From a virus: a stretch of 64,000 nt of DNA. Positions within the stretch are counted from its first letter, which is position 1. Each line of letters starts with the position of its first letter. Under the pieces are notes generated by a model. It had not been told where the DNA came from. It made no database searches and saw only the letters and a program-made list of their open reading frames with translations. This document shows, one piece after another, positions 1 to 64,000 of the stretch. The DNA lies in the IMG/VR virus record IMGVR_UViG_3300022540_000472, positions 28,114 to 92,113 of that record; one strand, 5' to 3'. A program made the translations under genes and the position numbers.

Positions 1-152
1 TAACAAGAAGAAATGATATTAGTGGGATGGGACAGTTTATGAAGATTGCTGAAAATATGAAAGATTTTAGCAGCGTTGGATTCACAAAACACGATATTGT
101 AAGGAGTAATTTTGTTAAGAGATGGATTATAGCATCTGAAGAAGTTGCATAA
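1..152 (+). CDS. C-terminal end of a gene cut by the window edge
   Basis: An open frame enters at the left edge and stops with TAA at 150-152, leaving 49 visible residues that end in WIIASEEVA. The segment is mixed helical with several basic residues (HDIVRSNFVKRW), and I see no diagnostic motif. It is followed within two bases by a strong intrinsic terminator, which is what the end of a real transcription unit looks like. The function cannot be judged from this fragment. Confidence 0.6.
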   Translation, partial: TRRNDISGMGQFMKIAENMKDFSSVGFTKHDIVRSNFVKRWIIASEEVA

Positions 153-153
153 T

Positions 154-186
154 AAAAAAGCCCCTTTAAGGGGCTTTTTTATTTTT
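154..186. terminator. Bidirectional intrinsic terminator
   Basis: AAAAAAGCCCC and GGGGCTTTTTT form a GC-rich stem with a TTTAA loop, flanked by A and T runs on both sides, so it can end transcription from either direction. It separates the partial gene on the plus strand from the convergent gene on the minus strand. The minus-strand gene reads into it: its last codons (KKAP) and its stop lie inside the hairpin. Confidence 0.9.
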
Positions 187-525
187 TAAGTGACTACCAG
201 TAATCAGACCTTCGAGCCGAGCTCGGTGTTCCTCGAGTTGTCGGAGACGACCTTCTAACTTCCCAAGGTCATCTCCGATTTCTGAGCGTGCTTCTTTGTG
301 TTCATCTCTGATTTCTTTTATATCTGTTTTTATTTCTGTTAGATGATTTCCTATGGACAACATTTTCTCCTCAACGACAGACAAGCGGGTGCCGTACATC
401 ATAAATGTAGTCGTAATAGATACGATCGCAATTATAATATATACGACATCACGCAACGATAGAGATGCTGGAACTCTTACGCGTACATCATTATTAGGAG
501 AATTCCTAATATTATCATCCGACAT
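166..525 (-). CDS. Small membrane-anchored coiled-coil protein
   Basis: This is a 119-residue protein with a polar N-terminus, one hydrophobic segment at about residues 27-44, and a long heptad-rich, charged helix from about 50 to 110. That architecture (N-terminal anchor plus coiled coil) is seen in i-spanins and in other small phage envelope proteins. No spanin partner is recognisable here, so lysis is only a guess. A T4-type late octamer (CATAAATA on this strand) lies about 30 bases upstream and a GGAGG ribosome site precedes the start, which suggests late expression. The gene ends inside the bidirectional terminator. Confidence 0.7.
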   Translation of the reverse strand: MSDDNIRNSPNNDVRVRVPASLSLRDVVYIIIAIVSITTTFMMYGTRLSVVEEKMLSIGNHLTEIKTDIKEIRDEHKEARSEIGDDLGKLEGRLRQLEEHRARLEGLITGSHLKNKKAP

Positions 526-554
526 TTGATTGCCTCCTTCAATTCATACCCTAA

Positions 555-562
555 TATTTATG
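555..562 (-). promoter_or_regulatory. T4-type late promoter
   Basis: The minus strand reads CATAAATA, one base from the T4 late consensus TATAAATA. It sits 30 bases upstream of the start of the gene ending at 166. It faces away from a second CATAAATA at 651-658, so the two form a divergent late pair. Confidence 0.5.
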
Positions 563-650
563 AGGGTTTGCAGAAAATCTGAGGTTTAGTAATACTTTAA
601 CCACACAATTTCAGTGGGATATTATTTTGACCCATAAAAATATAATGAAA

Positions 651-658
651 CATAAATA
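651..658 (+). promoter_or_regulatory. T4-type late promoter
   Basis: CATAAATA lies 34 bases upstream of the ATG at 692, with a GGAG ribosome site in between at 680-683. No sigma70 -35 box is placed correctly for it, as expected for a gp55-type late promoter. Confidence 0.5.
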
Positions 659-691
659 CGAGTGTCGGTATTAAATATTGGAGTTAATTAT

Positions 692-970
692 ATGTTACAA
701 CTTGGTGGCAAAGGACCTAATTGTTCAAATTGTGTAGACCATTGGGGCTTTGGTTTCTTTTGCATTGTTTTCATCGGACTCACGATTGGGTGGGTAGGTT
801 TGCGATTCGTTGAAACTCCTCCATCTGTTATGCTGTTAACTCAAACTCGTATCCACTCTGAACAAACATCCGAAATCATACAACGCCTCGATACAGTCGA
901 ACAGTTGCTATTAGAACTCAAAGGTGATGTTCATAAAATTAAAAAAGAAATCGTTAGAACAACAAATTAA
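692..970 (+). CDS. Small membrane protein with coiled-coil tail
   Basis: A 92-residue protein. The ATG at 692 is preferred over the GTG at 662 because GGAG at 680-683 is correctly spaced for it. A CxxC pair at residues 11 and 14 precedes a hydrophobic segment (about 18-40), followed by a charged heptad-patterned helix (about 58-88). The topology resembles that of the minus-strand neighbour at 166-525. The pair could be envelope or lysis accessory proteins, but nothing identifies a family. It is followed after 12 bases by another membrane protein, probably in one late transcription unit. Confidence 0.6.
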   Translation: MLQLGGKGPNCSNCVDHWGFGFFCIVFIGLTIGWVGLRFVETPPSVMLLTQTRIHSEQTSEIIQRLDTVEQLLLELKGDVHKIKKEIVRTTN

Positions 971-982
971 AGGGATAATATA

Positions 983-1354
983 ATGCAAGGACTACTTTCT
1001 TTACTACCATTTATTTTTTGCTTTTGGACAGGAATTCTAATTGCTTGGGGTGCTTTCACTGGATATAAAAATGCAACAATTGTACACAATGTATTATCAT
1101 CAGGAAGAAAAGCAAGACGTTCAGATTTGATTCAGTTGTCAGTAATAACGATTGCTACTTCCTTACTAATTACAGCATTATTCATACTACCACAATTCGT
1201 TGCTTACCATTTGGACACCATTCTCTTCCTTGAGATTTGGTATTCATTATTCTTGCTTTATATAACAGAACATTCTTTCTATGTTGCTAATTCATTCAAA
1301 AAGAATACTACCTCACACGAAGCAATTACACATTTCCATCCAAAAATTAACTAG
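983..1354 (+). CDS. Predicted three-span membrane protein
   Basis: A 123-residue, strongly hydrophobic protein with likely membrane spans at about 4-25, 50-76 and 79-100, a short basic stretch (KARRSD) between the first two, and a polar C-terminus. A GGG-containing ribosome site precedes the ATG. Its last eight bases overlap the end of the convergent gene at 1347. Unknown function; a holin or envelope-modifying role is possible given the adjacent small membrane proteins, but no family motif is visible. Confidence 0.6.
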   Translation: MQGLLSLLPFIFCFWTGILIAWGAFTGYKNATIVHNVLSSGRKARRSDLIQLSVITIATSLLITALFILPQFVAYHLDTILFLEIWYSLFLLYITEHSFYVANSFKKNTTSHEAITHFHPKIN

Positions 1355-1841
1355 CAAGACCATACTTGTTTAATTCCAACACAAGTTCAAATTCCCACTT
1401 CGATAATTCGTGAGTGACAGCAATTCCTTGATACGGTTCAAGCTCAATAGTTCCACTCTCTTTAATTTTTTCAATGACTTCCTCTTTTTTACGGAAGGGA
1501 AGCGAACGAATATAAGCAGATGATTCATAAATCTTTTCTGGTAGAATAATACCAACACATGTCAGAGCACCATCAAGCGCATCTTGTCCTTCATGGAATT
1601 CTGCAAATGGATATGGATTTTTTGCATCTTTAAAGAAATCTGAAAGCTTCCGAAGGGTTTCACTATACCCACCATTCAACAAAATCATAGTTTTGTGATT
1701 TTCTGCCCAATCATCAAGCATCTTTGGTCTGTGTGAACTATCAAATTTACTATCAATAAACATTTCTGCAATTGTATGTGCACTTTGAATACCCTGTTGA
1801 ATGCTTGACAAATACATGTTTCCAAACCCATAATATCTCAT
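1347..1841 (-). CDS. PTH2-like (peptidyl-tRNA hydrolase 2 fold) phage protein
   Basis: A 164-residue protein beginning MRYYGFGNMYLSSIQQGIQ. The order of an early QQGIQSAH, a tryptophan followed by a hydrophobic strand (KTMILLNGG), a helix, then a strand with GALTCVGIILP follows the layout of the PTH2 superfamily: Q/AH helix, beta strand, and a late T-x-x-x-x-x-P strand. PTH2 enzymes release peptides from stalled peptidyl-tRNA. Here that activity is an inference from layout only, and the residues needed for catalysis cannot be confirmed by eye. A role in translation quality control would fit the tmRNA at 14.4 kb. It is transcribed divergently from the exported protein at 1956. Confidence 0.5.
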   Translation of the reverse strand: MRYYGFGNMYLSSIQQGIQSAHTIAEMFIDSKFDSSHRPKMLDDWAENHKTMILLNGGYSETLRKLSDFFKDAKNPYPFAEFHEGQDALDGALTCVGIILPEKIYESSAYIRSLPFRKKEEVIEKIKESGTIELEPYQGIAVTHELSKWEFELVLELNKYGLAS

Positions 1842-1862
1842 TTTATACCCTCTCTTTCTAAG

Positions 1863-1897
1863 TTGACTAAATAGTACGTTTGGTGTATATTATACAC
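1863..1897 (+). promoter_or_regulatory. Sigma70 promoter with palindrome over the -10
   Basis: TTGACT at 1863-1868, a 17-bp spacer and TATATT at 1886-1891. The -10 lies inside a perfect 15-bp palindrome, GTGTATA-T-TATACAC (1883-1897), a plausible operator that could shut off this promoter. The downstream gene encodes the exported protein at 1956. The same palindrome also supplies a TATAAT on the minus strand towards the gene starting at 1841, without a convincing -35. Confidence 0.65.
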
Positions 1898-1955
1898 TAT
1901 ATCAAAACAGAATTCTACGCCGTAGGGCACAAATATGAATTAGGGTAAGAAAATA

Positions 1956-2726
1956 ATGAAAAAGATTATATCAATAGTGAGCGTTATGCTATTGTCAGGA
2001 CTATTTGCAACTTCTGTATTTGCTGGCGATAAGTCAATAATGTTCGAATTTGGATTTGGATTTGGAGATTCTGGAAAGACTTCATATTCAAAAGCTGAAC
2101 GCAAAAAATTAGATTTAACAAAATGTAGAACCCGAAATTCAGGTCGTATGACGTATTTGGGTCTTCGTTTACGTTCTGACGATGTTGAGTTACATGGTGC
2201 CAAATGGTGGCACGATACCGAAATTGCAAATTGTGACCGTGATAATTACGCAATTGGTCTTGGTTACGTAATTGATACAGAAGATGAGGGTACACAAGGG
2301 AATGACAAATATCACGTATCTTGGACTCCTGGTCTTGCGTATATTGGTAACACAAACTGGCGCATGACTGATAATTGGGCAATGTTTAATCGTCTTGCTG
2401 TTGGCGGTGAAGTAGCTACTAATTTGGATATTGAACTTGCTGTTAATCGTTATGGTAGCTTATATAGTAACCATGGTGAAACATTTGGTACAGTTGCTAT
2501 TCGGTTGAATGACCGTGTCAATAATGATCCAGTTCAACCTACAACTACTCCAGTAGATCCACCATGTGATGATTGTGGTCCTGTTGATCCACCAGTTGAT
2601 CCACCAGTTGATCCACCAGTTGATCCACCATGCAGTGATTGTGGTGAAGAAGAGGAAGAGGACGATAAACCAGGTTGGGGATATGGTACAACGGGACATA
2701 CAGGACCACCAGGACGAGACAGATAA
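1956..2726 (+). CDS. Exported beta-strand-rich protein with Pro-Val-Asp-Pro repeat tail
   Basis: A 256-residue protein with a clear signal peptide (MKKI start, hydrophobic core, VFA cleavage site near residue 23). The middle, about 24-195, has alternating aromatic and glycine strands and looks like a small outer-membrane beta barrel. A segment near residue 165 (YGSLYSNHGE) faintly recalls lipid A deacylase-type barrels, but the catalytic His-Ser arrangement is not convincing. The tail holds tandem PVDPP units bounded by two CxxC pairs, an acidic run and a short collagen-like GPPGRD end. A phage gene for a secreted barrel could alter the host surface, for example in superinfection exclusion. 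It has its own sigma70 promoter and is followed by a hairpin with a T run. Confidence 0.7.
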   Translation: MKKIISIVSVMLLSGLFATSVFAGDKSIMFEFGFGFGDSGKTSYSKAERKKLDLTKCRTRNSGRMTYLGLRLRSDDVELHGAKWWHDTEIANCDRDNYAIGLGYVIDTEDEGTQGNDKYHVSWTPGLAYIGNTNWRMTDNWAMFNRLAVGGEVATNLDIELAVNRYGSLYSNHGETFGTVAIRLNDRVNNDPVQPTTTPVDPPCDDCGPVDPPVDPPVDPPVDPPCSDCGEEEEEDDKPGWGYGTTGHTGPPGRDR

Positions 2727-2731
2727 CCCTG

Positions 2732-2760
2732 TTGTAATTTAACCCAAAGTAAGATATAAT
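2732..2760 (+). promoter_or_regulatory. Sigma70 promoter
   Basis: TTGTAA at 2732-2737, 17 bp, and a perfect TATAAT at 2755-2760. Transcription would start at about 2767, inside the hairpin at 2760-2795, and lead into the Thg1-like gene. Confidence 0.6.
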
Positions 2761-2795
2761 AGCCGTATAATTAATTTTGTACGGCTATTTTTTTT
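2760..2795 (+). terminator. Hairpin with T run between exported protein and Thg1-like gene
   Basis: TAGCCGTA (2760-2767) and TACGGCTA (2780-2787) form an 8-bp stem with a 12-base loop, followed by a run of eight T. It can terminate transcripts of the upstream gene. The ribosome site GGAG (2796-2799) of the next gene abuts the T run, so the element could also act on the leader of transcripts starting at the overlapping promoter. Confidence 0.7.
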
Positions 2796-2806
2796 GGAGA
2801 ATAAAA

Positions 2807-3601
2807 ATGAAATCTGATAATCTGGGAGACAGGATGAAGGGATACGAATCTGTATCCAAAACAAAACTACTTAATCGTACTCCTGTTCTAATTCGTATTG
2901 ATGGTAAAGCATTTCACACTTGGACGAAAGTATTACCAAGTGTAGATGAGAGTCTACAAAATGACCCATTCAGTGAAGTCATGCATAAATGTATGGTTGC
3001 TACAACACAACAGCTTGTTGAGAATACACAAAATGCTGTTATAGGTTATACACAATCTGACGAAATTACAATTCTATTAAATGATTGGAAAACATTAACT
3101 ACTGACCAGTGGTTTGGCAACAGTGTCCAAAAGATGGCATCTGTTTCTGCAAGTATGGCAACTGCTTATTTCAATCGTGCTTGGGAACGCATGTTCTGGA
3201 GTGACAAAATCCCCCCTGCGTTATTTGATGCGCGCGTGTTTAATATTCCCAAAGAGGAGGTGACTAACAATTTCATCTGGCGTCAACAAGACGCAACGCG
3301 CAATTCAATTAACATGTATGCTCGTCACTTTTTCTCGCATAAAGAAATGCAAGGCAAGAGTACGAGTGAAGTTCAAGATATGTTAATGCTTAAAAAAGGT
3401 GTTAACTGGAATGACTTGGAAACTTGGAAACGACGTGGCACTTGTGTGACACGTGGTGGACACTATGAATTAAAAGGTGGCCCTAACGAAAAATGGATTG
3501 CCAATGCACCACATAGTACCATTATCATAAACGAAGAAATTCCTATTTTTACAAAGGATAGAGAATATATTGAACAGTTCTTGGTTACAGATGAAGAATG
3601 A
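2807..3601 (+). CDS. thg1: tRNA-His guanylyltransferase (Thg1)-like protein
   Basis: A 264-residue protein. The start at 2807 is chosen over an upstream TTG because GGAG sits 7 bases before it. The N-terminal half carries the Thg1 metal-binding elements: LIRIDGKAFHTWTK with D32, and GYTQSDEITILL with D85 and E86. Thg1 family enzymes add nucleotides to RNA in the 3'-5' direction, usually G-1 of tRNA-His, or repair truncated tRNA 5' ends (Thg1-like proteins). Length matches the family. In a phage it could restore tRNAs damaged by host anticodon or acceptor nucleases. The stop overlaps the next ATG by four bases, so it heads a coupled operon of small genes. Confidence 0.85.
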   Translation: MKSDNLGDRMKGYESVSKTKLLNRTPVLIRIDGKAFHTWTKVLPSVDESLQNDPFSEVMHKCMVATTQQLVENTQNAVIGYTQSDEITILLNDWKTLTTDQWFGNSVQKMASVSASMATAYFNRAWERMFWSDKIPPALFDARVFNIPKEEVTNNFIWRQQDATRNSINMYARHFFSHKEMQGKSTSEVQDMLMLKKGVNWNDLETWKRRGTCVTRGGHYELKGGPNEKWIANAPHSTIIINEEIPIFTKDREYIEQFLVTDEE

Positions 3602-3906
3602 GAAATGTAATTGAACATTTTGAAGGATATGTCCTCGAAGTAAAAGATGAAACTTTTTGGGGACGATATGTTGATATTGCTGGGCAAGAAGAACAAGCCG
3701 AATTCATAACAGATAAAGTACTCTTTACCGATGAAGATAAAGAGTTTCTTCAAGAAGGTGCTTACTTTGATGTAATCTTTTATAATGACGAAAGCATGGA
3801 GTTCAAGTTTATCAAAGAATATTGGACCCAAGAACAAATTGATGCCGCTCATAAAGAGGCAGTAAAATTAGTTAAATTTTTTAAGGGGCTACCACAAGAT
3901 GTTTGA
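3598..3906 (+). CDS. Hypothetical protein, strand-rich with helical end
   Basis: A 102-residue acidic protein starting on an ATG that overlaps the Thg1-like stop (ATGA). The first 70 residues alternate hydrophobic and charged positions (FEGYVLEVKDETFWGRYVD), as in a small beta barrel. The last 30 form a helix with lysines. No recognised family. Translational coupling to the Thg1-like gene suggests they are made together. Confidence 0.7.
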   Translation: MRNVIEHFEGYVLEVKDETFWGRYVDIAGQEEQAEFITDKVLFTDEDKEFLQEGAYFDVIFYNDESMEFKFIKEYWTQEQIDAAHKEAVKLVKFFKGLPQDV

Positions 3907-4105
3907 TGTATATATTTGGCATTATCAACCTTATAAGTTGAGTACATTCTCTACACTTAGTTTAGCAGAACAGACTAGAGAAAAAATACTTGAAATCAAT
4001 CCAGAACAGAAAGTATGGATTGACCCAGTTTGGGGACAAGATTCTATTGAAGCTGCTGTACGAAAATACGAATCAATAAAGAGGAGGGGGTCCAATGAAT
4101 CCTAA
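3899..4105 (+). CDS. Hypothetical small protein
   Basis: A 68-residue protein whose start overlaps the previous gene by eight bases and whose end overlaps the MazG-like gene by eleven. It has an aromatic N-terminus (MFDVYIWHYQPY), a helix and a basic C-terminus. Its 3' end supplies the very strong ribosome site (GAGGAGGGGG) of the next gene. Unknown function. Confidence 0.65.
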   Translation: MFDVYIWHYQPYKLSTFSTLSLAEQTREKILEINPEQKVWIDPVWGQDSIEAAVRKYESIKRRGSNES

Positions 4106-4427
4106 TTTAGAAACAATAATTCGTGACATAATGAATATGACACGTGAAAACGAAACTCTGCCAGATTGGGCTCTTGGTCTAAAACTCGGGGAAGAGACTG
4201 GTGAAGTTTGTGAAGAACTTATGAAAGCAAATGGCTTCTCGCGACACAAAGAACCTGGTGAAGGTGTAATTTATGAAGTTGCTGACGTTATAAACGTTTG
4301 TATTGGACTATTGACACAGCATTATAATGATTTCTCAGTGGATGAAATTATGACACAGCTAGAAGAAGCGTTGTGTAAAAAAAGTGCAAAATATAAACGT
4401 GTATTGGATGAAGGCGCTAATGGATAA
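4095..4427 (+). CDS. MazG-like nucleotide pyrophosphohydrolase
   Basis: A 110-residue protein with the all-alpha NTP-PPase signature: LGEETGEVCEELMK (ExxE pair) followed about 35 residues later by EVADVINVCIGLL (ExxD), the metal-binding set of MazG-type enzymes. These hydrolyse NTPs or dNTPs to monophosphates and in phages are linked to clearing unusual nucleotides or (p)ppGpp. It is a single-domain, phage-sized form preceded by an exceptionally strong ribosome site. The final codons lie in a 20-bp direct repeat that also contains the start of the next gene. Confidence 0.8.
   Translation: MNPNLETIIRDIMNMTRENETLPDWALGLKLGEETGEVCEELMKANGFSRHKEPGEGVIYEVADVINVCIGLLTQHYNDFSVDEIMTQLEEALCKKSAKYKRVLDEGANG
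4404..4423 (+). repeat. Direct repeat, copy 1 (gene-junction repeat)
   Basis: TTGGATGAAGGCGCTAATGG occurs here and again at 4855-4874 without mismatch. Each copy encodes the C-terminal LDEGANG of one gene, holds an AAGG ribosome site, and supplies the ATG of the next gene in the +1 frame. Confidence 0.9.
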
Positions 4428-4878
4428 GAATTATGGTCCCAAAGGTTTTGAAAAAGCATGGGTAAAGTTACTCAATGGTTTTAATGAGACAAAAATATTT
4501 TTTACTCATAACAAGTCTGAGACAGTAATTAAGTATATCCACAATGATAAACTATTCGGCATAGAAATGTACCGATGCCAATTTGAAATTGATCAGTGGC
4601 TTAACCATTTTCAAAACTACCTAGATACAGGAATATTTGATACTAATGCTTACTGGGTTGAATATACTTCTATCAATAAAGATGGAGAAATTATTAGTAC
4701 ATATTCAACTGAAATTAATACTATTCCAATGGTGCTTAAAAATAAAATTTGGAGTGTCCATAGTCCAGAAATGAATAAGTTCATGGATGATGAGCGCGAG
4801 ACAAAAGGTGATATCGGATTTAAGCAAGTTCCTCGTCCAGTTACTGGAGAAGAATTGGATGAAGGCGCTAATGGGTAG
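4420..4878 (+). CDS. Hypothetical protein between the two junction repeats
   Basis: A 152-residue protein. The start at 4420 overlaps the MazG-like stop and has AAGG seven bases upstream inside the junction repeat; an ATG at 4384 is in frame but lacks this. It is rich in aromatic residues and asparagine, with alternating strands, and ends in the same LDEGANG as the MazG-like protein because of the repeat. No family recognised. The repeat suggests the gene was inserted, or its junction copied, by recombination. Confidence 0.65.
   Translation: MDKNYGPKGFEKAWVKLLNGFNETKIFFTHNKSETVIKYIHNDKLFGIEMYRCQFEIDQWLNHFQNYLDTGIFDTNAYWVEYTSINKDGEIISTYSTEINTIPMVLKNKIWSVHSPEMNKFMDDERETKGDIGFKQVPRPVTGEELDEGANG
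4855..4874 (+). repeat. Direct repeat, copy 2 (gene-junction repeat)
   Basis: Perfect 20-bp copy of 4404-4423, again ending one gene and starting the next. The 451-bp spacing between copies equals one whole gene. Confidence 0.9.
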
Positions 4879-5092
4879 TATAACGATACAAGCATTTCTG
4901 GAAAAGAACAACAATCAAAGATATGGGTGTTCCGTGTGCGAATTCTGTGGCGAAGTTGCTTGTTATGTTAATATATTTGAAGCGGAGTTAGGGCATGGTT
5001 GCGATGAACAGAATATTGTTTGGCGCGATGCCGCAACATTTGTTGATATTCCAATTGAGGAATTAAAATTAATGGTGAAAAATAATGAATGA
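4871..5092 (+). CDS. Small cysteine-rich, probably zinc-binding protein
   Basis: A 73-residue protein started at the ATG inside the second junction repeat, not at the upstream in-frame ATG at 4787, which overlaps the preceding gene deeply. Cysteines at 20, 23, 26, 31 and 44 with His42 suggest a zinc-binding knuckle. Unknown role; its end overlaps the next gene by eight bases. Confidence 0.6.
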   Translation: MGSITIQAFLEKNNNQRYGCSVCEFCGEVACYVNIFEAELGHGCDEQNIVWRDAATFVDIPIEELKLMVKNNE

Positions 5093-5348
5093 TTGCTACG
5101 AAGAAGTTTTGAAATATTGTTCCGATGAATTTAATTATATTGTATTCAGAGGAATAGAAGATCAATACGCTCTTGAGTTTTGGACATTAGAAAAAACCGA
5201 AGATGATGCAGCTTCTCGTGTTAGTAGAGAAACAGACGCTTATAATGATGAAGAATATCAATTTTTCTACAAAAAACTTATTAGAGTTGAAGATGGACCT
5301 TGGCATCACAGACCAACAATAGAAATAGTAACAAAGGTAGATTGGTAA
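5085..5348 (+). CDS. Hypothetical acidic small protein
   Basis: An 87-residue protein (MNDCYEEVLKYCSDEF start) with alternating hydrophobic strands in the first half and many acidic residues. It overlaps both neighbours by a few bases, as is usual in this operon. No motif recognised. Confidence 0.6.
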   Translation: MNDCYEEVLKYCSDEFNYIVFRGIEDQYALEFWTLEKTEDDAASRVSRETDAYNDEEYQFFYKKLIRVEDGPWHHRPTIEIVTKVDW

Positions 5349-5539
5349 TGGATAATACACAAAAAACTTACGTATATGATGGAATTGAAGTAGTGTTAAC
5401 TGGTCGCAAGGCTCAGAAACAACTACGTAGTAAGAAAACAGATGAAGTTGTTGAGATTGAGCAGGCTGATAAAGAATCTGCTTCGTTTAAGAAGTGGGTT
5501 CGTATGAAAGAACTTTTTGAAATAGTAGGAGATGAATAA
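5348..5539 (+). CDS. Hypothetical small protein
   Basis: A 63-residue protein started at the ATG touching the stop of the preceding gene (TAATGG); the longer in-frame start at 5300 is rejected because it lies inside that gene. A short strand region (YVYDGIEVVLTGRKA) is followed by a charged helix. Unknown function. Confidence 0.6.
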   Translation: MDNTQKTYVYDGIEVVLTGRKAQKQLRSKKTDEVVEIEQADKESASFKKWVRMKELFEIVGDE

Positions 5540-5727
5540 TGGCAAAGATTCAAATAACATTAAAAGATCCAGATGGTGTTTGGGATGGTGTTACAAGCTA
5601 CGGTTATGATATGAATGAACTTCCCGATGATGTTGATGCAGTGTTTAGTAAGTTTGTTGAGTGGAAAGAATATGTCACTATTGAACTTGATACAGAAACT
5701 GGTGAAGCGAGAGTTGTTCCTGTATAA
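5539..5727 (+). CDS. Hypothetical small acidic protein
   Basis: A 62-residue protein overlapping the previous stop by one base (TAATG). The sequence (MAKIQITLKDPDGVWDG) suggests a small beta-sheet fold with an acidic middle. Small proteins with this type of start are common in T4-like early regions. Function unknown. Confidence 0.65.
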   Translation: MAKIQITLKDPDGVWDGVTSYGYDMNELPDDVDAVFSKFVEWKEYVTIELDTETGEARVVPV

Positions 5728-5939
5728 TGAAATTGTCAACGATTATAAAGCATGTAGTACCACCAACTTGGGCCATCTCTTGTATTGTCGGTGGTATGCA
5801 TTTGCTTGAGTGGTTAATTCTTGTAGAGCCACGATGGACATTAATATTAATGCCTCTAGTCTTTATCGTGTGGATAGGTACGATGTTTTTAGGACATCAC
5901 ATAATAGGAAAGGTATACAAATATTTTTATGGAAATTAA
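5727..5939 (+). CDS. Small two-span membrane protein
   Basis: A 70-residue protein with two hydrophobic segments, about 12-33 and 37-59, joined by a short EPRW turn, and a basic C-terminus (KVYKYFYGN) expected to stay in the cytoplasm. It overlaps the stop of the previous gene by one base and the next gene by eleven. Unknown function. Confidence 0.65.
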   Translation: MKLSTIIKHVVPPTWAISCIVGGMHLLEWLILVEPRWTLILMPLVFIVWIGTMFLGHHIIGKVYKYFYGN

Positions 5940-6396
5940 ATTAGGTAATGAATATCCTGCAGGCACTTTATCAAACCTTGCGGCTCATAAATTCACCTTT
6001 CGTGGTGTCGAGTGCAATAGTATGGAAGGATTACTACAAGGATTAAAATTTAAAGGCGTTGAAATGCAACGAGAGATTTGTACGCTTACTGGAACTCACG
6101 CAAAGAAGTCTGGTGCCAGAAAGAATTGGCAACAGACACAAACTCTTTGGTGGGATGGAGAACCTATCAAACGCAAATCAGATGAATACCAAGAATTGTT
6201 AGATGAAGCATACGATTGTTTGTTTCGTCAAAACGAAAAAGCTCGTACGGCTTTACTTGCAACAAACAAAGCCGTGTTGAAACATTCAATTGGTCGTCGT
6301 AAAGCGAATGAAACTGTTTTAACACAACAAGAGTTTTGTTCTCGTTTAACGAAGATGCGTGAATTAATTAAATCAGAAGAATTTTTGGAGTTTTAA
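5929..6396 (+). CDS. NADAR/YbiA-like (DUF1768 superfamily) protein
   Basis: A 155-residue protein with LSNLAAHKFTFRGVECNSMEG near the N-terminus, LLQGLKFKG, then WWDG and a final QEFCSRLTKMRELI. This is the pattern of the NADAR/YbiA superfamily and its common phage version. NADAR enzymes cleave N-glycosidic bonds and some remove ADP-ribose from guanine, acting as antitoxins of DNA ADP-ribosylating toxins. Its place beside a deoxyribosyltransferase-like protein points to nucleoside or ADP-ribose metabolism, perhaps anti-defence. The exact substrate is not deducible here. Confidence 0.75.
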   Translation: MEIKLGNEYPAGTLSNLAAHKFTFRGVECNSMEGLLQGLKFKGVEMQREICTLTGTHAKKSGARKNWQQTQTLWWDGEPIKRKSDEYQELLDEAYDCLFRQNEKARTALLATNKAVLKHSIGRRKANETVLTQQEFCSRLTKMRELIKSEEFLEF

Positions 6397-6397
6397 T

Positions 6398-6628
6398 ATG
6401 ACAAAGACAATATCAAAAAATGAACTGCTAGAAATGCTCAATAATATTATCCCTGATGGTGCACGTATTGCTGCAACAAGTTCTTTGGGTGGTGGAATAC
6501 ATGAAGTCGACGAAGACAATTTAAGATTCACGATAGCACCAATAGACGATGTATATGATGTATGCGATGAAGATGATATCGATGAAGATGAGTTGTCTGA
6601 TACTACTCATTTAATAATGGGGGTATGA
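6398..6628 (+). CDS. Hypothetical acidic small protein
   Basis: A 76-residue protein with a lysine-rich start and a strongly acidic C-terminal third (VCDEDDIDEDELSD). The strong negative charge would suit a DNA-mimic or protein-binding role, but this is only a charge-based guess. It overlaps the next start by four bases (ATGA). Confidence 0.65.
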   Translation: MTKTISKNELLEMLNNIIPDGARIAATSSLGGGIHEVDEDNLRFTIAPIDDVYDVCDEDDIDEDELSDTTHLIMGV

Positions 6629-6864
6629 TGATGGATGAACTACACGCAACTATTTTTGTACGGGCTTTGTTTCCTCTCCTTCAAGAAAATGAAGGAGTTG
6701 CTGTTCACTTTGAAGGTAAGGGATATCTTGTATGTAAAACTGCTAACCCTGAACTAGATGGAGATAACGAAGTTCGTGTCAGATTAATTGAAGATGATGA
6801 TATGTTAAACTACCCAGATTTGCAATTAATGTGGTTGCACGATGAACCCGTAGGAAATGCATAG
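6625..6864 (+). CDS. Hypothetical small protein
   Basis: A 79-residue acidic protein with three consecutive possible ATG starts (6625, 6628, 6631); GGGGG at 6619-6623 best serves the second or third. It has two helices and a strand (AVHFEGKGYLVCK). No recognised family. Confidence 0.6.
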   Translation: MMMDELHATIFVRALFPLLQENEGVAVHFEGKGYLVCKTANPELDGDNEVRVRLIEDDDMLNYPDLQLMWLHDEPVGNA

Positions 6865-6872
6865 GACATAAA

Positions 6873-7352
6873 ATGAAAGTAATTAAAGCACCGAACGATT
6901 TTAGAGGTCAAACTGATATGTCAATCTTCCTTGCTGGCTCCATTGAAATGGGAAAGGCTTGGAATTGGCAACAGTACGTTGAAGATACATTAGCTGATGA
7001 AGATATTGTACTGTTTAATCCTCGTCGGGATGATTGGGATTCATCTTGGGAACAAACAATTGAAAATGAAAACTTTGTAGAACAAGTCACGTGGGAATTA
7101 GATGCACTATCAGCAGCCGATATTATTCTTATGTATTTTGATCCGAATACAGTATCTCCTATTTCACTTCTTGAACTTGGACGATTCTCAGCAACTGGTC
7201 AAATGATGGTTGTGTGTCCGGAAGATTATTTTAGACGAGGTAACGTTGAAATATTTTGTAAACGATATGGTGTATGGTTTAGTGATTCACTAGACGATGC
7301 TGTAAGAAAGGTCGTTGATTTTAAAAACGCGTTTAATAAGAGGAACAAATAA
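6873..7352 (+). CDS. Nucleoside 2-deoxyribosyltransferase-like protein
   Basis: A 159-residue protein with FLAGSIEMG near residue 19, NPRRDDWD near 49, WELDALSAADIILMYFDP in the middle, and SPISLLELGRF with the glutamate expected to be the catalytic nucleophile. These are the hallmarks of the nucleoside 2-deoxyribosyltransferase-like fold, which exchanges bases on deoxyribonucleosides or hydrolyses the glycosidic bond. In phages it may act in nucleotide salvage or base modification. It lies between the NADAR-like gene and thyA in a nucleotide-metabolism operon. Confidence 0.75.
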   Translation: MKVIKAPNDFRGQTDMSIFLAGSIEMGKAWNWQQYVEDTLADEDIVLFNPRRDDWDSSWEQTIENENFVEQVTWELDALSAADIILMYFDPNTVSPISLLELGRFSATGQMMVVCPEDYFRRGNVEIFCKRYGVWFSDSLDDAVRKVVDFKNAFNKRNK

Positions 7353-8656
7353 TGGCTATTGTAGTACCTGAAAAAATATATATTGGTTATCAAGAACGTA
7401 CTTGGGATGAAGATAAACCAATCAAACTTGGCTTTGCTACTTATCTTGAAGACAATAAAGCGTTTGAAAAAAGAAAAGTTACGATCGAAGGTTGGTCTCA
7501 GCCATATACTGAAGAACAAATTAAAGAAGGTGATGCTGATTGGAACCCAGATAAGAATAGCTGGTGGCAGAAAAGAAAGATTGAACGTCCAGATTTAGTA
7601 TCAGAAATTCTTGACAATGATGCACGCTCTGGATTCAAACTTTCTCGTGAAGTTCGTCGTAGTAGTGGTTGGGGTGGTGGTAACGTCCTTTGGCGTATTG
7701 AAGACCCTCGTGGATTCGAATTAGAGATATCTTCTGCTAATATGGCAAGCATTTTAGATTGTGTAACAATGATTAATGGTGAAATACAAACGCCTTGTCG
7801 TTGGGGCTGGAATAAAACTGGTGGCAGTCGTGTTGTACTTCTTCCAAAAGATTCAGAGCCGTATAAAGAAGCATTGAACGATACTGAAATACATAATAGT
7901 ACTGTTAAATGGAAAGACGTAAATATTGGCGATGAAGTAAAATTAAAGAATGGAACTGTTGGTACGTATCTTGGTTATCATCATTATGTTAGTACAAAAT
8001 GGTGTGAGGTAAGTGAAAGAGCACATCATAGCCAAACAGTGAAAGAGTGGCAGAAGAGTAGCAGACGAACTCACTTCTTTAAATTAACAGATACTAGTAA
8101 AGTATATATAATGTCTTCTCCAAAAGTCGCTATTATTTCTAAACCTATTGAAACAGCATTAACGCCAGAACAAGGTGCTAAAATGATTAATGAAGCATTA
8201 CAAGCATATGCCGTAATTGAAAGTGCATCATATAATAGTGACATTATATTTGTTTCACCTAACGTAATTAAGGATACGGAATATCATATAACATTTGAGC
8301 CATTATCATATGAACTATTTGAACAGTATGCAAAAAATCCTGACGATTATGATGCTCCGACAATTAGCAGACACAAAAATGTTATGCTAACCTTTCAAGA
8401 CCAGAAAACATTTATCGTGAAATGGGTACGTAATGATGACAATATACAAATTGAACAAATAGATAGAACCAAATTACAGACTGGACGATTTGAAAGTGTA
8501 ATGATTGATAGTGAACCAAATGGATTTAGAATGTGGGGATATTCAAATTATAAGACAACAAACACAATGACAATACCCGTTGAAATCGTTAAACCAGATG
8601 AAATAAATACAATAATGATGAAGTTTGAAGATGAACTTTATCCTGTTAGACTTTAG
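7352..8656 (+). CDS. Hypothetical 434-residue protein
   Basis: Starts with [20 protein letters not shown], its ATG sharing one base with the preceding stop. It looks mostly beta-stranded with a tryptophan-rich first third ([21 protein letters not shown]). A central segment near residue 190 ([20 protein letters not shown]) resembles a small SH3-like barrel. No catalytic motif is visible. It sits in the nucleotide-metabolism operon just before thyA. The function is unknown to me. Confidence 0.7.
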
Positions 8657-8664
8657 AGGAATAT

Positions 8665-9546
8665 ATGAAATATTATCACGATTATACTTATCTTGACCTT
8701 GTACAAAAAGTTCTTGAAACTGGTCACCAAAAAGGTGATAGAACAGGAACAGGAACTATAAGCACATTTGCTCAACAAATGCGTTTTAATTTAGCAGATG
8801 GAACTATTCCAATGCTAACAACAAAGAAAATGTTTACACGTGGAATCATTCACGAAATTCTTTGGTACCTTAAAGGCGAAACTAATATCCAATATTTGTT
8901 AGACAATGATGTACATATTTGGGATGAGTGGGCTGACGAGAATGGTGACCTAGGACCTATATATGGTGCACAGTGGAGACGCTGGCCTAGCTATAAATGG
9001 CAAAAAGATACTGGTGCATTTCCTAGTGGAGATACAGGTAGTTATGTAAAAAGTGAAATTGATCAAATTGCAACTGTGATTGACCAACTACGAAATAATC
9101 CAAACGATCGTCGTATCATTGTTAACGCTTGGAATGTTGGACAACTTGATGAAATGGCTTTACCGCCTTGTCATGCTATGTTCCAATTCTGGTCACATGA
9201 AGTTGAAGGTTCAGACAAGCGAACACTATCATGTCATCTATATCAACGTTCTTGTGATGTTGGTCTTGGGGTTCCATTTAACATTGTACAATATAGTATC
9301 TTGACTCACATGATTGCTCAAGTGACTGGTCATGTTGCTTCAGAGTTTGTTTGGACTGGTGGTGATGTCCATATCTATAACAACCACATCGAAGCATTGA
9401 AAGAACAACTTGAAAGAAAACCATATCCATCACCAATGTTAGTACTTAATCCAGATGTAAAAGAAATTGATGATTTTAATATTGAAGACTTTGAGATTGT
9501 TAATTACGAAAGTCATCCAACAATAAAAATGAAGGTTAGTGTATGA
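8665..9546 (+). CDS. thyA: Thymidylate synthase
   Basis: A 293-residue ThyA-type enzyme converting dUMP to dTMP with methylene-tetrahydrofolate. Visible family elements are GDRTGTGT near residue 24, the RRW region after [34 protein letters not shown] with the catalytic cysteine in [19 protein letters not shown], and [10 protein letters not shown]. Length is normal. With the DHFR at 12643, dCMP deaminase and NrdAB it completes phage dTMP supply. It overlaps the next gene by four bases. Confidence 0.97.
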
Positions 9547-9902
9547 GTCGTAATCTAAACATAAGAACAAAAAATATTAACAGCAAACGATTATATGATG
9601 AAATTAATGAATTTGTTGAATCAGGATTAATGAGTATCGGGATTCGTTGGACTACACCTGAAAACCGAGACACATTTTCAGAAATACTTGGAGAGTGGCT
9701 TGAAGAATTTCAAGGAGAGGGACGGATAACTCAATACAATGTTATTTGTGATGATCGTAACAACTCCACCAAACAACAAAAGAAAGGGATTTTCAAAGTT
9801 TCTATTACGTACAAACAAATGCATTGTCTAAATGTGACTTCGATAGATTATGAACTTGTAGAAAGTAACAATCCCGTAGATGATGACATTATAACTTATT
9901 GA
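9543..9902 (+). CDS. Hypothetical protein
   Basis: A 119-residue protein whose ATG overlaps the thyA stop. A helix ([15 protein letters not shown]) is followed by a strand-rich C-terminal half ([27 protein letters not shown]). The last part loosely recalls the sheet-forming C-terminus found in some phage tail proteins, but its position after thyA argues for an early role. Unknown. Confidence 0.65.
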
Positions 9903-9921
9903 TTTAGAAAGGGTTATACTG

Positions 9922-9950
9922 TTGACTTATTTGTAGAAATAGGGTATAAT
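9922..9950 (+). promoter_or_regulatory. Sigma70 promoter for the ligase operon
   Basis: TTGACT, 17 bp, TATAAT; near-perfect consensus, 34 bases upstream of the DNA ligase start. Confidence 0.85.
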
Positions 9951-9983
9951 ATAGTATATTATCAATAATCAAAGGACATCTCA

Positions 9984-11930
9984 ATGCTCGAATCAGATGA
10001 ACGCAATATAGCTCTCGATATGTTAGCCAATCCCAATGAATACCATGTAGAATTTATCATATCAACATTACAAACTGCTGATATGATGTATCACAATGAC
10101 GAAGAATCTTATTTTGAAGATAATGAATATGATGCTTTGCGTTTAATTGCTCAACGTTTAGCTCCAACAGATGAATATTTTTTAGGTATCGGTTCAGATG
10201 TTCGTGGCGGCAAAGTTAAACTCCCATTTGAAATGGGAAGTTTGGACCAAGTTGAAATTGGTGACATTGAAGATTGGGTTCGTAAAAATAATCTTCAAAA
10301 TGAAGAAATTATTGCTACCGATAAAATGGATGGCACAAGTGCTTTAATCGTTTATAACAAAGGTGGCTATCCCCAAATTGCTTATAGTCGCGGCAATGGA
10401 ACAGAAGGTGCTGATATTTCTCGTCACATTTTCAAAATCAAGAATGTTCCTGAACGATTAACATCACAAAAAAGTATGACAATTCGAGCAGAAGTTGAAT
10501 TAACTGAAACTGCATTTGCTATACTTCGTGAAATCGTTTTTAAATCTGATGGTTCCAAATACAAAAATGCTCGCAACATGGTTGCTGGTATTATGAATAG
10601 TTCAGAACGACCTGATATTGTTTATGAGTACTTAACTGTTGTTGCTTATCTAATTGTTGGTGAAGAAAATATCAACAAAGCTCAAATGTTAGCTCGATTA
10701 AGTGACGAAGGTTTTCAAGTAACTCCGTTTTGGAGATTTCTTGGTAAAGAATTAAATGACGAATTATTAGCTAAATATCTTAACGAACGTCGAAGCGAAA
10801 CTGATTATGCAATTGACGGATTAGTGCTAGATGTCAATAGCAAAGAAAAACGTCAAGAAATGAATCCAACTCGTGACACACTGAATCCTGCTTACAGCAT
10901 TAAGTACAAAGTTGCTGACGCTACCAACACTGCAATCGCAACTGTTCGTGGTGTTACTTGGAATATTTCGAAACACGGTTTCTTGAAGCCACAAGTAAAC
11001 ATTGAGCCAGTTGATTTGGTTGGTGTTACAGTTTCAAATGCAACAGGTTTCAACGCAAAGTTTATTAAAGAAAATGGTATCGGTGCTGGAGCAAAAATTC
11101 GGATTACTCGTTCTGGTGATGTTATTCCATTCATCCAAGAATGTGTTGAACCAGCTACTGCTGATATGCCAACAGAAGAATGTGAATGGAATGAAACTAA
11201 TGTTGATTTGGTTATTCTTGATAAGAGCGGCAACGAAGAAGTAAAAATGCAACAAGCAATTGATTTCTTTATGTCAATTGATGCACCTCATCTTCGTGAA
11301 GGTAGTGTTCGTAAAGTATTTGAACACTTTGAATTTTCTAATGGGGCAGATGCCATATCAGAAATGATTAAATATAACAGAAATGACTGGTTACAGATGA
11401 TTGGTGAAAATGGTAATAAGATTTATGATGGACTTCGTACTCGTTTGACTGATATTCCATTATACACCTTGATGGGGTCAGTTCCATTCTTTGGTCGTGG
11501 TGTTGGTAAACGTAAGTTCAAAAAATTGATAACTGCTATTGGTTGGGAAGTTCTATATACTTGTGCTGATGATGATATTGTTCCTGTTGATGGGTTTGAT
11601 ATTACAACCGCCAACAAAATTCTTGCCGGAATGGATGAGTACTTAGCTTGGGTAGAAGAATTGGAACTTGACTTCATCACAATTACATACGAAGATGAAG
11701 GTCCAACTGGTACTTCAATGATTGGACAGAAAATTGTATTCACAGGCTTCCGTGATAAAGATTTACAAGCGGCTGTTGAAGCTGCAGGTGGTGAAATGCA
11801 AAGTGGTGTTTCAGGCAAGACCACAATGCTTGTGACCAAAGATCCAAACAGCACTTCTGGTAAGGTTCAGAAGGCTCGTGACAAGGGTGTTCAGATTGTT
11901 GGTATTGATGAATTGAAAGGAATGGTATAA
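9984..11930 (+). CDS. ligA: NAD+-dependent DNA ligase
   Basis: A 648-residue ligase. The adenylation motif is KMDG at residues 114-117, followed by SRGNGTEGADIS and a YEYLTVVAYLI strand, then an OB-fold region, helix-hairpin-helix elements (near GVGKRKFKKL) and a C-terminal BRCT domain starting at GQKIVFTGF (about residue 570). It seals nicks using NAD+. The four-cysteine zinc finger of bacterial LigA is not evident: the region after the OB fold has only scattered cysteines. T4 itself encodes an ATP-dependent ligase, so this is a replacement. The gene overlaps the next start by one base. Confidence 0.93.
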   Translation: MLESDERNIALDMLANPNEYHVEFIISTLQTADMMYHNDEESYFEDNEYDALRLIAQRLAPTDEYFLGIGSDVRGGKVKLPFEMGSLDQVEIGDIEDWVRKNNLQNEEIIATDKMDGTSALIVYNKGGYPQIAYSRGNGTEGADISRHIFKIKNVPERLTSQKSMTIRAEVELTETAFAILREIVFKSDGSKYKNARNMVAGIMNSSERPDIVYEYLTVVAYLIVGEENINKAQMLARLSDEGFQVTPFWRFLGKELNDELLAKYLNERRSETDYAIDGLVLDVNSKEKRQEMNPTRDTLNPAYSIKYKVADATNTAIATVRGVTWNISKHGFLKPQVNIEPVDLVGVTVSNATGFNAKFIKENGIGAGAKIRITRSGDVIPFIQECVEPATADMPTEECEWNETNVDLVILDKSGNEEVKMQQAIDFFMSIDAPHLREGSVRKVFEHFEFSNGADAISEMIKYNRNDWLQMIGENGNKIYDGLRTRLTDIPLYTLMGSVPFFGRGVGKRKFKKLITAIGWEVLYTCADDDIVPVDGFDITTANKILAGMDEYLAWVEELELDFITITYEDEGPTGTSMIGQKIVFTGFRDKDLQAAVEAAGGEMQSGVSGKTTMLVTKDPNSTSGKVQKARDKGVQIVGIDELKGMV

Positions 11931-12403
11931 TGGGAATGAATAAAGCAATATATCTTGGACCTTACATTCGAGTCGAAAAAGTTAAAGAAAAAACAGAAAC
12001 ATCAAAACGGAAATGTCCCAATGAGCACGAAATCTCATTTGGTGAATTTTGTCCACAATGTGGTAGTAAAATTATTAACGTCACCATCGACGGTGAAGAT
12101 TTTGTCGGTGGACATCAAATTATGCATGACAATGATTTTGAAGATGCGTTTATTATTAATGATGTAGACGGTGACGAAACAACAATGTTATTTGTTCCTA
12201 ATAACAGAAGCGCCGGTGGAAAGTATTTGGAAGATTTTGATGGCTATATGTCATTTGTCAATTCACTTGATGAAGAACTTGATACTGGACCATATCAAAC
12301 GATCACTAGAATGAAAGACCAGTACAAAGACGAAATTCTAGTAATAGAAAAAACATTTAAAAATATTCAATATGAATATGGTATCGCTACTTGGTGGTGG
12401 TAA
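11930..12403 (+). CDS. Hypothetical protein with zinc-knuckle-like N-terminus
   Basis: A 157-residue protein with C29-x3-H33 and C41-x2-C44, a likely treble-clef or zinc-ribbon knuckle (CPNEHEIS, FCPQCGSK). The rest is acidic and strand-rich and ends in YGIATWWW. Translationally coupled to the ligase (TAATGG). Probably a nucleic-acid or protein adaptor; family not recognised. Confidence 0.65.
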   Translation: MGMNKAIYLGPYIRVEKVKEKTETSKRKCPNEHEISFGEFCPQCGSKIINVTIDGEDFVGGHQIMHDNDFEDAFIINDVDGDETTMLFVPNNRSAGGKYLEDFDGYMSFVNSLDEELDTGPYQTITRMKDQYKDEILVIEKTFKNIQYEYGIATWWW

Positions 12404-12420
12404 TTAAAGGAGTATTACAA

Positions 12421-12597
12421 TGAAAAAATTTGCAACAGCATTAAAGCTATTTGAAAAGCATGTTCCAAATGTTGAAATACAAATTGTGGAGCGCACATTA
12501 ACGAACTGGTTTATGGTAACTACGACCGAAAATCATAAGTATTCAGTTGATATTTCTACAAATAAAGTAGAAAGAAGTTACGACGACCCAGAATAAT
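12421..12597 (+). CDS. Hypothetical 58-residue protein
   Basis: A short frame from ATG at 12421 to TAA at 12595-12597, preceded by a strong AAAGGAG ribosome site eight bases upstream. The protein starts MKKFATALKLFEKHVPN and is predicted helix-strand-strand. Spacing and the ribosome site support it as a real gene in the ligase operon. Unknown role. Confidence 0.65.
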
Positions 12598-12603
12598 ACA
12601 CAA

Positions 12604-12617
12604 GCCTCGCAAGAGGC
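12604..12617 (+). other. GNRA-type hairpin between two genes
   Basis: GCCTC-GCAA-GAGGC forms a tight 5-bp stem with a GCAA tetraloop. There is no T run after it, so it is more likely an RNA-stability or processing hairpin than a terminator. It separates the 58-residue gene from the DHFR gene. Confidence 0.5.
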
Positions 12618-12642
12618 ATAATAGAGAATAAGAATATGATAA

Positions 12643-13209
12643 ATGAAAAAAATATCGGTAATAGTAGCTGTCGATGAACAAGGCGGCTTTGGATTAAACG
12701 GAAAAATTCCGTGGCACTTCCCAGAAGATTTTAAACATTTTAAAGACACTACGATGGGTGGTGTCTGTATTATGGGCAGGAAAACATACGAAGAGATTGT
12801 TCAAATGTCGGGTCGCAAGAATAAAGCGATTCAAACATATGAGGAAATCGCAGATATGGGAAGTCCAGAACAAAAACCAACAGAAGAGAAACCATTATTA
12901 GATGGACGAGAATGTTTCGTATTATCCAGTGATGCAAATTTCAAACCTATTGGTGCTGAACGTGGTGCTGGATTACGAGAGGTGATTGAAAAGTTAGATG
13001 ATACAGATAATCGTGAAATATTTGTAATTGGAGGTGAGAAACTCTTCATTCAAGCATTGGCTTGGACGGATAAAATATACATGACAATCATCAAGAATGA
13101 TTATGAATGTGACCGATTCTTCCCGATTCAAAATTTATCCAAAACCTATAGGATTGATTCTGGTGAAGAATTAGATGAAATGTACTTTGTACGATATATA
13201 AGGAAGTAA
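12643..13209 (+). CDS. Dihydrofolate reductase
   Basis: A 188-residue DHFR. Family landmarks: SVIVAVDEQGGFGLNGKIPW at the N-terminus, FKDTTMGGVCIMGRKTYE (NADPH-binding region), CFVLSSD, and VIGGEKLFIQAL with the GG pair. It reduces dihydrofolate to tetrahydrofolate, restoring the cofactor used by the phage ThyA. It is slightly longer than bacterial FolA (about 160), like T4 Frd. No strong ribosome site is visible just before the ATG, so translation may depend on coupling or on upstream RNA structure. Confidence 0.95.
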   Translation: MKKISVIVAVDEQGGFGLNGKIPWHFPEDFKHFKDTTMGGVCIMGRKTYEEIVQMSGRKNKAIQTYEEIADMGSPEQKPTEEKPLLDGRECFVLSSDANFKPIGAERGAGLREVIEKLDDTDNREIFVIGGEKLFIQALAWTDKIYMTIIKNDYECDRFFPIQNLSKTYRIDSGEELDEMYFVRYIRK

Positions 13210-13231
13210 CTAACTCATCGGAGATACTATA

Positions 13232-13429
13232 GTGACAGATATTTGTAAATCTGGAAAGATTGGCGATAGCTACTCTTTTCTCATAATTGCTAACAATGAC
13301 AAAGAATTTGATATAACACTAAACACACCAACAGAACAATATACAAACAAAACAACATCATCGCAGTCAGCAGCGCTTTGGTTGGAACAAAAGATAAATA
13401 TAATAAACAACGAACAACGAGAAGAATAA
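13232..13429 (+). CDS. Hypothetical small protein (GTG start)
   Basis: A 65-residue protein starting with GTG at 13232, with GGAG nine to twelve bases upstream. The N-terminal half is strand-like (YSFLIIANNDKEFDITL) and the C-terminal half a charged helix. Its last base is the A of the next ATG (TAATGG). Unknown. Confidence 0.55.
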   Translation: MTDICKSGKIGDSYSFLIIANNDKEFDITLNTPTEQYTNKTTSSQSAALWLEQKINIINNEQREE

Positions 13430-13932
13430 TGGAAGAGAATTTACCAAGTGGGACATATGCTGCTGTCCACTTTGACGAACAAACGATAAACAAAATTCAA
13501 CAATTTATCACTGACAACAACATCCCAAATGGATTAGCCCCAAACAAGATGCACTGTACACTTTTGTATAGTAGAAAACATTTACCTGATTATGTTCGGC
13601 ATGGAGATATCAATCCACCACTAAAAGGTACGCCTACTAAATTGGAAAAGTGGCCAAGTCAGCCTGATAGCGAAGGCAACGTGTCTATGTGTCTTGTAAT
13701 GAAATTTGATTGTCCTGAATTAGTGGAACGACACAACTTTTTAATGAAAGAACATAATGCTTCATTTGATTTTGATAAGTATACTCCTCATGTTACATTA
13801 TCATATGATGTTGCAGGAATGCAAGTTAAAGACCTTTCCAACATTGAAGATACAGTTGATAGCATGACGGTTGTATATGAATATGGAGATGACTTAAATT
13901 TAGATTGGGCGAAAACAAGCACATCTTCCTAA
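13429..13932 (+). CDS. acb1: Acb1-like anti-CBASS 2H phosphodiesterase
   Basis: A 167-residue protein started at 13429, coupled to the preceding stop. It has the two HxT motifs of the 2H phosphoesterase fold: MHCTLLYSRKHL near residue 42 and PHVTLSYDVAG near residue 121, with family-like spacing. The LYSRKH and LMKEHNASFDFDKYTPH contexts match Acb1 as I know it from T4 gene 57B. Acb1 hydrolyses cyclic di- and trinucleotide messengers made by CBASS immunity. Placement among early nucleotide-metabolism genes suits an anti-defence factor. Assignment as Acb1 is from motif context, not a search. Confidence 0.8.
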   Translation: MEENLPSGTYAAVHFDEQTINKIQQFITDNNIPNGLAPNKMHCTLLYSRKHLPDYVRHGDINPPLKGTPTKLEKWPSQPDSEGNVSMCLVMKFDCPELVERHNFLMKEHNASFDFDKYTPHVTLSYDVAGMQVKDLSNIEDTVDSMTVVYEYGDDLNLDWAKTSTSS

Positions 13933-13956
13933 ATATCCCAATTAGGGAGAAGGAAA

Positions 13957-14394
13957 ATGTTCAAAGGATTGATATTTTTGTTGTTTTTGTTTAGTACCTC
14001 TGCAGTTGCGGTTGATTACGCAGCTATGGTTAAACAAGAAGGTAATGCTCTTGTTCTATCTGTCGGAGGAGAACGTATTGCATCTATTGATGAATATGGA
14101 CTCAAGTCGAAGAAAGTACAACAACAAATACTTGATAGAGCTGTAAAGCAAGTAGATTTTTGTGCTACAAAAGGTCGGTGGGGTAGTTCTCTCGCTGATG
14201 AAGCAAAAGATAAAATCGGTAATGTAAAATTTCATATAAATCGTTTATATGAGATGACAAAAGATATCAAGATTCCACGATATATGATCGTTGATAATGA
14301 ACGAATGATACGAGAAGCATACAGACATGGTTATAAAGACCATTATCAATTTGGAGTGCAAGTTATAAAGGATTGTCTAGTTAATGGATTTTAA
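13957..14394 (+). CDS. Exported hypothetical protein
   Basis: A 145-residue protein with a typical signal peptide (MFKGLIFLLFLF, cleavage after SAVA near residue 18). The mature part is helical and basic, with two cysteines that could form a disulfide in the periplasm (CATKG and near the end DCLV). A GGGAGAAGG ribosome site precedes the ATG. A CTAAATAT, a weak match to the late octamer, lies about 25 bases upstream. Unknown function; a periplasmic phage product could affect lysis, superinfection or the cell wall. Confidence 0.7.
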   Translation: MFKGLIFLLFLFSTSAVAVDYAAMVKQEGNALVLSVGGERIASIDEYGLKSKKVQQQILDRAVKQVDFCATKGRWGSSLADEAKDKIGNVKFHINRLYEMTKDIKIPRYMIVDNERMIREAYRHGYKDHYQFGVQVIKDCLVNGF

Positions 14395-14397
14395 TTG

Positions 14398-14435
14398 TTG
14401 ACTTTTTAGTCTCTTTGTTATATAATTTATAAATA
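14398..14435 (+). promoter_or_regulatory. Overlapping sigma70 and T4-type late promoters for tmRNA
   Basis: TTGACT (14398-14403), 17 bp, TATAAT (14421-14426) is a near-perfect early promoter. It is followed two bases later by TATAAATA (14428-14435), a perfect late octamer. The tmRNA could therefore be made both early and late in infection. Confidence 0.75.
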
Positions 14436-14800
14436 GATATATCATTGTATGAAAGTAATGAAATAGGAAGGTAACACGCGGGTTCGAATCCCGCCTTCTC
14501 CACCAAAAGCATTTTATGCGGCAGCAAAGTTTTAGTTTAGCGACTGAAAAATGGTTAGAATGAAAAAATTAGCCCGCCTAACCAGAATGCTTCTGATGGG
14601 GATGACTTGGAATCGACTATCGACTGAAAGATTACTGGACAGTGCGTCAAGTTGACCGACGTAAAAAGGGCAAAAAACTATAATTGCAAATGACGAAAGT
14701 TATGCATATGCAATGGCTGCCTAAACAGCAATAGCCATTACGGGGTTGATAAAACCTGGCAACAGAATTATCATTAGGGTAGCTTCGGCTGCCCTTTTTA
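14433..14800 (+). ncRNA. ssrA: Circularly permuted (two-piece) tmRNA
   Basis: tmRNA rescues stalled ribosomes and tags the nascent chain for degradation. Here the tRNA-like halves are in reversed order. The acceptor piece comes first: T arm GCGGG-TTCGAAT-CCCGC (14478-14494), CTTCTCC (14495-14501), A, CCA (14503-14505). The coding piece starts GGGGATGACTTGGAATCGAC at 14598. Its GGGGATG pairs with CTTCTCC at six of seven positions and keeps the third-pair G-U that marks alanine identity. The resume codon GCA is at 14686 and the tag reads ANDESYAYAMAA with TAA at 14722-14724. GGTT/AACC plus GATAA/TTATC form an H-type pseudoknot at 14744-14773. The ends meet in a 7-bp stem, AAGCATT/AATGCTT (14507-14513, 14586-14592), and the 92-base insert between them would be removed. 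The 5' boundary of the acceptor piece is inferred. Confidence 0.92.
14777..14799 (+). terminator. Intrinsic terminator of the tmRNA
   Basis: GGGTAGC-TTCG-GCTGCCC, a 7-bp stem (one G-T pair) with a UUCG tetraloop, followed by TTTTT. It closes the tmRNA transcript before the ClpP-like gene. Confidence 0.9.
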
Positions 14801-14818
14801 TTGCCTGTCATTTCTTCA

Positions 14819-14826
14819 CATAAATA
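14819..14826 (+). promoter_or_regulatory. T4-type late promoter for the ClpP-like gene
   Basis: CATAAATA placed 40 bases upstream of the ATG at 14866, just after the tmRNA terminator, which implies the protease gene is independently and probably late transcribed. Confidence 0.5.
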
Positions 14827-14865
14827 ATATTATAACAAAAACATCAACTCATAAAAGAAGATTAT

Positions 14866-15492
14866 ATGACATATAAATTTGAAGAAGAAGCAAACGAAAA
14901 TGAAATTAAAAAACCTTTCAAATATTACGAAAGTCCAACTGGGCAAAGAATTCATCATTTCTACATAAGTGAAAGTGTAGAAGAACCAGCTAAGTATGTT
15001 GATATGATTCATCGTATCAAAACGGCTGGACCAACTGACTTAGTTTACATCTACCTCAATACACCTGGTGGATATATCAATACTGGTATACAAATTATAA
15101 GTGCCATAAAATCATCACAGGCTCATGTTATAACAGTACTCGAAGGAGAAGTTTGTTCTCTTGGTACTCTTATATTTCTTTCTGGTGACGAATTCATTGT
15201 TCATGACTTCTGTATGTTCATGATTCATAATTATAGTGGTGGTACATATGGTAAAGGCCACGAGCAAGTTGCTCAACTTGAAGCTATGACAAGAGAATGG
15301 GGAAAATTAGCTCATGACATTTATGTTCCTTTTATTACCGAAGAAGAACTTGAACGAATTATTAAAGGCGAAGACCTTTGGATGGGTAGTGACGAAGTTC
15401 GTACTCGATTGCAGAAGATGCTTAAAACTATGGAAAGAGAAGCTAAATCCAAATTGAAGGCTGAAAAAGCTGCTCTAAAAAAGACTAAATAA
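14866..15492 (+). CDS. ClpP-like serine protease
   Basis: A 208-residue protein of the ClpP/crotonase fold. VYIYLNTPGGYINTGIQIISAI matches the ClpP oxyanion-side strand. Ser98 in GEVCSLG replaces the usual GxASM context, His121 in FMIHNYSGG fits the catalytic histidine, and Asp170 in KGEDLWMG fits the third residue. ClpP degrades proteins fed by AAA+ unfoldases. Phage ClpP-like proteins can also serve as capsid maturation proteases. The lysine-rich C-terminal tail is unusual. It directly follows the tmRNA gene, whose tags are normally destroyed by ClpXP and ClpAP, so a functional link is possible. The hydrophobic IGF/L docking surface cannot be judged by eye. Confidence 0.8.
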   Translation: MTYKFEEEANENEIKKPFKYYESPTGQRIHHFYISESVEEPAKYVDMIHRIKTAGPTDLVYIYLNTPGGYINTGIQIISAIKSSQAHVITVLEGEVCSLGTLIFLSGDEFIVHDFCMFMIHNYSGGTYGKGHEQVAQLEAMTREWGKLAHDIYVPFITEEELERIIKGEDLWMGSDEVRTRLQKMLKTMEREAKSKLKAEKAALKKTK

Positions 15493-15530
15493 TTAATACC
15501 CCCTTATCAATGTCCCCAATTTGGGGGCAC

Positions 15531-15559
15531 TTGATTTCCTCACCGCATTATTGTATAAT
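15531..15559 (+). promoter_or_regulatory. Sigma70 promoter abutting the primase start
   Basis: TTGATT, 17 bp, TATAAT. The -10 ends only six bases before the ATG at 15566, so the expected transcript start coincides with the initiation codon. A CCCC/GGGG hairpin at about 15514-15526 lies just upstream, without a T run. Confidence 0.65.
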
Positions 15560-15565
15560 AGGCTG

Positions 15566-16636
15566 ATGAAAGATGTCCGCTTAGAAGATGTAATACGCAA
15601 TTATGTTCCCCTACCACTTCACCCCAATGGTCGTGGTTTCTATTCTGTCCTCTGTAAAGTATGTGGAGATAGAGGCCACAAAGGAATGAGAGCTGGATTT
15701 AAGTTTGATAATGATGCAGTTGGATATAATTGTTTCAATTGTGGACACAAGGCTATATACGACCCAAATGCTGAAGTAATACCCAACCACCCAAGCATTT
15801 CAGATGCTATGACAAAAGTTCTTGATGCGTTCAATATTCCCGACGATGAATGGAAACAAGTCTTATTAACGAATATGGCTAATGACCATCAGGGGTTCAA
15901 AAACGTTGGGAAGCAGCCAGTACATTTAGATATAGAGCCAAAAGAAATTGAGCTACCAAAACACTTCTATCCCCTTGGTAATGAAGAAGATACTAACAAA
16001 TGGACACAGATTGCACGATTCTATCTTGAAGAGAGAGGAATATCCCCCGATTCTGGTCCGTTCTATCTGTCCACAGGACAAGGTGATAAGCAGGCTGCAA
16101 AATGGAAAGGACGAATTATAATACCGATATACAAAGATGAGAAGCTGATATTTTACCAAGGACGAGCTCTCGTTGATATGCAAAAGAAATATATGAGTCC
16201 ACCAACCCCCAAAGACAAGGTGTTGTATGGATTTGACAAATTATTCAAAAATGCTGATTTACCATTATATGTCGTTGAGGGGTGGTTTGATGCGTATGCC
16301 ATTGATGGAGTTGCTGTTTTTGGTAATCAATTATCAGATGAACAGGTAAAATGGCTAAATAGAAGCAGACGTCCAAAAGTCATAATACCTGACAGGTTTG
16401 GTGATGGTCATATATTAGCGAATCAAGCGTTAAAAATGGGATGGCAAGTAAGTACACCAGATGTTGGAAATTGCAAAGACATGAACGCTGCTGTTCAAAG
16501 ATATGGAAAGCTGTATGTAATGAAGTCAATAATTGAACACACGATGTCTGAATTTATGGCTGAGACAGCGATTGGAGTATATTGCAAGGGTGGACAAAAT
16601 AAAGGCAAGACGAAGAATAAAAAAACACGTTCGTGA
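15566..16636 (+). CDS. DNA primase (DnaG/gp61-like)
   Basis: A 356-residue primase. The N-terminal zinc ribbon has CKVC followed by CFNC in a GYNCFNCGHKA context (about 30-62). A TOPRIM-type domain follows, with LYVVEGWFDAYAIDGVAVFGNQL (EGxxD motif) and KVIIPDRFGDGH. It would lay RNA primers for the phage fork together with the helicase at 33135. The start at ATG 15566 is chosen over TTG at 15521. If the adjacent promoter is the main one, the mRNA would be leaderless. The C-terminus overlaps the SprT-like gene. Confidence 0.85.
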   Translation: MKDVRLEDVIRNYVPLPLHPNGRGFYSVLCKVCGDRGHKGMRAGFKFDNDAVGYNCFNCGHKAIYDPNAEVIPNHPSISDAMTKVLDAFNIPDDEWKQVLLTNMANDHQGFKNVGKQPVHLDIEPKEIELPKHFYPLGNEEDTNKWTQIARFYLEERGISPDSGPFYLSTGQGDKQAAKWKGRIIIPIYKDEKLIFYQGRALVDMQKKYMSPPTPKDKVLYGFDKLFKNADLPLYVVEGWFDAYAIDGVAVFGNQLSDEQVKWLNRSRRPKVIIPDRFGDGHILANQALKMGWQVSTPDVGNCKDMNAAVQRYGKLYVMKSIIEHTMSEFMAETAIGVYCKGGQNKGKTKNKKTRS

Positions 16637-16997
16637 ACGTGGAGGACGTTGTGACTTTGAAGTAACTCCACAATTCGTTTTGTTCTGGTGGCACAAATTA
16701 AACAGTGCTGTTTTTGATAATAAATTGACACCACCAAAAAAGATTGAGATTAGAAATTTTCGTGATTGTTGGGGATGGTGCAAAACATACAAAACGAAAC
16801 CTGACATTGTTCTTGGTATAACAAGTGACATGTGGGACCGCAAAACTTTCCTAACTGTTTTAGTTCATGAGATGGTTCATCAACACGAGCATCAAACATA
16901 CAAAAAGATGTCCCATGGCCAAAACTTCTATTATTGGCAAGATAAAATCAAAAGAAATATTGGGTTATCGTTAAGCGAATACGTAGACGTTGATTAA
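16590..16997 (+). CDS. SprT-like zinc metalloprotease
   Basis: A SprT/Spartan-type domain: WHKLNSAVFDNKL, WGWC, IVLGITSDMW, then HEMVHQHEHQ with the HExxH zinc site, and MSHGQNFYYWQD supplying the third ligand region. Spartan-like proteases digest proteins crosslinked to DNA during replication. The start is uncertain. The frame is open back to TTG at 16533 inside the primase gene; GTG at 16590 has GGAG upstream at a somewhat long spacing and gives 135 residues. The overlap with the primase gene suggests co-expression in replication. Confidence 0.75.
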   Translation: MDKIKARRRIKKHVRERGGRCDFEVTPQFVLFWWHKLNSAVFDNKLTPPKKIEIRNFRDCWGWCKTYKTKPDIVLGITSDMWDRKTFLTVLVHEMVHQHEHQTYKKMSHGQNFYYWQDKIKRNIGLSLSEYVDVD

Positions 16998-17018
16998 TAT
17001 TCCATTCTGTAGTATAAT
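16990..17018 (+). promoter_or_regulatory. Sigma70 promoter for the topoisomerase operon
   Basis: TTGATT, 17 bp, TATAAT. The -35 overlaps the stop of the SprT-like gene, 39 bases before the GTG start of the topoisomerase subunit. Confidence 0.8.
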
Positions 17019-17056
17019 ATCCCTATTATAAAATAACAAATATAAAAGGTACCCGC

Positions 17057-18976
17057 GTGGTTAAGAAAAAAGAATATAGTTCTGATGATATTCAGATCCT
17101 TACAGACCGTGAACATGTAAGATTAAGAACACAAATTTACTTAGGTAATACTCACCCAACTTCATATAACGTACCTGTCTTCTTGGATGGTAAGTTCGCT
17201 ATTGAAAGTGTTGAGTTTATTCCTGCTGTATATAAAGCCGTGGGTGAAATTATTGATAATAGTATTGATGAGTTTGCTCAAATCAATCAAAAAGATAATC
17301 ATCTTAAAATTGTTGCTGACCCAATCAATGGTAGTTATACTATTGGAGATAATGGTCGTGGTATTCCTATTGATAAGCATGAGTCTGGAAAGTTTACTCC
17401 AGAAGTAGCACTTGGTTCGTTACGAGCAGGTAGAAACTTTTCCAATGATAAAGAAGCAGGTGTAATTGGACAGAATGGTGTTGGTAGTGCTTGTACAAAT
17501 TATTGTAGTTCAGAATTTCATATTACAGTCAATCGTGATAATAAGAAATATACTCAATCGTTTACAAATGGTGCGGAATCAGTAACGAAGCCATCTATTC
17601 GCAAAGGACCTTCAAAAACGGGAACTGAAGTTTCATTCACATTGGACCCAACTGTGTTTAAAGATGTGGCACTCCCTCCTCGTCTCATGAATAATCGGGC
17701 CATTGAACTTGCGTTCACGAACCCCAACGTCGTTGTTGAATACAACAAACACAAGTACAAGTACCGTAGAGGTCTTGAAGATATCGTTAAAAAGTTGGTC
17801 CAGAGTTCTATCCTTGATGAGGGAAGTTATTTCAAGTTTATTTATGAACAAGACGGACTTCAAATGGAGTTCTATGTTATTCATGGAGTATATGAAGGGT
17901 TGGATGAACAAATTTTCTCTTGGGTGAATAGTTCATTATTATTTGATGGTGGGTTGTGTAATACACAATTCCTTAACTCATTTTATGATAAGGTTGTCAC
18001 TCATTTAAAGACTGCGGCAAAGAAACAAAAAGTTGAAGTTACAAAAAATGATGTTCGTCAAAATCTTCTTGTTCTTGGTAATTTAAAAATTGCTAATCCA
18101 GAATACGATGCTCAATCAAAGACTCGCTTAACTGGTCCCAACACTCGTAAAGAGATGGGAGAGATGATGGGAGCAATGTGGACTTCTTTCTCACGGAAGA
18201 ATAAGGGATGGTTAGAAGAAGTACTAAACCGTGCGATTGATAGACATCACACAAGTGCTAACAAAAAAGCTATTAAGGACCACACAAAAACATTAAGTAA
18301 GAAAGTTCCTGGTCTTGTTGATGCTACAAGCAAAATGAGATTTAATTGTCAAGTACTTGTCACTGAAGGATTATCTGCTGCAAGTATGATTACGGAAGCA
18401 CGAGACCCAGTAACAACTGCCTCGTTCCCACTTACTGGGAAAATTAATAATGTGTATGGAAATACTCCTGCACAAATTTTGCAGATGGGAAAGATAACAA
18501 ACCTATTAGCTGCTGTTGGATTAGTTCCTGGTAAGCGAGCTGTTCGTGGTGAGTTACGTTTTGGTAAAGTAGTCATTGCGACTGATGCGGATTATGATGG
18601 AAGTGATATTTTTACACTTCTTGTAAATCTATTCTATACGTTTTGGCCTGAATTATTAGACCCAAATTATGAACCGTTTATATATCGGTTAGTTGCTCCC
18701 AACGTTGCTGTTATTAAAGGGAAAGAACGAATTCATTTTACAACACGTGCTGATTATGATAAAGTAAAAACCAAATACAAGTCATGGAATGTAAATTATT
18801 ATAAGGGACTTGGCTCTATGGTTAAAAAAGATTGGGAAATGATTTTAAGTGGAAAAACAGATACGTTAATTCCTATCGTAGATGATGGTAACATGAAAGA
18901 TACATTACAATTGCTATTTGGTCCAAGTGCGGATAACCGCAAGGTATGGTTACAAAATGAAACAACAAACAACTGA
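17057..18976 (+). CDS. 39: Topoisomerase II ATPase/TOPRIM subunit (gp39+gp60-like)
   Basis: A 639-residue GyrB/ParE-like protein with a GTG start behind AAAAGG. The GHKL ATPase motifs are GEIIDNSIDEF, DNGRGIPID and GQNGVGSACTNY (about 55-140). The TOPRIM domain has VLVTEGLSAASM and IATDADYDGSD (about 435-515). In T4 this polypeptide is split between genes 39 and 60 with a 50-base bypass; here the TOPRIM domain is contiguous and unbroken. It cleaves and passes DNA with the gp52-like subunit at 21042. Its last 20 bases overlap the MazG-fusion gene. Confidence 0.93.
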   Translation: MVKKKEYSSDDIQILTDREHVRLRTQIYLGNTHPTSYNVPVFLDGKFAIESVEFIPAVYKAVGEIIDNSIDEFAQINQKDNHLKIVADPINGSYTIGDNGRGIPIDKHESGKFTPEVALGSLRAGRNFSNDKEAGVIGQNGVGSACTNYCSSEFHITVNRDNKKYTQSFTNGAESVTKPSIRKGPSKTGTEVSFTLDPTVFKDVALPPRLMNNRAIELAFTNPNVVVEYNKHKYKYRRGLEDIVKKLVQSSILDEGSYFKFIYEQDGLQMEFYVIHGVYEGLDEQIFSWVNSSLLFDGGLCNTQFLNSFYDKVVTHLKTAAKKQKVEVTKNDVRQNLLVLGNLKIANPEYDAQSKTRLTGPNTRKEMGEMMGAMWTSFSRKNKGWLEEVLNRAIDRHHTSANKKAIKDHTKTLSKKVPGLVDATSKMRFNCQVLVTEGLSAASMITEARDPVTTASFPLTGKINNVYGNTPAQILQMGKITNLLAAVGLVPGKRAVRGELRFGKVVIATDADYDGSDIFTLLVNLFYTFWPELLDPNYEPFIYRLVAPNVAVIKGKERIHFTTRADYDKVKTKYKSWNVNYYKGLGSMVKKDWEMILSGKTDTLIPIVDDGNMKDTLQLLFGPSADNRKVWLQNETTNN

Positions 18977-19907
18977 TTATATTAAACTTCTTACAGAACA
19001 AGACAAAAAGAATCTTTCGCAAAAGGCGTTAAAAGTATGTGAAGAGGCTGGTGAGCTTGCAAAAGTTGTGTTGCCTTTTGACAATGCTCATGCGACGACT
19101 CATCGTTTTGTTGACCGTCAACGAATTCTTGAAGAAGTAGCTGACATTTATCTTACAAGTATTTCTGTAGCGTATGACCTTGGCTTCAGTGATGAAGAAA
19201 TCGAAGAAATGATTTACAGAAAGAGTTTGAAGTGGGGTGATTTACAAAGTCGTGAAGATGTACTATCAAGTAAATCTAACCCAGATAAAATTCCATATGA
19301 GATTCATGTAACTGTGGTAAATGCAAATAAAGAAATGTTTTATGCTGCTTGTAAGCAAATTGGAGTTAAACCAATTGTGCTTGATTTACAAACAAAAGAC
19401 GGGAAGCATGTGTTTGAAGATGTTATGACATCATCAGTACATCTTGGTAACAATCGTTCAGCATATGAAGAAATGTCGCGAATAAGCAATGCATTGTCAT
19501 TTGTTGGGACTGTTATTCGTGAAAAGATTGAAACAGTTCCTTGGCATCCAGCAGCACCATCAGATGAACACATGAATCCAGTGATGCCTGCAGATTGTTA
19601 CTTTGAATGCCATCTTGGTGTCAATATTAAAAATGATGCTGAGTATAATGATATTAAATGTGTTGCTTCAACGTGTGATGCTCATTTATCACGAAACATA
19701 TTCAAGAAACATGATGATGGGTCTTCAACAGTTATGGTAACATATCGTAAGTATGATGGAACATATGAAGATTTCCAAAAAGGTATGAAATGGTTAAAAT
19801 TAGAAATTGAAAGAACTGAATGTGAAATAGAAAAAACGATTATAGAGTTTTCGATTTATGATACGAGAGTATCACATGACGCGGAGTGGATTAAAAATGA
19901 AAGTTAA
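18957..19907 (+). CDS. MazG-like domain fused to an uncharacterised two-part domain
   Basis: A 316-residue protein; ATG 18957 is preferred to the ATG at 18918 deeper inside the topoisomerase gene. Residues 1-85 are a MazG-like NTP pyrophosphohydrolase: KVCEEAGELAKVV, then EEVADIYLTSISVAYDLG. Residues 100-316 hold two related halves, each with a strand entry (PYEIHVTVVN; YFECHLGVNI), a helix, and a V/AHLxxN motif (SSVHLGNNRS; AHLSRNIFKK). This looks like an internal duplication in a domain I cannot name. A nucleotide-handling enzyme with a sensing or second catalytic domain is plausible. Confidence 0.7.
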   Translation: MKQQTTDYIKLLTEQDKKNLSQKALKVCEEAGELAKVVLPFDNAHATTHRFVDRQRILEEVADIYLTSISVAYDLGFSDEEIEEMIYRKSLKWGDLQSREDVLSSKSNPDKIPYEIHVTVVNANKEMFYAACKQIGVKPIVLDLQTKDGKHVFEDVMTSSVHLGNNRSAYEEMSRISNALSFVGTVIREKIETVPWHPAAPSDEHMNPVMPADCYFECHLGVNIKNDAEYNDIKCVASTCDAHLSRNIFKKHDDGSSTVMVTYRKYDGTYEDFQKGMKWLKLEIERTECEIEKTIIEFSIYDTRVSHDAEWIKNES

Positions 19908-20154
19908 AGACCTTATCAAAGAACTACAACAAATGAATCCCGAATCAGAATTAATAATGCAAAAAGATTCTGAAGGTAATGGATACAGTCCACTAAGTGG
20001 TGCGGATGGGAATGCTGTATATATAGCCGATTCTACTTGGAGTGGTGAGGTATATGATACCAAGTGGAGTGCAGAAGATGCTGACATGGAAGAAGAAGAA
20101 TGGGAAGAGATAAAATCTAAACCCGGATGTGTAGTGTTATATCCAATCAATTGA
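19897..20154 (+). CDS. Small conserved phage protein
   Basis: An 85-residue acidic protein started at ATG 19897, overlapping the MazG fusion by 11 bases. The pattern MKVKDLIKELQQMNPESELIM, a YSPL segment, and a final CVVLYP is that of a small protein family common in phages and of unknown function. The C-terminal EEEEWEEIKS helix is strongly acidic. Confidence 0.7.
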   Translation: MKVKDLIKELQQMNPESELIMQKDSEGNGYSPLSGADGNAVYIADSTWSGEVYDTKWSAEDADMEEEEWEEIKSKPGCVVLYPIN

Positions 20155-20164
20155 GAAAAAAGAA

Positions 20165-20872
20165 ATGAATAAAGAAATTAAATGGTTACGAGATTTATAT
20201 CTTGAAGACTTAGGAAAGACAGTTTGTTATGATGGCCATAACAAACGTCCTCGTGTGCGACACATTGGTAATTGGGAAAGAATTAAAACAATTATTACAG
20301 AAGGACAAGAACAAGTTATACTTCCTCTTGCAGATAATGATGAGAGAGACGTATGGGTATGGAGTGATTTGCATTTCGGACATAAAAATATTATTCGATT
20401 TAGTGAACGTCCATTTGATGATACAGAACAAATGAATGAACATTTGATTGCAAACTTTAACGAATATGTTAAACCAAATGATATAAGTTATTGGGTTGGT
20501 GACATTGCGTTTGGTGGTGATACATTTGCTAATAACATTCTTGACAGATGCAATGGATATAAAATTCTCATTGTCGGCAATCATGATTTCCACAAACGGC
20601 ATCTGCGTAATTTAAAATTTGATGAAGTCCACTTGCTTGGACATATTCAAATCGAAGATGTCGATTTAGTTATGACTCACTATCCAATGGAAAACTTACC
20701 TCTTCCATATATTAACGTGCATGGCCATTTGCATGCAGGTGGTGGTTCACATGATGCAATGGATACACTGCAACATATAAATGTTAATTGTGAATTTCAT
20801 AATTACAGACCAATCAATTTAAACGAATTAATGACAATGGCCAAAACAAGAAAAAATAGTATGGAGATTTAA
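20165..20872 (+). CDS. Calcineurin-like metallophosphoesterase
   Basis: A 235-residue protein with the dinuclear metal motifs in order: WSDLHFGH (about 60-67), WVGDIAFGG, VGNHDFH, MTHYP and NVHGHLHAG. Short single-domain enzymes of this kind hydrolyse phosphomono- or diesters; bacterial and phage homologues act on nucleotides or RNA ends. About 55 N-terminal residues precede the first motif. It lies between the two topoisomerase genes. The substrate is unknown; cyclic or oligonucleotide signals are one possibility given other anti-signalling genes here. Confidence 0.85.
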   Translation: MNKEIKWLRDLYLEDLGKTVCYDGHNKRPRVRHIGNWERIKTIITEGQEQVILPLADNDERDVWVWSDLHFGHKNIIRFSERPFDDTEQMNEHLIANFNEYVKPNDISYWVGDIAFGGDTFANNILDRCNGYKILIVGNHDFHKRHLRNLKFDEVHLLGHIQIEDVDLVMTHYPMENLPLPYINVHGHLHAGGGSHDAMDTLQHINVNCEFHNYRPINLNELMTMAKTRKNSMEI

Positions 20873-21049
20873 ATGGTATCAATTAAAGGATGGCCACCAA
20901 AGTTTCACATATGTGCAAACGGTGACCACACCGGACCTATCCCTTGTTGTCACAAGTGTATGATTTGTGGTGAGCAAATAAAGAAATATTATTCAGGGTT
21001 CCATGAACAAATATGTTACGAGAAAAAAGAAAAGGAAAATAATGAATAG
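20873..21049 (+). CDS. Small Cys/His-rich protein
   Basis: A 58-residue frame from ATG at 20873, directly after the phosphoesterase stop, to TAG at 21047-21049. Cysteines at 14, 25, 26, 29 and 32 with nearby histidines (HICANGDH, CCHKCMICG) make a zinc-binding knuckle likely. It is coupled to the topoisomerase subunit downstream, whose ATG lies inside its last codons. The ribosome site for that gene (AAGGA) is in its coding sequence. Confidence 0.65.
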   Translation: MVSIKGWPPKFHICANGDHTGPIPCCHKCMICGEQIKKYYSGFHEQICYEKKEKENNE

Positions 21050-22382
21050 TTCACAATACGTTAATAACGAACGAAGAGAGTATTCACTGTATGTTCTACA
21101 GATGAGAGCTATCGCAGCAATATCTGATGGACTCAAAGCAGGTGGACGTCGCGTTTTATGGACAGCTCGGAATGGTCAAAAATTTAAAAGTGCTACGCTT
21201 GCTGGTGCAACAATGCCAATCCACCCACATGCTGCACCCGAAGGAGCAATTAATACGTTAGCTGCTCCTTATGGAAATAACATTCCTTTATTAAATGGAG
21301 ATGGTGCTTTTGGTACTCTATTAAATCCTACTGCATATGGTGCCGCTCGTTACACAAGTGTTAAAGTATCTAAATTTACAAAAGATGTTATCTTTAGGGA
21401 TATCGAAATCATTCCAATGGGTGAAAATTATGATGGTACGCTTGAAGAACCAAAACATTTTCTTCCATTAGTCCCAATTGTATTATTAAACCCAAGCGAA
21501 GGGATTGCTGTTGGTTTCGCATCAACTATTCTTCCTCGTGACCTTGAAGATATAATCAATTCACAAATTGCTTATCTATCAAATAAAAAGTTTGAAGAGA
21601 TGATGACTGCATTTATGCCTACGGATAACATAGCAGTAGATTGGATGGAAACAACAACAGGAAATGTTAAATGGATATTTGAAGGTGCATTCAAAAAGAT
21701 TAATGCATCTACAATACAAATTACAAAACTTCCATATAGTGTATCACATGAAAAGTTTACTGACAATCTAATGAAGTTGGTAGATGATGGTAGCTTTGTT
21801 GTAGACTTTACAGATAGCTCCAAAGACAAATTTAACATTGAAGTTAAGTTCAAACGTGGTGCTATTGATAATACCTCCAAAAAAGAAATGCTGAAAAAAT
21901 TAAATTTAATTAATAGCGTATCAGAAAATATGAATGTTCTTGACTTTGATGGAAAATATGTTCTATCAACCAATTACATTGAAGTAATTGGTAAGTTTTG
22001 TGATTGGAGATTGAAATGGTACAAGGACCGTTACGAACGACTTGCTGAACTTCTTCATATTGACATACAACGATACAAAGACATCATAACGGCAATTAAG
22101 CGTAACGTTGGTGGGACAGCTAAGAAAATAGGGTCAAAAAATGAGCTTAAGGATTTTTTGAAAGAAATAGGAATTATTCATATTGATTATATTGCTGAAC
22201 TTCCTGTTTATAGGTTCACTGAAGATGAGAAAAATAAGGTGGAAGATAAATTAAAAGCTGCAAATATCAAGATGAAAGAGCACAAGACCCTGTTGTCTTC
22301 TGAACCTGAAAGACGTAAAATATACGTTAAAGAGTTAAGGGAAATTTTACGAAAATATACAAAAGGTGAATATAATGAGTGA
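21042..22382 (+). CDS. 52: Topoisomerase II DNA-cleavage subunit (gp52-like)
   Basis: A 446-residue GyrA/ParC-like protein, close to T4 gp52 in length and lacking the C-terminal beta-pinwheel of GyrA. ATG 21042 follows AAGGA; the in-frame ATG at 21003 is not used in this model. The active-site tyrosine lies in GAARYTSVKVSK, preceded by NGDGAFGT. SEGIAVGFASTILPRD matches the GyrA family. It works with the subunit encoded at 17057, four genes upstream. Confidence 0.93.
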   Translation: MNSSQYVNNERREYSLYVLQMRAIAAISDGLKAGGRRVLWTARNGQKFKSATLAGATMPIHPHAAPEGAINTLAAPYGNNIPLLNGDGAFGTLLNPTAYGAARYTSVKVSKFTKDVIFRDIEIIPMGENYDGTLEEPKHFLPLVPIVLLNPSEGIAVGFASTILPRDLEDIINSQIAYLSNKKFEEMMTAFMPTDNIAVDWMETTTGNVKWIFEGAFKKINASTIQITKLPYSVSHEKFTDNLMKLVDDGSFVVDFTDSSKDKFNIEVKFKRGAIDNTSKKEMLKKLNLINSVSENMNVLDFDGKYVLSTNYIEVIGKFCDWRLKWYKDRYERLAELLHIDIQRYKDIITAIKRNVGGTAKKIGSKNELKDFLKEIGIIHIDYIAELPVYRFTEDEKNKVEDKLKAANIKMKEHKTLLSSEPERRKIYVKELREILRKYTKGEYNE

Positions 22383-23367
22383 TACGGAAGACCTGCAAGA
22401 ATTTAATGCAAAAGCAAAAAAGGGCCCAAACAGGGAAGATTCGGAAGTTGAAATTTGGTCGGATGAACCTGCTATAACAGCATCACACATTGCTGAAAGT
22501 GCGGGTGCTAAAATGTGGGCAGTATATGGCAATGCATATAGTCCATGTGAGAAAGCAGTTAATGCACTTCCTCCTGGTCAATACACAATTGATGCATCTC
22601 AAGAACGTGGAATATTTTTCTCAAAGAAAGATGTTAACCTTGATGATTTAATGATTCTTCCTGATAGTGCTTCTGAGGAAGTTATTGAAGGGATTGAAAC
22701 TTTTTGGAAGAAGGAAGACCATTTCCGTAAATTTGGTTTCTTATGGAAACGTGGTGTAATGTTATGGGGTCCTCCAGGTAGTGGCAAAACTTCTACCGTT
22801 CAATTAATTTCAAAAATGATTGTTGATAGAGGTGGACTTTCCGCTTATATTCAAAATCCTGAACTTGGTGCTCGTGGTCTTGAATTGATGCGCCGAATAG
22901 AGCCTGACCGTCCTATCGTTGTCATTCTCGAAGACATTGACGCAATTGCTCAACGATACAGTGAAGCAGATTTACTTGCGTTATTAGATGGTGAATTACA
23001 AATTGATAACGTTATCTTTATTGCGACAACTAACTATCCTGAACGTCTTGATAAGCGATTAACTAATCGTCCAAGTCGTTTTGATATCGTTAAAAAAATT
23101 GGTATGCCTTCAACTGATGCTCGTCGTGTCTACATTAAAGCGACGAACAAAAGACTTGGGGGAAATGAAAACCAAGCTGAACTTGAAATGTGGATTAAGC
23201 AAACCAAACAATTCTCCCTTGCACATATCAAAGAACTGATTATATCAGTTGAAGTATTTGAAGTACCTTTGGAAAGTGCGGTTGAGCGTCTTCGTACAAT
23301 GATGGACATTAACTTAAAATCCGAAGATGGATATGATAAGAAAAGTATGGGGTTTGGTCGTGACTAA
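22375..23367 (+). CDS. AAA+ ATPase
   Basis: A 330-residue protein with start ATG 22375 after AAAGGTG. It has Walker A GPPGSGKT (about residue 132), Walker B VVILEDIDAI (about 180), sensor 1 IATTNYPERLD and an arginine-rich RPSRFD, as in classical AAA proteins of the BCS1/FtsH-like branch. It lacks a protease domain and membrane helix and has about 120 N-terminal residues of unknown fold. It is not the T4 clamp loader by motif context. It may be an unfoldase or remodelling ATPase; whether it could serve the ClpP-like protein is untested. It overlaps the gp52-like stop. Confidence 0.8.
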   Translation: MSDTEDLQEFNAKAKKGPNREDSEVEIWSDEPAITASHIAESAGAKMWAVYGNAYSPCEKAVNALPPGQYTIDASQERGIFFSKKDVNLDDLMILPDSASEEVIEGIETFWKKEDHFRKFGFLWKRGVMLWGPPGSGKTSTVQLISKMIVDRGGLSAYIQNPELGARGLELMRRIEPDRPIVVILEDIDAIAQRYSEADLLALLDGELQIDNVIFIATTNYPERLDKRLTNRPSRFDIVKKIGMPSTDARRVYIKATNKRLGGNENQAELEMWIKQTKQFSLAHIKELIISVEVFEVPLESAVERLRTMMDINLKSEDGYDKKSMGFGRD

Positions 23368-23605
23368 CCGACGCATACCAGAACGGTTATTCTATTTCTC
23401 CAGAAAGGACCTTCGGACATTACGAGCGAAGGTACGTTACGTCGATGAAGATATTAGTAATTCTATAATATTAAAAATGACTAAAAGAGAGTTAGTCCAC
23501 AAAATCGTTCTGAATGAGGTTGGACAAGAGGCATTTGATAATTATATTGAACAATGCAAAATCTGGGACAGTGAAAGAGCTTTTGTAGAATATGGGGTTC
23601 ACTAA
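23360..23605 (+). CDS. Hypothetical small basic protein
   Basis: An 81-residue protein with GTG start at 23360 (GTGACTAA overlaps the AAA stop), supported by GGGG at 23349-23352; an ATG at 23327 is an alternative. The N-terminus is basic (RRIPERLFYFSRKDLRTLRAK) and the rest is helical. Unknown. Confidence 0.55.
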   Translation: MTNRRIPERLFYFSRKDLRTLRAKVRYVDEDISNSIILKMTKRELVHKIVLNEVGQEAFDNYIEQCKIWDSERAFVEYGVH

Positions 23606-23606
23606 T

Positions 23607-24014
23607 ATGAGCGATGCACAAGAATTAGTTGCAGTAGCATATGACATTACAGGCAAACCTTCGTATAATGGGTATGAAACTGTACATGAAGCACTCTGGA
23701 ATCTTGAGCATGAGTTTCAAGTTCTAGAATTTGCAGACCGTATGCTTCTCTCTATTGATATACTAAATGATCTTGAGCCTCCAATATCCGAAGGTCGAAG
23801 TTTTATGTACACATTTGAATATGATTATGGTGATTTGCGTTGCTCAGTATATGATGTATATAATATAGAAGATCCCATCTTTGAAGCTTGGGGACGAGAC
23901 CTTCTTGAAAAAGGAATAATGAAAGATAACTATGACTTGATAGGATTATTTAATTATCTCGTTAAAACAGGTGAGCTTCTCCCAGAAGATAAGCTCACCT
24001 TAATGCATTCTTAG
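23607..24014 (+). CDS. Hypothetical acidic helical protein
   Basis: A 135-residue protein started at ATG 23607, one base after the previous stop, with GGGG about ten bases upstream. It is acidic and largely helical, with a central YTFEYDYGDLRCSVYDVY strand pair. Its final codons contain a perfect 10-bp inverted repeat and overlap the convergent HAD gene by four bases. Unknown. Confidence 0.6.
   Translation: MSDAQELVAVAYDITGKPSYNGYETVHEALWNLEHEFQVLEFADRMLLSIDILNDLEPPISEGRSFMYTFEYDYGDLRCSVYDVYNIEDPIFEAWGRDLLEKGIMKDNYDLIGLFNYLVKTGELLPEDKLTLMHS
23969..24000. terminator. Inverted repeat at convergent gene ends
   Basis: AGGTGAGCTT and AAGCTCACCT form a perfect 10-bp stem with a 12-base loop, just inside the end of the plus-strand gene and close to where the minus-strand nrd operon ends. 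There is no T run, so it may be a weak or Rho-assisted bidirectional stop, or an mRNA 3' protector. Confidence 0.4.
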
Positions 24015-24565
24015 ATACCAAGTTCCTTTAATTGTTTAATCGTATTTGCTGCACTCGTGTGCAATATTCCGATACCACCTGCTTTAACCCAAGGGTCAAT
24101 TGACTTTTTCTTATCGTCAATAAGTATACGATTATCTCCAGCAAACTTTGGTCCTTTTTCTCCTGACTCTGCAACAACATTTACTTTAATATCACTTCCA
24201 AGATGGTCAACAATCCATTCCTTTTTCTGGTCACCAGCTGTTTTTACAGAATGACCAGTTGCAGTTAATATTTCTGGGTCGTGAACTTTAATATAATCCC
24301 ATAGTACTCGAGCATCAGGCATTTCTTCTAACTCAAGCCAAAAGTCACCATCACCTTTACTATATTTTTTTACAGCGTCCCACATTCTCTTTCTAACTTT
24401 CGGGTCTCTGTCATATGCTTCTTCACTGTAGTCGTCATCAATAAGTTCCTTAACACCTCTGATGAAGTCAACAAGAACACCATCCATGTCACAGAATATT
24501 TTATAATCTTGTGGACCAGCTTTTTCTTTTTGTCCTTCCGGCTCATATATTTCATCTAACTTCAT
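24011..24565 (-). CDS. HAD-superfamily phosphatase
   Basis: A 184-residue protein with IFCDMDGVLVDF near residue 23 (DxD nucleophile motif), ILTATGH as motif II, and DNRILIDDKKKSID as the acidic motif IV. This is a single-domain HAD hydrolase, commonly a 5'-nucleotidase or phosphomonoesterase; the phage role may be nucleotide salvage or removal of RNA or DNA end phosphates. It is the last gene of the minus-strand nrd operon and overlaps the 2H-like gene by four bases. Confidence 0.8.
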   Translation of the reverse strand: MKLDEIYEPEGQKEKAGPQDYKIFCDMDGVLVDFIRGVKELIDDDYSEEAYDRDPKVRKRMWDAVKKYSKGDGDFWLELEEMPDARVLWDYIKVHDPEILTATGHSVKTAGDQKKEWIVDHLGSDIKVNVVAESGEKGPKFAGDNRILIDDKKKSIDPWVKAGGIGILHTSAANTIKQLKELGI

Positions 24566-24954
24566 TTTAGAACCTCAGGAGTTATTTTAATTGGTGTTGA
24601 TTCGACTTTATCGAATCCATCTTTTAGAATCTTATTTGAGTCAACAGGCTTTCTTCCTGCTGAACGATCAATAGACCAAGTTATATGATACGTGCTTCCA
24701 TCAGGACGTTCAGACTTACCATTTACGGCAACAACAAGTGCCTCTACACCTTTTCCATCATCCTTGTACCCAACCACTTCAATTGTAGCCGGTTGTTTTG
24801 GTTTAGGTGTATCTTTAGGTACACCAAATTTCAATGTGACATGATGTCCAATAAAATCTGGATACTTTGGTGGGAACTTTTTTTGAAGCTCCCTTCGTGA
24901 CTTGGAATCAAGAACCAATGCTGTATACATTTCGAATAACTCCTCTACTTTCAT
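24562..24954 (-). CDS. 2H phosphoesterase-like protein
   Basis: A 130-residue protein with HHVTLKFG (HxT at 38-40) and STYHITWSID (HxT at 90-92), the paired motifs of the 2H (LigT-like) phosphoesterase superfamily. These act on 2',3'-cyclic phosphates, 2'-5' bonds or cyclic oligonucleotides. It is clearly different from the Acb1-like protein at 13429, so the phage carries two 2H proteins. Its position beside a HAD phosphatase suggests RNA end healing, but counter-signalling is equally possible. It overlaps both neighbours by four bases. Confidence 0.7.
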   Translation of the reverse strand: MKVEELFEMYTALVLDSKSRRELQKKFPPKYPDFIGHHVTLKFGVPKDTPKPKQPATIEVVGYKDDGKGVEALVVAVNGKSERPDGSTYHITWSIDRSAGRKPVDSNKILKDGFDKVESTPIKITPEVLK

Positions 24955-25181
24955 GTTGACATGCTTACTTTAGTTCTTAGTGAATCAAAACTTAACTCAT
25001 CACCATCGACAACTATCACAGGTACTGCCCGAACAGGGCGACCAACAACACTTTCAAGGTGTTCTTTTGATACATCTTCACCAACAACTTTATATTCATA
25101 TTTGGCTTCATTCCCTTTCAAAAAAGCTAATACATTTTTGCAGTTAGGACAAACTGGGGTTCCATAAATCGTAATTTTCAT
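24951..25181 (-). CDS. Glutaredoxin
   Basis: A 76-residue thioredoxin-fold protein: MKITIYGTPVCPNC with the CPNC active site at 11-14, and the cis-proline segment AVPVIVVDG. Such small phage glutaredoxins (T4 NrdC is the model) reduce ribonucleotide reductase. It sits immediately downstream of nrdB and nrdA, as expected for that role. Confidence 0.92.
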   Translation of the reverse strand: MKITIYGTPVCPNCKNVLAFLKGNEAKYEYKVVGEDVSKEHLESVVGRPVRAVPVIVVDGDELSFDSLRTKVSMST

Positions 25182-25190
25182 TTTGTTTCC

Positions 25191-26312
25191 TTATAATTCT
25201 AAATCTTTTAATGATGATGCATCAACATCTTGGTTAATATCAGAAACCAAATAGCTTGAAATTTCTGATTCTTGTGGGGCGACTTGTACTTCTTTGCCAC
25301 TAATCCAATTTTTAGTCCATGGTAATGGATCTGTTGTTGGGTAGTCAAAATCAATATCAAGTCCAATAGTTCTCATACGCTTAACACCTATGTGTTCAAT
25401 ATACTGACAAAGAATTTCTTCATTCAATCCAATCATTGACCCATCTTTGAAAAGGTATTTAGCCCATTCTTTTTCTTGACGTATCGCGTCCATAAACATT
25501 TGACGAACTTCGTCTCGTGTTTCTTCTTTTATCTTTTCATATATTGTGTCATCTTTTGGTAGTGTACGGAGCATATACTGTGTCGAACCAAGATGAAGGT
25601 TTTCATCGCGACAAATTAATTTAATGATTTTCGCATTACCTTCCAGCTTCTTCTGTTCAGCAAAGTTCCAACTACATGCAAACGAAACATAAAAACGAAT
25701 ACCTTCAAGAATGTTAATACTATTAAGGCAAAGCCATAACGCTTTTTTATGATTATATGAGTTGTAGTTACTTTCACAAGCAATTATACCCGTTTGTTCT
25801 GCTGCATATAATATATTCCACTTATGTAATTCATCATAATACTTTGATACATCAGCAGCACAATCAAGAATTTCTGGAATAGAAGTTATCTGATTAAATA
25901 TTTCTGATGGGTTAGGATAAATGTTTCGTATGATATGAGTATATGAACGACTATGAATAGTTTCATTCGCTCCCCAAGCTTCAATCCAAGCTTCAATTTC
26001 TGGCAAAGAAGCAATTGGTAACAATATTAAATTTGGTCCGCGACCTTGAACGCTATCTAACAAAATCTGACGAAACAAATTACTTGTAAAGATATGTTGT
26101 TCATGTTCTGTGAGGTCACGAAAGTCTAACTTGTCTTTTGATAAATCAACTTCTTCTGGTCGCCAGAAAAAACTTAACTGTTTTTCAGTAAAATTTTCAA
26201 AGGTTGGGTATTTTACTTCCTCGTATCGAGCAATCTCTGGACCACCATTTGGGTCTAAAAACATTTTTGCTTTTAGATGATTGGTGGCATTTGTATTAAA
26301 AACTTTTGACAT
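25191..26312 (-). CDS. nrdB: Ribonucleotide reductase small subunit (class Ia)
   Basis: A 373-residue R2 protein. The radical tyrosine lies in SRSYTHIIRNIYPNP. The diiron ligands are recognisable in RDLTEHEQHI, ANETIHS and CRDENLHLG. It houses the tyrosyl radical used by NrdA to reduce NDPs to dNDPs. Length matches Escherichia coli and T4 NrdB. It is eleven bases downstream of nrdA, in one operon with glutaredoxin. Confidence 0.97.
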   Translation of the reverse strand: MSKVFNTNATNHLKAKMFLDPNGGPEIARYEEVKYPTFENFTEKQLSFFWRPEEVDLSKDKLDFRDLTEHEQHIFTSNLFRQILLDSVQGRGPNLILLPIASLPEIEAWIEAWGANETIHSRSYTHIIRNIYPNPSEIFNQITSIPEILDCAADVSKYYDELHKWNILYAAEQTGIIACESNYNSYNHKKALWLCLNSINILEGIRFYVSFACSWNFAEQKKLEGNAKIIKLICRDENLHLGSTQYMLRTLPKDDTIYEKIKEETRDEVRQMFMDAIRQEKEWAKYLFKDGSMIGLNEEILCQYIEHIGVKRMRTIGLDIDFDYPTTDPLPWTKNWISGKEVQVAPQESEISSYLVSDINQDVDASSLKDLEL

Positions 26313-26323
26313 ATTATTCTCTC

Positions 26324-28657
26324 TTATAATTTACATGCAGAACATTCTGATTCATCTTCGAATTCAATTTCACCTGCTCCATCATATGTGTTCTGATAGT
26401 ATAATGTTTTGAGTCCGAGCTTATAAGCATATACCAAATCCTTAATCAATTCCGACATTGGTACTTGATTACCTTCATAGTTCTCAGGATTGTAATGCGT
26501 ATTCGTTGATATTGATTGGTCGACATATTTTTGAAAGATTGCTGCGATTTCTAAGTACCCACGAGTGTTCGGCATATCCCAAAGATATTCATATTTGTTT
26601 TTCAAGTGATGAATTTCTGGAACAACTTGAGACAATGCTCCATCTTTAGAACCCTTCACTGTCACACAACTACGGGGTGGTTCAATTCCATTCGTAGCAT
26701 TAATAATTTGTGAGCTTGATTCAACAGGCATCAGTGCCATTGTTGTCGAGTTCCGCATTCCATATTTAAAAATATTTGCACGTAACGTGTTCCAATCCAT
26801 TTTAAGTTTAGATGTTACTATATCATCAACAGCTTTTTTATATGTATCTACTGGTAGAATACCTTCTGCGTACTTTGTTTCATAAAACCAGGTACAAGAA
26901 CCTTTTTCTTTCGCTAATTTATTGGATGCTTTAATTAAATAATATGAAAATGCTTCAGCGTATTCGTTTATTATTTCATTCGCTGACCCATCAGAGTATT
27001 TCATATTATTCTTTGCAATAAAATATGCAAGGTTACTAATACCGACTCCAAGTGACCGTCTATTCTTTGCTGGGATTTCAGCAGCAATCATCGGATAGTG
27101 CTGATAATCAAGTAACTCATCTAAAGCACGAACAGCTAACTCTGCAGGACGTTCCATATCTTCGGGACAAGTTAATGCTCCCATATTAATAGAAGACAAT
27201 GTACACAAAGCAATCTCTCCATATTCTTCTTGAAACTCTTGGGCATCTCCATGCATTACATGACTCATGTAGTCCCGTAGTCTACTTTTGCTTGTTAATG
27301 GAGCTGTTGGTAGAGTAATTTCTACACATAAGTTTGACATACGAACTGGACTTGTTTCTTCTAAGAAGGAGCTGTGCGTATTTGTATGGTCAACGTTTTG
27401 TATATAAATGCGGCCAGTGTTATTACGTTCCATCAATACACTTGATATAAGTTCAATTGCTGGGATAACCTTCTTACGAACGCTATAAGCACGTTCATAT
27501 TTTTCATATAATTCAGCAAACTTTTCTTGATCGTTAAAGAATGCTTCGTATAAATCTGGTACTTCATTAGGACTGAATAATGTAATGTTTTTGCCTTCAA
27601 TCAATCGTTTGTATAAGTACCCATTAAACTGAACACCATAGTCCATATGGCGAACACGTGTTTCATCCGTTCCTTTATTATTCTTTAATACTACAAGGTC
27701 TTCAGCTTCCAAATGCCACAACGGAAAGTAAACGGTCGAAGATGCACCACGAACACCACCTTGTGAACAACTCTTTAAAGCAGCTTGCAAATACTTGTAG
27801 AATGGAATGTTGCCTGTATGAAAAACTTCTCCACCTTTTACTGCAGACCCCTTAGCACGAATACGTCCAGCATTAACTCCAATACCTGCACGACGTGAAG
27901 CATAATCAACAATAGACGAAGCTGTTTCATTTATGCTATCAAGACTGTCACCAGTTTCAATTAGAACACAAGAACTAAATTGTCTTGTTGGTGTACGGAT
28001 ACCTGCTAATACTGGTGTTGGTAATGTAATTGTAGATTTAGCACCTTTTGATATAGCATCATAATAATCTTTAACATATTGCAATCTTGTTTCTTTTGGG
28101 TAGTTAGCAAACAATGTTGCAGCAATAAGAATATATGCCATTTGTGGTGTTTCAAAGTATTGATTCTTTGTTCTATCTTGAACAAGATACTTTCCTCGAA
28201 ATTGTTCAATTGCAGCATAAGTTAAAAGATTATCACGATTATGCTTAGCAATGTTGTTTAATCTATCCCACTCATCTTCATCATAAAGCGCAAGCAATTC
28301 AGAATCATACTTCTTCAACTCAACGTTCTTTTTAACGTGGTCATATAAATGTGGAGGTGTGAATGAATTATATACTTGCTTACGAAGTGTAATATTAACA
28401 AGATGCGCAGCAACGAACTGATAATTTGGAGTTTCTTCAGAAATCAAATCTGCTGCTGTCTTAATTAATGTTTCGTGTATTTCTGATGTCTTTATTTTAT
28501 CATAAAATTGTATGTGAGACTTAATTTCAATCTCGGAGACTGATACTCCATTTATTCCTTCTGTCGCCCAGAAAAGAACTTTGTGTACTTTTTCAAGGTC
28601 AAATATTTCTGTTGTGCCATCACGTTTAGTGACAACGATATCGTGGTTTGGAAGCAT
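26324..28657 (-). CDS. nrdA: Ribonucleotide reductase large subunit (class Ia)
   Basis: A 777-residue R1 protein. The N-terminal ATP-cone (VTKRDGTTEIFDLEKV) indicates overall activity control. Catalytic cysteines appear in QFSSCVLIETGDS, MSNLCVEITLPT and IALCTLSSINMGA. The C-terminal ESECSACKL is the swinging redox tail served by glutaredoxin. It reduces ribonucleoside diphosphates for phage DNA synthesis. The ATG at 28657 follows AGGAGTAAAGCAGGA. No interrupting intron or intein is seen, unlike many phage nrd genes. Confidence 0.97.
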   Translation of the reverse strand: MLPNHDIVVTKRDGTTEIFDLEKVHKVLFWATEGINGVSVSEIEIKSHIQFYDKIKTSEIHETLIKTAADLISEETPNYQFVAAHLVNITLRKQVYNSFTPPHLYDHVKKNVELKKYDSELLALYDEDEWDRLNNIAKHNRDNLLTYAAIEQFRGKYLVQDRTKNQYFETPQMAYILIAATLFANYPKETRLQYVKDYYDAISKGAKSTITLPTPVLAGIRTPTRQFSSCVLIETGDSLDSINETASSIVDYASRRAGIGVNAGRIRAKGSAVKGGEVFHTGNIPFYKYLQAALKSCSQGGVRGASSTVYFPLWHLEAEDLVVLKNNKGTDETRVRHMDYGVQFNGYLYKRLIEGKNITLFSPNEVPDLYEAFFNDQEKFAELYEKYERAYSVRKKVIPAIELISSVLMERNNTGRIYIQNVDHTNTHSSFLEETSPVRMSNLCVEITLPTAPLTSKSRLRDYMSHVMHGDAQEFQEEYGEIALCTLSSINMGALTCPEDMERPAELAVRALDELLDYQHYPMIAAEIPAKNRRSLGVGISNLAYFIAKNNMKYSDGSANEIINEYAEAFSYYLIKASNKLAKEKGSCTWFYETKYAEGILPVDTYKKAVDDIVTSKLKMDWNTLRANIFKYGMRNSTTMALMPVESSSQIINATNGIEPPRSCVTVKGSKDGALSQVVPEIHHLKNKYEYLWDMPNTRGYLEIAAIFQKYVDQSISTNTHYNPENYEGNQVPMSELIKDLVYAYKLGLKTLYYQNTYDGAGEIEFEDESECSACKL

Positions 28658-28734
28658 TCCTGCTTTACTCCTTCTTATTTTTATTATTATCCCAATCGCA
28701 CTTAAACAATTGAGTGGAATTTATATCGGAAGAT

Positions 28735-29145
28735 TTAACCTTCCATCTTATGGACTGCTATGTTGCAATTCTGTAGAAAGGTAAGGCCTTCTGTGCCTCT
28801 GTATTCTTCGGCATAGAAGACCTCACTTATTCCTGATTGAGCTATTAATTTTGCACAATCCATACATGGAGAGCATGTTATGAAAGCGATAGCTCCCTCG
28901 CCTGACTCGTGATTTCGGGCCAGTTTCGTAAGGGCATTTGCTTCTGCATGTAATGTTTCGTTCTTTGTGACGTTATTGTTGTCTTCGCAACAATTATCCC
29001 ATCCTGATGGAGTTCCATTGAATCCAATCGAGATAATTCTATCGTCCTTGACGATTACGCAGCCCACCTGTTTCCGCTTGCAATATGACAATTCAGCATA
29101 TATGTGGGCGACCCTCATGTGGGCGTTTGCGTATCTTGTTTTCAT
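28735..29145 (-). CDS. cd: dCMP deaminase
   Basis: A 136-residue protein started at the ATG at 29145 (MKTRYANAHMRVA); the frame is open further upstream, but that stretch is hydrophobic nonsense over promoters. The zinc motifs are HAEANAL and CSPCMDCAKL. It converts dCMP to dUMP for thymidylate synthase. It is the first gene of the minus-strand deoxynucleotide operon with nrdA, nrdB and glutaredoxin. Confidence 0.93.
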   Translation of the reverse strand: MKTRYANAHMRVAHIYAELSYCKRKQVGCVIVKDDRIISIGFNGTPSGWDNCCEDNNNVTKNETLHAEANALTKLARNHESGEGAIAFITCSPCMDCAKLIAQSGISEVFYAEEYRGTEGLTFLQNCNIAVHKMEG

Positions 29146-29184
29146 GAGGTTAATCCTATTTATTATTGTTATCAATGAGCAGAT

Positions 29185-29214
29185 AATATACAACAAACAA
29201 AAGGGGTTAGTCAA
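29185..29214 (-). promoter_or_regulatory. Sigma70 promoter for the nrd operon
   Basis: On the minus strand TTGACT (29214-29209), 18 bp, TATATT (29190-29185), about 40 bases before the dCMP deaminase start. It is divergent from the RNA ligase promoter 14 bases away. Confidence 0.65.
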
Positions 29215-29227
29215 CATATATTTTTTG

Positions 29228-29256
29228 TTGACCTTTCCCATGTAATTTAGTATGCT
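29228..29256 (+). promoter_or_regulatory. Sigma70 promoter for the RNA ligase gene
   Basis: TTGACC, 17 bp, TATGCT, 40 bases before the ATG at 29296. The -10 is a weaker match than in the other early promoters here. Confidence 0.6.
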
Positions 29257-29295
29257 TATTATACACAAACACATATTAGAATTCAAGGGTAAACA

Positions 29296-30270
29296 ATGAA
29301 AAAATTCTCAAGCATTGAACAGTTTCGACATGTTGTCAAATCCGTACAGTTGTACTTTGAGCGTACAGATCGGCCAACGGAAGTACCAACTCAGCACTTC
29401 ACAGGTACAGTTAAGCTGCATGGTACGAATGCAGGTATCCGTAGGTCTGCGAGTGGAAAAATACAAGCACAATCTCGTGAACAGATTATCAGCCCAACAT
29501 GCGACAACTATGGTTTTGCAAAATATGTCGAAGAAATTCCTCATAATGAACTAAACAAACTATTTGACCGCATTACTCCTATTACTGACGCCAATATTAC
29601 AATATATGGGGAATGGATAGGTAAAGGTATACAGAGTGGTGTTGGTGTTAGCGAATTAGACAAACAATGGGTTATATTTGGTGCTCACGTAAATGATGAA
29701 TATGTTCCCAATCAGTATTTTTGGCGACTTGATGCATTCAACATCTTTAATATTTTAGATATTGACACTTATCAAATTACCATCGACTTCAAAAATCCTG
29801 GTGATGCTATCGAAAAACTTGAACAACTAACTAAAGAAGTTGAGGACCAATGTCCTTGGTCATATTCATTTGGCGTTAAAGGCATAGGTGAAGGAATTGT
29901 TTGGACTTGTGACGAACGTCCTGATGATTCTGGATTGTGGTTTAAAACTAAAGGCGACAAGCATTCAGGTAAGAAAAAATCAGGTAAAAAGATTGCAACG
30001 ATTGACCCACAGAAAGTAGAAAGTATCGAAAAATGTGTCGATATCATTCTTACGGAAGGTCGCCTTGTTCAAGGACTTGAGCATTTGAAAGAAAACCATC
30101 TCGACTTTGAAATGAAAAACATGGGCAAATATCTCAAATGGATTGGTCAGGATACACAGAAGGAAGAAATTGATACTGTGGAGGCAAATGACCTTGAGTG
30201 GAAGGATGTAGCAAAATTAGTTACGTCACGTGCAAAGAAGTTTTTCATGGACAAATACAATGAGTTCTAA
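29296..30270 (+). CDS. RNA ligase, Rnl2-like
   Basis: A 324-residue nucleotidyltransferase. Motif I is VKLHGTNAG with the AMP-accepting Lys40. The RxxG-type element is in SREQ. Motif III is ITIYGEWIG, motif IV GEGIVWT and motif V LWFKTKG. Sequence context and length match the T4 Rnl2 branch of RNA ligases, which seal nicks in double-stranded RNA, followed by about 100 C-terminal residues of helical domain. With the Thg1-like, 2H-like and HAD proteins it could repair tRNAs cut by host defence nucleases. It has its own promoter. Confidence 0.85.
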   Translation: MKKFSSIEQFRHVVKSVQLYFERTDRPTEVPTQHFTGTVKLHGTNAGIRRSASGKIQAQSREQIISPTCDNYGFAKYVEEIPHNELNKLFDRITPITDANITIYGEWIGKGIQSGVGVSELDKQWVIFGAHVNDEYVPNQYFWRLDAFNIFNILDIDTYQITIDFKNPGDAIEKLEQLTKEVEDQCPWSYSFGVKGIGEGIVWTCDERPDDSGLWFKTKGDKHSGKKKSGKKIATIDPQKVESIEKCVDIILTEGRLVQGLEHLKENHLDFEMKNMGKYLKWIGQDTQKEEIDTVEANDLEWKDVAKLVTSRAKKFFMDKYNEF

Positions 30271-30278
30271 ATACATGT

Positions 30279-30482
30279 ATGACTCAAAACGAAAAGGATG
30301 CTCTTCTTAATTATCTTGATTTTCAATTACTAACATATGTAGAGAATTTTGAGAGACATGTAGATAGTGACGTAATGCGACAAATGTATGATGATGCGTA
30401 TGCATTATTGATAGACTTAGATATCACCCTTGATACTCAAATGAAAATGCACCGAGAAATAGGGACTAGAAAAAAGAGTTGA
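30279..30482 (+). CDS. Hypothetical small helical protein
   Basis: A 67-residue, all-helical acidic protein (LLNYLDFQLLTYVENFERH) with a basic end, nine bases after the RNA ligase stop. The -35 box of the next promoter lies across its stop codon. Unknown. Confidence 0.6.
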   Translation: MTQNEKDALLNYLDFQLLTYVENFERHVDSDVMRQMYDDAYALLIDLDITLDTQMKMHREIGTRKKS

Positions 30483-30507
30483 CTTTCTTCATCAATTAGA
30501 TGATAAT
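30479..30507 (+). promoter_or_regulatory. Sigma70 promoter
   Basis: TTGACT, 17 bp, GATAAT, about 60 bases upstream of the small gene at 30569. Confidence 0.65.
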
Positions 30508-30568
30508 TAATTTTGGAGTTGCGACATTGTGTTGTAACATGTAGTAACCACCTGAAAAGGGTAATAAA

Positions 30569-30811
30569 ATGGCGTATGAGTCAAAAATAATCAATAGAGA
30601 CCAGGTTATCAAATACCTGAATCATGCTTTTTCGAAAGCTACCCAACAATTTGGAGCCAAAAATATTATTGGCACTGAATTGCATAACCATCAAGTTAAT
30701 TATTGTTATCTTATTAACGAAATTAAACTTGGTCCAAGTTATATGGTTCCAAAAGTTATAGCTGAAGCTAATCGGCTAATCGACGGAATAACATTCCACA
30801 ATAACGTATAA
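30569..30811 (+). CDS. Hypothetical small protein
   Basis: An 80-residue protein (MAYESKIINRDQVIKYLNHAF) with helix-strand-helix character, behind an AAAGGG ribosome site and its own promoter. A transcript reading past it enters the hairpin at 30821-30863 that hides the next ribosome site. Unknown. Confidence 0.6.
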   Translation: MAYESKIINRDQVIKYLNHAFSKATQQFGAKNIIGTELHNHQVNYCYLINEIKLGPSYMVPKVIAEANRLIDGITFHNNV

Positions 30812-30820
30812 TAGTAATAT

Positions 30821-30863
30821 AGTTTCCTCCTATATCGTTGTAGTATAAATATAGGAGGAAACT
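30821..30863 (+). promoter_or_regulatory. Ribosome-site-sequestering hairpin with embedded late promoter
   Basis: AGTTTCCTCCTATAT (30821-30835) and ATATAGGAGGAAACT (30849-30863) form a perfect 15-bp stem with a 13-base loop. The whole AGGAGG ribosome site of the gene at 30867 is buried. The late octamer TATAAATA (30844-30851) lies at the loop end of the 3' arm. A late transcript would start at about 30856, without the blocking arm, so translation would be off on read-through early RNA and on for late RNA. Confidence 0.85.
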
Positions 30864-30866
30864 AAT

Positions 30867-31448
30867 ATGCTAATAAACGACATTCTTCACCCAGCCACTA
30901 CAACTAACGAATTTCACGTGATTGTAGAATATTGTTCTGATTTTATTACTGAATCGGAAGGGTTACCATTGGTTAAAAGTCTTCCAATGACCTACAACGA
31001 TATACATAAAGTTAAAGTTCGCCTCCACAAAAAGAAGAATGATTTTATAGAAACATTCAATCAAGCGTTTACTAATGAAATAAGAAATCTCCGCCAACGT
31101 GCCATCTTTGCTTCAAGTTCTCCTGCAAATATTCAAGTGAATGAGAGTGATGAAATGTTCTACGTGTTCCCAACAAATGGGTACAAGTTCTTTTATAATA
31201 AAGAAGTTGCGAATTCAAATGAAGATTATAAGCAAGCGTTCGATACTATACTCGAACAACTTGGTGGGAATAATGATGAAGCAGTTCAAGTTATTGCAGA
31301 TTTGTTAAAATACACATATACATCAAAAAACCTAATTGAGGGTATACAAAATGAATCAGAGATTATCTTATACAACATCCCATTTTATTACGCTGTTCGG
31401 GCTTCAGTATTCCCCGAATATGATGAATTGTTGACATCTTTAATATAA
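30867..31448 (+). CDS. Hypothetical protein under structure-controlled translation
   Basis: A 193-residue protein (MLINDILHPATTTNEFHVIVE) with helical and basic middle parts (KVKVRLHKKKND) and an acidic C-terminus. Not recognised. The perfect hairpin over its ribosome site and the late promoter inside that hairpin indicate it is wanted only late, so a virion, packaging or lysis role is more likely than a replication role. The -35 of the next promoter lies in its last codons. Confidence 0.65.
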   Translation: MLINDILHPATTTNEFHVIVEYCSDFITESEGLPLVKSLPMTYNDIHKVKVRLHKKKNDFIETFNQAFTNEIRNLRQRAIFASSSPANIQVNESDEMFYVFPTNGYKFFYNKEVANSNEDYKQAFDTILEQLGGNNDEAVQVIADLLKYTYTSKNLIEGIQNESEIILYNIPFYYAVRASVFPEYDELLTSLI

Positions 31449-31459
31449 ACCTCTATAAT
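31431..31459 (+). promoter_or_regulatory. Sigma70 promoter
   Basis: TTGACA, 17 bp, TATAAT: a perfect consensus match, 29 bases before the membrane-protein start at 31488. Confidence 0.85.
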
Positions 31460-31487
31460 ATACGATTATACAAAATAAGGAAGAGTT

Positions 31488-31766
31488 ATGTTTTTTCATG
31501 CGGTTGATTATTTACTCTACCATTTACAAACAGATTCTGTTTGGTTAAACAGAATCAAGTGGTTTGCTAATATCAATATGTATATTAGTGCAATCATGAT
31601 ATCATTTTCAATAGCTTTTTCAGCATCTGCTTGGGCATTTGTTGGATTTTTTATCGCACACATCATTTGGTTGGTGGCAGCGTTTGCTATGAAAGACAAG
31701 CCATTAATGGCATTAAACGGGTTTTTTATCCCATTAGACCTGTATGCTATGGTAATCAGATTCTAA
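31488..31766 (+). CDS. Small membrane protein
   Basis: A 92-residue protein with hydrophobic segments at about 28-50 and 52-70 and a third hydrophobic stretch at the C-terminus (NGFFIPLDLYAMVIRF). It is driven by a perfect sigma70 promoter, so it is probably made early. Possible roles are membrane-based host takeover or exclusion. No family recognised. Confidence 0.65.
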   Translation: MFFHAVDYLLYHLQTDSVWLNRIKWFANINMYISAIMISFSIAFSASAWAFVGFFIAHIIWLVAAFAMKDKPLMALNGFFIPLDLYAMVIRF

Positions 31767-31796
31767 CAATAAATATAATAATAATAGGAGACAAAC

Positions 31797-32081
31797 ATGT
31801 CCGAAGTTCAAGTATACAAATTAATCACTGGTGAAGAAGTAATTTCTAGAATTGGTGAAGAAAAAGAAACTACCATTACATTAGTAAAACCTCGTGTAGT
31901 TGCAATTGGTCCAGGTCCTGGTGGACAAATGAGTATTACACTTATTCCTCTACTTGCAAGCAATCCTGACGGTGACCTTGAACTTGAAAAGTCAGCTATC
32001 GTCGGTAGACCAAATGGTGAAATCGCCAAAGAACTTGAAGCTGGATATCTTGAACAAACAACAGGGCTTGCATTGGTTTAA
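31797..32081 (+). CDS. Conserved small beta-strand protein (Sm-like pattern)
   Basis: A 94-residue protein starting MSEVQVYKLITGEEVISRI, with LVKPRVVAIGP and MSITLIPLL strands, the pattern of a small conserved family in marine T4-like phages that resembles an Lsm/Sm-like barrel. The function is not established. A GGAG ribosome site precedes the start. Confidence 0.65.
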   Translation: MSEVQVYKLITGEEVISRIGEEKETTITLVKPRVVAIGPGPGGQMSITLIPLLASNPDGDLELEKSAIVGRPNGEIAKELEAGYLEQTTGLALV

Positions 32082-32083
32082 TT

Positions 32084-33073
32084 ATGGCTATTGTCGTTTA
32101 TAAGTGTGATGTGTGTGACCGTGAAATAGATATACTCCAAAACTTGAAAGGATTGGAGACGGTCGGGCGGTGCGTAATCACTGATGGTTGCCGAGGTAAT
32201 CTTTTTGAGATTGCTACACATAAAGATTTTATTCGTGGAACGTTTCCAGATGCCGTTTCTGGATTGTCTGATTGGACACAACGGAAAATATTATATAACC
32301 ACACACAATCCGTTGCGACTGTTCAATGGAGAGTTGAACACAACCTTGGCGTAAATCCTTCAGTTCAAGTATTTGGTGAAAGACAATCATCTGGAAGTGA
32401 AGTTGAGCTTGTGGAGATTGAACCTGATTCAATTGTGATTGAAGATGAAAATATTTTAATATTAAACTTCTCACGAACTGAATCTGGTGTTGCACAATGT
32501 ATAGCTCGGTCTTCCCGACCTATTATTGATGACTCTCGTGTTGTCGCGACTGTGGCTGATGGTATAGAACCATTCCAACTTACATCAAGTTCAAGATTAT
32601 CAATTGCGACATTAGATGATTCTACGAATATTGATGTTACACTTTCATTTACAACTCCAAATGGTGATGTAACCGATTTGACATATACAGTTGATGACAC
32701 ACCATCTATTATTTCACCTTGGTCTGACTTTGATAAGGTATTGCTCCATAGCAAATTATACACAGTCAGAAGTTTTGATTTAATTAGTAAAGTCGAATTA
32801 ACAGACGGAACAATCGTTGATAGTTCTTCTGTGTATATCAAGAATATAAAAACATCATCAGATGTTGCTGCACGAGCTATGACCTCAGAAGAAGTGATAA
32901 TACTTCTTGCAGATAGTCCGTATGCAATATATGATAAGCTCACAGACCAATTCATTGACCCAACACCAATTGGAATTAACGAAGCTGCATTCTCATTTTA
33001 TTATGCAAATAGTGAAATATTTGGGTATGATAACCTAATAGAAACCATTTTCCCTCACATACGAGAAGTATAA
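32084..33073 (+). CDS. Probable virion protein with N-terminal zinc ribbon
   Basis: A 329-residue protein. C8, C11, C30 and C36 form a zinc-ribbon-like N-terminus (YKCDVCDRE, GRC, DGC). The remainder is rich in beta strands, serine and threonine, as in phage neck, tail or fibre proteins. It begins two bases after the preceding stop. Assignment as structural rests on composition only. Confidence 0.6.
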   Translation: MAIVVYKCDVCDREIDILQNLKGLETVGRCVITDGCRGNLFEIATHKDFIRGTFPDAVSGLSDWTQRKILYNHTQSVATVQWRVEHNLGVNPSVQVFGERQSSGSEVELVEIEPDSIVIEDENILILNFSRTESGVAQCIARSSRPIIDDSRVVATVADGIEPFQLTSSSRLSIATLDDSTNIDVTLSFTTPNGDVTDLTYTVDDTPSIISPWSDFDKVLLHSKLYTVRSFDLISKVELTDGTIVDSSSVYIKNIKTSSDVAARAMTSEEVIILLADSPYAIYDKLTDQFIDPTPIGINEAAFSFYYANSEIFGYDNLIETIFPHIREV

Positions 33074-33076
33074 CCG

Positions 33077-33105
33077 TTGATGGTTTTTCGTTCTTGTTGT
33101 ATACT
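33077..33105 (+). promoter_or_regulatory. Sigma70 promoter for the helicase
   Basis: TTGATG, 17 bp, TATACT, 30 bases before the TTG start of the helicase gene. Confidence 0.75.
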
Positions 33106-33134
33106 ACATCCATAACTATAATAAGAAGAATACA

Positions 33135-34454
33135 TTGGATATAAAAAAACAAAAATTATTAACAGAATATTTGATATCATCTGCTGACACATTTGCTTTA
33201 TGTGCTTCGATCATTCAACCTGAATATTTTGATCCCGAACTCCGTAATACTATTTCTTTTATCAAGAAATATTACGATGAGTATAATTCAACACCAACAG
33301 AATCACAAATAGAAGGCGAGACTGGTGTTGAGCTAAAAATACAAGAAGTCACCAAAGATCAAGTTTCATATTGTTCAAATGAAATCGAATCTTTTTGTAA
33401 ACGAAAAGCTATTGAAAAAGCAATCCTATCATCTCCTGCTTTAATTGATAAAGGAGATTATGGTAAAGTCGAAGAAATAATAAGAGATGCAATAACTGTT
33501 TCTCTTAATAGAGATTTGGGATTATTATATTCTGATGATCCTGAAGAGCGATTAAGACGATTAGCAAATACAGAAGAAACAACTTCTACAAATTGGAAAG
33601 AGGTTGACGAACTTTTAAATGGTGGTATCGTTCGTAAGCAGATGTTATTATTCTCTGCTAACTCTGGTGGTGGTAAATCTATTGCTATGGCTAACCTTGG
33701 ATTAAACTTCGCTCAACAAGGATTGAATGTTCTTTATATTTCGCTTGAATTATCAGAAGAGATGGTATCATTACGATACGATAGTATGGTCACAGGTATT
33801 TCGGCTGCAGGGTGGCAATATAAGATTAGTGAAATTGCTACAAAGGTTGAATCAGCTATACAAAATATGGGCGAAATCACTATTAAGTATATGAACGCTG
33901 GGTCCAATTCGAATGATATAAGAGCATACTTAAAAGAATTTGAACTAACATATGGATATACTCCAGATGCAATTATTGTTGATTACCTTGACTTGATGGG
34001 TACAAATGAATTCATATCAGCTGATAATGTGTTCGAGAAAGATAAAGCGGCTGCAGAACAATTACGTAATATTGCAAATGATTATAACGCATTTATGATT
34101 ACAGCAGCTCAACAAAATAGGACTGCGGTCGGACAAACAGATTTGAACCATAGCCACATTGCAGGTGGCATAAGTAAAATTAACACAACAGATGTATACA
34201 TTTCCATTATAATGAATGATGCGATGAGAGCAAATGGGGAAATTGCATTTATGTTCCTTAAAACACGATCAAGTGATGGTGTGGGTAAAACAATATATCT
34301 AAAATGGGATGGGTCATCATTGAGAATTACAGACCCTGATGGTGGAGGACATACAACTCCATTAAACTTAAAGAGCCCAAAAGCAAAAAATGGTAGTGAA
34401 GATTTTTTAAATCAACCAAGTGGCAAAGGGTTAATTGACCTTATGCAAATTTAG
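33135..34454 (+). CDS. 41: Replicative DNA helicase (DnaB/gp41-like)
   Basis: A 439-residue protein with a TTG start behind AAGAAG. An N-terminal helical domain (1-100) precedes a RecA-like motor: Walker A SANSGGGKS (about 174-182), NVLYISLELSEEM (motif 1a region), Walker B AIIVDYLDLMG (about 278) and MITAAQQNR (motif 3). This is the DnaB/gp41 superfamily 4 layout, the ring helicase that partners the primase at 15566. The rare start codon may limit its level. Confidence 0.92.
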   Translation: MDIKKQKLLTEYLISSADTFALCASIIQPEYFDPELRNTISFIKKYYDEYNSTPTESQIEGETGVELKIQEVTKDQVSYCSNEIESFCKRKAIEKAILSSPALIDKGDYGKVEEIIRDAITVSLNRDLGLLYSDDPEERLRRLANTEETTSTNWKEVDELLNGGIVRKQMLLFSANSGGGKSIAMANLGLNFAQQGLNVLYISLELSEEMVSLRYDSMVTGISAAGWQYKISEIATKVESAIQNMGEITIKYMNAGSNSNDIRAYLKEFELTYGYTPDAIIVDYLDLMGTNEFISADNVFEKDKAAAEQLRNIANDYNAFMITAAQQNRTAVGQTDLNHSHIAGGISKINTTDVYISIIMNDAMRANGEIAFMFLKTRSSDGVGKTIYLKWDGSSLRITDPDGGGHTTPLNLKSPKAKNGSEDFLNQPSGKGLIDLMQI

Positions 34455-34483
34455 TTGACATAAATACAGAATACATATATAAT
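34455..34483 (+). promoter_or_regulatory. Sigma70 promoter
   Basis: TTGACA, 17 bp, TATAAT: a perfect consensus match just after the helicase stop. It also contains CATAAATA across the -35/spacer junction, which may be chance. Confidence 0.85.
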
Positions 34484-34507
34484 ACAAATATAAAATAGGA
34501 GAATAGA

Positions 34508-34816
34508 ATGAAAGTAGAAGCAATTTCAATTATTAACGTTGATGAAGTACCTTATGCAGTAAGCGATATGTCGGAAGATGTAAAACGTTTAGTTGAATTT
34601 TACAATGAGTGGCGTCAAAAAGAATCAGATATCAAATCTGAATTAATGTTGGTTCAAGCTGGACAACGTGACCTTTCTCGTGAAATCATCACTACAATTC
34701 GCAGAGAGAAAGAAGCGGCAGAAGTGGCAAAGGCTGCAGTAGAAGCGGCAAAGGCTGAAGCGACAGCAGCAAATGATGCAGCTGATGCTACAGAAGGTGA
34801 AATTGTCGATGCTTAA
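34508..34816 (+). CDS. Hypothetical helical protein with alanine-rich end
   Basis: A 102-residue protein behind AGGAG. The first half is a small mixed fold (MKVEAISIINVDEVPYAV). The second is a long helix of alanine and glutamate (EAAEVAKAAVEAAKAEA) resembling T4-like conserved early proteins. It overlaps the next start by eight bases. Unknown. Confidence 0.65.
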   Translation: MKVEAISIINVDEVPYAVSDMSEDVKRLVEFYNEWRQKESDIKSELMLVQAGQRDLSREIITTIRREKEAAEVAKAAVEAAKAEATAANDAADATEGEIVDA

Positions 34817-35132
34817 AGAAGGTGAAATTCAAAACATACGGTACACAAAAGCAAATGCTGATAGTGGAACTATGGACAGATTTGAAGTCACTGAACGTGT
34901 CATCATTCCAACATTCATTCCAAAACCTAACATAAAAGCAATTGATGTGACTGATCTTTCAGAAGAAGATCGTATTCAATTACAAGATATGTTAAAAGAG
35001 TATAACCAATATGTGAAAGACTGCTCAAAAACAACATTTTCATTTGATAAATGGGCTGAACATTCAAAGAATACAGATATTAGTAATGTGAAATATCGTA
35101 CATTCAAACTTGATAGTACCGAAATTCTATAA
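34809..35132 (+). CDS. Hypothetical conserved protein
   Basis: A 107-residue protein started at ATG 34809 within the last codons of the previous gene. It begins MLKEGEIQNIRYTKAN, followed by a strand-rich half (VIIPTFIPKPNIKAIDVTDL) and a helix ending in FDKWAEHSK. The layout is that of a small conserved protein of marine T4-like phages; function unknown. A terminator follows. Confidence 0.6.
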   Translation: MLKEGEIQNIRYTKANADSGTMDRFEVTERVIIPTFIPKPNIKAIDVTDLSEEDRIQLQDMLKEYNQYVKDCSKTTFSFDKWAEHSKNTDISNVKYRTFKLDSTEIL

Positions 35133-35155
35133 ATCCCCACATTTTGTCTCAAATA

Positions 35156-35189
35156 AACCCAGTTATCGTAAGATGCTGGGTTCCTTTTT
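35156..35189 (+). terminator. Intrinsic terminator
   Basis: AACCCAG and CTGGGTT form a 7-bp stem with a 13-base loop, followed by CCTTTTT. It ends the early operon that starts at 34455. Confidence 0.75.
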
Positions 35190-35195
35190 GTCTGC

Positions 35196-35257
35196 CATAA
35201 ATACATTACACAACCAAACACGAAATTCGTGCATTGTATGCGTTACCACTATAAATA
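35196..35257 (+). promoter_or_regulatory. Tandem T4-type late promoters
   Basis: CATAAATA at 35196-35203 and a perfect TATAAATA at 35250-35257. The second lies 29 bases before the ATG at 35286. They mark the switch to late genes right after the terminator. Confidence 0.65.
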
Positions 35258-35285
35258 CATAAGATGCTGAAATAGGAAAATAATT

Positions 35286-36266
35286 ATGTCATTATTGCGA
35301 ACATTAATCAAAGAAGAAGCTGCGGAAGGTGCTACAAGTGCTGGCGATATCGCTGGAGTCCGTAGTCCGTTGGGATCTGAACCTACCGAAAAAGTAAAAG
35401 TGAATAAAAAGAAGAAGAAAAAGAAACATTCTCTACTCAAACGAATGACAGTTGGTGAAGGTGTTGAAGATAAATTTGATTCAGCAGATGTTATTTCTAA
35501 ATTAAAATCCGCTGAAAAAAGTGCTTCTGTTGAAAATGATACCGTATCATTTGGTCTTGAAGATGAAAATGGTGAAATGGTTAAAGTATATGTAAAAGCT
35601 GACCAAGCTGAAGAATTTGAAAAAGCTCTTGAAACTGCTCTCGCAGGTAAAGATGATGACGATGACGATGAAAATTCAACATTTGAAATTGCTGAAGTTC
35701 TATTCGATTTAAAAGATAAGTTTGATATAATTGATGTTGAATGGGGTGCAATTCCAGAAGACGAAGAAGAGAATCAAGAAGTAGAAGGTGAAGGCGATGA
35801 ACTTGGTTTAGGCGATGAAGAAGGTGATCTCGGTGATGAAGAAGGTGATCTCGGTGATGAAGAAATGGTCGCTGATGAAATGGGTGATGAAGAAGATGCT
35901 AAGACGGCATTAACTCAAGTTATTGATATGATGAAAGCGGATGCGGAAGCTAAGAAAGCTGAGGCAGATGCTAAGAAAGCTGAGGCAGATGCCAAGTCTG
36001 CAGAATATGCTGCTAAGGCGGCCGGTGAAAAAGTTAAGCAGGAAGAAGAAATTCTTGATATGGAGACATATAACAAAGACAAGGCTACTGCAGATAAAGA
36101 GGCAAAGAAACTTGCTCAACTCGCAAAATACAAACACGATTTATCATCTGATAGCGTAAGCGAAGAAGAACCAGCCCTTCCAGAAGAAGAGGAAGAAATG
36201 GGTAAGGAAACTTTAACAGTAGATGAATTAACAGATTTATTAAGACGACGACTTCAAGCAAATTAA
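35286..36266 (+). CDS. Acidic coiled-coil protein, possible head-core/scaffold or internal protein
   Basis: A 326-residue protein. The N-terminus carries a GATSAGDIAGVRSPLG element and a run of nine lysines and asparagine (KVNKKKKKKKH). The middle is very acidic, with tandem GDEEGDL units at about 178-195. Residues 210-285 are an alanine-lysine-glutamate helix with repeated EAKKAEAD units. Similar charged, helical proteins under late promoters in T4-like phages are prohead-core or packaged proteins. That assignment is inferred, and a prohead protease site cannot be proven here. Confidence 0.55.
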   Translation: MSLLRTLIKEEAAEGATSAGDIAGVRSPLGSEPTEKVKVNKKKKKKKHSLLKRMTVGEGVEDKFDSADVISKLKSAEKSASVENDTVSFGLEDENGEMVKVYVKADQAEEFEKALETALAGKDDDDDDENSTFEIAEVLFDLKDKFDIIDVEWGAIPEDEEENQEVEGEGDELGLGDEEGDLGDEEGDLGDEEMVADEMGDEEDAKTALTQVIDMMKADAEAKKAEADAKKAEADAKSAEYAAKAAGEKVKQEEEILDMETYNKDKATADKEAKKLAQLAKYKHDLSSDSVSEEEPALPEEEEEMGKETLTVDELTDLLRRRLQAN

Positions 36267-36277
36267 GGGGATTTAAA

Positions 36278-36853
36278 ATGGCGAAGGAAAGATTAAGCAG
36301 AAGCGATAGTGGAATAGATGCACTTGTTCGAGCTTTTATGAAAGATGGAATGGGACTAACCCCAAAGACTATTAGTCTTATGATGAAACGTATAGTTGAT
36401 AGTGGTGAGTTTGCAGATATGAAAAACCACATAAGAAATTTGAGTGGGAGTACACACAAACGAATTAATCAAGCTATTGATATGGCAGAAGAAGATGCTG
36501 CAAAAAATAAATCAAAATCCAAGCGTAGAGAAGAACCAGAAAAAGAAGAAGGGGCTGAGCCAGAAGATGAAAAGAAACCTGAAGAAAAGAAAGAAGTTAA
36601 AGAAGGTAAATTGACCTTTATGAATCATCTTCTAAATGAAGTTGGGACCGCTGCAGGAAATGAACCAGCTGCTGTAACGATGGATGTAAATCCTGAAGAC
36701 CTTCGTGATCCTGTTAAGAAGAGAGAAGCAATGTTACAACAAAGAAAAACGAAGAGCAAGCCTCAACAAGAACGAGCGATTCGCGAAAAAATCAAAGAAC
36801 TTCAAGACAAGCTTAAAGCATTACGTTCTGGTGGCGACATGGGAGGTATGTAA
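36278..36853 (+). CDS. Charged helical protein, possible virion-internal protein
   Basis: A 191-residue protein with a compact first third (MAKERLSRSDSGIDALVRAF), a long lysine/glutamate linker (about 75-110), the segment LTFMNHLLNEVGTA, and a basic helical end. It lies between the acidic and the strongly basic neighbours and overlaps the latter by one base. They are probably expressed together late. Family not recognised. Confidence 0.55.
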   Translation: MAKERLSRSDSGIDALVRAFMKDGMGLTPKTISLMMKRIVDSGEFADMKNHIRNLSGSTHKRINQAIDMAEEDAAKNKSKSKRREEPEKEEGAEPEDEKKPEEKKEVKEGKLTFMNHLLNEVGTAAGNEPAAVTMDVNPEDLRDPVKKREAMLQQRKTKSKPQQERAIREKIKELQDKLKALRSGGDMGGM

Positions 36854-37197
36854 TGTTTCTTGATGAAATTTTATATGAATGTGAAGTGATTTATACTGAT
36901 GAAGAGGGTAATACTCTCAATGAAGCTGCACTGAGACAGTTTAAACGTTTTGGGTCAGTAATTAAACGACAATACCGTTGCACTTCTGGACCAAAAAAAG
37001 GTAAGATAGTAGCTTCTCCACAATCTTGTAGCCAACGTAAAGACCCACGTAAAGTCCGTCACGGTAAAAAAGTTGCAAGGACGAAGAAAGGAATACGGGT
37101 TCGTAAGACAGCGATTGCTAAAAGAAAGTCAATTTCTAAAATGGTTACAAAAATGAACCAAAGATTATCTGGTAAACGACCAGTGGCGACAAAATAA
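36853..37197 (+). CDS. Strongly basic, probably DNA-binding virion protein
   Basis: A 114-residue protein. The N-terminal 27 residues are acidic (MFLDEILYECEVIYTDEEGN). The rest is extremely basic, with a core RQYRCTSGPKKGKIVASPQS and then repeated KK and RK pairs. Proteins with this core occur in marine T4-like phages near head genes. A packaged DNA-binding protein whose acidic head is removed during maturation would fit the charge split, but that is inference. Confidence 0.6.
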   Translation: MFLDEILYECEVIYTDEEGNTLNEAALRQFKRFGSVIKRQYRCTSGPKKGKIVASPQSCSQRKDPRKVRHGKKVARTKKGIRVRKTAIAKRKSISKMVTKMNQRLSGKRPVATK

Positions 37198-37227
37198 GCG
37201 GCTAAATAAAACTTAATAAATATATGT

Positions 37228-37893
37228 ATGACATTCAATCACACAAACATTCCACAATTCAACGAACTTGATGCTAAAATTGTCAATGGGAAGCGTTATT
37301 ATACGACTCCCACTGGCAAGAAGTATCCATCCATAACAACAATCCTTAGCTCCAAACCAAAACCATATCTTGAAGCATGGCGACAATCTCTTGGTGTGGC
37401 CAAAGCTGATAAAGAAACAAAACGATGTGCTGATAGAGGGACTGTAGTTCATCTTTTAGCTGAAAAATATCTAAACAATGAAGAAAATTTCACGAAAGGT
37501 GAAAAAGTTGAAAATGTTCGTTTGTTTAATCAAATCAAGCTTCGCCTCAATAAAATCAATAATATCCGCGCTCAAGAAGTACCACTTTATAGTGATAGAT
37601 TAGAGATTGCTGGTCGTGTTGATTGCGTGGGAGAATATGACGGTACGCTTTCTATCATTGATTTTAAGACGTCCAACAATAACAAGACAGCAGATATGAT
37701 TGAAGATTATTTCATTCAATGTACTGCGTATGCTATTATGTATCATGAATTATTTGGTGAGGCTATTGAAGATATTGTTGTAATAATTGCAGTCGAGAAG
37801 GGAATGATGCCAATGGTGTATAGGCGCAAAATTGATGATTATATTGCACCGTTGTTGGAACGTATAAATACATTCCAGAAGGAGAACTCTTAA
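37228..37893 (+). CDS. PD-(D/E)XK exonuclease (RecB/Cas4/MGME1-like)
   Basis: A 221-residue nuclease. After RYYTTPTGKKYPSITTIL come RGTVVHLLAE (motif I glutamate/histidine region), IAGRVDCVGEYDGTLSIIDFKTSN with the catalytic D and DxK motif, and FIQCTAYAIMY (QxxxY). This order is that of RecB-like exonucleases related to MGME1 that are common in marine T4-like phages. It probably processes DNA ends in recombination or host DNA breakdown. It abuts the retropepsin-like gene by a one-base overlap. Confidence 0.85.
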   Translation: MTFNHTNIPQFNELDAKIVNGKRYYTTPTGKKYPSITTILSSKPKPYLEAWRQSLGVAKADKETKRCADRGTVVHLLAEKYLNNEENFTKGEKVENVRLFNQIKLRLNKINNIRAQEVPLYSDRLEIAGRVDCVGEYDGTLSIIDFKTSNNNKTADMIEDYFIQCTAYAIMYHELFGEAIEDIVVIIAVEKGMMPMVYRRKIDDYIAPLLERINTFQKENS

Positions 37894-38783
37894 TGAAATT
37901 TGACAACCTACAAGACCTCAAATCACAGTTTACAAAAGGTAAATTAAAATCTTTGCCTAATGAACTTTCTGTTGAAGATATCAAGTATAAACTATCAAGC
38001 GGTACTACTGATAAATTTGAAGATATAATCAACGATAACAAAAAAGCTATGTTGGTTTACAGCCTTGACCCAAATAAAGAAAATAAAGAAAAGTATGATG
38101 AAAAACATACAAGTGCTGATGATACATCAAGTTTTCAGGACCGTTTAGTTTTTGTTTGGGCTATGACTCGTCTTACGATTCGTCCTGTTGAAGTTAAATT
38201 TGTTTCTAAAGGCCGAATGGGAATGGTTATGGTTCGTGAAGCAAACGACCAAAATGTTATTGGTGACGTTGTAGATGTTCGGTTTACATCTATGCCACAA
38301 AGTGTTACTCTTAAAGGTAAAGTTGATACTGGTGCTCTTATGAGTTCATTACACGCTGATAAATTTGACATAAATGAAAAAACAAACACTGTAAGTTTCT
38401 TATCAAAAGTACTTTCTCCAAATATTATTTCATTACCGCTCCAAGATAAGCAAGCAGTTAAGTCTGCCGATGGTGGTACAGAGTATCGTCCTGTTATTGC
38501 TCTTAATCTTGAAATTAATGGAAAGCTTCTGCAAGATGTTTTAATTAACTTAAATGATAGAAATAATATGGACCACAAATTATTGATTGGTCAAAATATT
38601 TTAGAGAAAGGTAAATTCTTAATTGACCCATCCATTCAAGAAGGGGAAGAAGTTATTGATTGGGATATGCTTCAAGAAGAATTTAAAGATATAGTAGTTG
38701 AAGAAAAAATTGAGATGTGGGATATGGAAGAAATCTTACAAAGCTTTTCTGATGCTGTTGAATATAATAGAAATAAAGAATAA
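37893..38783 (+). CDS. Retropepsin-like aspartic protease (RimB/PF05618-type)
   Basis: A 296-residue protein. GKVDTGALMSSLHAD places a DTGA aspartic-protease motif at Asp145. It is followed by a conserved region with EYRPVIALNLEINGK, DRNNMDHKLLIGQNIL and LIDPS, as in the RimK-linked retropepsin-like family. One such domain would need to dimerise for activity. Residues 1-110 and the acidic C-terminus are specific to the phage. A role in virion maturation or in editing peptide tails is possible; no target is evident. Confidence 0.75.
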   Translation: MKFDNLQDLKSQFTKGKLKSLPNELSVEDIKYKLSSGTTDKFEDIINDNKKAMLVYSLDPNKENKEKYDEKHTSADDTSSFQDRLVFVWAMTRLTIRPVEVKFVSKGRMGMVMVREANDQNVIGDVVDVRFTSMPQSVTLKGKVDTGALMSSLHADKFDINEKTNTVSFLSKVLSPNIISLPLQDKQAVKSADGGTEYRPVIALNLEINGKLLQDVLINLNDRNNMDHKLLIGQNILEKGKFLIDPSIQEGEEVIDWDMLQEEFKDIVVEEKIEMWDMEEILQSFSDAVEYNRNKE

Positions 38784-38799
38784 CACATAGGAACCACAT

Positions 38800-39423
38800 A
38801 TGGCCAACAAATCTCCGTTTTTTATTAAACAAGAATTCCTCTCACCACTTCTTTGTGAAGATTTGGTTGATATGCTTGATTTAACTGTTCCTGATACAAA
38901 CACCGAAGAACATCCAATAAGAACTATCCGCATGCACGAACGTGCTGAATTAAATGTATTCAATTATCTTGAAGAAATCGTTCCCGAAATTGAAGAATAC
39001 TTTAGAATAGATTATCGTGGTACTGAACAAATGGTATTTGAATGGTATGCTTCTGGTTGTAATGGATACGAACCGCATTGTGAAAATAGTAACTATATTC
39101 GTAAACAATGGTTACGTACAAAAGACCGTGACTTAACTGGTGTCATATTTTTAAGTGATTATCAAGAGCGAATTCCTTTTGATGATGATTTTGAAGCGTA
39201 TGGTGGTAAGTTAGAATTTGCACAACACGGATTTGGATTTAATCCACAAAGAGGGACAATGATTATCTTCCCAAGTGACCCTCATTTCATTAATAACACT
39301 ACTCCTGTATTGGCTGGCGATTTGTACCAAGTACGATTCCATATTGCGGCTCAATCTCCTTTTCTATATGACCCCACCGCATTTCCTGGCGATTATCGCG
39401 TGTGGTTAGAGCAATTCGCGTAA
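38800..39423 (+). CDS. 2-oxoglutarate/Fe(II)-dependent oxygenase
   Basis: A 207-residue protein of the prolyl-4-hydroxylase-like fold: PHCEN (HxE/D iron ligands), LTGVIFLSDY, GGKLEFA, and PHFINNTTPVLAGDLYQVRFHI with the distal histidine and the arginine that binds 2-oxoglutarate. Marine T4-like phages often carry such oxygenases near structural genes. It may hydroxylate a virion protein or a DNA base. It follows the retropepsin-like gene by 16 bases. Confidence 0.8.
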   Translation: MANKSPFFIKQEFLSPLLCEDLVDMLDLTVPDTNTEEHPIRTIRMHERAELNVFNYLEEIVPEIEEYFRIDYRGTEQMVFEWYASGCNGYEPHCENSNYIRKQWLRTKDRDLTGVIFLSDYQERIPFDDDFEAYGGKLEFAQHGFGFNPQRGTMIIFPSDPHFINNTTPVLAGDLYQVRFHIAAQSPFLYDPTAFPGDYRVWLEQFA

Positions 39424-39433
39424 CAAATAACCG

Positions 39434-39462
39434 TTGACTTTTGCGTTACCCTATGGTATAAT
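39434..39462 (+). promoter_or_regulatory. Sigma70 promoter
   Basis: TTGACT, 17 bp, TATAAT, 47 bases upstream of the transglycosylase start. Confidence 0.85.
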
Positions 39463-39509
39463 ATAACCTATTATGTGGGTAACTTTTTCTTATTAAACGG
39501 AGTAATACA

Positions 39510-40463
39510 ATGACACACAAGCAAGTAAAAAACATATCAAATGGAAAATGGTGGCAGCGAGTCATTGAACACGTTGAATCTTATCCAGCGATTCAATTAA
39601 TTTGTCACACATTTATGGTTATTGCTATTTGCATAACTGTTATTGTACTGGGATTTGTAGCGACTGATTGGAAAGAGTCAAGTGTTAAGATTGAAATCAA
39701 ACAAGCTGAATTACAAAAAGAAATAGAGATTGCTAAAATTACTGCTGATGCTAAAAAATCCGAAACAGAAGCAAGGCGACAAGAAGCATTGGCTGCACAA
39801 AATCCATATGCAGTAGCTGCGCGTGCAAGAAAAGAAAATAACCTTACACTAACCATCAATGCAAAGGGATATGAAGTTGGTCAATCAGATGCTGAAACTG
39901 AAATCAATCTTCAACCAGTAAAAGTCAATGGTAGAAAATATGACCATCAACAACGCAATCTCTTAACGCTTGCTTGGCATATTGGTAAAGAGGTAGGATA
40001 TCCAGAAACAGTTCAATCTATTTTACTGCAAGAAACATTAGCGGGTAAACTTGGTAACCGAATTGGTGATACCGTTTTACCAACAATGAAAAGGTCGTAT
40101 GGTGTAATGCAAGTTAAGGCAGGTACTGCACGACAAGTGTTACGACTGAACCCCGATCTGCGCAAAAAATATTTTCCACAATTTAAATCAGAAAAGAAAA
40201 TACGTGATGAAGAAATCATTATCCAATTAATTCAAGATGATGTATTCACTATTAAGGTCGCTGCATTATACTTTGCACATCAACGCAGATTTGCAAAAAG
40301 TTGGTCAGTAGCTGTCGTCGCGTACAATCAAGGTCTTGGTGGAGCTCGTCACTTGACAGCACCAAAAGAACACAAGTATTACCGCAAAATTGTTCAACGT
40401 TTAATTAAAGAAGTTCGTCCATTTAACAAAAGTGTTGGGTTATCAATACCCACAAAAGAATAA
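39510..40463 (+). CDS. Membrane-anchored lytic transglycosylase
   Basis: A 317-residue protein. A short cytoplasmic N-terminus is followed by a membrane segment at about 31-53 (CHTFMVIAICITVIVLGFV) and a helical, KAEEAR-type coiled coil (65-105). The C-terminal SLT domain has SILLQETLAG with the catalytic glutamate, SYGVMQVK, a helix with ALYFAHQRR, and AVVAYNQG. It cleaves peptidoglycan, so it is the best endolysin candidate here. The anchor suggests SAR-type or tethered export, not free holin release. It has a strong early-type promoter, which is unusual for a lysis gene. Confidence 0.8.
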   Translation: MTHKQVKNISNGKWWQRVIEHVESYPAIQLICHTFMVIAICITVIVLGFVATDWKESSVKIEIKQAELQKEIEIAKITADAKKSETEARRQEALAAQNPYAVAARARKENNLTLTINAKGYEVGQSDAETEINLQPVKVNGRKYDHQQRNLLTLAWHIGKEVGYPETVQSILLQETLAGKLGNRIGDTVLPTMKRSYGVMQVKAGTARQVLRLNPDLRKKYFPQFKSEKKIRDEEIIIQLIQDDVFTIKVAALYFAHQRRFAKSWSVAVVAYNQGLGGARHLTAPKEHKYYRKIVQRLIKEVRPFNKSVGLSIPTKE

Positions 40464-40465
40464 TG

Positions 40466-40501
40466 TTGTGCTTCAGATTATATTTGTGTATAATCTGAAG
40501 C
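40466..40501 (+). promoter_or_regulatory. Sigma70 promoter inside a 13-bp palindrome
   Basis: TTGTGC, 17 bp, TATAAT (40489-40494). GCTTCAGATTATA (40470-40482) and TATAATCTGAAGC (40489-40501) are a perfect inverted repeat covering the spacer and the -10. It could be an operator or, in RNA read from upstream, a 3' hairpin of the transglycosylase mRNA. There is no T run. Confidence 0.65.
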
Positions 40502-40539
40502 TTAAACAAATAAAATAATAACAATAAGGAGAAAATCCA

Positions 40540-40827
40540 ATGACCGATCACGTAAATGTCCCTAGTGACCCAGCCGAACGCCAAAAACTAAAATCATTTC
40601 TTGCAGAGATGACACATTGTATGCAACGAGCAGACGATGAAAGAGAATCAATGAAAGAAATTGCTGAAGAAGCATATAACCAATTTAATATTCCTAAAAA
40701 GATTGTTAACAAACTTGCACGTACAATGTACAAACGCAATTATGCTGACCTTCAAGCTGAAAATGAAGACTTTGAATTTCTTTATGAAGCTCTTGTGGAA
40801 GGTAAATCTTCATCAGAGGCAGCTTAA
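40540..40827 (+). CDS. dsbA: DsbA-like double-stranded DNA-binding protein
   Basis: A 95-residue helical protein. The segment MKEIAEEAYNQFNIPKKIVNKLARTMYKRNYAD and the following acidic helix match the layout of the T4 late-region DNA-binding protein DsbA, which binds near late promoters. The match is by pattern memory. It lies directly before the GroES-like and polymerase genes behind a palindrome-covered promoter. Confidence 0.65.
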   Translation: MTDHVNVPSDPAERQKLKSFLAEMTHCMQRADDERESMKEIAEEAYNQFNIPKKIVNKLARTMYKRNYADLQAENEDFEFLYEALVEGKSSSEAA

Positions 40828-40829
40828 TT

Positions 40830-41120
40830 ATGAGTACAATTCGCCCGCTATACGACCGTATAGCATTTATACGAGATGACGTTAAAGAAGTTTCCGAAGG
40901 TGGAATATTAGTGCCTGGTGGAGTTGATGAGGAACCTGATTTCGGAACTGTTATCGCTGTTGGAACAGGTGCATGTTTGCCAGATGGAACTATTCGTCCA
41001 ATGACTGTTAAACCTGGTGATAGAATTATAGTATCAAAAGGTACAGGTTCTGAAGTTGATTTAGATGGACAGAAAATTGTTATCGTATCAGAACCTGAAA
41101 TCGTTGGAGTGATGTCTTGA
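40830..41120 (+). CDS. GroES-like co-chaperonin
   Basis: A 96-residue protein of the GroES family: IRPLYDRIAFIRDDV at the N-terminus, then EVSEGGILVPGG as the mobile-loop region, FGTVIAVGTG, VKPGDRIIVSKGTG and IVIVSEPEIVGVM. T4 uses gp31 in place of GroES to fold its capsid protein with host GroEL. This protein is much closer to GroES than to gp31 in sequence. No GroEL-like gene is in the window. It overlaps the polymerase gene by four bases. Confidence 0.85.
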   Translation: MSTIRPLYDRIAFIRDDVKEVSEGGILVPGGVDEEPDFGTVIAVGTGACLPDGTIRPMTVKPGDRIIVSKGTGSEVDLDGQKIVIVSEPEIVGVMS

Positions 41121-43657
41121 GTTACATCTCTGCTAAACGAGATAGAGATGATGTAATAGTATGGGAGAGAACGGATGAAGGACGAATTGAAAAGACCTAC
41201 CGTGCTCCCTATTATTTCTATACAAAAGATAAAGATGGTGATGAGAGTAGCATATTTGGTGATAATCTAACCAGACACGACTTTAGAACAAGCAAAGAAT
41301 TTAATTATACTCGTTCCGAATTCAAAAGTTCAGGCATTGAAATGTTTGAATCAGATATTTTACCTGAAATCCGAGTATTATCTGAACATTATTACAACAA
41401 GCCTGCCCCAAAGCTCAATATAACGTTTCTTGATATTGAAGTAGATTATGATATCAAGATTGGTTTCAGTACTATAGCTAATCCATACGCTCCAATTAAC
41501 GCTATAGCGATATATCATACACACCAAGATCGCACGGTTGTATATTGTGTGCCACCTGATGACTCTTGGACTGACCCAAGTCAATTTGATCAAGAACTTC
41601 ACGACTTAGCAGAAATTGTTTTCTGTAAAGATGAAAAAGAATTATTACTATACATTATTGCTGAAATAGAAGATAGTGATGTTTTGTGTGGTTGGAATAG
41701 TGACTTCTTTGATATGCCATACATAGCCAAACGTATTGAACGAGTGTTAGGAAAAAAGTATTTTAGAATGTTATCATTTCCAAATGCTGGGAATCCAAAA
41801 TACCGTGAAGTTGAAAAATACGGAAAGATTATGGAGACGCTTGATCTACAAGGCCGAATTAGTATTGATTATCTTAACTTGGTTCAAAAATATGAAATGG
41901 GTGGCCGTTCATCATATAAATTAGAAGCCGTTGCAGATGACGTTCTTCCCGAATTGCCAAAGTTACATTATGAAGGAACTCTTCATAGCTTATACCGTAA
42001 CGACTTCCAACATTTTATTCGGTACAACATCCGAGATACAGAAATCCTAAAAGGATTTGAAGAACGTCTTGGGTACGTAGCACTTGCAAATGATATGTGT
42101 CATATCTCTTGTGGTTTATTTAAACACGTTGGTGGTACATTAAAATTAGCTGAACTTGCTATTAACAACTACTGTCACCACGAACTTAATATGAGAGTTC
42201 CAAATGTAAAAATCCCTGAAAGCAGTGATTCTATACAAGGTGCATATGTATTAAAACCTAAAGTTGGACTACACGAATGGGTTGGGTCTATTGATATTAA
42301 CTCACTATATCCATCTGCAATTCGTTCAATCAATATCAGTCCTGAAACATTAATTGGACAGTTTCCAGATAACGTTCGTGCTGCTGAAGAAATAGCAAAG
42401 GGGTCAATGGTATCTCTTATGTTTGAATACGATAACGGAAAGACAGAAGAGTATAATGCTGATGATTGGCGTGAAGTATTAAAAGAACGCAAGTGGGCTA
42501 TGAGCGGATACGGTACTGTATTTAATCAAGAAACAAAAGGGATTATTCCAGCAATTCTTGAAAACTGGTATGCAACTCGTAAAGAGTATCAGAAGATGAA
42601 AGCACAAGCATTGGATGATGGTGATAAAGAAAAAGCAGCATATTATGATAGACTCCAATATGTTTATAAGATTAAACTTAATAGTCTCTATGGTGCGTTG
42701 AATAACCAATATTTCCGTTTTTATGATTTACGAATGGGTGAAAGTACAACTGGTACAGGACGAATGATTCTTGTTCATCAGTGTGCTAAAACTAATGAAC
42801 TAATGACAGGTGAATATGACCAATTCGGTGATGCAATTGTATATGGTGATACAGATTCAACATACTTTGCAACATCTGCTAAAGATGCAAGAGAGGCGAT
42901 TCTAATTGCTGATAGAGTAGGTGAACTTGTTAGTGATTCATTCCAAGAATTTATGCAAGAAACATTCTTATGTACTCCTGGTTTTGATGACATTATTAAA
43001 GCTGGACGAGAAATAGTTTCCGATAGAGGTATTTTTGTTGATAAGAAACGATACATTCTTCACGTTATTGATAATGAAGGTGAAACAGTTGATAAATTAA
43101 AAGTGATGGGTGTTGATACAAAGAAAACAACATTACCACCTGATGTATCTAAAAGGTTGAATTCTTTCATTGAACGATTCCTTAAAGGTGAAGATTGGGA
43201 TGTAATTGCTACAGATATTGTTGATTATAAAGACGAGTTGGAAAATGCTGAAGATGTAATGACAATTGGTTTACCAAAAGGCGTAAAAGGCGTTGAAGAA
43301 TATACTCAAAATATGAAAGTATATGGTGAAGGTACAAGATTACCAGGACACGTTGCAGCAAGTATTCATTATAATAGATGCCTTGAAGAATATGATGACA
43401 AAGAAAGTATGCCAATTTCTTCTGGTATGAAAATTAAGGTATTTTATTTGAAACAAAAGGTTGGACGATTCAAAAGTATTGCGTTACCAACAGATACAGA
43501 AATCGTTCCACAATGGTTCTTGAATGATTTCCCTATTGATAAAGATGCTCACATTGAACGATTGGTTGATAAACCTCTTGGTAATATAATAAAAGCCATC
43601 GGTAAAGATGTACCCTCAAAGCAGAGCATGGTAGTTGATTCTTTACTTGACTTCTAG
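41117..43657 (+). CDS. 43: DNA polymerase, family B (gp43-like)
   Basis: An 846-residue replicative polymerase. The 3'-5' exonuclease has ITFLDIEVDY (Exo I), GWNSDFFDMPYI (Exo II) and YNIRDTEIL (Exo III). The polymerase domain has DINSLYPSAI (motif A, about 390), KLNSLYGALNNQYF (motif B) and YGDTDSTYF (motif C, about 575). Length and motif order match T4 gp43, and the C-terminus is a likely clamp-binding tail. It uses the sliding clamp encoded immediately downstream. The start is TTG, overlapping the GroES-like stop. Confidence 0.97.
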   Translation: MSYISAKRDRDDVIVWERTDEGRIEKTYRAPYYFYTKDKDGDESSIFGDNLTRHDFRTSKEFNYTRSEFKSSGIEMFESDILPEIRVLSEHYYNKPAPKLNITFLDIEVDYDIKIGFSTIANPYAPINAIAIYHTHQDRTVVYCVPPDDSWTDPSQFDQELHDLAEIVFCKDEKELLLYIIAEIEDSDVLCGWNSDFFDMPYIAKRIERVLGKKYFRMLSFPNAGNPKYREVEKYGKIMETLDLQGRISIDYLNLVQKYEMGGRSSYKLEAVADDVLPELPKLHYEGTLHSLYRNDFQHFIRYNIRDTEILKGFEERLGYVALANDMCHISCGLFKHVGGTLKLAELAINNYCHHELNMRVPNVKIPESSDSIQGAYVLKPKVGLHEWVGSIDINSLYPSAIRSINISPETLIGQFPDNVRAAEEIAKGSMVSLMFEYDNGKTEEYNADDWREVLKERKWAMSGYGTVFNQETKGIIPAILENWYATRKEYQKMKAQALDDGDKEKAAYYDRLQYVYKIKLNSLYGALNNQYFRFYDLRMGESTTGTGRMILVHQCAKTNELMTGEYDQFGDAIVYGDTDSTYFATSAKDAREAILIADRVGELVSDSFQEFMQETFLCTPGFDDIIKAGREIVSDRGIFVDKKRYILHVIDNEGETVDKLKVMGVDTKKTTLPPDVSKRLNSFIERFLKGEDWDVIATDIVDYKDELENAEDVMTIGLPKGVKGVEEYTQNMKVYGEGTRLPGHVAASIHYNRCLEEYDDKESMPISSGMKIKVFYLKQKVGRFKSIALPTDTEIVPQWFLNDFPIDKDAHIERLVDKPLGNIIKAIGKDVPSKQSMVVDSLLDF

Positions 43658-43663
43658 TATAAT
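43635..43663 (+). promoter_or_regulatory. Sigma70 promoter for the sliding clamp
   Basis: TTGATT, 17 bp, TATAAT, overlapping the last codons of the polymerase gene; the clamp ATG is 30 bases downstream. Confidence 0.8.
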
Positions 43664-43693
43664 AAAGAAAAATAATAATAAAGGATAATAAAA

Positions 43694-44398
43694 ATGAAAG
43701 TAGACGTAGATACTATTGCTTATATTCAAAAAGTAGTAAAAACAGCACAAATGGTTGGGATTGATAATGTAATTATTGAACCTGAACTTACTCGTGCTAT
43801 AGATGATGATAAAACGGTTGTATTATTTCAAAATGAAAATGTACCCGATATGCCATTTGGTTCAATTGGATTAAATCGTATTGGGGTATTCATGTCTCGT
43901 TTAGATATTGCAAAAACACAAGATGGTTTTTCAATTGAATCTGATAGTCCAGAGGGTAGTGAGTTTGTTCGTTCATTAACAATGAAGGCAAAGGGTGTAA
44001 AAATTGACTATCGCTGTGCAAATCCATCAACTATTCAAGCACCTCGTCAAATCAATGATGTATTAAAACATCGCGTCCCATTGAATGCTGAAGCAGTTGT
44101 ACTGTTACAAAAAGGACAGTCTGCTATGAGTGCAGATATAGTTACAATAGTAAGTAATAAGAGTGGTGTGTCTTTTGAAATTGTTGATATTAATAATGAT
44201 ATCTTTTCACATACATTCACAACAGAAGTTGAAAATTTGACAGACGATACTGATATCAATTTTGCTCATCGTTACCCAATTAAAACATTGCTTCCATTAT
44301 TTAAGCAGAATGCAGATGGTTTCTTTGAGGTAGGACAAAAAGGAATATTGAGTATTTCCGTACAAGGATTAAACTTGTTCGTATTACCACAGGTATAA
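43694..44398 (+). CDS. 45: Sliding clamp (gp45-like)
   Basis: A 234-residue protein made of regular strands with two similar halves, the size of T4 gp45 (about 228). It starts MKVDVDTIAYIQKVVKTAQ and contains FGSIGLNRIGVFMSRLDI and a terminal GILSISVQGLNLFVLPQ. Directly after the polymerase and in front of conserved T4-like genes, it is almost certainly the processivity clamp. In T4 the clamp also activates late promoters, consistent with the TATAAATA sites here. Confidence 0.85.
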   Translation: MKVDVDTIAYIQKVVKTAQMVGIDNVIIEPELTRAIDDDKTVVLFQNENVPDMPFGSIGLNRIGVFMSRLDIAKTQDGFSIESDSPEGSEFVRSLTMKAKGVKIDYRCANPSTIQAPRQINDVLKHRVPLNAEAVVLLQKGQSAMSADIVTIVSNKSGVSFEIVDINNDIFSHTFTTEVENLTDDTDINFAHRYPIKTLLPLFKQNADGFFEVGQKGILSISVQGLNLFVLPQV

Positions 44399-44402
44399 TA
44401 TT

Positions 44403-44771
44403 ATGAAGTTACGTTGGTGGAAAACTGCTGAAGAAATTCGCAATGAGGTTCTTGCTCAAGTTCGTAAAGAACGTGAAGAAGAACGTATCGTTGAACAAAA
44501 ACGAATAGAAGAGCAAAAGGCTGAAGAAGAAAAAATTGCCGAAGAAAAGGCTAAAGAACCTTGGGTTGACATTAGAGGTATTATGGAAGACCCAAAACAC
44601 GGCATTAAAGTTGATTTGGATTGGAATGAGGCTTTCGTTGACTATCTTCGTGAAAATGGTATTACAGGGGCGGATGATGAAATCGTTGTTCAAAAGTGGA
44701 TAACATTGTTATACCGAGACTTAATAGAACAACAACAAGGTAAGAATGGAGCTGATAATGGACTCGTCTAA
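44403..44771 (+). CDS. Conserved T4-like hypothetical protein with charged helix
   Basis: A 122-residue protein. Residues 9-50 form a glutamate-arginine-lysine helix. After EPWVDIRGIMEDP comes VDLDWNEAFVDYLRENGITGADDEIVVQKW, a pattern I associate with a small protein conserved beside replication genes in marine T4-like phages. Function unknown. The exonuclease start lies inside its last codons. Confidence 0.65.
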   Translation: MKLRWWKTAEEIRNEVLAQVRKEREEERIVEQKRIEEQKAEEEKIAEEKAKEPWVDIRGIMEDPKHGIKVDLDWNEAFVDYLRENGITGADDEIVVQKWITLLYRDLIEQQQGKNGADNGLV

Positions 44772-45675
44772 AAAATATATTCTTTTTGATATAAGTAATT
44801 TGTTATATCGTGCTTTCTTTGCCAATAAACAACAAGATGATGAAACGACTGCTGGTCTTGCTCATCATATAGCGTTAACAACCTTAAACAAATACTATAA
44901 AGCATTCCAACCACATAAGGTAATTATGGCTTATGATAGAAGTAGTTGGAGAAAGGAATATACAGCAAGCGAAGAGTGTCTTTCTGGTAAGCCATATAAA
45001 GGCAATCGTCGTCAAAGTATGACACCAAAAGAAAAAGAGAAGTTTGAAGCATTTCTTCAACATTTACATGAATTTGAAGAGTTAATGCGTGTTCATTCAA
45101 GCGTTGTATGTTTAGCTGGTGATGGACTTGAAGCAGATGACCTTATTGCTGGTTTTTGTCAAAAACATCCAGATGATGAAATTATTGTCGTAAGTGGAGA
45201 TAAAGATATGATTCAACTTCTTCGTCACGATGGTGTTCGTCTTGTTGACCCAGCAACTGGTAAAGATAGAACTCTTGAAGAATGGAACGGTGATGCTGAC
45301 TTGTTTATGTTTGAAAAATGTCTTCGTGGTGATGCTGGTGATAATGTTGGTAGTGCATATCCTCGCATACGCAAAACTAAAATATTAAAAGCCTATGAAG
45401 ATTCGTTTGAACGTGTTAATGTAATGAATGATACGTGGACAGACCAAAACGGTAAAGAACACGTAGTTCGTCATTTGTTCGCTGAAAATAAATTATTAAT
45501 GGATTTAACAGCGCAACCAAATTGTATACGCCGCCAGATGGATGAAGTGATTGACCACGAAATGGCCGATCCTGGAACATTTAGTTATTTTCATTTCATG
45601 CGCTTTTTAGGCAAATATGACATGAAAAAAATATCCCAGAATCTTGACCAATATGTTCCTATGCTGAGTAGGTAA
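44758..45675 (+). CDS. rnh: 5'-3' exonuclease/RNase H (T4 Rnh-like, FEN family)
   Basis: A 305-residue protein with start ATG 44758 after GGAG. Acidic metal-binding motifs run in order: ILFDISNLLYRAFFA, MAYDRSSWRKEY, AGDGLEADDLIAGF, IVVSGDKDMIQLL and RGDAGDNV. This is the FEN-like fold of T4 RNase H, which removes RNA primers and flaps on the lagging strand. It ends flush against the convergent holin-like gene, with no terminator between them. Confidence 0.9.
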   Translation: MDSSKKYILFDISNLLYRAFFANKQQDDETTAGLAHHIALTTLNKYYKAFQPHKVIMAYDRSSWRKEYTASEECLSGKPYKGNRRQSMTPKEKEKFEAFLQHLHEFEELMRVHSSVVCLAGDGLEADDLIAGFCQKHPDDEIIVVSGDKDMIQLLRHDGVRLVDPATGKDRTLEEWNGDADLFMFEKCLRGDAGDNVGSAYPRIRKTKILKAYEDSFERVNVMNDTWTDQNGKEHVVRHLFAENKLLMDLTAQPNCIRRQMDEVIDHEMADPGTFSYFHFMRFLGKYDMKKISQNLDQYVPMLSR

Positions 45676-46032
45676 TTATTCCTCCTCAGTTTTTTCTTTC
45701 TTTTTACCGAACCAAGGTAATAGTGGCTTCGTCCAATCTTTACCTGAACTTGAATATAAACCGATTACAACAGCAGCCATACTAACGATTGCAGTAACCA
45801 ATGTCGCTTGTTGTGTACTTGGTCCAACAACGCCTGTAATGTCACACACCACTTGTGTGGCAAGCAATTGACAATTGGTTTTTGTCACAATGACATCAAT
45901 TCCTGTATACCAGACCCAAGTTTTCCATGTTAAAAATCCATAAGCAATTACCATTAAACGTGGAACAATTCGCCATGCATCTACTGTTTCTGCAACCGCA
46001 TTTGACCATTTTCTAAATCCATTTACATCCAT
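45676..46032 (-). CDS. Putative holin-like membrane protein
   Basis: A 118-residue protein. After an amphipathic N-terminus (MDVNGFRKWSNAVAETVDAW) come a membrane segment at about 24-45 and a second at about 78-95 (TAIVSMAAVVIGLYSS), with a charged KKKEKTEEE end. Size, two spans and charged tail are typical of holins, and the layout resembles proteins called holins in marine T4-like phages. A late octamer lies 22 bases upstream of its start. Lysis function is inferred. Confidence 0.55.
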   Translation of the reverse strand: MDVNGFRKWSNAVAETVDAWRIVPRLMVIAYGFLTWKTWVWYTGIDVIVTKTNCQLLATQVVCDITGVVGPSTQQATLVTAIVSMAAVVIGLYSSSGKDWTKPLLPWFGKKKEKTEEE

Positions 46033-46053
46033 ACTATTCTCCTTGTTCTTTAA

Positions 46054-46065
46054 TATTTATAAATA
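46054..46065. promoter_or_regulatory. Overlapping divergent late promoters
   Basis: The 12-bp palindrome TATTTATAAATA contains a perfect TATAAATA on each strand (minus 46061-46054, plus 46058-46065). One serves the holin-like gene, the other the PAAR gene. The two late octamers share four bases, so only one could be occupied at a time. Confidence 0.7.
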
Positions 46066-46090
46066 TACACATAATTTGAGGAATAAAGAT

Positions 46091-46390
46091 ATGCCAGCAG
46101 TAGCCCGTATAGCAGACCCAGTTTCATGTGGTGATATAATAGATCAAGGAAGCGGAAACGTTTTCTCTAATGGTATGCCTGTCACTCGTGTTGGCCCTGA
46201 TAACACTGTCGGGCATTGGATTGGAAGATGTTACTGGCCACCTACTCCCATATCAGAAGGCTCTCCTAACGTATTTGTTAATAATTCGCCAATGGCACGT
46301 GTAGACGATCCAATTGTTACTCATTGTTGTGGTCGTTCTTGTCATGATAATCCAATAGCAAATGGTTCTCCTGACGTATTCGCTAACTAA
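46091..46390 (+). CDS. PAAR-domain spike-tip protein (gp5.4-like)
   Basis: A 99-residue protein with start ATG 46091 after GAGG. It has three PAAR-type repeats with the N-G-x-P-x-x-R-V/D rhythm (SNGMPVTRVGPD, NNSPMARVDDP, ANGSPDVF) and cysteine/histidine residues for the zinc site (SCGD, HCCGRSCHD). PAAR proteins form the sharp tip of the contractile-tail spike that pierces the outer membrane. It is followed with a one-base overlap by a LamG adhesin, so both belong to the late tail set. Confidence 0.88.
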   Translation: MPAVARIADPVSCGDIIDQGSGNVFSNGMPVTRVGPDNTVGHWIGRCYWPPTPISEGSPNVFVNNSPMARVDDPIVTHCCGRSCHDNPIANGSPDVFAN

Positions 46391-49300
46391 TGAGCTGCCA
46401 ACCTCCATACGATTATAGACCAATAGCGGCACCTGTCGCTTTCTGTTCTGCACCTGTTTTTATTGAACATCGCTCTCGTCTATTCACTGGTGGGAGTTAT
46501 TTTAGGAGCATTGAACAAGGTCCTCTCTTGAATAATATTTCTATCCAATCTTCATATATTGGATCAGATGTATTTCGTTTAACGGTTAGATATTATGCTG
46601 TACTAAGTGAAGCTGCTACCGATACAGAAACGTATGATTTTATACAAACTTCTGCAGGCTCACCATTAGAGTGTGATGTTGGTGGAATAGATACTTTACG
46701 TTTTCTTGTTAATCGTGATAGCCAGTATATTGAAATGTATACTCGTGGAGCCGATACTGAATTCGATATAGAAGGTGAGGATAGCATCTGTCTAGACACT
46801 TTCACAGAAACGTTTATGTCTGGTGGGTCTGGTGGACCACAAGATGGTTCAATTATAGCAAACATTAACACTGGGCCTGAACGTACAATAATTATAATTA
46901 ATTCAACAGAACGGGCTGATGGAACCCCAACCGATCCTCCTGTAGAAAGAAAAATTCAACAATGGGATGGAAGTGAATGGGTAACTTATCAAAATCTTGT
47001 TCCTGGTGCTTGCCCAGCAACCACGTTGATTGGTGTTGATCAAGCAGGAAATTTCCCTCCAGTATTTGCTCAAGATATTCTTGATCAAGCAAACTTTGAA
47101 ACAGACGTTATTTCTTTGTCATCTGTAGCTTCTGATCCAGATGGAAATGTTATTTCTTATAGTGCTGACGGTTTGCCATCAGGAGTAACGATTGATATCA
47201 ATACAGGATTAATATCAGGAACAGTTGATGCTGGTGCTGCTGTAAGTAGTCCGTATAGCGTTACAGTAACTGCAAATGATGGAAGGGGTGGAGTCGTTAC
47301 TGATGATTTTATTTGGACTGTTGTAATTGCATATGAACTCATAACTTCGTTTACTCATCCTGATCTAACTGCTGCATGGACTATGGATAATATTTCTGGA
47401 TCAACACTTATCGATGAATCACCAAATGGATATGATTCAGTAATTACAGGAGCTACCCCAGTTTCAGGAATAATTGACCAAGCATTAGATTTTAGCAGTA
47501 CGAGTACATATATTACTCATACGCTACCTGCATTTGGAACTAATGATTTTTCAATATCATTATGGTATAATCCTGATACATTCACATTATATAATCATTT
47601 ATTAACAGATGCGGTCGACCAAGATAATTTTGCTTTTAAGATTGGTACTACTGGATTTAATCAGGTACCTTACTTCTTTACAAGTCCATCGGGCACTCTG
47701 GCCTATTCATCTTCATTAACTGGGGCTAATTGGTATCATATAGTATTAATGAGAAGTGGAACAGACATTTATATTTCTGTAAATGGTGTAACAGAATTAG
47801 TTGGGACTGGATTTACTTATGATTTAACTACTACATCATTCTATACTGGCATCGGTGGGAATGTTCCATCAGAAGCATCTGATGGTCAACAAGACCAAAT
47901 GAGAATATTTGATAGAGTATTAACTCAAAGTGAAATAATTGAGTTATATGATGAAGGTTCAGTATATTATAATGTTGTCATCGTCGATGATATACCTGTA
48001 TCGTATTGGAGGCTTGGTGAAAGTTCATCTCATTTAGCGGTTGATGAGATTGGAACCATTGACGGTATATACCACACTGGTGATTTTGGTAAAATAGGTA
48101 AAGGAGCTGTGTTCAATGGTTCCGATTCAAAAATTGATTTTAGTTTCGTTACAGGATTTCCAACTACAGATGTAACAGTTAGCTTTTGGGCCAAATACAC
48201 AACCAACACTGAAAAAAGTTCTATTATATTTGCTTCACCAGATGAGACACCATTAAATCGCTTCAATATTCATTTCACTTGGAGTGATGGAAGAATATTT
48301 TGGGATTGGGGAGACATTCTTGTTGGTGGAAGATTGATTCTAATATCTGACGCTGGATGGTTAAATGTTATGGCTCATTGGACATTTATAGCAGAGAGTG
48401 GAGTTGGTATGAGGATATATCGTAATGGTACTCTTGTTGCTAGTAACGCAACAACATCTACATTTGCAGTGGGAACAAAAACAATCAGTCTTGGATATTA
48501 TAATAATCCTGTAACATATTGGAATGGTGATATAGATGAACTTGGTATATGGAACCGATCTCTCACTGATCCAGAAATAGCAGAATTATATAATAGTGAT
48601 AATGGAATATCACACCCATTTGGTACAGGTACTACCCTACTTAGTGGGTTATATTCATATCATAATTTTGAAGATAATTCAAATGATTTGGTGGGTTCAT
48701 TAAATGGATTAGACTACAATATATTATATGATGGACTCAATATGGGCCAAACTGGATTAATTTTATTTGATTCCGATACAGCTGTGGCATTTGATGGAAC
48801 TACCCAATATGTATCAACAGGATACAAGTATGATTTTATTCAACAGACAGGAATATTTACTATAGAAGTATGGATACAATTAACTGATTATACTCTGAAT
48901 ACAGTTCAGATTATTGCAGGTACTGAATTTGCATCAGCTGGACATGGGTGGACTATATGGTATGAAAATAGAACAGGGGCGGGATCACATGCTATTGCCT
49001 TTTTAATAGCTAAAGGAACGGAAGGTACTTATGGAATAGTTGCCTTTTCAAATGATGAAGCAGTCACAGATAATCTACCACATCATGTTGTTGTTACTGG
49101 AAGTGGATCAGCAGTAACAATGTATGTAGATGGGATACAAGTAGGTGATCCAGATTCATATGTAGGACTTTCTAGTTCATCATCTGCAGCTAATGCATGG
49201 ATCGCTGGAACATCTAGTGGTGCAGGCCTTAAATTTGATGGTATACTAGATGAAGCTGCAATATACGATTATCAATTATCTCTAACTCAAATTCACGACC

Positions 49301-50643
49301 ACTACATTGCTGCTGGTTATACAATATCACGACCATATTATAATGCTATTACTGCAGATGCTCCTATTGCATATTGGAGATTGGGTGAAAGTTCTGGAAT
49401 AGTTGCTATTGATGAAATAGGTACATATAATGGTACATATGGAGGAGATGTAAGTGTAGGACAGACCAGTCTCATACCAACAGAAAATGATCAGTCAATA
49501 TTATTTAATGGTAGTTCAGGAGCTGTTAATGGAACAGGTGTACCACTAGGGGACAACCCAACAACTTTTTCAATTGAAGTAATAGTTAAAATAATTGCTG
49601 ACAATACAGGAACTAGCAGTCAGTTTATATATGATCAACGAGATGAAACTATCGGAGAACATAGTATTGCATTCTTGTATAGAGAGTCTACGGGAAAATT
49701 TGCTATTAATAAATCACCTTCAACAGGAAATGAATTTAATTCAAACTTGTCTGTGACCTTAGGTCAGATTTACCATTTAGTTTATATAGAGGATGGAATT
49801 AACCGATATCTATACATTAATGGAGTACTTGATAATAGCGATGCTTTAGCTGAAGTATATACAGGTGTTGCCACAACTGGTTGGTCGATAGGTCAATTGG
49901 CTTGGAGTACTGCTAGTGGTGCAACATTTAATGGTGTTATAGATGATATGTCTTTATATGATTATGCATTAACACCTGCACAAGTAATCAATCACTATGA
50001 TGCTACTGGTTATGAAAATATAATTGCATTCAATCATCCAAATCTTGTTGCTGGATGGACAATGGATAATATTTCTGGATCAACACTTGTAGATGAATCT
50101 CCAAATGGAAACGATTCAATAATTACAGGTGCAACACAAACATCAGGTCTAATAGGACAAGCATTAGACTTTAGCAGTACGAGTACATATATTACTCATA
50201 CATTACCTGCTTTTGGTACTAACGATTTTGCTATATCAATGTGGTACAATCCAGATACATTTACATTCTATTCACACTTATTAACAGCTACGACTGGTCA
50301 AAGTGATTTTGCCTTTAAAATTGGGGATAGTGCATTTTCAGGTAAACCATATTTCTACACACTTGCATCGGGTTCAAAGGTTTACTCTACAGGATTAACT
50401 GCTGGTAGCTGGCAGCATATTGTATTAATGCGAGAAGGGACAAACATTTATATTTCTATAAACGGTGACACTGAATTAGTCGGAACTGGATTTACTAATA
50501 ATTTAACGACTACATCATTCTATACTGGTATAGGGCAAGGTATTGAACATTTGGATGGACAAGCAGATCAAATGAGAGTATTTGATAGAGCCTTAACACA
50601 AAATGAAATTGATGCATTATATAATGGAGGTGCTGGTGCATAA
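46390..50643 (+). CDS. LamG-repeat tail fibre/adhesin protein
   Basis: A 1417-residue protein. The N-terminal 210 residues are likely the virion-attachment part. About 215-315 is a putative Ig/cadherin-like domain (ASDPDGNVISYSADGLPSG). Then follow five concanavalin-like LamG modules: about 318-523, 530-735, 745-975, 985-1205 and 1210-1417. Modules 1 and 5 are near copies (both contain WTMDNISGSTL and STSTYITHTLPAFGTND). Modules 2 and 4 share YWRLGESS. Such domains bind sugars or surface glycans, so this is a host-binding candidate. It is coupled to the PAAR gene. Confidence 0.82.
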   Translation: MSCQPPYDYRPIAAPVAFCSAPVFIEHRSRLFTGGSYFRSIEQGPLLNNISIQSSYIGSDVFRLTVRYYAVLSEAATDTETYDFIQTSAGSPLECDVGGIDTLRFLVNRDSQYIEMYTRGADTEFDIEGEDSICLDTFTETFMSGGSGGPQDGSIIANINTGPERTIIIINSTERADGTPTDPPVERKIQQWDGSEWVTYQNLVPGACPATTLIGVDQAGNFPPVFAQDILDQANFETDVISLSSVASDPDGNVISYSADGLPSGVTIDINTGLISGTVDAGAAVSSPYSVTVTANDGRGGVVTDDFIWTVVIAYELITSFTHPDLTAAWTMDNISGSTLIDESPNGYDSVITGATPVSGIIDQALDFSSTSTYITHTLPAFGTNDFSISLWYNPDTFTLYNHLLTDAVDQDNFAFKIGTTGFNQVPYFFTSPSGTLAYSSSLTGANWYHIVLMRSGTDIYISVNGVTELVGTGFTYDLTTTSFYTGIGGNVPSEASDGQQDQMRIFDRVLTQSEIIELYDEGSVYYNVVIVDDIPVSYWRLGESSSHLAVDEIGTIDGIYHTGDFGKIGKGAVFNGSDSKIDFSFVTGFPTTDVTVSFWAKYTTNTEKSSIIFASPDETPLNRFNIHFTWSDGRIFWDWGDILVGGRLILISDAGWLNVMAHWTFIAESGVGMRIYRNGTLVASNATTSTFAVGTKTISLGYYNNPVTYWNGDIDELGIWNRSLTDPEIAELYNSDNGISHPFGTGTTLLSGLYSYHNFEDNSNDLVGSLNGLDYNILYDGLNMGQTGLILFDSDTAVAFDGTTQYVSTGYKYDFIQQTGIFTIEVWIQLTDYTLNTVQIIAGTEFASAGHGWTIWYENRTGAGSHAIAFLIAKGTEGTYGIVAFSNDEAVTDNLPHHVVVTGSGSAVTMYVDGIQVGDPDSYVGLSSSSSAANAWIAGTSSGAGLKFDGILDEAAIYDYQLSLTQIHDHYIAAGYTISRPYYNAITADAPIAYWRLGESSGIVAIDEIGTYNGTYGGDVSVGQTSLIPTENDQSILFNGSSGAVNGTGVPLGDNPTTFSIEVIVKIIADNTGTSSQFIYDQRDETIGEHSIAFLYRESTGKFAINKSPSTGNEFNSNLSVTLGQIYHLVYIEDGINRYLYINGVLDNSDALAEVYTGVATTGWSIGQLAWSTASGATFNGVIDDMSLYDYALTPAQVINHYDATGYENIIAFNHPNLVAGWTMDNISGSTLVDESPNGNDSIITGATQTSGLIGQALDFSSTSTYITHTLPAFGTNDFAISMWYNPDTFTFYSHLLTATTGQSDFAFKIGDSAFSGKPYFYTLASGSKVYSTGLTAGSWQHIVLMREGTNIYISINGDTELVGTGFTNNLTTTSFYTGIGQGIEHLDGQADQMRVFDRALTQNEIDALYNGGAGA
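47353..47948 (+). repeat. LamG module repeat, copy 1
   Basis: Homologous to 50032-50631 at DNA level. The best stretch, 47482-47521, differs from 50161-50200 at one base in 40; elsewhere the copies have drifted, mostly at third codon positions, with some length changes. Confidence 0.8.
50032..50631 (+). repeat. LamG module repeat, copy 2
   Basis: Second copy of the module at 47353-47948, forming the C-terminal domain of the same protein. The conserved segments would allow homologous recombination that deletes or adds the three intervening modules. Confidence 0.8.
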
Positions 50644-50685
50644 TTTTACCCTATTATTTTAATTGGTAACCCCTCAAAAATACAG

Positions 50686-50693
50686 TCTAAATA
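50686..50693 (+). promoter_or_regulatory. Late-promoter-like octamer
   Basis: TCTAAATA, two mismatches from TATAAATA, 42 bases before the ATG at 50736. A weak match, supported by position only. Confidence 0.3.
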
Positions 50694-50735
50694 TTATTAA
50701 ACCAAATTATAACCGTTTAATAGGAGAACGAAAAA

Positions 50736-51113
50736 ATGGCAAAATCAAAATATCCACATATTGAATGGATCGATTTAAACAACGATGGCACACTTACAGA
50801 AGTGGCTGTGATGAGACGTGATGGGCTCGGAAATATGTACTTTGTACGACTTGATAATCTTGATGAAATTGATAAGAAACGTCTATTTAAAATTGTTACA
50901 AACCGTAACGCTGAATTATATGAGTTATGGGATTTGATGAGCAATGTAACACTTGGAAACGGTGTTAATGCTCTTACATATTTCCATCAGCTTGTCAAAG
51001 TTAGAACACCTGCTGGTAAAGTTATGACACCAACATCTGGTGTGATTGGTGCTCCTGCTGCTCCAAAAGCAGCTCCTGCAGCTCCTGCAGAACCTACACC
51101 CCCTGCTGAGTAA
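50736..51113 (+). CDS. Conserved T4-like hypothetical protein
   Basis: A 125-residue protein behind AGGAG. The opening KYPHIEWIDLNNDGTLTEVA and later ELWDLMSNVTLGNGVNAL are typical of a small conserved protein of marine T4-like phages. The C-terminus is a flexible alanine-proline tail. Late expression is likely from its surroundings; function unknown. It is followed by a strong bidirectional terminator. Confidence 0.7.
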   Translation: MAKSKYPHIEWIDLNNDGTLTEVAVMRRDGLGNMYFVRLDNLDEIDKKRLFKIVTNRNAELYELWDLMSNVTLGNGVNALTYFHQLVKVRTPAGKVMTPTSGVIGAPAAPKAAPAAPAEPTPPAE

Positions 51114-51126
51114 TATATCCCAACAA

Positions 51127-51156
51127 TAAAAAAGGTGGCTTAAGCCACCTTTTTTA
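51127..51156. terminator. Bidirectional intrinsic terminator
   Basis: AAAAAAGGTGGC-TTAA-GCCACCTTTTTT: a GC stem flanked by A and T runs, between two convergent genes. Confidence 0.93.
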
Positions 51157-51179
51157 TTTCTTTTCTACATTATTACTTA

Positions 51180-52361
51180 TTATGCTGTTCTAGCAACAGA
51201 TACCGTAAGTGTATATGTAATCGTCAATGTTCTATTTGCACTTTTAAGTACTGGGCTGAAAATGATATGTGTTAACAATCTTTCACGTTCAGTTGTAGAA
51301 TTGACTGGGTCATTTTGAATACCAGCATCAACACCATCAACAGCTGTTTGTAAAACACCACCAGTAGGTGTGTTTACTGAAGCAATCATGTCAGCTCCAC
51401 CACCTGTACCTGCAGCAAGTAAAACAGATGATGTTGCACCAGTAGTATCACTTGTAGCTTTCAAGAAGCCAAATGTTTGAGTACCAATTGGAATTGAAGA
51501 GAAGCTTCCTGAATTATCAGTAATGGTTAATGTTCCACCAGTAAAAGATGGAGTTCCCCAAGCAACGGCACCAGTATTAATAGCTTCACAAATATCACCG
51601 TAAAGAATTTCACTACTTGGACCAGAACCACCAGCAACTGGTGTGGTAAAGTTAATTTGTTGAAGTGTGCCACCATCAATTGTAACATCAAGAGAATATG
51701 CTGTATTAGCTAAAAGTCCTGAATCATCTTCAGAAGTTCTGTTACCAACGTCAATATTGTGGTAACCAACAGATGCACTAGCAGGTGTTCCAGTTGTATA
51801 AAGACCGATTTCGTCAAATGTGAAATCACTCTCTGTGTCTGTTTGATCATCAGTTAAAAATTGTCCGGTTGGCTCACCAGGATTTAAAACAGATGTGATA
51901 ACGATTTCAGATGTGAGTCCAAGTTCATTACTACGGACACCAGGACCAGAAACGTGTTCAACAGTAGTTGGATCACCAGTTGGATCTGCACCACCACCAG
52001 AACGTTGTCCAGCATTTGGACCAGAAGAACCTGGATCTGTACCTAAAAGACCACCAGCACTGTCGTTGATAATTTCAGAATATGTTTCGTTATATAAACG
52101 AGAATCCCAAGTATTTGAATCAGGTGATTGTCCATCATTCGGTGTATTGTATGTTATCAAGAAAGCGGCATCAACAGAAGTACCACCATTACCGTAAGCG
52201 ATTCTATGAATCCAGTAATTGCTTTCAGCCGAAAGTGCTCTCGCAATGACACGAGATAGATTCTGTGGATGAACCGCATTATCCTCGTTAAGAAGTACTT
52301 CGCCCAAATCATTCTCGATTTTAACGTGTCCCTTAACACTAATTGGTAAAAATTGTTCCAT
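51180..52361 (-). CDS. Probable virion (tail/baseplate) structural protein
   Basis: A 393-residue protein. The N-terminus (GHVKIENDLGEVLLNEDNAVHPQNLSR cut short: strands, then a helix with IARALSAES and RIAYGNGGTSVDAA) matches a structural protein type seen in marine T4-like phages. The rest is glycine, serine and threonine-rich beta structure. A late octamer lies 34 bases upstream and AGGAG precedes the start. Exact place in the virion unknown. Confidence 0.65.
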   Translation of the reverse strand: MEQFLPISVKGHVKIENDLGEVLLNEDNAVHPQNLSRVIARALSAESNYWIHRIAYGNGGTSVDAAFLITYNTPNDGQSPDSNTWDSRLYNETYSEIINDSAGGLLGTDPGSSGPNAGQRSGGGADPTGDPTTVEHVSGPGVRSNELGLTSEIVITSVLNPGEPTGQFLTDDQTDTESDFTFDEIGLYTTGTPASASVGYHNIDVGNRTSEDDSGLLANTAYSLDVTIDGGTLQQINFTTPVAGGSGPSSEILYGDICEAINTGAVAWGTPSFTGGTLTITDNSGSFSSIPIGTQTFGFLKATSDTTGATSSVLLAAGTGGGADMIASVNTPTGGVLQTAVDGVDAGIQNDPVNSTTERERLLTHIIFSPVLKSANRTLTITYTLTVSVARTA

Positions 52362-52394
52362 TCTATAGTCTCCTGCTATTCTTAGTATTTTTAG

Positions 52395-52402
52395 TATTTA
52401 TG
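52395..52402 (-). promoter_or_regulatory. T4-type late promoter
   Basis: CATAAATA on the minus strand, 34 bases before the start of the virion gene at 52361. It lies in the short gap after the DUF5659-like gene. Confidence 0.6.
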
Positions 52403-52405
52403 ACT

Positions 52406-52636
52406 TTACCCCATACGTCTAACACTAGTTGTAAGCTGTTTGATCGCGTTATTGAACATAACAGGCTCTACCTTTGTGTTACCGAGGTCAAATTGCTCAA
52501 TAAATGCATCATCTATGTCTGCAAATATGAAGGTTCCTTTGTTTCCAGTGCGCTCAATTGATGACATGCTAAAATTATTGACTTTGAGGCAAGCTGCCAA
52601 AACGATGTCTGTTGTTCGAAATTCTTTGATTATCAT
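52406..52636 (-). CDS. DUF5659-like small protein
   Basis: A 76-residue protein: FRTTDIVLAACLKVNNF, then IERTGNKGTFIFADID and FNNAIKQLTTSVRRM. This is the pattern of a small domain widespread in phages (as I recall, DUF5659). Function unknown. A perfect late octamer lies about 28 bases upstream. Confidence 0.7.
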   Translation of the reverse strand: MIIKEFRTTDIVLAACLKVNNFSMSSIERTGNKGTFIFADIDDAFIEQFDLGNTKVEPVMFNNAIKQLTTSVRRMG

Positions 52637-52663
52637 AAAACTACCCTATTTTAATTTATGTAA

Positions 52664-52671
52664 TATTTATA
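52664..52671 (-). promoter_or_regulatory. T4-type late promoter
   Basis: A perfect TATAAATA on the minus strand, 28 bases before the start at 52636. Confidence 0.7.
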
Positions 52672-52684
52672 AGTTTATTACAAA

Positions 52685-55651
52685 TTACTCGAAAGTATTG
52701 CTGTAAAGATGAATAACTGTACCCAACGTTTCATCGAATGAACCAACATCCCAGAATGGATAGTCAAATGAATCTATAATTGAACCACCTGTTTGAATTA
52801 CTGCTGCATCAACAGCTTCAACACAACTAACACCGATAGCATCAGTAAATGCAAAAATAGCTTGTGCATCGTTGTTTGGTTCAATCCAGCCATATGGTTG
52901 GACAGCCGTAGTAATGTTTGGATATACTGTTAATGTCACAGTATTATCTCCATTATCATTAACTTCTGTTCTATACAAGACAGGTGAACCATACATTCTA
53001 TAATCTTCATCGATCCGTATTTTGTACATTCCATTATTTGTTATTCCTGCAGGTGAACCACTTGGTGGTGAGCCTGTTGTATCAAAGCCACCTAATATTT
53101 CAAAGTCTTGTCCAATCTGTAAGTCACTAACAGCAGTACTAGAAGGATCAGCGATGGTGATAGTATTTTCTACAAGGTCAACAGAAAGAATCATATACTG
53201 GAACCAATCAGTAACAGTCCAACCAAAATTAAGATCATCAGTAATTGTACCACTCAATTGTGCAGCAGATACACCTGTTATGTTTAGGATTTTTCCATAT
53301 GGTTGTTGATCGGTTATAATGTTTCCAGATATGTAAATTAATGTTTCATCTGTACCACCGAATGTCAATAACCCACCAATCAACGAACTTGGTATTTGTG
53401 TAGTTACAGGAATGGTTGTCGTATTAGGTCCAGAACTATATGTCGCACCAACTAGTGGAGAACCTGATCCTTGAACAACATAACTTCCATCATTTGATGG
53501 AGAACCTGATCCAGCAACAATAAATGCAAATCCTGGGATAAACTTATCAGCATAGTTTCCTGCAATAGTAAATGTATCAGCACCCGTATCGACAGCTGTT
53601 ACAGTTTCATTGCCTGCTCCATTATAGAATGCACGAGAAACAGTCCAAGTACCATTATTTGTAGTCTCTGGCGACAATCCAGTTGAGTATGCATCTTGGA
53701 TAGTAAACTTACTAGCATCTGGGAATAAAGTTGTTTGGTCACCAAGCACTGTAAATGTATCAAGAGATAAATCAACATCAACTATGTTGAGATAATTAGC
53801 TGATGCTACGATTTCGTTCGACATATCTACAACACTAGAGATGGTTGGATTAATTAAACTAGTTGGTAACAAATCAACATCAACATGTAATGGACCTGAC
53901 CAAATATACGTAATTCTATCAACCGATGCATCACCAGTTGTTTTTGGAATAACAATTGTTGTTTGTGTAGAAGCATCAAATAGCGCACCTTTAATATTAC
54001 CAAGATTTTTTGAATAGTTCTGTTCAATAACTGTTGTTGGAGAACCACCATCACCATTATTAAATGTTGCATTTACAACTTCTTCACTAACAGTAATAAC
54101 TGTATTACCTGGTGAGCCAACATAGGTAGAACTAACAACAGTAAACCAACCTTTATTTGTTAATGTATAATCAACATAAAAAGATACACCAGGTGTGAAG
54201 TATGATGTATGATCACCAGGAACTGACATCGTATTAACACCATCCCCAACAGCAACAACTGGGAAGTTTGTTATCTGCCACTGGCCTGATAACGATACAC
54301 CAGTATATCCATCGAATGTTGTGTTGCCAAAGAAATGGTAAGCAAAGTTACCACCATAAATTTCAAATTTGTCTGGAGAGACGGATGAAACCACAACATT
54401 CGCAAGTGGAGAACCACCACCATATGTTCCTTCGTGATTGACCGTAAGTGGTTCAATAGCTAATAATGGCGAACCACTACCATATAAAGTACTATCTGTA
54501 TTTTCAAGGTTATATGCATATATGTCATCTAATGGATGTAATTGTGTGTTAAATTCGATTCGTTCATCAAACATTACATCAATGCGACCTTCAGGAACAT
54601 TTGTACATTGAACAATTTCATCGAATCCAATATTCTTAAGTTTTAACTGACCTTCTCCGAGTGGATTCGGAACATGTTGAGCTACAGCAATTCTTGTGTT
54701 GCCTCCAACTAGTGTTGATTGCAATACATAAAATACACCATCGTTACCGAATGAATGACTAACCTCAATCAATGAACCAGTTATAAACACTCCTGTGTAA
54801 TCACCGAGTATATCAAACGTATTAGTCGTTCCACCATTATTAGTAGAATCAATTGCATATTGCGTATCTAATGGATATACAATAGCAATGTCTATTGTTG
54901 TAGGTGCTGGAATTGGTTGAGTTGTTGTAATCGTAGTTACTGATGCAGCAACTGATACGTTAGCAATAGTATAAATTCCTTCAACTACTGTTCCAGGTTC
55001 TGTGGTAGTAACGTATTCAAGATAAAATTGTGATCCTATGACAAAAGCAGAAGAAAGATCTCCACTGGCAGTGATTGTATAACTAATTAATGGACTACCA
55101 GTTCCAGTCCCAACTTGAGCTTCATATGTAGTAGGAATGCTATCAAATAAAGCACCGAATCCTCCACCACAAGCTTCTTCTTCAAAAACTGGTGCTAGGT
55201 ATTCACTATAAAGATTGCCTTCTGGGCAATATTCTATAACACGATAAACTATGGTACCATCAACTGTAGTAGATGGGATAGTAATAGAAACACCAACTTC
55301 TGTATTTACTCCATCAAATTCTAATGAAGTAATTGTATATCTATTATCATTGAGTGTGCTACGGAAGACTTCCATAACTTGGCCGACGTGTAGATTGAGA
55401 CGCTTATCACCAGATATAGTAAAAGTATTTGCTATCGTATCGACACCAATTATTGTGTAAGAAAATCGAGTATCAATATCAGGGATACCCAAATTGATAC
55501 ACATATCAAGATCTTCTATAATTGTTACATCAATTGGTTCTGTCTGGATATGCTCAACCAATATCTCAACAATCTTGGTGTGATATGGTTTAATTTCTAG
55601 TACGTAATCGACTAGTCCTTGTACTGGATCAATTGTTATTCGGCTAGCCAT
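52685..55651 (-). CDS. Large repeat-rich virion protein
   Basis: A 988-residue protein starting MASRITIDPVQGLVDYVLEI. The first 60 residues are helical and conserved-looking. The rest is a chain of beta modules sharing a rhythm like DTFTISGDYT... (for example NTFTISGDKR, NTFDILGDYTG, DTFTVLGDQT, DTFTIAGNYAD), each about 80-110 residues. At least eight GSP tripeptides sit in its loops. It is probably a tail, baseplate or fibre protein. It is the last of three consecutive giant minus-strand virion genes. Confidence 0.7.
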   Translation of the reverse strand: MASRITIDPVQGLVDYVLEIKPYHTKIVEILVEHIQTEPIDVTIIEDLDMCINLGIPDIDTRFSYTIIGVDTIANTFTISGDKRLNLHVGQVMEVFRSTLNDNRYTITSLEFDGVNTEVGVSITIPSTTVDGTIVYRVIEYCPEGNLYSEYLAPVFEEEACGGGFGALFDSIPTTYEAQVGTGTGSPLISYTITASGDLSSAFVIGSQFYLEYVTTTEPGTVVEGIYTIANVSVAASVTTITTTQPIPAPTTIDIAIVYPLDTQYAIDSTNNGGTTNTFDILGDYTGVFITGSLIEVSHSFGNDGVFYVLQSTLVGGNTRIAVAQHVPNPLGEGQLKLKNIGFDEIVQCTNVPEGRIDVMFDERIEFNTQLHPLDDIYAYNLENTDSTLYGSGSPLLAIEPLTVNHEGTYGGGSPLANVVVSSVSPDKFEIYGGNFAYHFFGNTTFDGYTGVSLSGQWQITNFPVVAVGDGVNTMSVPGDHTSYFTPGVSFYVDYTLTNKGWFTVVSSTYVGSPGNTVITVSEEVVNATFNNGDGGSPTTVIEQNYSKNLGNIKGALFDASTQTTIVIPKTTGDASVDRITYIWSGPLHVDVDLLPTSLINPTISSVVDMSNEIVASANYLNIVDVDLSLDTFTVLGDQTTLFPDASKFTIQDAYSTGLSPETTNNGTWTVSRAFYNGAGNETVTAVDTGADTFTIAGNYADKFIPGFAFIVAGSGSPSNDGSYVVQGSGSPLVGATYSSGPNTTTIPVTTQIPSSLIGGLLTFGGTDETLIYISGNIITDQQPYGKILNITGVSAAQLSGTITDDLNFGWTVTDWFQYMILSVDLVENTITIADPSSTAVSDLQIGQDFEILGGFDTTGSPPSGSPAGITNNGMYKIRIDEDYRMYGSPVLYRTEVNDNGDNTVTLTVYPNITTAVQPYGWIEPNNDAQAIFAFTDAIGVSCVEAVDAAVIQTGGSIIDSFDYPFWDVGSFDETLGTVIHLYSNTFE

Positions 55652-55671
55652 TGTTTAATTCCCTAGAATCC

Positions 55672-58605
55672 TTAATCATCATAAAGTCCCGCTGTTTCCA
55701 AGATTCTAATACCGTGTAATGAAATCATCGAAGTTTTGAATATCTCAGGGTATTTATCCTTTTTAGAAAAAGCATCTAACAGCACTGCATGGAACATTCT
55801 ATTCACATGATCATAAGCAAAGTTATTATATATTCTATCCATTAATGCAATGGAGTTTTCTGCAGTATCGAAGTTATAATTCTGGAAGAATAAGTCAATA
55901 TCTGTCGGGTAGAAATCATTATCAGGATTATTAAGATCAGCTAGTATCGTTGCTTGTGCTAAATCACCATCAATAAAGATTTGTCCATCGCCTAATCCAT
56001 AACGAGTATCAGTACCGTGTACATCATCATATAATTCACGTTCTCGTGATGGAATACGTACTGTGCTATCTGCTAAAAGATAACCAACGATACTTTCTGT
56101 AACTTTATCCCACAAATCTCTACGAGGATGGCTTTGTTGGTTTTCGCGGAATAATTCCCACTCTGTATGAACATTTTTCTGCATTGGTGCATTTTCTGGT
56201 GATTCTAAAGTATCACGTAAGGTAAGGTCTCGTGTGAAACGAAGAACATAACGATTATCAGCATTAATTAATCCAGCATGTCCACGTAATATCATTCGAT
56301 TATATCTTGATGGTAACCCTGGAGACGTTGGTGTTGCAATTTGTTGTGGTTCCAAATTTTGGAAAATAATATATGGTGTTGGAATTTCTTCTAATTGTTC
56401 TTTTGCTTCACGAAGAGAAAGAGCACTATTCGGAATAGTACGAACAGACTTATTCCCAACCCAGAAATAATATGTTTTAATTTCATCAATACCATTTTCG
56501 TCTATTGTTGTAACTTCAGTATAATTATACAAATTTTTGTATTGAATGTGAATCGTTCCGTCGTCAGTAGTGTCTGGATCGAATTCTTCATCAGCAGCGA
56601 TGATATCATGTGCTTGACGGATGATCCGGATTGTATCCTGTGATTGGAAAGTATAGTTAGTTAAAGTAACTGTTGATGATGCGACAGTTACTGTTTCTTG
56701 GAATACTTCATTAATATAAACATCTACACTATCACCATCAGCAAATTTTGGTACAGCAGGACTTCCATATAATGGTAAATTTATTGAATCTGTCGTATCT
56801 TGTAACCCTTGTTGGTATACAACATCAATTAAGTCATGTACATCTATTTCTTTGTCCCATGTTGTTGGGAATGTAGAATCAGCGATCGTATGAATACCCG
56901 TACCAGTATCTGTAAACTCAACTTCTGTACCAGTAGAGTCTTTAAGCTGGAAAGACATAGGAGAGGCAGATAGATCTACTGTGTAAGTTCCACCGGCTTC
57001 CAATGGTGCTGGAAGGGTACCAGCAGACGATACAATTACTTCATCGCCAGGTACAAACGTATACCCTACTACAGGAATAACTTCACTATCAATTCCATCA
57101 ACTGCATCATTTGCCGTAAGTAGAGGACTACCACCATATGGTCCAATGCTTCCAAACAATGGTAAGTTAACAGGTTCTGTTATTAATACAGTTGACGATG
57201 AACCAGTTGTTGGGCTAGTAATTTTAATATCGTTTCCATCAAGTTCAACTATTGCACCCGATAAACTTAGATCATCAGTTAAGCGACCAAGAAGTTGTCC
57301 GTAGTTTTGAGCAACTGAACCATTAATGACAACATTATATAATGTACCATCTACAGTAATTCCTGTTGTATAATTTGGAGCAGTTATTGTTGCTTGAATT
57401 ATATCATCTGTTGCTGTTGCTACACTAACTGAAAATTGAGTAGAAGATATTTCTGTTATTGCGACTGGAATACCATTTTGTGTAACTTGTATACGAGTTG
57501 GAACTTGTCCATTTGCATATGGTTGATCTAAAGTAAACACTTCATCTACAGAAGGTGAACCTGAACCAATAGCAGTAAATTGTTGTACGAAGTTATTAAC
57601 TAATCCAGTAGCATCACTTTCACTTACTGTACCATACAAATCTGGAACAGTAAAAGTTTGATATCCACTGGCTTCAATAGTAACATCAAAAGTAAAATTA
57701 TTACGACTTCTTGTATATGGTGTTCCTTTAGCTTGTCCAGTAACACGTATCTTTTCATCTATTGTAACATCACCTTCTTGTACGGCTGATATAGCATCAT
57801 ACTCTGCTGGTGGTACAGTTGATTCTGTCCATTCATATAAATTAATACTTGCCCATGGTGCAAGTTTGCCCCAATAGAACAATCTATCATCAAGGTTTGA
57901 ATATACATTTTCGTCATAATATGGTAAGTATCCTAACGTTGATTTATCAAACCATGTTATTCCAACTTCTTGACTATTCCAAGCTTTATCAGAAACATCA
58001 GTATCATTTACTACCATATTATATAATGCTGGGTCTTCTCCGTTCGGATCGAGAGGATCACCACGTTGTAATTTAGCAACATGAATCGCATTGTGGGAAT
58101 GATGGCCACGAGCTGGATCCCAAATTGGAACATCAGCAACAACTACATTGGATTCCATATCAATTATCTTGGCTGGATTAAGTTTTGATTTTGCTGGATT
58201 GTGAGTATAAATTTTTGTAAGGTTATTAATGAGTGGAGAACCACCATAAAGCTGTCCTACAAATTCCTCTTCAAATTGCATTATCTGTGAATTCACACGA
58301 GTATAATGAACACCATCAACCAACAATCCAGGTTTACGGATAACCTTTACATTTCCAGCAACAATTGCACCAACTGTAATAGTCGTAGAAGATATTTCTG
58401 TATAGTCAGCTTCAGTTAATAGAGTCCATGTTAATGGTGATCCAATTTCTGCAAATACCTGAATATTGTTTGATCCCATTATATATTCAGGAACTTCTAG
58501 TATTGCAGGAGAACCTACTGGGACTTCACCTGTTGTTGCATATCCTTGATCAAAAATAATTTCAACACCGTCACATGGTACATCTGTTTTATAATAATTT
58601 GGCAT
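55672..58605 (-). CDS. Large virion protein
   Basis: A 977-residue protein starting MPNYYKTDVPCDGVEIIFDQ. The middle has WGKLAPWASINLYEWTES and TYYFWVGNKSVRTIPN-type segments, which I associate with large structural proteins of marine T4-like phages. It contains modules resembling those of its neighbours (VGYTFVPGDEVIVSSAG with a HTIADST end) and six or more GSP tripeptides. The C-terminal third is more helical (FFQNYNFDTAENSIALMD). Tail or baseplate location is inferred. Confidence 0.7.
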   Translation of the reverse strand: MPNYYKTDVPCDGVEIIFDQGYATTGEVPVGSPAILEVPEYIMGSNNIQVFAEIGSPLTWTLLTEADYTEISSTTITVGAIVAGNVKVIRKPGLLVDGVHYTRVNSQIMQFEEEFVGQLYGGSPLINNLTKIYTHNPAKSKLNPAKIIDMESNVVVADVPIWDPARGHHSHNAIHVAKLQRGDPLDPNGEDPALYNMVVNDTDVSDKAWNSQEVGITWFDKSTLGYLPYYDENVYSNLDDRLFYWGKLAPWASINLYEWTESTVPPAEYDAISAVQEGDVTIDEKIRVTGQAKGTPYTRSRNNFTFDVTIEASGYQTFTVPDLYGTVSESDATGLVNNFVQQFTAIGSGSPSVDEVFTLDQPYANGQVPTRIQVTQNGIPVAITEISSTQFSVSVATATDDIIQATITAPNYTTGITVDGTLYNVVINGSVAQNYGQLLGRLTDDLSLSGAIVELDGNDIKITSPTTGSSSTVLITEPVNLPLFGSIGPYGGSPLLTANDAVDGIDSEVIPVVGYTFVPGDEVIVSSAGTLPAPLEAGGTYTVDLSASPMSFQLKDSTGTEVEFTDTGTGIHTIADSTFPTTWDKEIDVHDLIDVVYQQGLQDTTDSINLPLYGSPAVPKFADGDSVDVYINEVFQETVTVASSTVTLTNYTFQSQDTIRIIRQAHDIIAADEEFDPDTTDDGTIHIQYKNLYNYTEVTTIDENGIDEIKTYYFWVGNKSVRTIPNSALSLREAKEQLEEIPTPYIIFQNLEPQQIATPTSPGLPSRYNRMILRGHAGLINADNRYVLRFTRDLTLRDTLESPENAPMQKNVHTEWELFRENQQSHPRRDLWDKVTESIVGYLLADSTVRIPSRERELYDDVHGTDTRYGLGDGQIFIDGDLAQATILADLNNPDNDFYPTDIDLFFQNYNFDTAENSIALMDRIYNNFAYDHVNRMFHAVLLDAFSKKDKYPEIFKTSMISLHGIRILETAGLYDD

Positions 58606-58606
58606 C

Positions 58607-61600
58607 TTATATACTCGTTATAATTGGTGATTCATCTACTGTTGTAATTTCAGCATCAAAATACATTTCTGTGTTATTTACTAACTTCTGATTCTGGTTA
58701 GGTTGTTTGTACCATCTTGTTGTGTCTGTTAAGTGGACACCAATAAAATCTTCTTTTGGTTCATCAAGTATGTTTGTTATAAATTCTACCTTCAGTTCTG
58801 TTTGAAGTGAATCAACTGTAAACAAATTCAAAGAAAGATATTCTTTCTCTCTTGCATCTCCAAATTCAGCAATCTTATATGCCCAGAATTCATCAACCTT
58901 AGCATCAATAAATCTTCTTGAATTGATAAATGCTTTAACAGAATTTACCGACCCTTTATTTTGAATCATACCACGCCAAAATATAAAGTTAGATTTAGGA
59001 TTAATATTGATTTGATCCAAGTACGTATTTGAACGATCATATCCTAATAAGTCACGAGAATACAATGCAATGTCACTTGATTCAGATACGTTAAATGTAT
59101 CATAATAGTTTTGCATATCAGTGACAGATGCTTCAAGGTTTCTTATTAATTGGTTATCATGTAATGCATAACCACCAACATTTGGTCGTAAAGTAAATTC
59201 TTGTTGTCTCTCAAACCGCATATTAAATTTAGCAGTGTTTAATCCAAAGAACGGATCATATATCAATGCATCTTCAGTTGAGTAGTTGTTAAACAATACA
59301 ATATGTTCATACCCATCCATGAATATGTGAGCACCGCCGATATGTAAGTAAGTGTACTCATCTTCAGTACTGGTAAATGTCATAATTCTGTCGTTCGTAA
59401 TTTCAGGGTGAATAGAAATACGACTAATAGTATCCTCACGAAGAACAACCAAATCATCAGAATTTACTGGTCTGCTATATTGGTCATAAACTGTTTGTTC
59501 AGTACGAACATCTTTATAAGGACCAGATATCATATTTGCAACAATGCCTTGCTCGTGTTCAATCCATACATTATTTCTAAAAGGATTGATTTCATGAGTT
59601 GGAAGAACACCACGATCAACAAATTCTTGAATTAATAAATCGCCACTACCTATTCCTGTAATATCAATAGCTGTACCATTATTTGCTTCGTTCTTCGTAG
59701 CAGCAAGTTGAAATTCAGTTGCTGATGGACGTATAATATAATAAGATATATTACGCAATAGTGGTGTAGGCATTACTCCAGTAAATGAAGAAAGTGTAAC
59801 TTTTGTACCTGTACCCCATATAGGTGTTTCTTCAGTGAAACTAATAGTATCCGTTGTATCATCTACAGTGATTGGATAAAAATCTGGTTCTTTGTATTTG
59901 GTTAAACGATTATTAGATGTCCAATCAATGAACCGTTCAATTTCTAACTGCCAAGTTACAGATCTATTTGTAACACTATCAGTTTCTGTTATTGAATTAT
60001 CGTTAAATCTGAATCCTTGATTTTCTGAATATGCAACATATCCATCAATAATATCAATAGATTCTTGTATTCCTTGTACAGCAAATGGTGGAATAAATGT
60101 ACGAGTCGCTGAAGTGTCTATTTCATAGTGTCTCCATGTATCAGTACCATCCAAAGCATTGAACGTACTCTTTACTTGTCCAATATAATGTACTCCAGTT
60201 CCAATAGTTGCTATATCTATTGCATTACCATTAATAGCATCATCGTATGTTTCTGCTAATCTAAATGTTATACCACTATCTCTAATTACATAATATTTTG
60301 TAGTAATATCAAGTTCATACGGCAACAATCTTGATGTAGAAAGATATACTTCATCTCCTGTAACCCAAGGAAGTGTCCGATGACTTACAACTATTGCTCC
60401 AGTATCTGAAGGGTCAGGTAAATTTTCATTTGTTCCTACAAGAGTAGTATCATCTGCTAAATTATATACCGTACTTTTTACTGTATATGTTCCATCATTT
60501 CCTATGGAATCAATAATACTAAATTGTTTATTATATGTTAGAAGATCAGTTTTATCTCCACTAATTGTAACAGTATCATTTACCGCATTAGCATTGTCAA
60601 TAGTATATCGGTAAATAGTTCCTTCATTTGTTCCAGACTCAAACGTAAATTCATAATTACGAACACCATATCCTGTAAGAGACCTACCTGTCGGCGATGC
60701 TGTAGTAAATTCAAACTTCCATTCTTTCTCGGTATTATAAGTAACACGAGAAGGTGGAATTTGTATTAGTGTTACATTAAAAGAATCAACCCAAAAATCT
60801 AATATTCCAGGTGAGCGCTTCATACGGATAGTATAGTCTTTTTCGTTTACATCAAAGTTCCTATTAAAAATCTCAACACCTGACGTTTCAACAAATGATC
60901 CAAATTGATATCCCAATGGTGCAGTCCAATTTATCCAAAGACGTCTAAAATCAGAGAAGCTAATATCATACCCACTGAATCGTCCATGATTAACATACCA
61001 CTGATTAATACCAGTAATTTGTATACCAACTGTACCGTCAACAATATCACCATGGAATATAGCATCACTATGACTATAAACTTTTCCTGTTCGTTTATCA
61101 ACTTGTAAGTCAGCAACATCATAAAAATCTGTACCGAAAGAACTGTGTATAAATCTAACTGGTTGCATTCTAAATGCAACTAATAATCTATCATATAAGT
61201 ATTGAGAAGATATACTCCATCTCCATTCTTCAAGTCCAGAATCGTTGTATGAGTAATTAAAGTTTGTATTAATAACTTCTGTTTGAAGATTGTTTATCAA
61301 TGAACGTACAACACCAGTATATAATGCGCCGTATTGTGTTTTGTGATCCCAGTACGGAGGTAGAAGGTCATCTGGACTATATGTTCCATCTAAAACGATA
61401 TCATCTACGTTGACAGAGAAGAAACTAAATGGAGTAGCTTCACCAATCGTATTACCGATTGCGGTTTCTCCATTAGGAAGTAATTCACCTGCTGGAATAT
61501 ATCCTAAACGAATATTTTCCCACATACCTAAAGGTCCAACAATACTACCATAACTTGTAGGACTTCCTGAACCAATTACTGGAGTCGTAGGTACTGTTAT

Positions 61601-64000
61601 GACTGTTGTATTAGATATAACATCATACGTAGAACTAACGACTGCACCACTATCCCAACCTGATGGAGAACCTGATAATCCTGTTACAGCAAATTCATAA
61701 CCTGTGACAAATAATTTAGTCCAATCACCAGTAACTGTTATTGTATTAGAAGATACACTATCAATTGTTAAGCTATCGTGGATATATACCCAACGTCTGC
61801 TTCCATCTGTTTGTTCATATTTGGCATCCCACCAAGTAGGTTTATCATCGTACCCTTGAATTTTCCATGGTTCAAGATGTGGGTATGGAGTTCCATATAC
61901 TTTCTCATAAAGATCTTGCCAAGTACCACCTGATACTGTTAACAGTGAATCAGTTTTTGGATCAGTTCCAATAGAATTTTTATAGTTCCATGTGAACGGA
62001 TCAGAAATATCATACGTTCCTTCATTACTGAATGGATTTGAAATCTGACGCTCATTAACGTATCCAGCAAATGCTTCTTCAAAGTATGAATCATATACAG
62101 CTTGTTCATCATTGTCTGGTGTTAATGAATCGTAATCAAATACCAATTCATCTACATCAGGACAAGCATCATATAAACGTGTTTCAGCTTCATATATTAT
62201 AGTTGATAAAATTTCATTAATGTTTATCTTCGTCCAAGCAGAAGTTATTACACCGTCGCCAACTGTAGTTACAGCTGGCCAAGTAGTGCCCATTTTAACA
62301 CGCAACGTACTTGTTCCATAATCATACCACAATGTTCCATCATCCAATGTTACAAATGGTTGGCTACTAGAAGTAGATACAACAGATAACCTATATAACG
62401 TTCTTGTTCCACCCACAACCTGATACCAATATATTCCTGTTTGTAGTCTTGTTGCACCAAATGTTGTAAGCACATCTGATACATCATCTGGTGGTGAAAG
62501 AGTAGAAGATACGCCAAGAGTATTACCAGAATGTTGTCTTATATCAGGTGTTGCAATAACTTGGGCAATAATACTTTCTATTGTTGCTGGTTCAAAACTT
62601 GGTTGAGATCTGTGTCCATCATGGTGTGTTACTTCAACAATACCACGAGTATCATCAACTAACAATTCAGGAATACGGTTATATGCTAACTTCAAATATG
62701 GAAGAGTTGCAATCCAATTCTTAATCCCTGTATCTGTATCTACATCATATGTAATTCCATCACCATATATTAACGCGTTTGTATCATTCAATTCATATTG
62801 TGTAATAATGGAGTCAGCAACAGCAGTACCTATATCTAATAGATAACTTTCAGTTGTGTTCGTCATGTGTGATAACGCATCACGTCTAAATGATTCAGTT
62901 AGAGAGTTAAGTGAACTCTCATATTGGTCTTGTGCAAATTCTATAAGAGCAGGTGGTGTAACATTATCAACAAAGATAGATGATAAAAAGGTATCATAAC
63001 TATCGTTAAATTCTTTAATCGTTCCACCCAATCCATAATTTACTTCTTCTAAAAGATGGAAGACTTGTCGTGCATCTCCTGAAAATCCAACTGGAGCTTC
63101 TTGTGCATCAATTATTCCATTGAAGTGCGTAAGTAACTCTGATGTTGTAAGTTCTTTTTTATTCTCGTGAGAATAATTAAAATACAATTGGTCAGGGATT
63201 TCCCAATCCCCTGCTGAACTACCAATGGCAGTTGGAACTCTTTCACCATCAACATATTCAGGAATATATTCTTCTTGGTTTGGACCACCTTTCCAAATAG
63301 TCTGCATTGTTTCATCAACTTCTTGAACATAAGCAATTACAATATCCCATGTTTCAGCTGGATGAGTAGCAGTAATTACAGTATCACGTTTCTTGAGTTG
63401 TCCACTCTTGGTATTATACCATAACATACCATCTATTTCAGTATATGGTGAAACTGGTTCAGTAGAACTAATTATTGGGCGGATATAAACATCATCTGCC
63501 AATACTCTCACATCCCAAGTAACACCATTCCATATCTTAATTATATTAGTTTCAAGATTAACCCAGTATCTTACATCATCGGCATCTATTAAATCAAGTC
63601 GGCTATAATCACGATAAGCAAACATTTTATCATTATCGTTTTCAATTAGAGATTGTTCAAATCCATATTCTCTACCTGCTTCAATTTCAGCGATGCGTCG
63701 ACCTATATACAAATTAACTGGATAATCTGTAGATTCTTGAAATGAGAATATTCTGTCAGCTTTGTTTGTTCCTGTTCCATCTACTTCAAATATATTAAAT
63801 AATGGATATTGGTTAGTCGCTATTTTTATTTGTTCAAATTTACGGTACTGGATTAATGATTGTTCTGTCGTACCTTGTGCGATCCAATCATCTTCATCTT
63901 CAATTGTACGAACGTTAACTCGTGAACGTCCAATGTCCTCTGCTGCTGCCGCTCCTACTTCAATACGAACAACATCAAACTGATTAATTGACTGTAAAAA
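58607..64000 (-). CDS. Giant virion protein, N-terminus beyond the window
   Basis: At least 1797 residues; the frame is open with no stop from 58607 to the right edge, so its start lies outside the window. A TTG at 63712 is the first start-like codon in view but is internal: the 96 codons upstream (for example AAAAEDIGRSRVNVRTIEDE) read as normal protein. The first part has tryptophan-rich segments (IWNGVTWDV, DGMLWYNT). The middle shares the NTITVTGDWTKLFVTG type of module with the gene at 52685. The end is helical. It is probably a tail or baseplate component. Confidence 0.75.
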   Translation of the reverse strand, partial: FLQSINQFDVVRIEVGAAAAEDIGRSRVNVRTIEDEDDWIAQGTTEQSLIQYRKFEQIKIATNQYPLFNIFEVDGTGTNKADRIFSFQESTDYPVNLYIGRRIAEIEAGREYGFEQSLIENDNDKMFAYRDYSRLDLIDADDVRYWVNLETNIIKIWNGVTWDVRVLADDVYIRPIISSTEPVSPYTEIDGMLWYNTKSGQLKKRDTVITATHPAETWDIVIAYVQEVDETMQTIWKGGPNQEEYIPEYVDGERVPTAIGSSAGDWEIPDQLYFNYSHENKKELTTSELLTHFNGIIDAQEAPVGFSGDARQVFHLLEEVNYGLGGTIKEFNDSYDTFLSSIFVDNVTPPALIEFAQDQYESSLNSLTESFRRDALSHMTNTTESYLLDIGTAVADSIITQYELNDTNALIYGDGITYDVDTDTGIKNWIATLPYLKLAYNRIPELLVDDTRGIVEVTHHDGHRSQPSFEPATIESIIAQVIATPDIRQHSGNTLGVSSTLSPPDDVSDVLTTFGATRLQTGIYWYQVVGGTRTLYRLSVVSTSSSQPFVTLDDGTLWYDYGTSTLRVKMGTTWPAVTTVGDGVITSAWTKININEILSTIIYEAETRLYDACPDVDELVFDYDSLTPDNDEQAVYDSYFEEAFAGYVNERQISNPFSNEGTYDISDPFTWNYKNSIGTDPKTDSLLTVSGGTWQDLYEKVYGTPYPHLEPWKIQGYDDKPTWWDAKYEQTDGSRRWVYIHDSLTIDSVSSNTITVTGDWTKLFVTGYEFAVTGLSGSPSGWDSGAVVSSTYDVISNTTVITVPTTPVIGSGSPTSYGSIVGPLGMWENIRLGYIPAGELLPNGETAIGNTIGEATPFSFFSVNVDDIVLDGTYSPDDLLPPYWDHKTQYGALYTGVVRSLINNLQTEVINTNFNYSYNDSGLEEWRWSISSQYLYDRLLVAFRMQPVRFIHSSFGTDFYDVADLQVDKRTGKVYSHSDAIFHGDIVDGTVGIQITGINQWYVNHGRFSGYDISFSDFRRLWINWTAPLGYQFGSFVETSGVEIFNRNFDVNEKDYTIRMKRSPGILDFWVDSFNVTLIQIPPSRVTYNTEKEWKFEFTTASPTGRSLTGYGVRNYEFTFESGTNEGTIYRYTIDNANAVNDTVTISGDKTDLLTYNKQFSIIDSIGNDGTYTVKSTVYNLADDTTLVGTNENLPDPSDTGAIVVSHRTLPWVTGDEVYLSTSRLLPYELDITTKYYVIRDSGITFRLAETYDDAINGNAIDIATIGTGVHYIGQVKSTFNALDGTDTWRHYEIDTSATRTFIPPFAVQGIQESIDIIDGYVAYSENQGFRFNDNSITETDSVTNRSVTWQLEIERFIDWTSNNRLTKYKEPDFYPITVDDTTDTISFTEETPIWGTGTKVTLSSFTGVMPTPLLRNISYYIIRPSATEFQLAATKNEANNGTAIDITGIGSGDLLIQEFVDRGVLPTHEINPFRNNVWIEHEQGIVANMISGPYKDVRTEQTVYDQYSRPVNSDDLVVLREDTISRISIHPEITNDRIMTFTSTEDEYTYLHIGGAHIFMDGYEHIVLFNNYSTEDALIYDPFFGLNTAKFNMRFERQQEFTLRPNVGGYALHDNQLIRNLEASVTDMQNYYDTFNVSESSDIALYSRDLLGYDRSNTYLDQININPKSNFIFWRGMIQNKGSVNSVKAFINSRRFIDAKVDEFWAYKIAEFGDAREKEYLSLNLFTVDSLQTELKVEFITNILDEPKEDFIGVHLTDTTRWYKQPNQNQKLVNNTEMYFDAEITTVDESPIITSI

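Follow-up and report, generated by a model that had tools for sequence, protein, structure and literature searches.

A permuted tmRNA gene of betaproteobacterial affinity linked to a clpP gene in a large phage

The DNA analysed here, a window of 64,000 nucleotides that forms the last 64 kb of a 92-kb IMG/VR fragment, carries a phage-encoded permuted tmRNA gene with a gene for a ClpP-like protease downstream on the same strand. tmRNA is a ribosome-rescue RNA by which unfinished proteins are tagged for destruction. We consider the permuted identity near certain and have very little doubt that the tmRNA is functional. The best explanation, to which we give somewhat better than even confidence, is a working permuted tmRNA of the betaproteobacterial kind in a large phage with ClpP as its most likely partner, because promoter, terminator, fixed precursor stem, retained degron, betaproteobacterial affinity, linkage to clpP and an apparently intact catalytic triad all point in this direction.

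A covariance model search of the 64 kb matched positions 14443-14724 to the full length (1-213) of the Rfam model tmRNA_permuted (RF04321) with 113 bits and an E value of 3e-21, which passes the gathering cut-off of 47 bits. Independently of Rfam, ARAGORN called a permuted "tmRNA*" at 14412-14815 with the tag ANDESYAYAMAA. The alpha_tmRNA model (RF01849) also matched above its cut-off, at 14394-14776 with 95.1 bits, and two relatives from the same gene block pass the beta subtype model RF01850 (L561 with 110.2 and L557 with 89.3 bits). The one-piece model RF00023 yielded two fragments below its cut-off of 47, with 26.7 bits in the coding half and 25.5 bits in the acceptor half, and such a split into two sub-threshold fragments is the pattern expected of a permuted gene. 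A preliminary description of this DNA had proposed a phage-encoded permuted tmRNA and named a higher-scoring one-piece model as a result that would refute it; with RF00023 far below RF04321, the proposal stands. That a one-piece tmRNA, or a tRNA with a chance tag, was mistaken for a permuted gene has practically no probability left: we found no point in support of it, and with 26.7 bits for the best one-piece fragment against 113 bits it is already refuted. The features of the locus are listed in Table 1.

Table 1. Features of the permuted tmRNA locus and the following clpP gene (window positions)
Feature	Position	Strand	Basis or remark
Sigma-70-like promoter, TTGACT-17-TATAAT	14398..14426	+	11/12 consensus; start predicted at ~14433
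Acceptor piece (upstream half)	14433..14505	+	RF04321 alignment, sequence; 5' end predicted
P2 5' strands, acceptor piece	14443-14448, 14454-14459	+	
T arm	14478-14494	+	
Acceptor 3' strand CTTCTCC	14495-14501	+	
Discriminator	14502	+	
Encoded CCA	14503-14505	+	
Intervening sequence, 92 nt, predicted to be removed from the precursor	14506..14597	+	Stem register in phage set; RNA fold
9-bp stem	14507-14515/14584-14592	+	
C, then TGAT, preceding GGGG	14594-14597 (TGAT)	+	
Coding piece (downstream half)	14598..14775	+	RF04321 and alpha_tmRNA alignments; 3' end predicted
Acceptor 5' strand GGGGATG	14598-14604	+	
P2 3' strands, coding piece	14631-14636, 14639-14644	+	
Hairpin CGTC/GACG	14645-14661 (strands 14645-14648/14658-14661)	+	Covariance model
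Tag reading frame ANDESYAYAMAA + TAA	14686..14724	+	ARAGORN, covariance alignment
3' motif CCTGGCAACAGAA	14755-14767	+	
Intrinsic terminator AGGGTAGC-TTCG-GCTGCCCT + T run	14776..14800 (hairpin 14776-14795)	+	
ClpP-like serine protease, 208 aa, triad S98/H121/D170	14866..15492	+	

The CCA-ending acceptor half lies upstream of the coding half, which begins with GGGG. The strands GGGGATG and CTTCTCC form six of seven acceptor pairs with a mismatch at U6-U67, the G3-U70 pair of a tRNA-Ala-like acceptor is present, and the T stem GCGGG/CCCGC closes the loop TTCGAAT at 14483-14489. The six pairs with G3-U and this T loop had been reported in the preliminary description and can be read in the sequence, and the tag it gave was recovered by both methods named in Table 1, in a frame that starts at the resume codon and ends in a ClpXP-type degron and the stop TAA. 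Its placement of GTAAAAAGGGCAAAAAA directly before the resume codon was wrong, as CTATAATT intervenes. Of the H-type pseudoknot it proposed, only the first hairpin (CGTC/GACG) is backed by the covariance model, and the second stem is putative.

The gene has a promoter and a terminator of its own, as had been suggested, with the promoter just upstream of the range then assigned to the gene. Promoters of the TTGACN-TATAAT type occur five times in the window against an expectation of 0.47, similar TTGAC-n17-TATAAA boxes are found 5' of the tmRNA in the relatives, and a terminator follows the tmRNA in most of them. A candidate late promoter of the T4 type (TATAAATA, 14428-14435) was rejected as a chance match, with seven occurrences in the window against nine expected.

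In this class of permuted RNA, a stem generally connects the CCA end with the GGGG start. In the window it had been given as 7 bp; the stem exists, but comprises 9 bp. Of 181 phage permuted tmRNAs with a spacer of at least 20 nt among the matches listed, 162 share this register with a stem of 7 bp or more, which begins at most three bases from the CCA and leaves 4 nt, or sometimes 5 or 6, between itself and GGG. The mean stem score was 21.9 for real and 7.0 for shuffled spacers, and when the 5' flank of one RNA was combined with the 3' flank of another, 22% of the pairs reached a score of at least 15 versus 93% of the true pairs. TGAT stands directly 5' of GGG in 146 of 186 cases among the matches listed. 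The phage set was picked by a T-arm pattern, so that loop counts are partly given by construction; the stem and TGAT counts are not. The same register is common to all six betaproteobacterial sequences discussed below, and 10 of 29 alphaproteobacterial ones have 5 bp or more. In a free-energy fold of the precursor, acceptor stem and spacer stem form one long hairpin, and the spacer stem probably keeps the two halves together until processing. This stem may already be described in the literature, of which we searched the open-licence papers.

To place the RNA among bacterial permuted tmRNAs, we compared it with sampled proteobacterial genomes. The permuted form is present in 263 of 289 genomes of the alphaproteobacterial class, and all 35 parsed sequences carry ANDN tags and none a TTCRANTC loop (0/35). 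The window RNA has neither an ANDN tag nor an alpha-type T arm, though its RF01849 score passes. In the betaproteobacterial order, seven of 200 genomes contain the permuted form; one of these (L546) is alpha-like, and the other six all combine a TTCRANTC loop with an ANDE tag (ANDEHFAIAA, ANDERFALAA in two, ANDENFALAA, ANDESYALAA and ANDENFAMAA). Four of 369 genomes of the gammaproteobacterial class exceeded the cut-off of a permuted model, one of them strongly. ANDE tag, TTCRANTC loop and a stem starting from the CCA are shared by all six betaproteobacterial RNAs and the window RNA, and the tag pairing that had been called odd is therefore odd only in comparison with alphaproteobacteria. The likeness to the betaproteobacterial permuted tmRNA (RF04321; RF01850) extends to the leading acceptor half, the degron and the 4 nt between stem and GGGG, which read TGAT in three of the six. 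The window differs in its 92-nt spacer, compared with 24-42 nt in the six, and in scoring 77.8 bits with RF01850, under the cut-off of 84, against 95.1 bits with the alpha model. In a maximum-likelihood tree of the mature RNA without the tag, the alphaproteobacterial sequences all fell into a single clade (support 100). The window RNA grouped with the betaproteobacterial sequences (support 96, SH-aLRT), as did every phage sequence, including the tmRNA of the Xanthomonas jumbo phage XacN1; the window branch is long, and placements within the beta side lack resolution. We therefore rejected an alpha-type origin: the RF01849 score exceeds that of RF01850, yet T loop, tag, precursor stem and tree are beta-like. 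A one-piece phage tmRNA (L007:4998-5386) has the tag ANNDNYAYAMAA, which resembles ANDESYAYAMAA despite the different gene form.

Permuted tmRNAs in phages are already known. In a survey from 2022, 53 of the 133 distinct structures of phage tmRNA were permuted, 50 of them from marine or aquatic phages (PMC9004378), and a tmRNA database of 2025 holds 79 sequences from phages, all forms taken together (PMC11915505). In IMG/VR, three pattern scans gave at least 249 permuted ARAGORN calls with at least 125 distinct tag strings, and at least 134 distinct phage tags once those linked to ClpP are added. In view of the 53 of 133 structures and of these tags, the gene cannot be called unusual for a phage, as it had been. 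Among the matches listed, 112 of 134 distinct phage tags keep the hydrophobic-Ala-Ala end of the degron, and all 15 ClpP-linked tags end in hydrophobic-A-A or -V-A. The pattern with a 71-100-nt spacer was found at 85 places in 84,980 species genomes, and ARAGORN called only three of them permuted. Two of these calls look spurious and coincide in part with one-piece genes. The third, from Comamonas odontotermitis (L461), has a 29-aa tag identical to that of a viral contig (L233), from which we conclude that it is probably a prophage gene. In this sample, then, the long spacer is nearly confined to phages. The methylophage Melnitz and pelagimyophages likewise carry a permuted tmRNA close behind a promoter, but in Melnitz a glutamine riboswitch adjoins it and a transcription-coactivator gene comes next, whereas the neighbour in the window is clpP (PMC9004378). 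A Melnitz-like glutamine riboswitch was considered for the window; no riboswitch exceeded the Rfam cut-off there.

The DNA polymerase shares 46-47% identity with its counterparts in XacN1, a distant relative that infects Xanthomonas, and in the Stenotrophomonas phages CM1 and RAS14. At the DNA level, named phages gave only short, uninformative matches. Upstream of the tmRNA lie, in this order, genes for thymidylate synthase, NAD ligase, a 157-aa protein, DHFR, an Acb1-like protein and a 145-aa protein, and downstream those for ClpP, primase, an SprT-like protein and topoisomerase II. The Acb1-like (anti-CBASS) gene at 13378-13932 is found upstream of the tmRNA in many relatives and is a possible counter-defence neighbour. 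XacN1 and RAS14 have ligase, ClpP and primase genes in matching order with no tmRNA between them, and RAS14 gave no tmRNA match over the cut-off. XacN1 does contain a permuted tmRNA with 123.2 bits and the tag ANANTFDYALAA, at AP018399.1:37231-37530 and 356026-356325, where the record is without annotation. With a DNA polymerase 47% identical, XacN1 falls into the broad group of the window phage. Its tmRNA shares with that of the window the permuted form, TGAT before GGG and the tag end ALAA, but is present in two copies, adjoins tRNA genes (L148, AP018399.1 36200-38600) and lies away from clpP. The copies are 318.8 kb apart and probably represent terminal repeats. Neither SmpB nor the ClpX zinc domain was found in the 92-kb record, itself a fragment, so that host SmpB and a host unfoldase would be needed. 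An AAA ATPase of unclear type at 22366-23367, matching PHROGs of unknown function and, weakly, clamp loaders, is a potential unfoldase candidate. Outside the window, ARAGORN found nine tRNA genes in the record, one with the suppressor-like anticodon CTA (L548:16351-16426).

The ClpP gene sits among replication genes. Its product matches PHROG 1827 (ATP-dependent protease, E 4.8e-62), which scores far higher than the head-maturation protease PHROGs, as well as Pfam CLP_protease and a solved ClpP structure in the PDB (E 7e-14). S98, H121 and D170 are invariant across 23 relatives. An AlphaFold model (pLDDT 87) has E. coli ClpP chains as best fold matches (about 160 residues, TM 0.64), several of them from ClpXP bound to ssrA-tagged GFP. 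With the ClpP fold predicted and the Ser-His-Asp triad present, the phage enzyme looks catalytically intact. Phage KVP40 has a clpP gene of the same PHROG amid replication genes (40% identical), but directly after DHFR and with no tmRNA between.

All five tmRNA-pattern loci with a strong ClpP match have clpP just downstream on the same strand; they represent four kinds of phage, with L018 and L110 belonging to the same kind. When IMG/VR was searched with a ClpP profile and without regard to tmRNA, 80 loci were obtained. In 24 of the 27 closest (L550-L576; 44-71% identity to the window ClpP) a tmRNA was present, identified by ARAGORN in 16, by Rfam in seven (L557, L559, L560, L561, L569, L574, L575) and by its tag ANDSVYNMQMAA in L550 (ClpP 71% identical), where the contig begins inside the tmRNA. 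All 24, about 18 of them distinct, are permuted and lie upstream on the same strand, with DHFR and Acb1 upstream in many of these loci and primase downstream in most. Among the 53 more distant loci (L577-L629), ARAGORN found a tmRNA in three. A second ClpP subfamily, located near the gp59 loader in T4-like phages (L710-L789), is accompanied by a tmRNA in 55 of 80 loci, or in 51 of the 56 whose sequence extends 2 kb or more upstream; all are permuted and lie 0.9-2.6 kb upstream on the same strand. In two loci examined, a cell-wall hydrolase gene stands between tmRNA and clpP. The role of this subfamily is less clear, since its best PHROG is a head maturation protease despite a strong Pfam CLP_protease match. 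On one of these T4-like contigs, a gene for a TctC-type tricarboxylate-binding receptor lies directly upstream of the permuted tmRNA (L712:642-1544). As a control, thymidylate synthase (thyA) loci had a tmRNA nearby in three of 80 cases, two of them in the same block. These locus counts are non-independent and partly redundant, and we give no p-value. IMG/VR queries with the single ClpP protein or with a degenerate DNA pattern of the tag gave no usable matches. We found no report of a phage tmRNA-ClpP link in the open-licence literature, and this company looks new.

It is established that tmRNA matures by RNase P and 3' processing, that G3-U70 directs charging with alanine, that trans-translation depends on SmpB, and that ClpXP recognises a hydrophobic-Ala-Ala end. 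From the gene order, the predicted structure, the conservation and the linkage described above, we infer the following course of expression, processing, tagging and use of host SmpB and phage ClpP. Host RNA polymerase would transcribe a single precursor from the tmRNA promoter, in which acceptor stem and intervening-sequence stem would form a continuous hairpin joining both ends of the tRNA-like domain. Host RNase P, cutting before GGGG, and a 3' nuclease, trimming after CCA, would excise the 92-nt spacer, so that two RNA pieces remain, held together by pairing in the acceptor and P2 helices. With the help of the host's alanyl-tRNA synthetase (acting on G3-U70), EF-Tu and SmpB, the RNA would then be loaded onto stalled ribosomes, which would append ANDESYAYAMAA and terminate. 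Tagged proteins would pass to a ClpXP-type protease, whose peptidase the phage ClpP would most likely supply or boost together with a host unfoldase. Synteny suggests the partnership between tmRNA and phage ClpP, and we rate it as slightly more probable than its opposite.

The permuted tmRNA could also work alone, boosting host rescue during infection or standing in for a weak host tmRNA while host ClpXP degrades the products; the phage ClpP would then serve another purpose and its gene be a neighbour by descent. We regard this as a serious possibility, although one with a probability clearly under one half. The gene is a complete, self-contained transcription unit with a terminator between it and clpP, many phage permuted tmRNA loci from the pattern scans showed no ClpP, the XacN1 tmRNA lies away from clpP, and the KVP40 clpP adjoins DHFR with no tmRNA between. 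Moreover, conservation extends over the entire block thyA-DHFR-Acb1-tmRNA-ClpP-primase and the loci are partly redundant, so that the linkage is possibly inherited synteny. On the other hand, the pair turns up in two ClpP subfamilies with widely different sequences and gene neighbourhoods, and the tmRNA always comes first, on the same strand. That two lineages of large uncultivated phages link a permuted tmRNA to a ClpP of their own, and that the phage would thereby provide both tag and peptidase and redirect ribosome rescue and protein turnover in the course of infection, is a proposal we hold tentatively, at a little short of even.

Two further readings deny the RNA a tagging role or any role in the phage. 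A decoy, which would titrate the SmpB of the host or block its trans-translation, has a reported precedent in the tRNA-like-only tmRNA of mycobacteriophage DS6A (PMC4131195; PMC11915505), but unlike DS6A the window gene has an intact tag frame, stop and degron, and the tags of its relatives vary in sequence and length and mostly keep the degron, which makes a decoy very improbable. Slighter still is the probability that this is a host gene which was captured recently or is decaying and serves no function in the phage: the U6-U67 mismatch would fit decay, whereas promoter, terminator, precursor stem and position are conserved across divergent relatives.

The fixed precursor stem provides a simple rule for finding and annotating permuted tmRNA genes, which public records overlook even in a named phage such as XacN1. 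As to why phages carry a tmRNA, upkeep of the hijacked translation machinery or selective degradation of host proteins was proposed for Melnitz, with no partner gene (PMC9004378). The tmRNA-ClpP pair favours a role in degradation without proving it, and its conservation offers a concrete two-gene hypothesis. If this hypothesis is true, these phages would own a tag-and-destroy pair.

Follow-up and report, generated by a model that had tools for sequence, protein, structure and literature searches.

A circularly permuted (two-piece) tmRNA gene lies directly upstream of a gene for a ClpP-family protease in the window, the 64,000-nucleotide stretch of viral DNA analysed here (positions 28114-92113 of a 92 kb viral record), and this adjacency is conserved, though not obligate, in a group of jumbo-type phages. 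The original prediction had proposed a tmRNA gene followed by a ClpP-like gene and was silent on the permutation; the gene order was confirmed by ARAGORN, two Rfam models and PF00574. The reading we lean towards, with slightly better than even confidence, is that a jumbo-type phage carries a self-contained rescue tmRNA working on host factors beside a phage peptidase of the ClpP family, and that the two genes are neighbours mainly via gene order. The features of the region are collected in Table 1.

Table 1. Features around the tmRNA and ClpP genes, in window coordinates
Feature	Position	Strand	Basis
Dihydrofolate reductase (DHFR), same conserved block	12643-13209	+	PF00186
Acb1-type anti-CBASS protein, upstream of tmRNA	13378-13932	+	PF23474, 109 bits, cut-off 27
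Sigma-70-like promoter of tmRNA, TTGACT-17-TATAAT, 11/12	14398-14426	+	Promoter scan
Acceptor/T-arm piece with encoded CCA end (CTTCTCC 14495-14501, ACCA 14502-14505); 5' boundary approximate	14433-14505	+	Sequence, ARAGORN, RF04321
Intervening segment separating the two tmRNA pieces	14506-14597	+	Sequence, permuted layout
mRNA-like tmRNA piece, 5' GGGGATG; 3' boundary approximate	14598-14775	+	Sequence by eye, ARAGORN, Rfam
Tag frame ANDESYAYAMAA and stop	14686-14724	+	ARAGORN, coding part 275-313 of gene
Terminator-like hairpin with T run, 3' of tmRNA	14776-14795	+	Hairpin scan
ClpP-family serine protease (phrog_1827), triad S98/H121/D170, 208 aa	14866-15492	+	PF00574, phrog, alignment, model
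DNA primase, usual next gene after ClpP in the group	15556-16636	+	phrog, primase profile

The gene at 14433-14795 is a circularly permuted tmRNA gene. ARAGORN reported it as a permuted tmRNA (tmRNA*) at 14412-14815 with the tag ANDESYAYAMAA, the sole RNA gene of the window, and Rfam gave 113 bits for RF04321 tmRNA_permuted (cut-off 47, match 14443-14724) and 95 bits for RF01849 alpha_tmRNA (cut-off 50). The two-piece order could be read from the sequence: T-arm and acceptor with an encoded CCA, an intervening segment, and then the mRNA-like piece. By eye, GGGGATG (14598-14604) and CTTCTCC (14495-14501) form an acceptor stem with 6/7 pairs, one U-U and G3-U70 present, and the tag frame has its resume codon and stop (ARAGORN). 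With its own promoter and terminator-like hairpin, the tmRNA looks like a transcription unit of its own. The two genes had been described as separated by a terminator and a late promoter; the hairpin bears out the first part, but the 'late promoter' is weak, since its motifs CATAAATA and TATAAATA are each present seven times in the window, where 7.3 and 9.0 copies would be expected. No riboswitch was found in the window at the Rfam threshold, and the exact DNA pattern of the acceptor end gave no matches in viral contigs. Directly before the tmRNA, 13957-14394 encodes a small protein with a signal-peptide-like start and no family match; it has a homologue in contig L019 and a similar-looking ORF in L229.

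The ClpP gene starts 70 bases after the tmRNA gene. Its product scored 51.4 bits with PF00574 CLP_protease (cut-off 20.2), and its best family was phrog_1827 'ATP-dependent protease' (210 bits). The triad S98, H121 and D170, as originally predicted, was invariant in a 49-row alignment and aligned with S111, H136 and D185 of the E. coli ClpP precursor. A single-chain model (pLDDT 88.5, pTM 0.80) matched 6wrf, the ClpP of a ClpXP complex, with Z 19.8 and rmsd 1.9 over 154 residues. The phage ClpP is probably a ring-forming serine peptidase. We know of no phage ClpP with a tested function. Used as a single query, the protein gave no confirmed relatives.

In E. coli ClpP we take the hydrophobic IGF pocket to be formed by Y60, Y62, F82, I90, M92, F112, L114 and L189. 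The phage protein keeps the two tyrosines (Y61, Y63) and has hydrophobic residues at V91 and I111, but F82 is changed to S83, M92 to E93 and L114 to H113, and the YGLVD end with L189 is missing, with a long C-terminal helix there in the model. The original prediction had asked whether the unfoldase docking pocket is kept; judged by this alignment at about 18-20% identity, with no solved or modelled ring, the E. coli-type pocket appears not to be. Because of the changed pocket residues and the missing YGLVD end, it is doubtful that host ClpX docks in the usual manner.

We collected relatives of the ClpP in two scans, the first giving the best 80 of 121 contigs and the second the best 80 of 251, largely the same contigs. 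The nearest-ClpP set is the top 19 rows of the second scan (E up to 7e-47): L018, L019, L229, L230, L020, L021, L233, L022, L023, L236, L237, L024, L025, L026, L027, L028, L029, L030 and L245. A tmRNA was found directly upstream of ClpP in 14 of these 19 contigs, and in 12 of 16 when near-copies (L024/L025/L026 and L236/L237) were counted once, so that the adjacency which the original prediction wished to see traced in related phages has not been lost in all of them. L020, L236, L237, L027 and L245 had no adjacent upstream tmRNA, the search in L236, L237 and L245 covering the fetched stretches only. L018 shows only the 3' half of the tmRNA, the contig starting inside it, and the L023 tmRNA scored 44.5 bits, just under the cut-off, with both pieces readable. 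In L033, which stands lower in the list, the tmRNA lies just downstream of ClpP. The two genes are 86 kb apart in L020 and 49 kb apart in Xanthomonas phage XacN1; the whole records of Stenotrophomonas phage RAS14 and L027 gave no tmRNA above the cut-off. Upstream of ClpP in L027 (9340-9420), a sequence ending TCTCCACCA is followed by a hairpin and T run and adjoins an ORF that is HNH-like by eye; from its sequence, this stretch is perhaps the remnant of a lost tmRNA.

The 14 distinct tmRNAs next to ClpP, counting that of the window, all have tags that end in AA (10 LAA, 3 MAA and 1 QAA; the L018 tag was read by eye). Among tmRNAs unlinked from ClpP, that of L020 (L289, G003:8400-9400) has a tag ending in AYA, not xAA, and that of XacN1 a tag ending in ALAA. 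XacN1 (L290, record 36900-37800), which infects Xanthomonas, has the permuted tmRNA twice, at 37231 and 356026, with the tag ANANTFDYALAA. A script for acceptor pairs found ACCA-ended stems with 7/7 pairs in L019, L229, L022, L023 and L030, a figure that is partly one of choice because the script picked stems as best pairing; G3-U70 was kept in all five, and there were paired changes elsewhere in these stems (e.g. GGGGGAG/CTCTTCC, GGGAATG/CATTTCC). The script found in these five relatives the register that it missed in the window, where we had read it by eye; it gave a wrong or doubtful register for the window, L230, L233, L021, L025, L028 and L029, and it returned nothing for L033. Sigma-70-like sites before the tmRNA matched at 10-11 of 12 positions in L019, L229, L025, L021 and L230, and at 8-9 in the six others whose scan gave a result. 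In L023 (9085-9900), the intervening segment of the permuted tmRNA holds an HNH/endonuclease VII-like ORF (9195-9755; phrog_3322 68 bits, phrog_3118 HNH 52 bits), and the acceptor and mRNA-like pieces still pair 7/7 across it.

Controls were made from both sides of the pair. RF04321 was run on 50 whole records (of the 80 kept in the first scan), 14 of them in the group (L018-L030 and L033); among the 36 whole records outside the group it found no tmRNA within 1 kb of ClpP. The closest approaches there were L096, with a tmRNA 2.9 kb from ClpP, and L045, with a sub-cut-off match about 3.5 kb away. ARAGORN likewise placed no tmRNA within 1 kb of ClpP in 66 other loci (L031-L097 without L033), a weaker zero because ARAGORN missed the tmRNAs of L019, L023, L029 and L233. 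From the tmRNA side, at least 119 phage stretches carry the tmRNA RNA motif, and the 119 listed were examined. ARAGORN detected a tmRNA in 72 of the 119 listed, 51 of these having at least 1 kb on both sides; ClpP was present in two of the 72, 0.9 kb away in L173 and 2.6 kb away in L217. L132 and L224, where Rfam found the tmRNA and ARAGORN missed it, also had ClpP, giving 4/119 listed stretches, one of them within 1 kb; this count is a lower bound because many stretches are short. All four have ClpP on the same strand as the tmRNA and 0.9-2.7 kb further downstream. The L217 protein is of the phrog_1827 kind, whereas those of L132, L173 and L224 score best with a head-protease family and are only distant kin of the window's protein.

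The pair belongs to a longer gene order, DHFR-Acb1-tmRNA-ClpP-primase-topoisomerase II, and homologues of DHFR and Acb1 were found upstream in many group members. A primase follows ClpP within 900 bases in 19 of 91 ClpP loci, all of them in the group (L233 fits too but overlaps), a count that favours the group because the primase profile was built from 13 of its members. XacN1 is annotated as NAD ligase-Clp protease-DNA primase, with the same layout by sequence in RAS14, and KVP40 and D479 have DHFR-clpP with no tmRNA between. In L229 and L230 no primase-profile match follows ClpP; an ATPase-like gene and then a primase/polymerase-like gene were read from the sequence there, and DHFR-Acb1-tmRNA-ClpP stays. 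The gene block around the tmRNA is wider than the pair and probably older. Since it has its own promoter and terminator and lies in this wider block, inherited gene order explains much of the adjacency. On a ClpP tree of 57 rows the adjacency label needs at least six changes, which fit one gain and five losses if two groups are one clade; several gains also fit. A tree of 60 rows with bacterial ClpPs gave seven changes and did not reject the group of 20 as one clade (p-AU 0.099), and the phage ClpPs were separated from the seven bacterial ClpPs used with 100/100 support.

These data bear first on an explanation by synteny alone, in which a single ancestral insertion placed a tmRNA cassette between Acb1 and ClpP, descendants then keeping or losing it, with no functional link. 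The count of one gain and five losses, if there is one clade, agrees with it, as do a ClpP-primase order that is about equally well kept, DHFR standing next to ClpP in KVP40 and D479, and the cassette's own promoter and terminator. Against it, several gains are also compatible with the tree, and the two genes have stayed adjacent although a different gene now follows them in L229 and L230 and although the tmRNA switched sides in L033; gene order inherited passively would predict less. We regard a purely inherited neighbourhood as unlikely to be the whole account, although it stands first among the alternatives.

Partners for the two gene products were sought in the same records. SmpB was found in 0/21 records, SspB in 0/15, and the AAA_2 domain (PF07724) over its cut-off in 0/15 IMG/VR records; the SmpB and AAA_2 searches covered records other than those of L229, L230, L233, L237 and L245, and several viral records are fragments. 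With neither SmpB nor SspB found, and with some records fragmentary, the tmRNA would have to be served by host SmpB. A phage unfoldase is still possible because of weak, sub-cut-off AAA_2 matches in G004, G007, G008 and G010 (E 3.5e-5 to 2.2e-4) and the fragmentary state of several records. Among six named phages, AAA_2 exceeded the cut-off in Sinorhizobium phage Phosso only.

The AAA+ ATPase that the original prediction had suggested as the unfoldase is present (22366-23367), but by profile it is a classical AAA protein, matching PF00004 and VCP-like chains, and the record of the window has no match to the Clp-type domain PF07724. It was matched in 6/17 records, two of them weakly (E about 1e-3) and four clearly, the window's own included, with a further short weak match in L025, outside the 17. 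Its candidacy as a general protease partner was rejected, the match being clear in 4/17 records only. The protein also matches the IetA and TRIP13 profiles of defence systems. Its C-terminal tails in the window, L018, L019 and L020 (MGF, MGF, VGF and FGF) recall the Clp docking tripeptide; by our own estimate, a tripeptide of the [MVF]GF type near the protein end would perhaps be met by chance in about one in twenty of any proteins.

A working pathway has been proposed for the pair, in which nascent chains on host mRNAs, or on truncated ones, receive the tag from the tmRNA and are then degraded by the phage ClpP, acting by itself or with an ATPase, so that amino acids are recycled. The tmRNA upstream of ClpP in most of the nearest-ClpP contigs would fit such coupling, and so would its retention in L229 and L230 and its switched side in L033. 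ClpP is rare near motif-picked permuted tmRNAs, yet in the four listed cases it is always downstream on the same strand. The AA end kept by every neighbouring tag, set against the AYA end of the unlinked L020 tag, points the same way, and a paper on methylophages speculates that host proteins are tagged for recycling (PMC9004378). However, the tmRNA and ClpP look like separate transcription units, XacN1 (with its ALAA tag) and L020 hold both genes unlinked, no Clp-type ATPase exceeded the cut-off in the IMG/VR records, the docking pocket seems not to be kept, and the tags look ordinary and host-readable. Adjacency alone does not make a tag-and-destroy module, because the tmRNA seems to form its own transcription unit, two relatives have the genes unlinked and the block is wider than the pair. 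We judge full coupling to be unlikely as well, and place it second among the alternatives; a link of the phage peptidase to the tag is plausible.

A more specific version would give the jumbo phage group a dedicated proteolysis route: chains made on broken mRNAs would be tagged by the two-piece tmRNA and broken down by the phage ClpP, bypassing host ClpXP. In the window's branch, docking would fall to the VCP-like AAA protein, whose C-terminal [MVF]GF tail would do what an internal IGF loop does in Clp ATPases. We consider this version doubtful, more so than coupling in general. Least probable by far is the view, raised in the original prediction, that the ClpP-like protein serves in capsid maturation as a prohead protease and is adjacent to the tmRNA by chance: there is weaker similarity to head maturation families (phrog_1684, the best of them, at 94 bits; phrog_94 at 78 bits), but the far higher phrog_1827 score, the predicted ClpP fold and neighbours from replication and nucleotide metabolism in the window (DHFR, Acb1, primase and topoisomerase) and in the annotated XacN1, KVP40 and D479 loci disfavour it. 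Placement among prohead proteases, a refuting condition in the original prediction, was judged by family scores, and these favour the non-head family.

We return to the reading of a rescue tmRNA that relies on host factors beside a phage peptidase. Host tRNA-processing enzymes would cleave the tmRNA precursor to give its two pieces, and alanine would be loaded onto the RNA. During infection it would act with host SmpB to release ribosomes that have stalled on broken mRNAs; the tag added to the fragments would end in Ala-Ala and could be recognised by host ClpXP or ClpAP. The phage ClpP would contribute proteolysis or peptide turnover in the infected cell, and no host Clp ATPase would dock to it as in E. 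coli. Under this reading it is mostly the conservation of gene order that would have kept the tmRNA and ClpP together; a functional link is possible and not needed.

The phage is related to the jumbo phages XacN1 and RAS14, and the record is probably a fragment of a jumbo genome. We infer this from the nearest relatives of its DNA polymerase (XacN1 and the Stenotrophomonas phages CM1 and RAS14, 46-47%) and of its gyrB (Sinorhizobium phage phiM9, Pootjesviridae, 35%). A scan of cellular genomes did not find a host, the best 80 of 528 relatives all being at most 34% identical. The permuted tmRNA leaves the host unsettled because XacN1 also has one; Xanthomonas, the host genus of XacN1, has a one-piece tmRNA. 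In six gyrB-relative regions ARAGORN found no tRNA or tmRNA gene in five and one tRNA in the sixth, and across the six whole records a tmRNA exceeded the cut-off in Phosso only; the idea that the pair is a trait of the nearest topoisomerase relatives was therefore rejected. Upstream of the window (L294:8291-13132) lies a YeaG-like kinase gene whose product shares 59-69% identity with proteins from uncultured phage records longer than 600 kb and from one record with the name Enterobacter phage LAU1; its neighbour matches phrog_10856 'sporulation protein' (68 bits).

Compared with the E. coli ClpP/ClpX/SsrA system, the phage ClpP has the same triad and fold and the phage tag also ends in AA. Unlike that system, the window's record holds no unfoldase over the cut-off and no SmpB, and its ClpP has only about 18-20% identity, an altered pocket and no YGLVD end. 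The KVP40 clpP and the XacN1 'Clp protease' (phrog_1827 kind) are related to the window's ClpP, but KVP40 and RAS14 are without a tmRNA over the cut-off and XacN1 has its tmRNA far from ClpP. Phosso has a permuted tmRNA over the cut-off, as in the window, and two of its open frames (795 and 431 aa) encode AAA_2 ATPases that pass theirs. Another Sinorhizobium phage, AP-J-162, is reported to have a tmRNA, six Clp proteins and clpX by IF-3 and topoisomerase genes, but the accessible part of its report describes no tmRNA-ClpP pair (PMC11242549). In one survey, tmRNA was found in 402 of 18,146 phage genomes, with 133 unique structures, 53 of them called two-piece (PMC9004378). According to the same source, the OM43 methylophage Melnitz and its relatives resemble the window in having a permuted two-piece tmRNA in a large phage, whereas the Melnitz tmRNA precedes a transcription coactivator and bears a glutamine riboswitch; the word ClpP is absent from the main text of this paper (PMC9004378). 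We found a phage tmRNA-ClpP pair in no title or abstract among the open-access papers searched, and as subscription journals lie mostly outside these it may be in print there.

Phage tmRNAs, two-piece ones included, are already known; what is worth knowing here is the conservation of the pair in a jumbo-type group, which bears on why phages carry tmRNA. The conserved pair offers a concrete test object, with XacN1 (genes apart) and RAS14 (RNA not found) as natural controls. If the two genes are coupled, they would make up a virus-owned route of protein tagging and degradation. If they are not, the anti-CBASS gene, the rescue RNA and the protease would still form a long-kept block.
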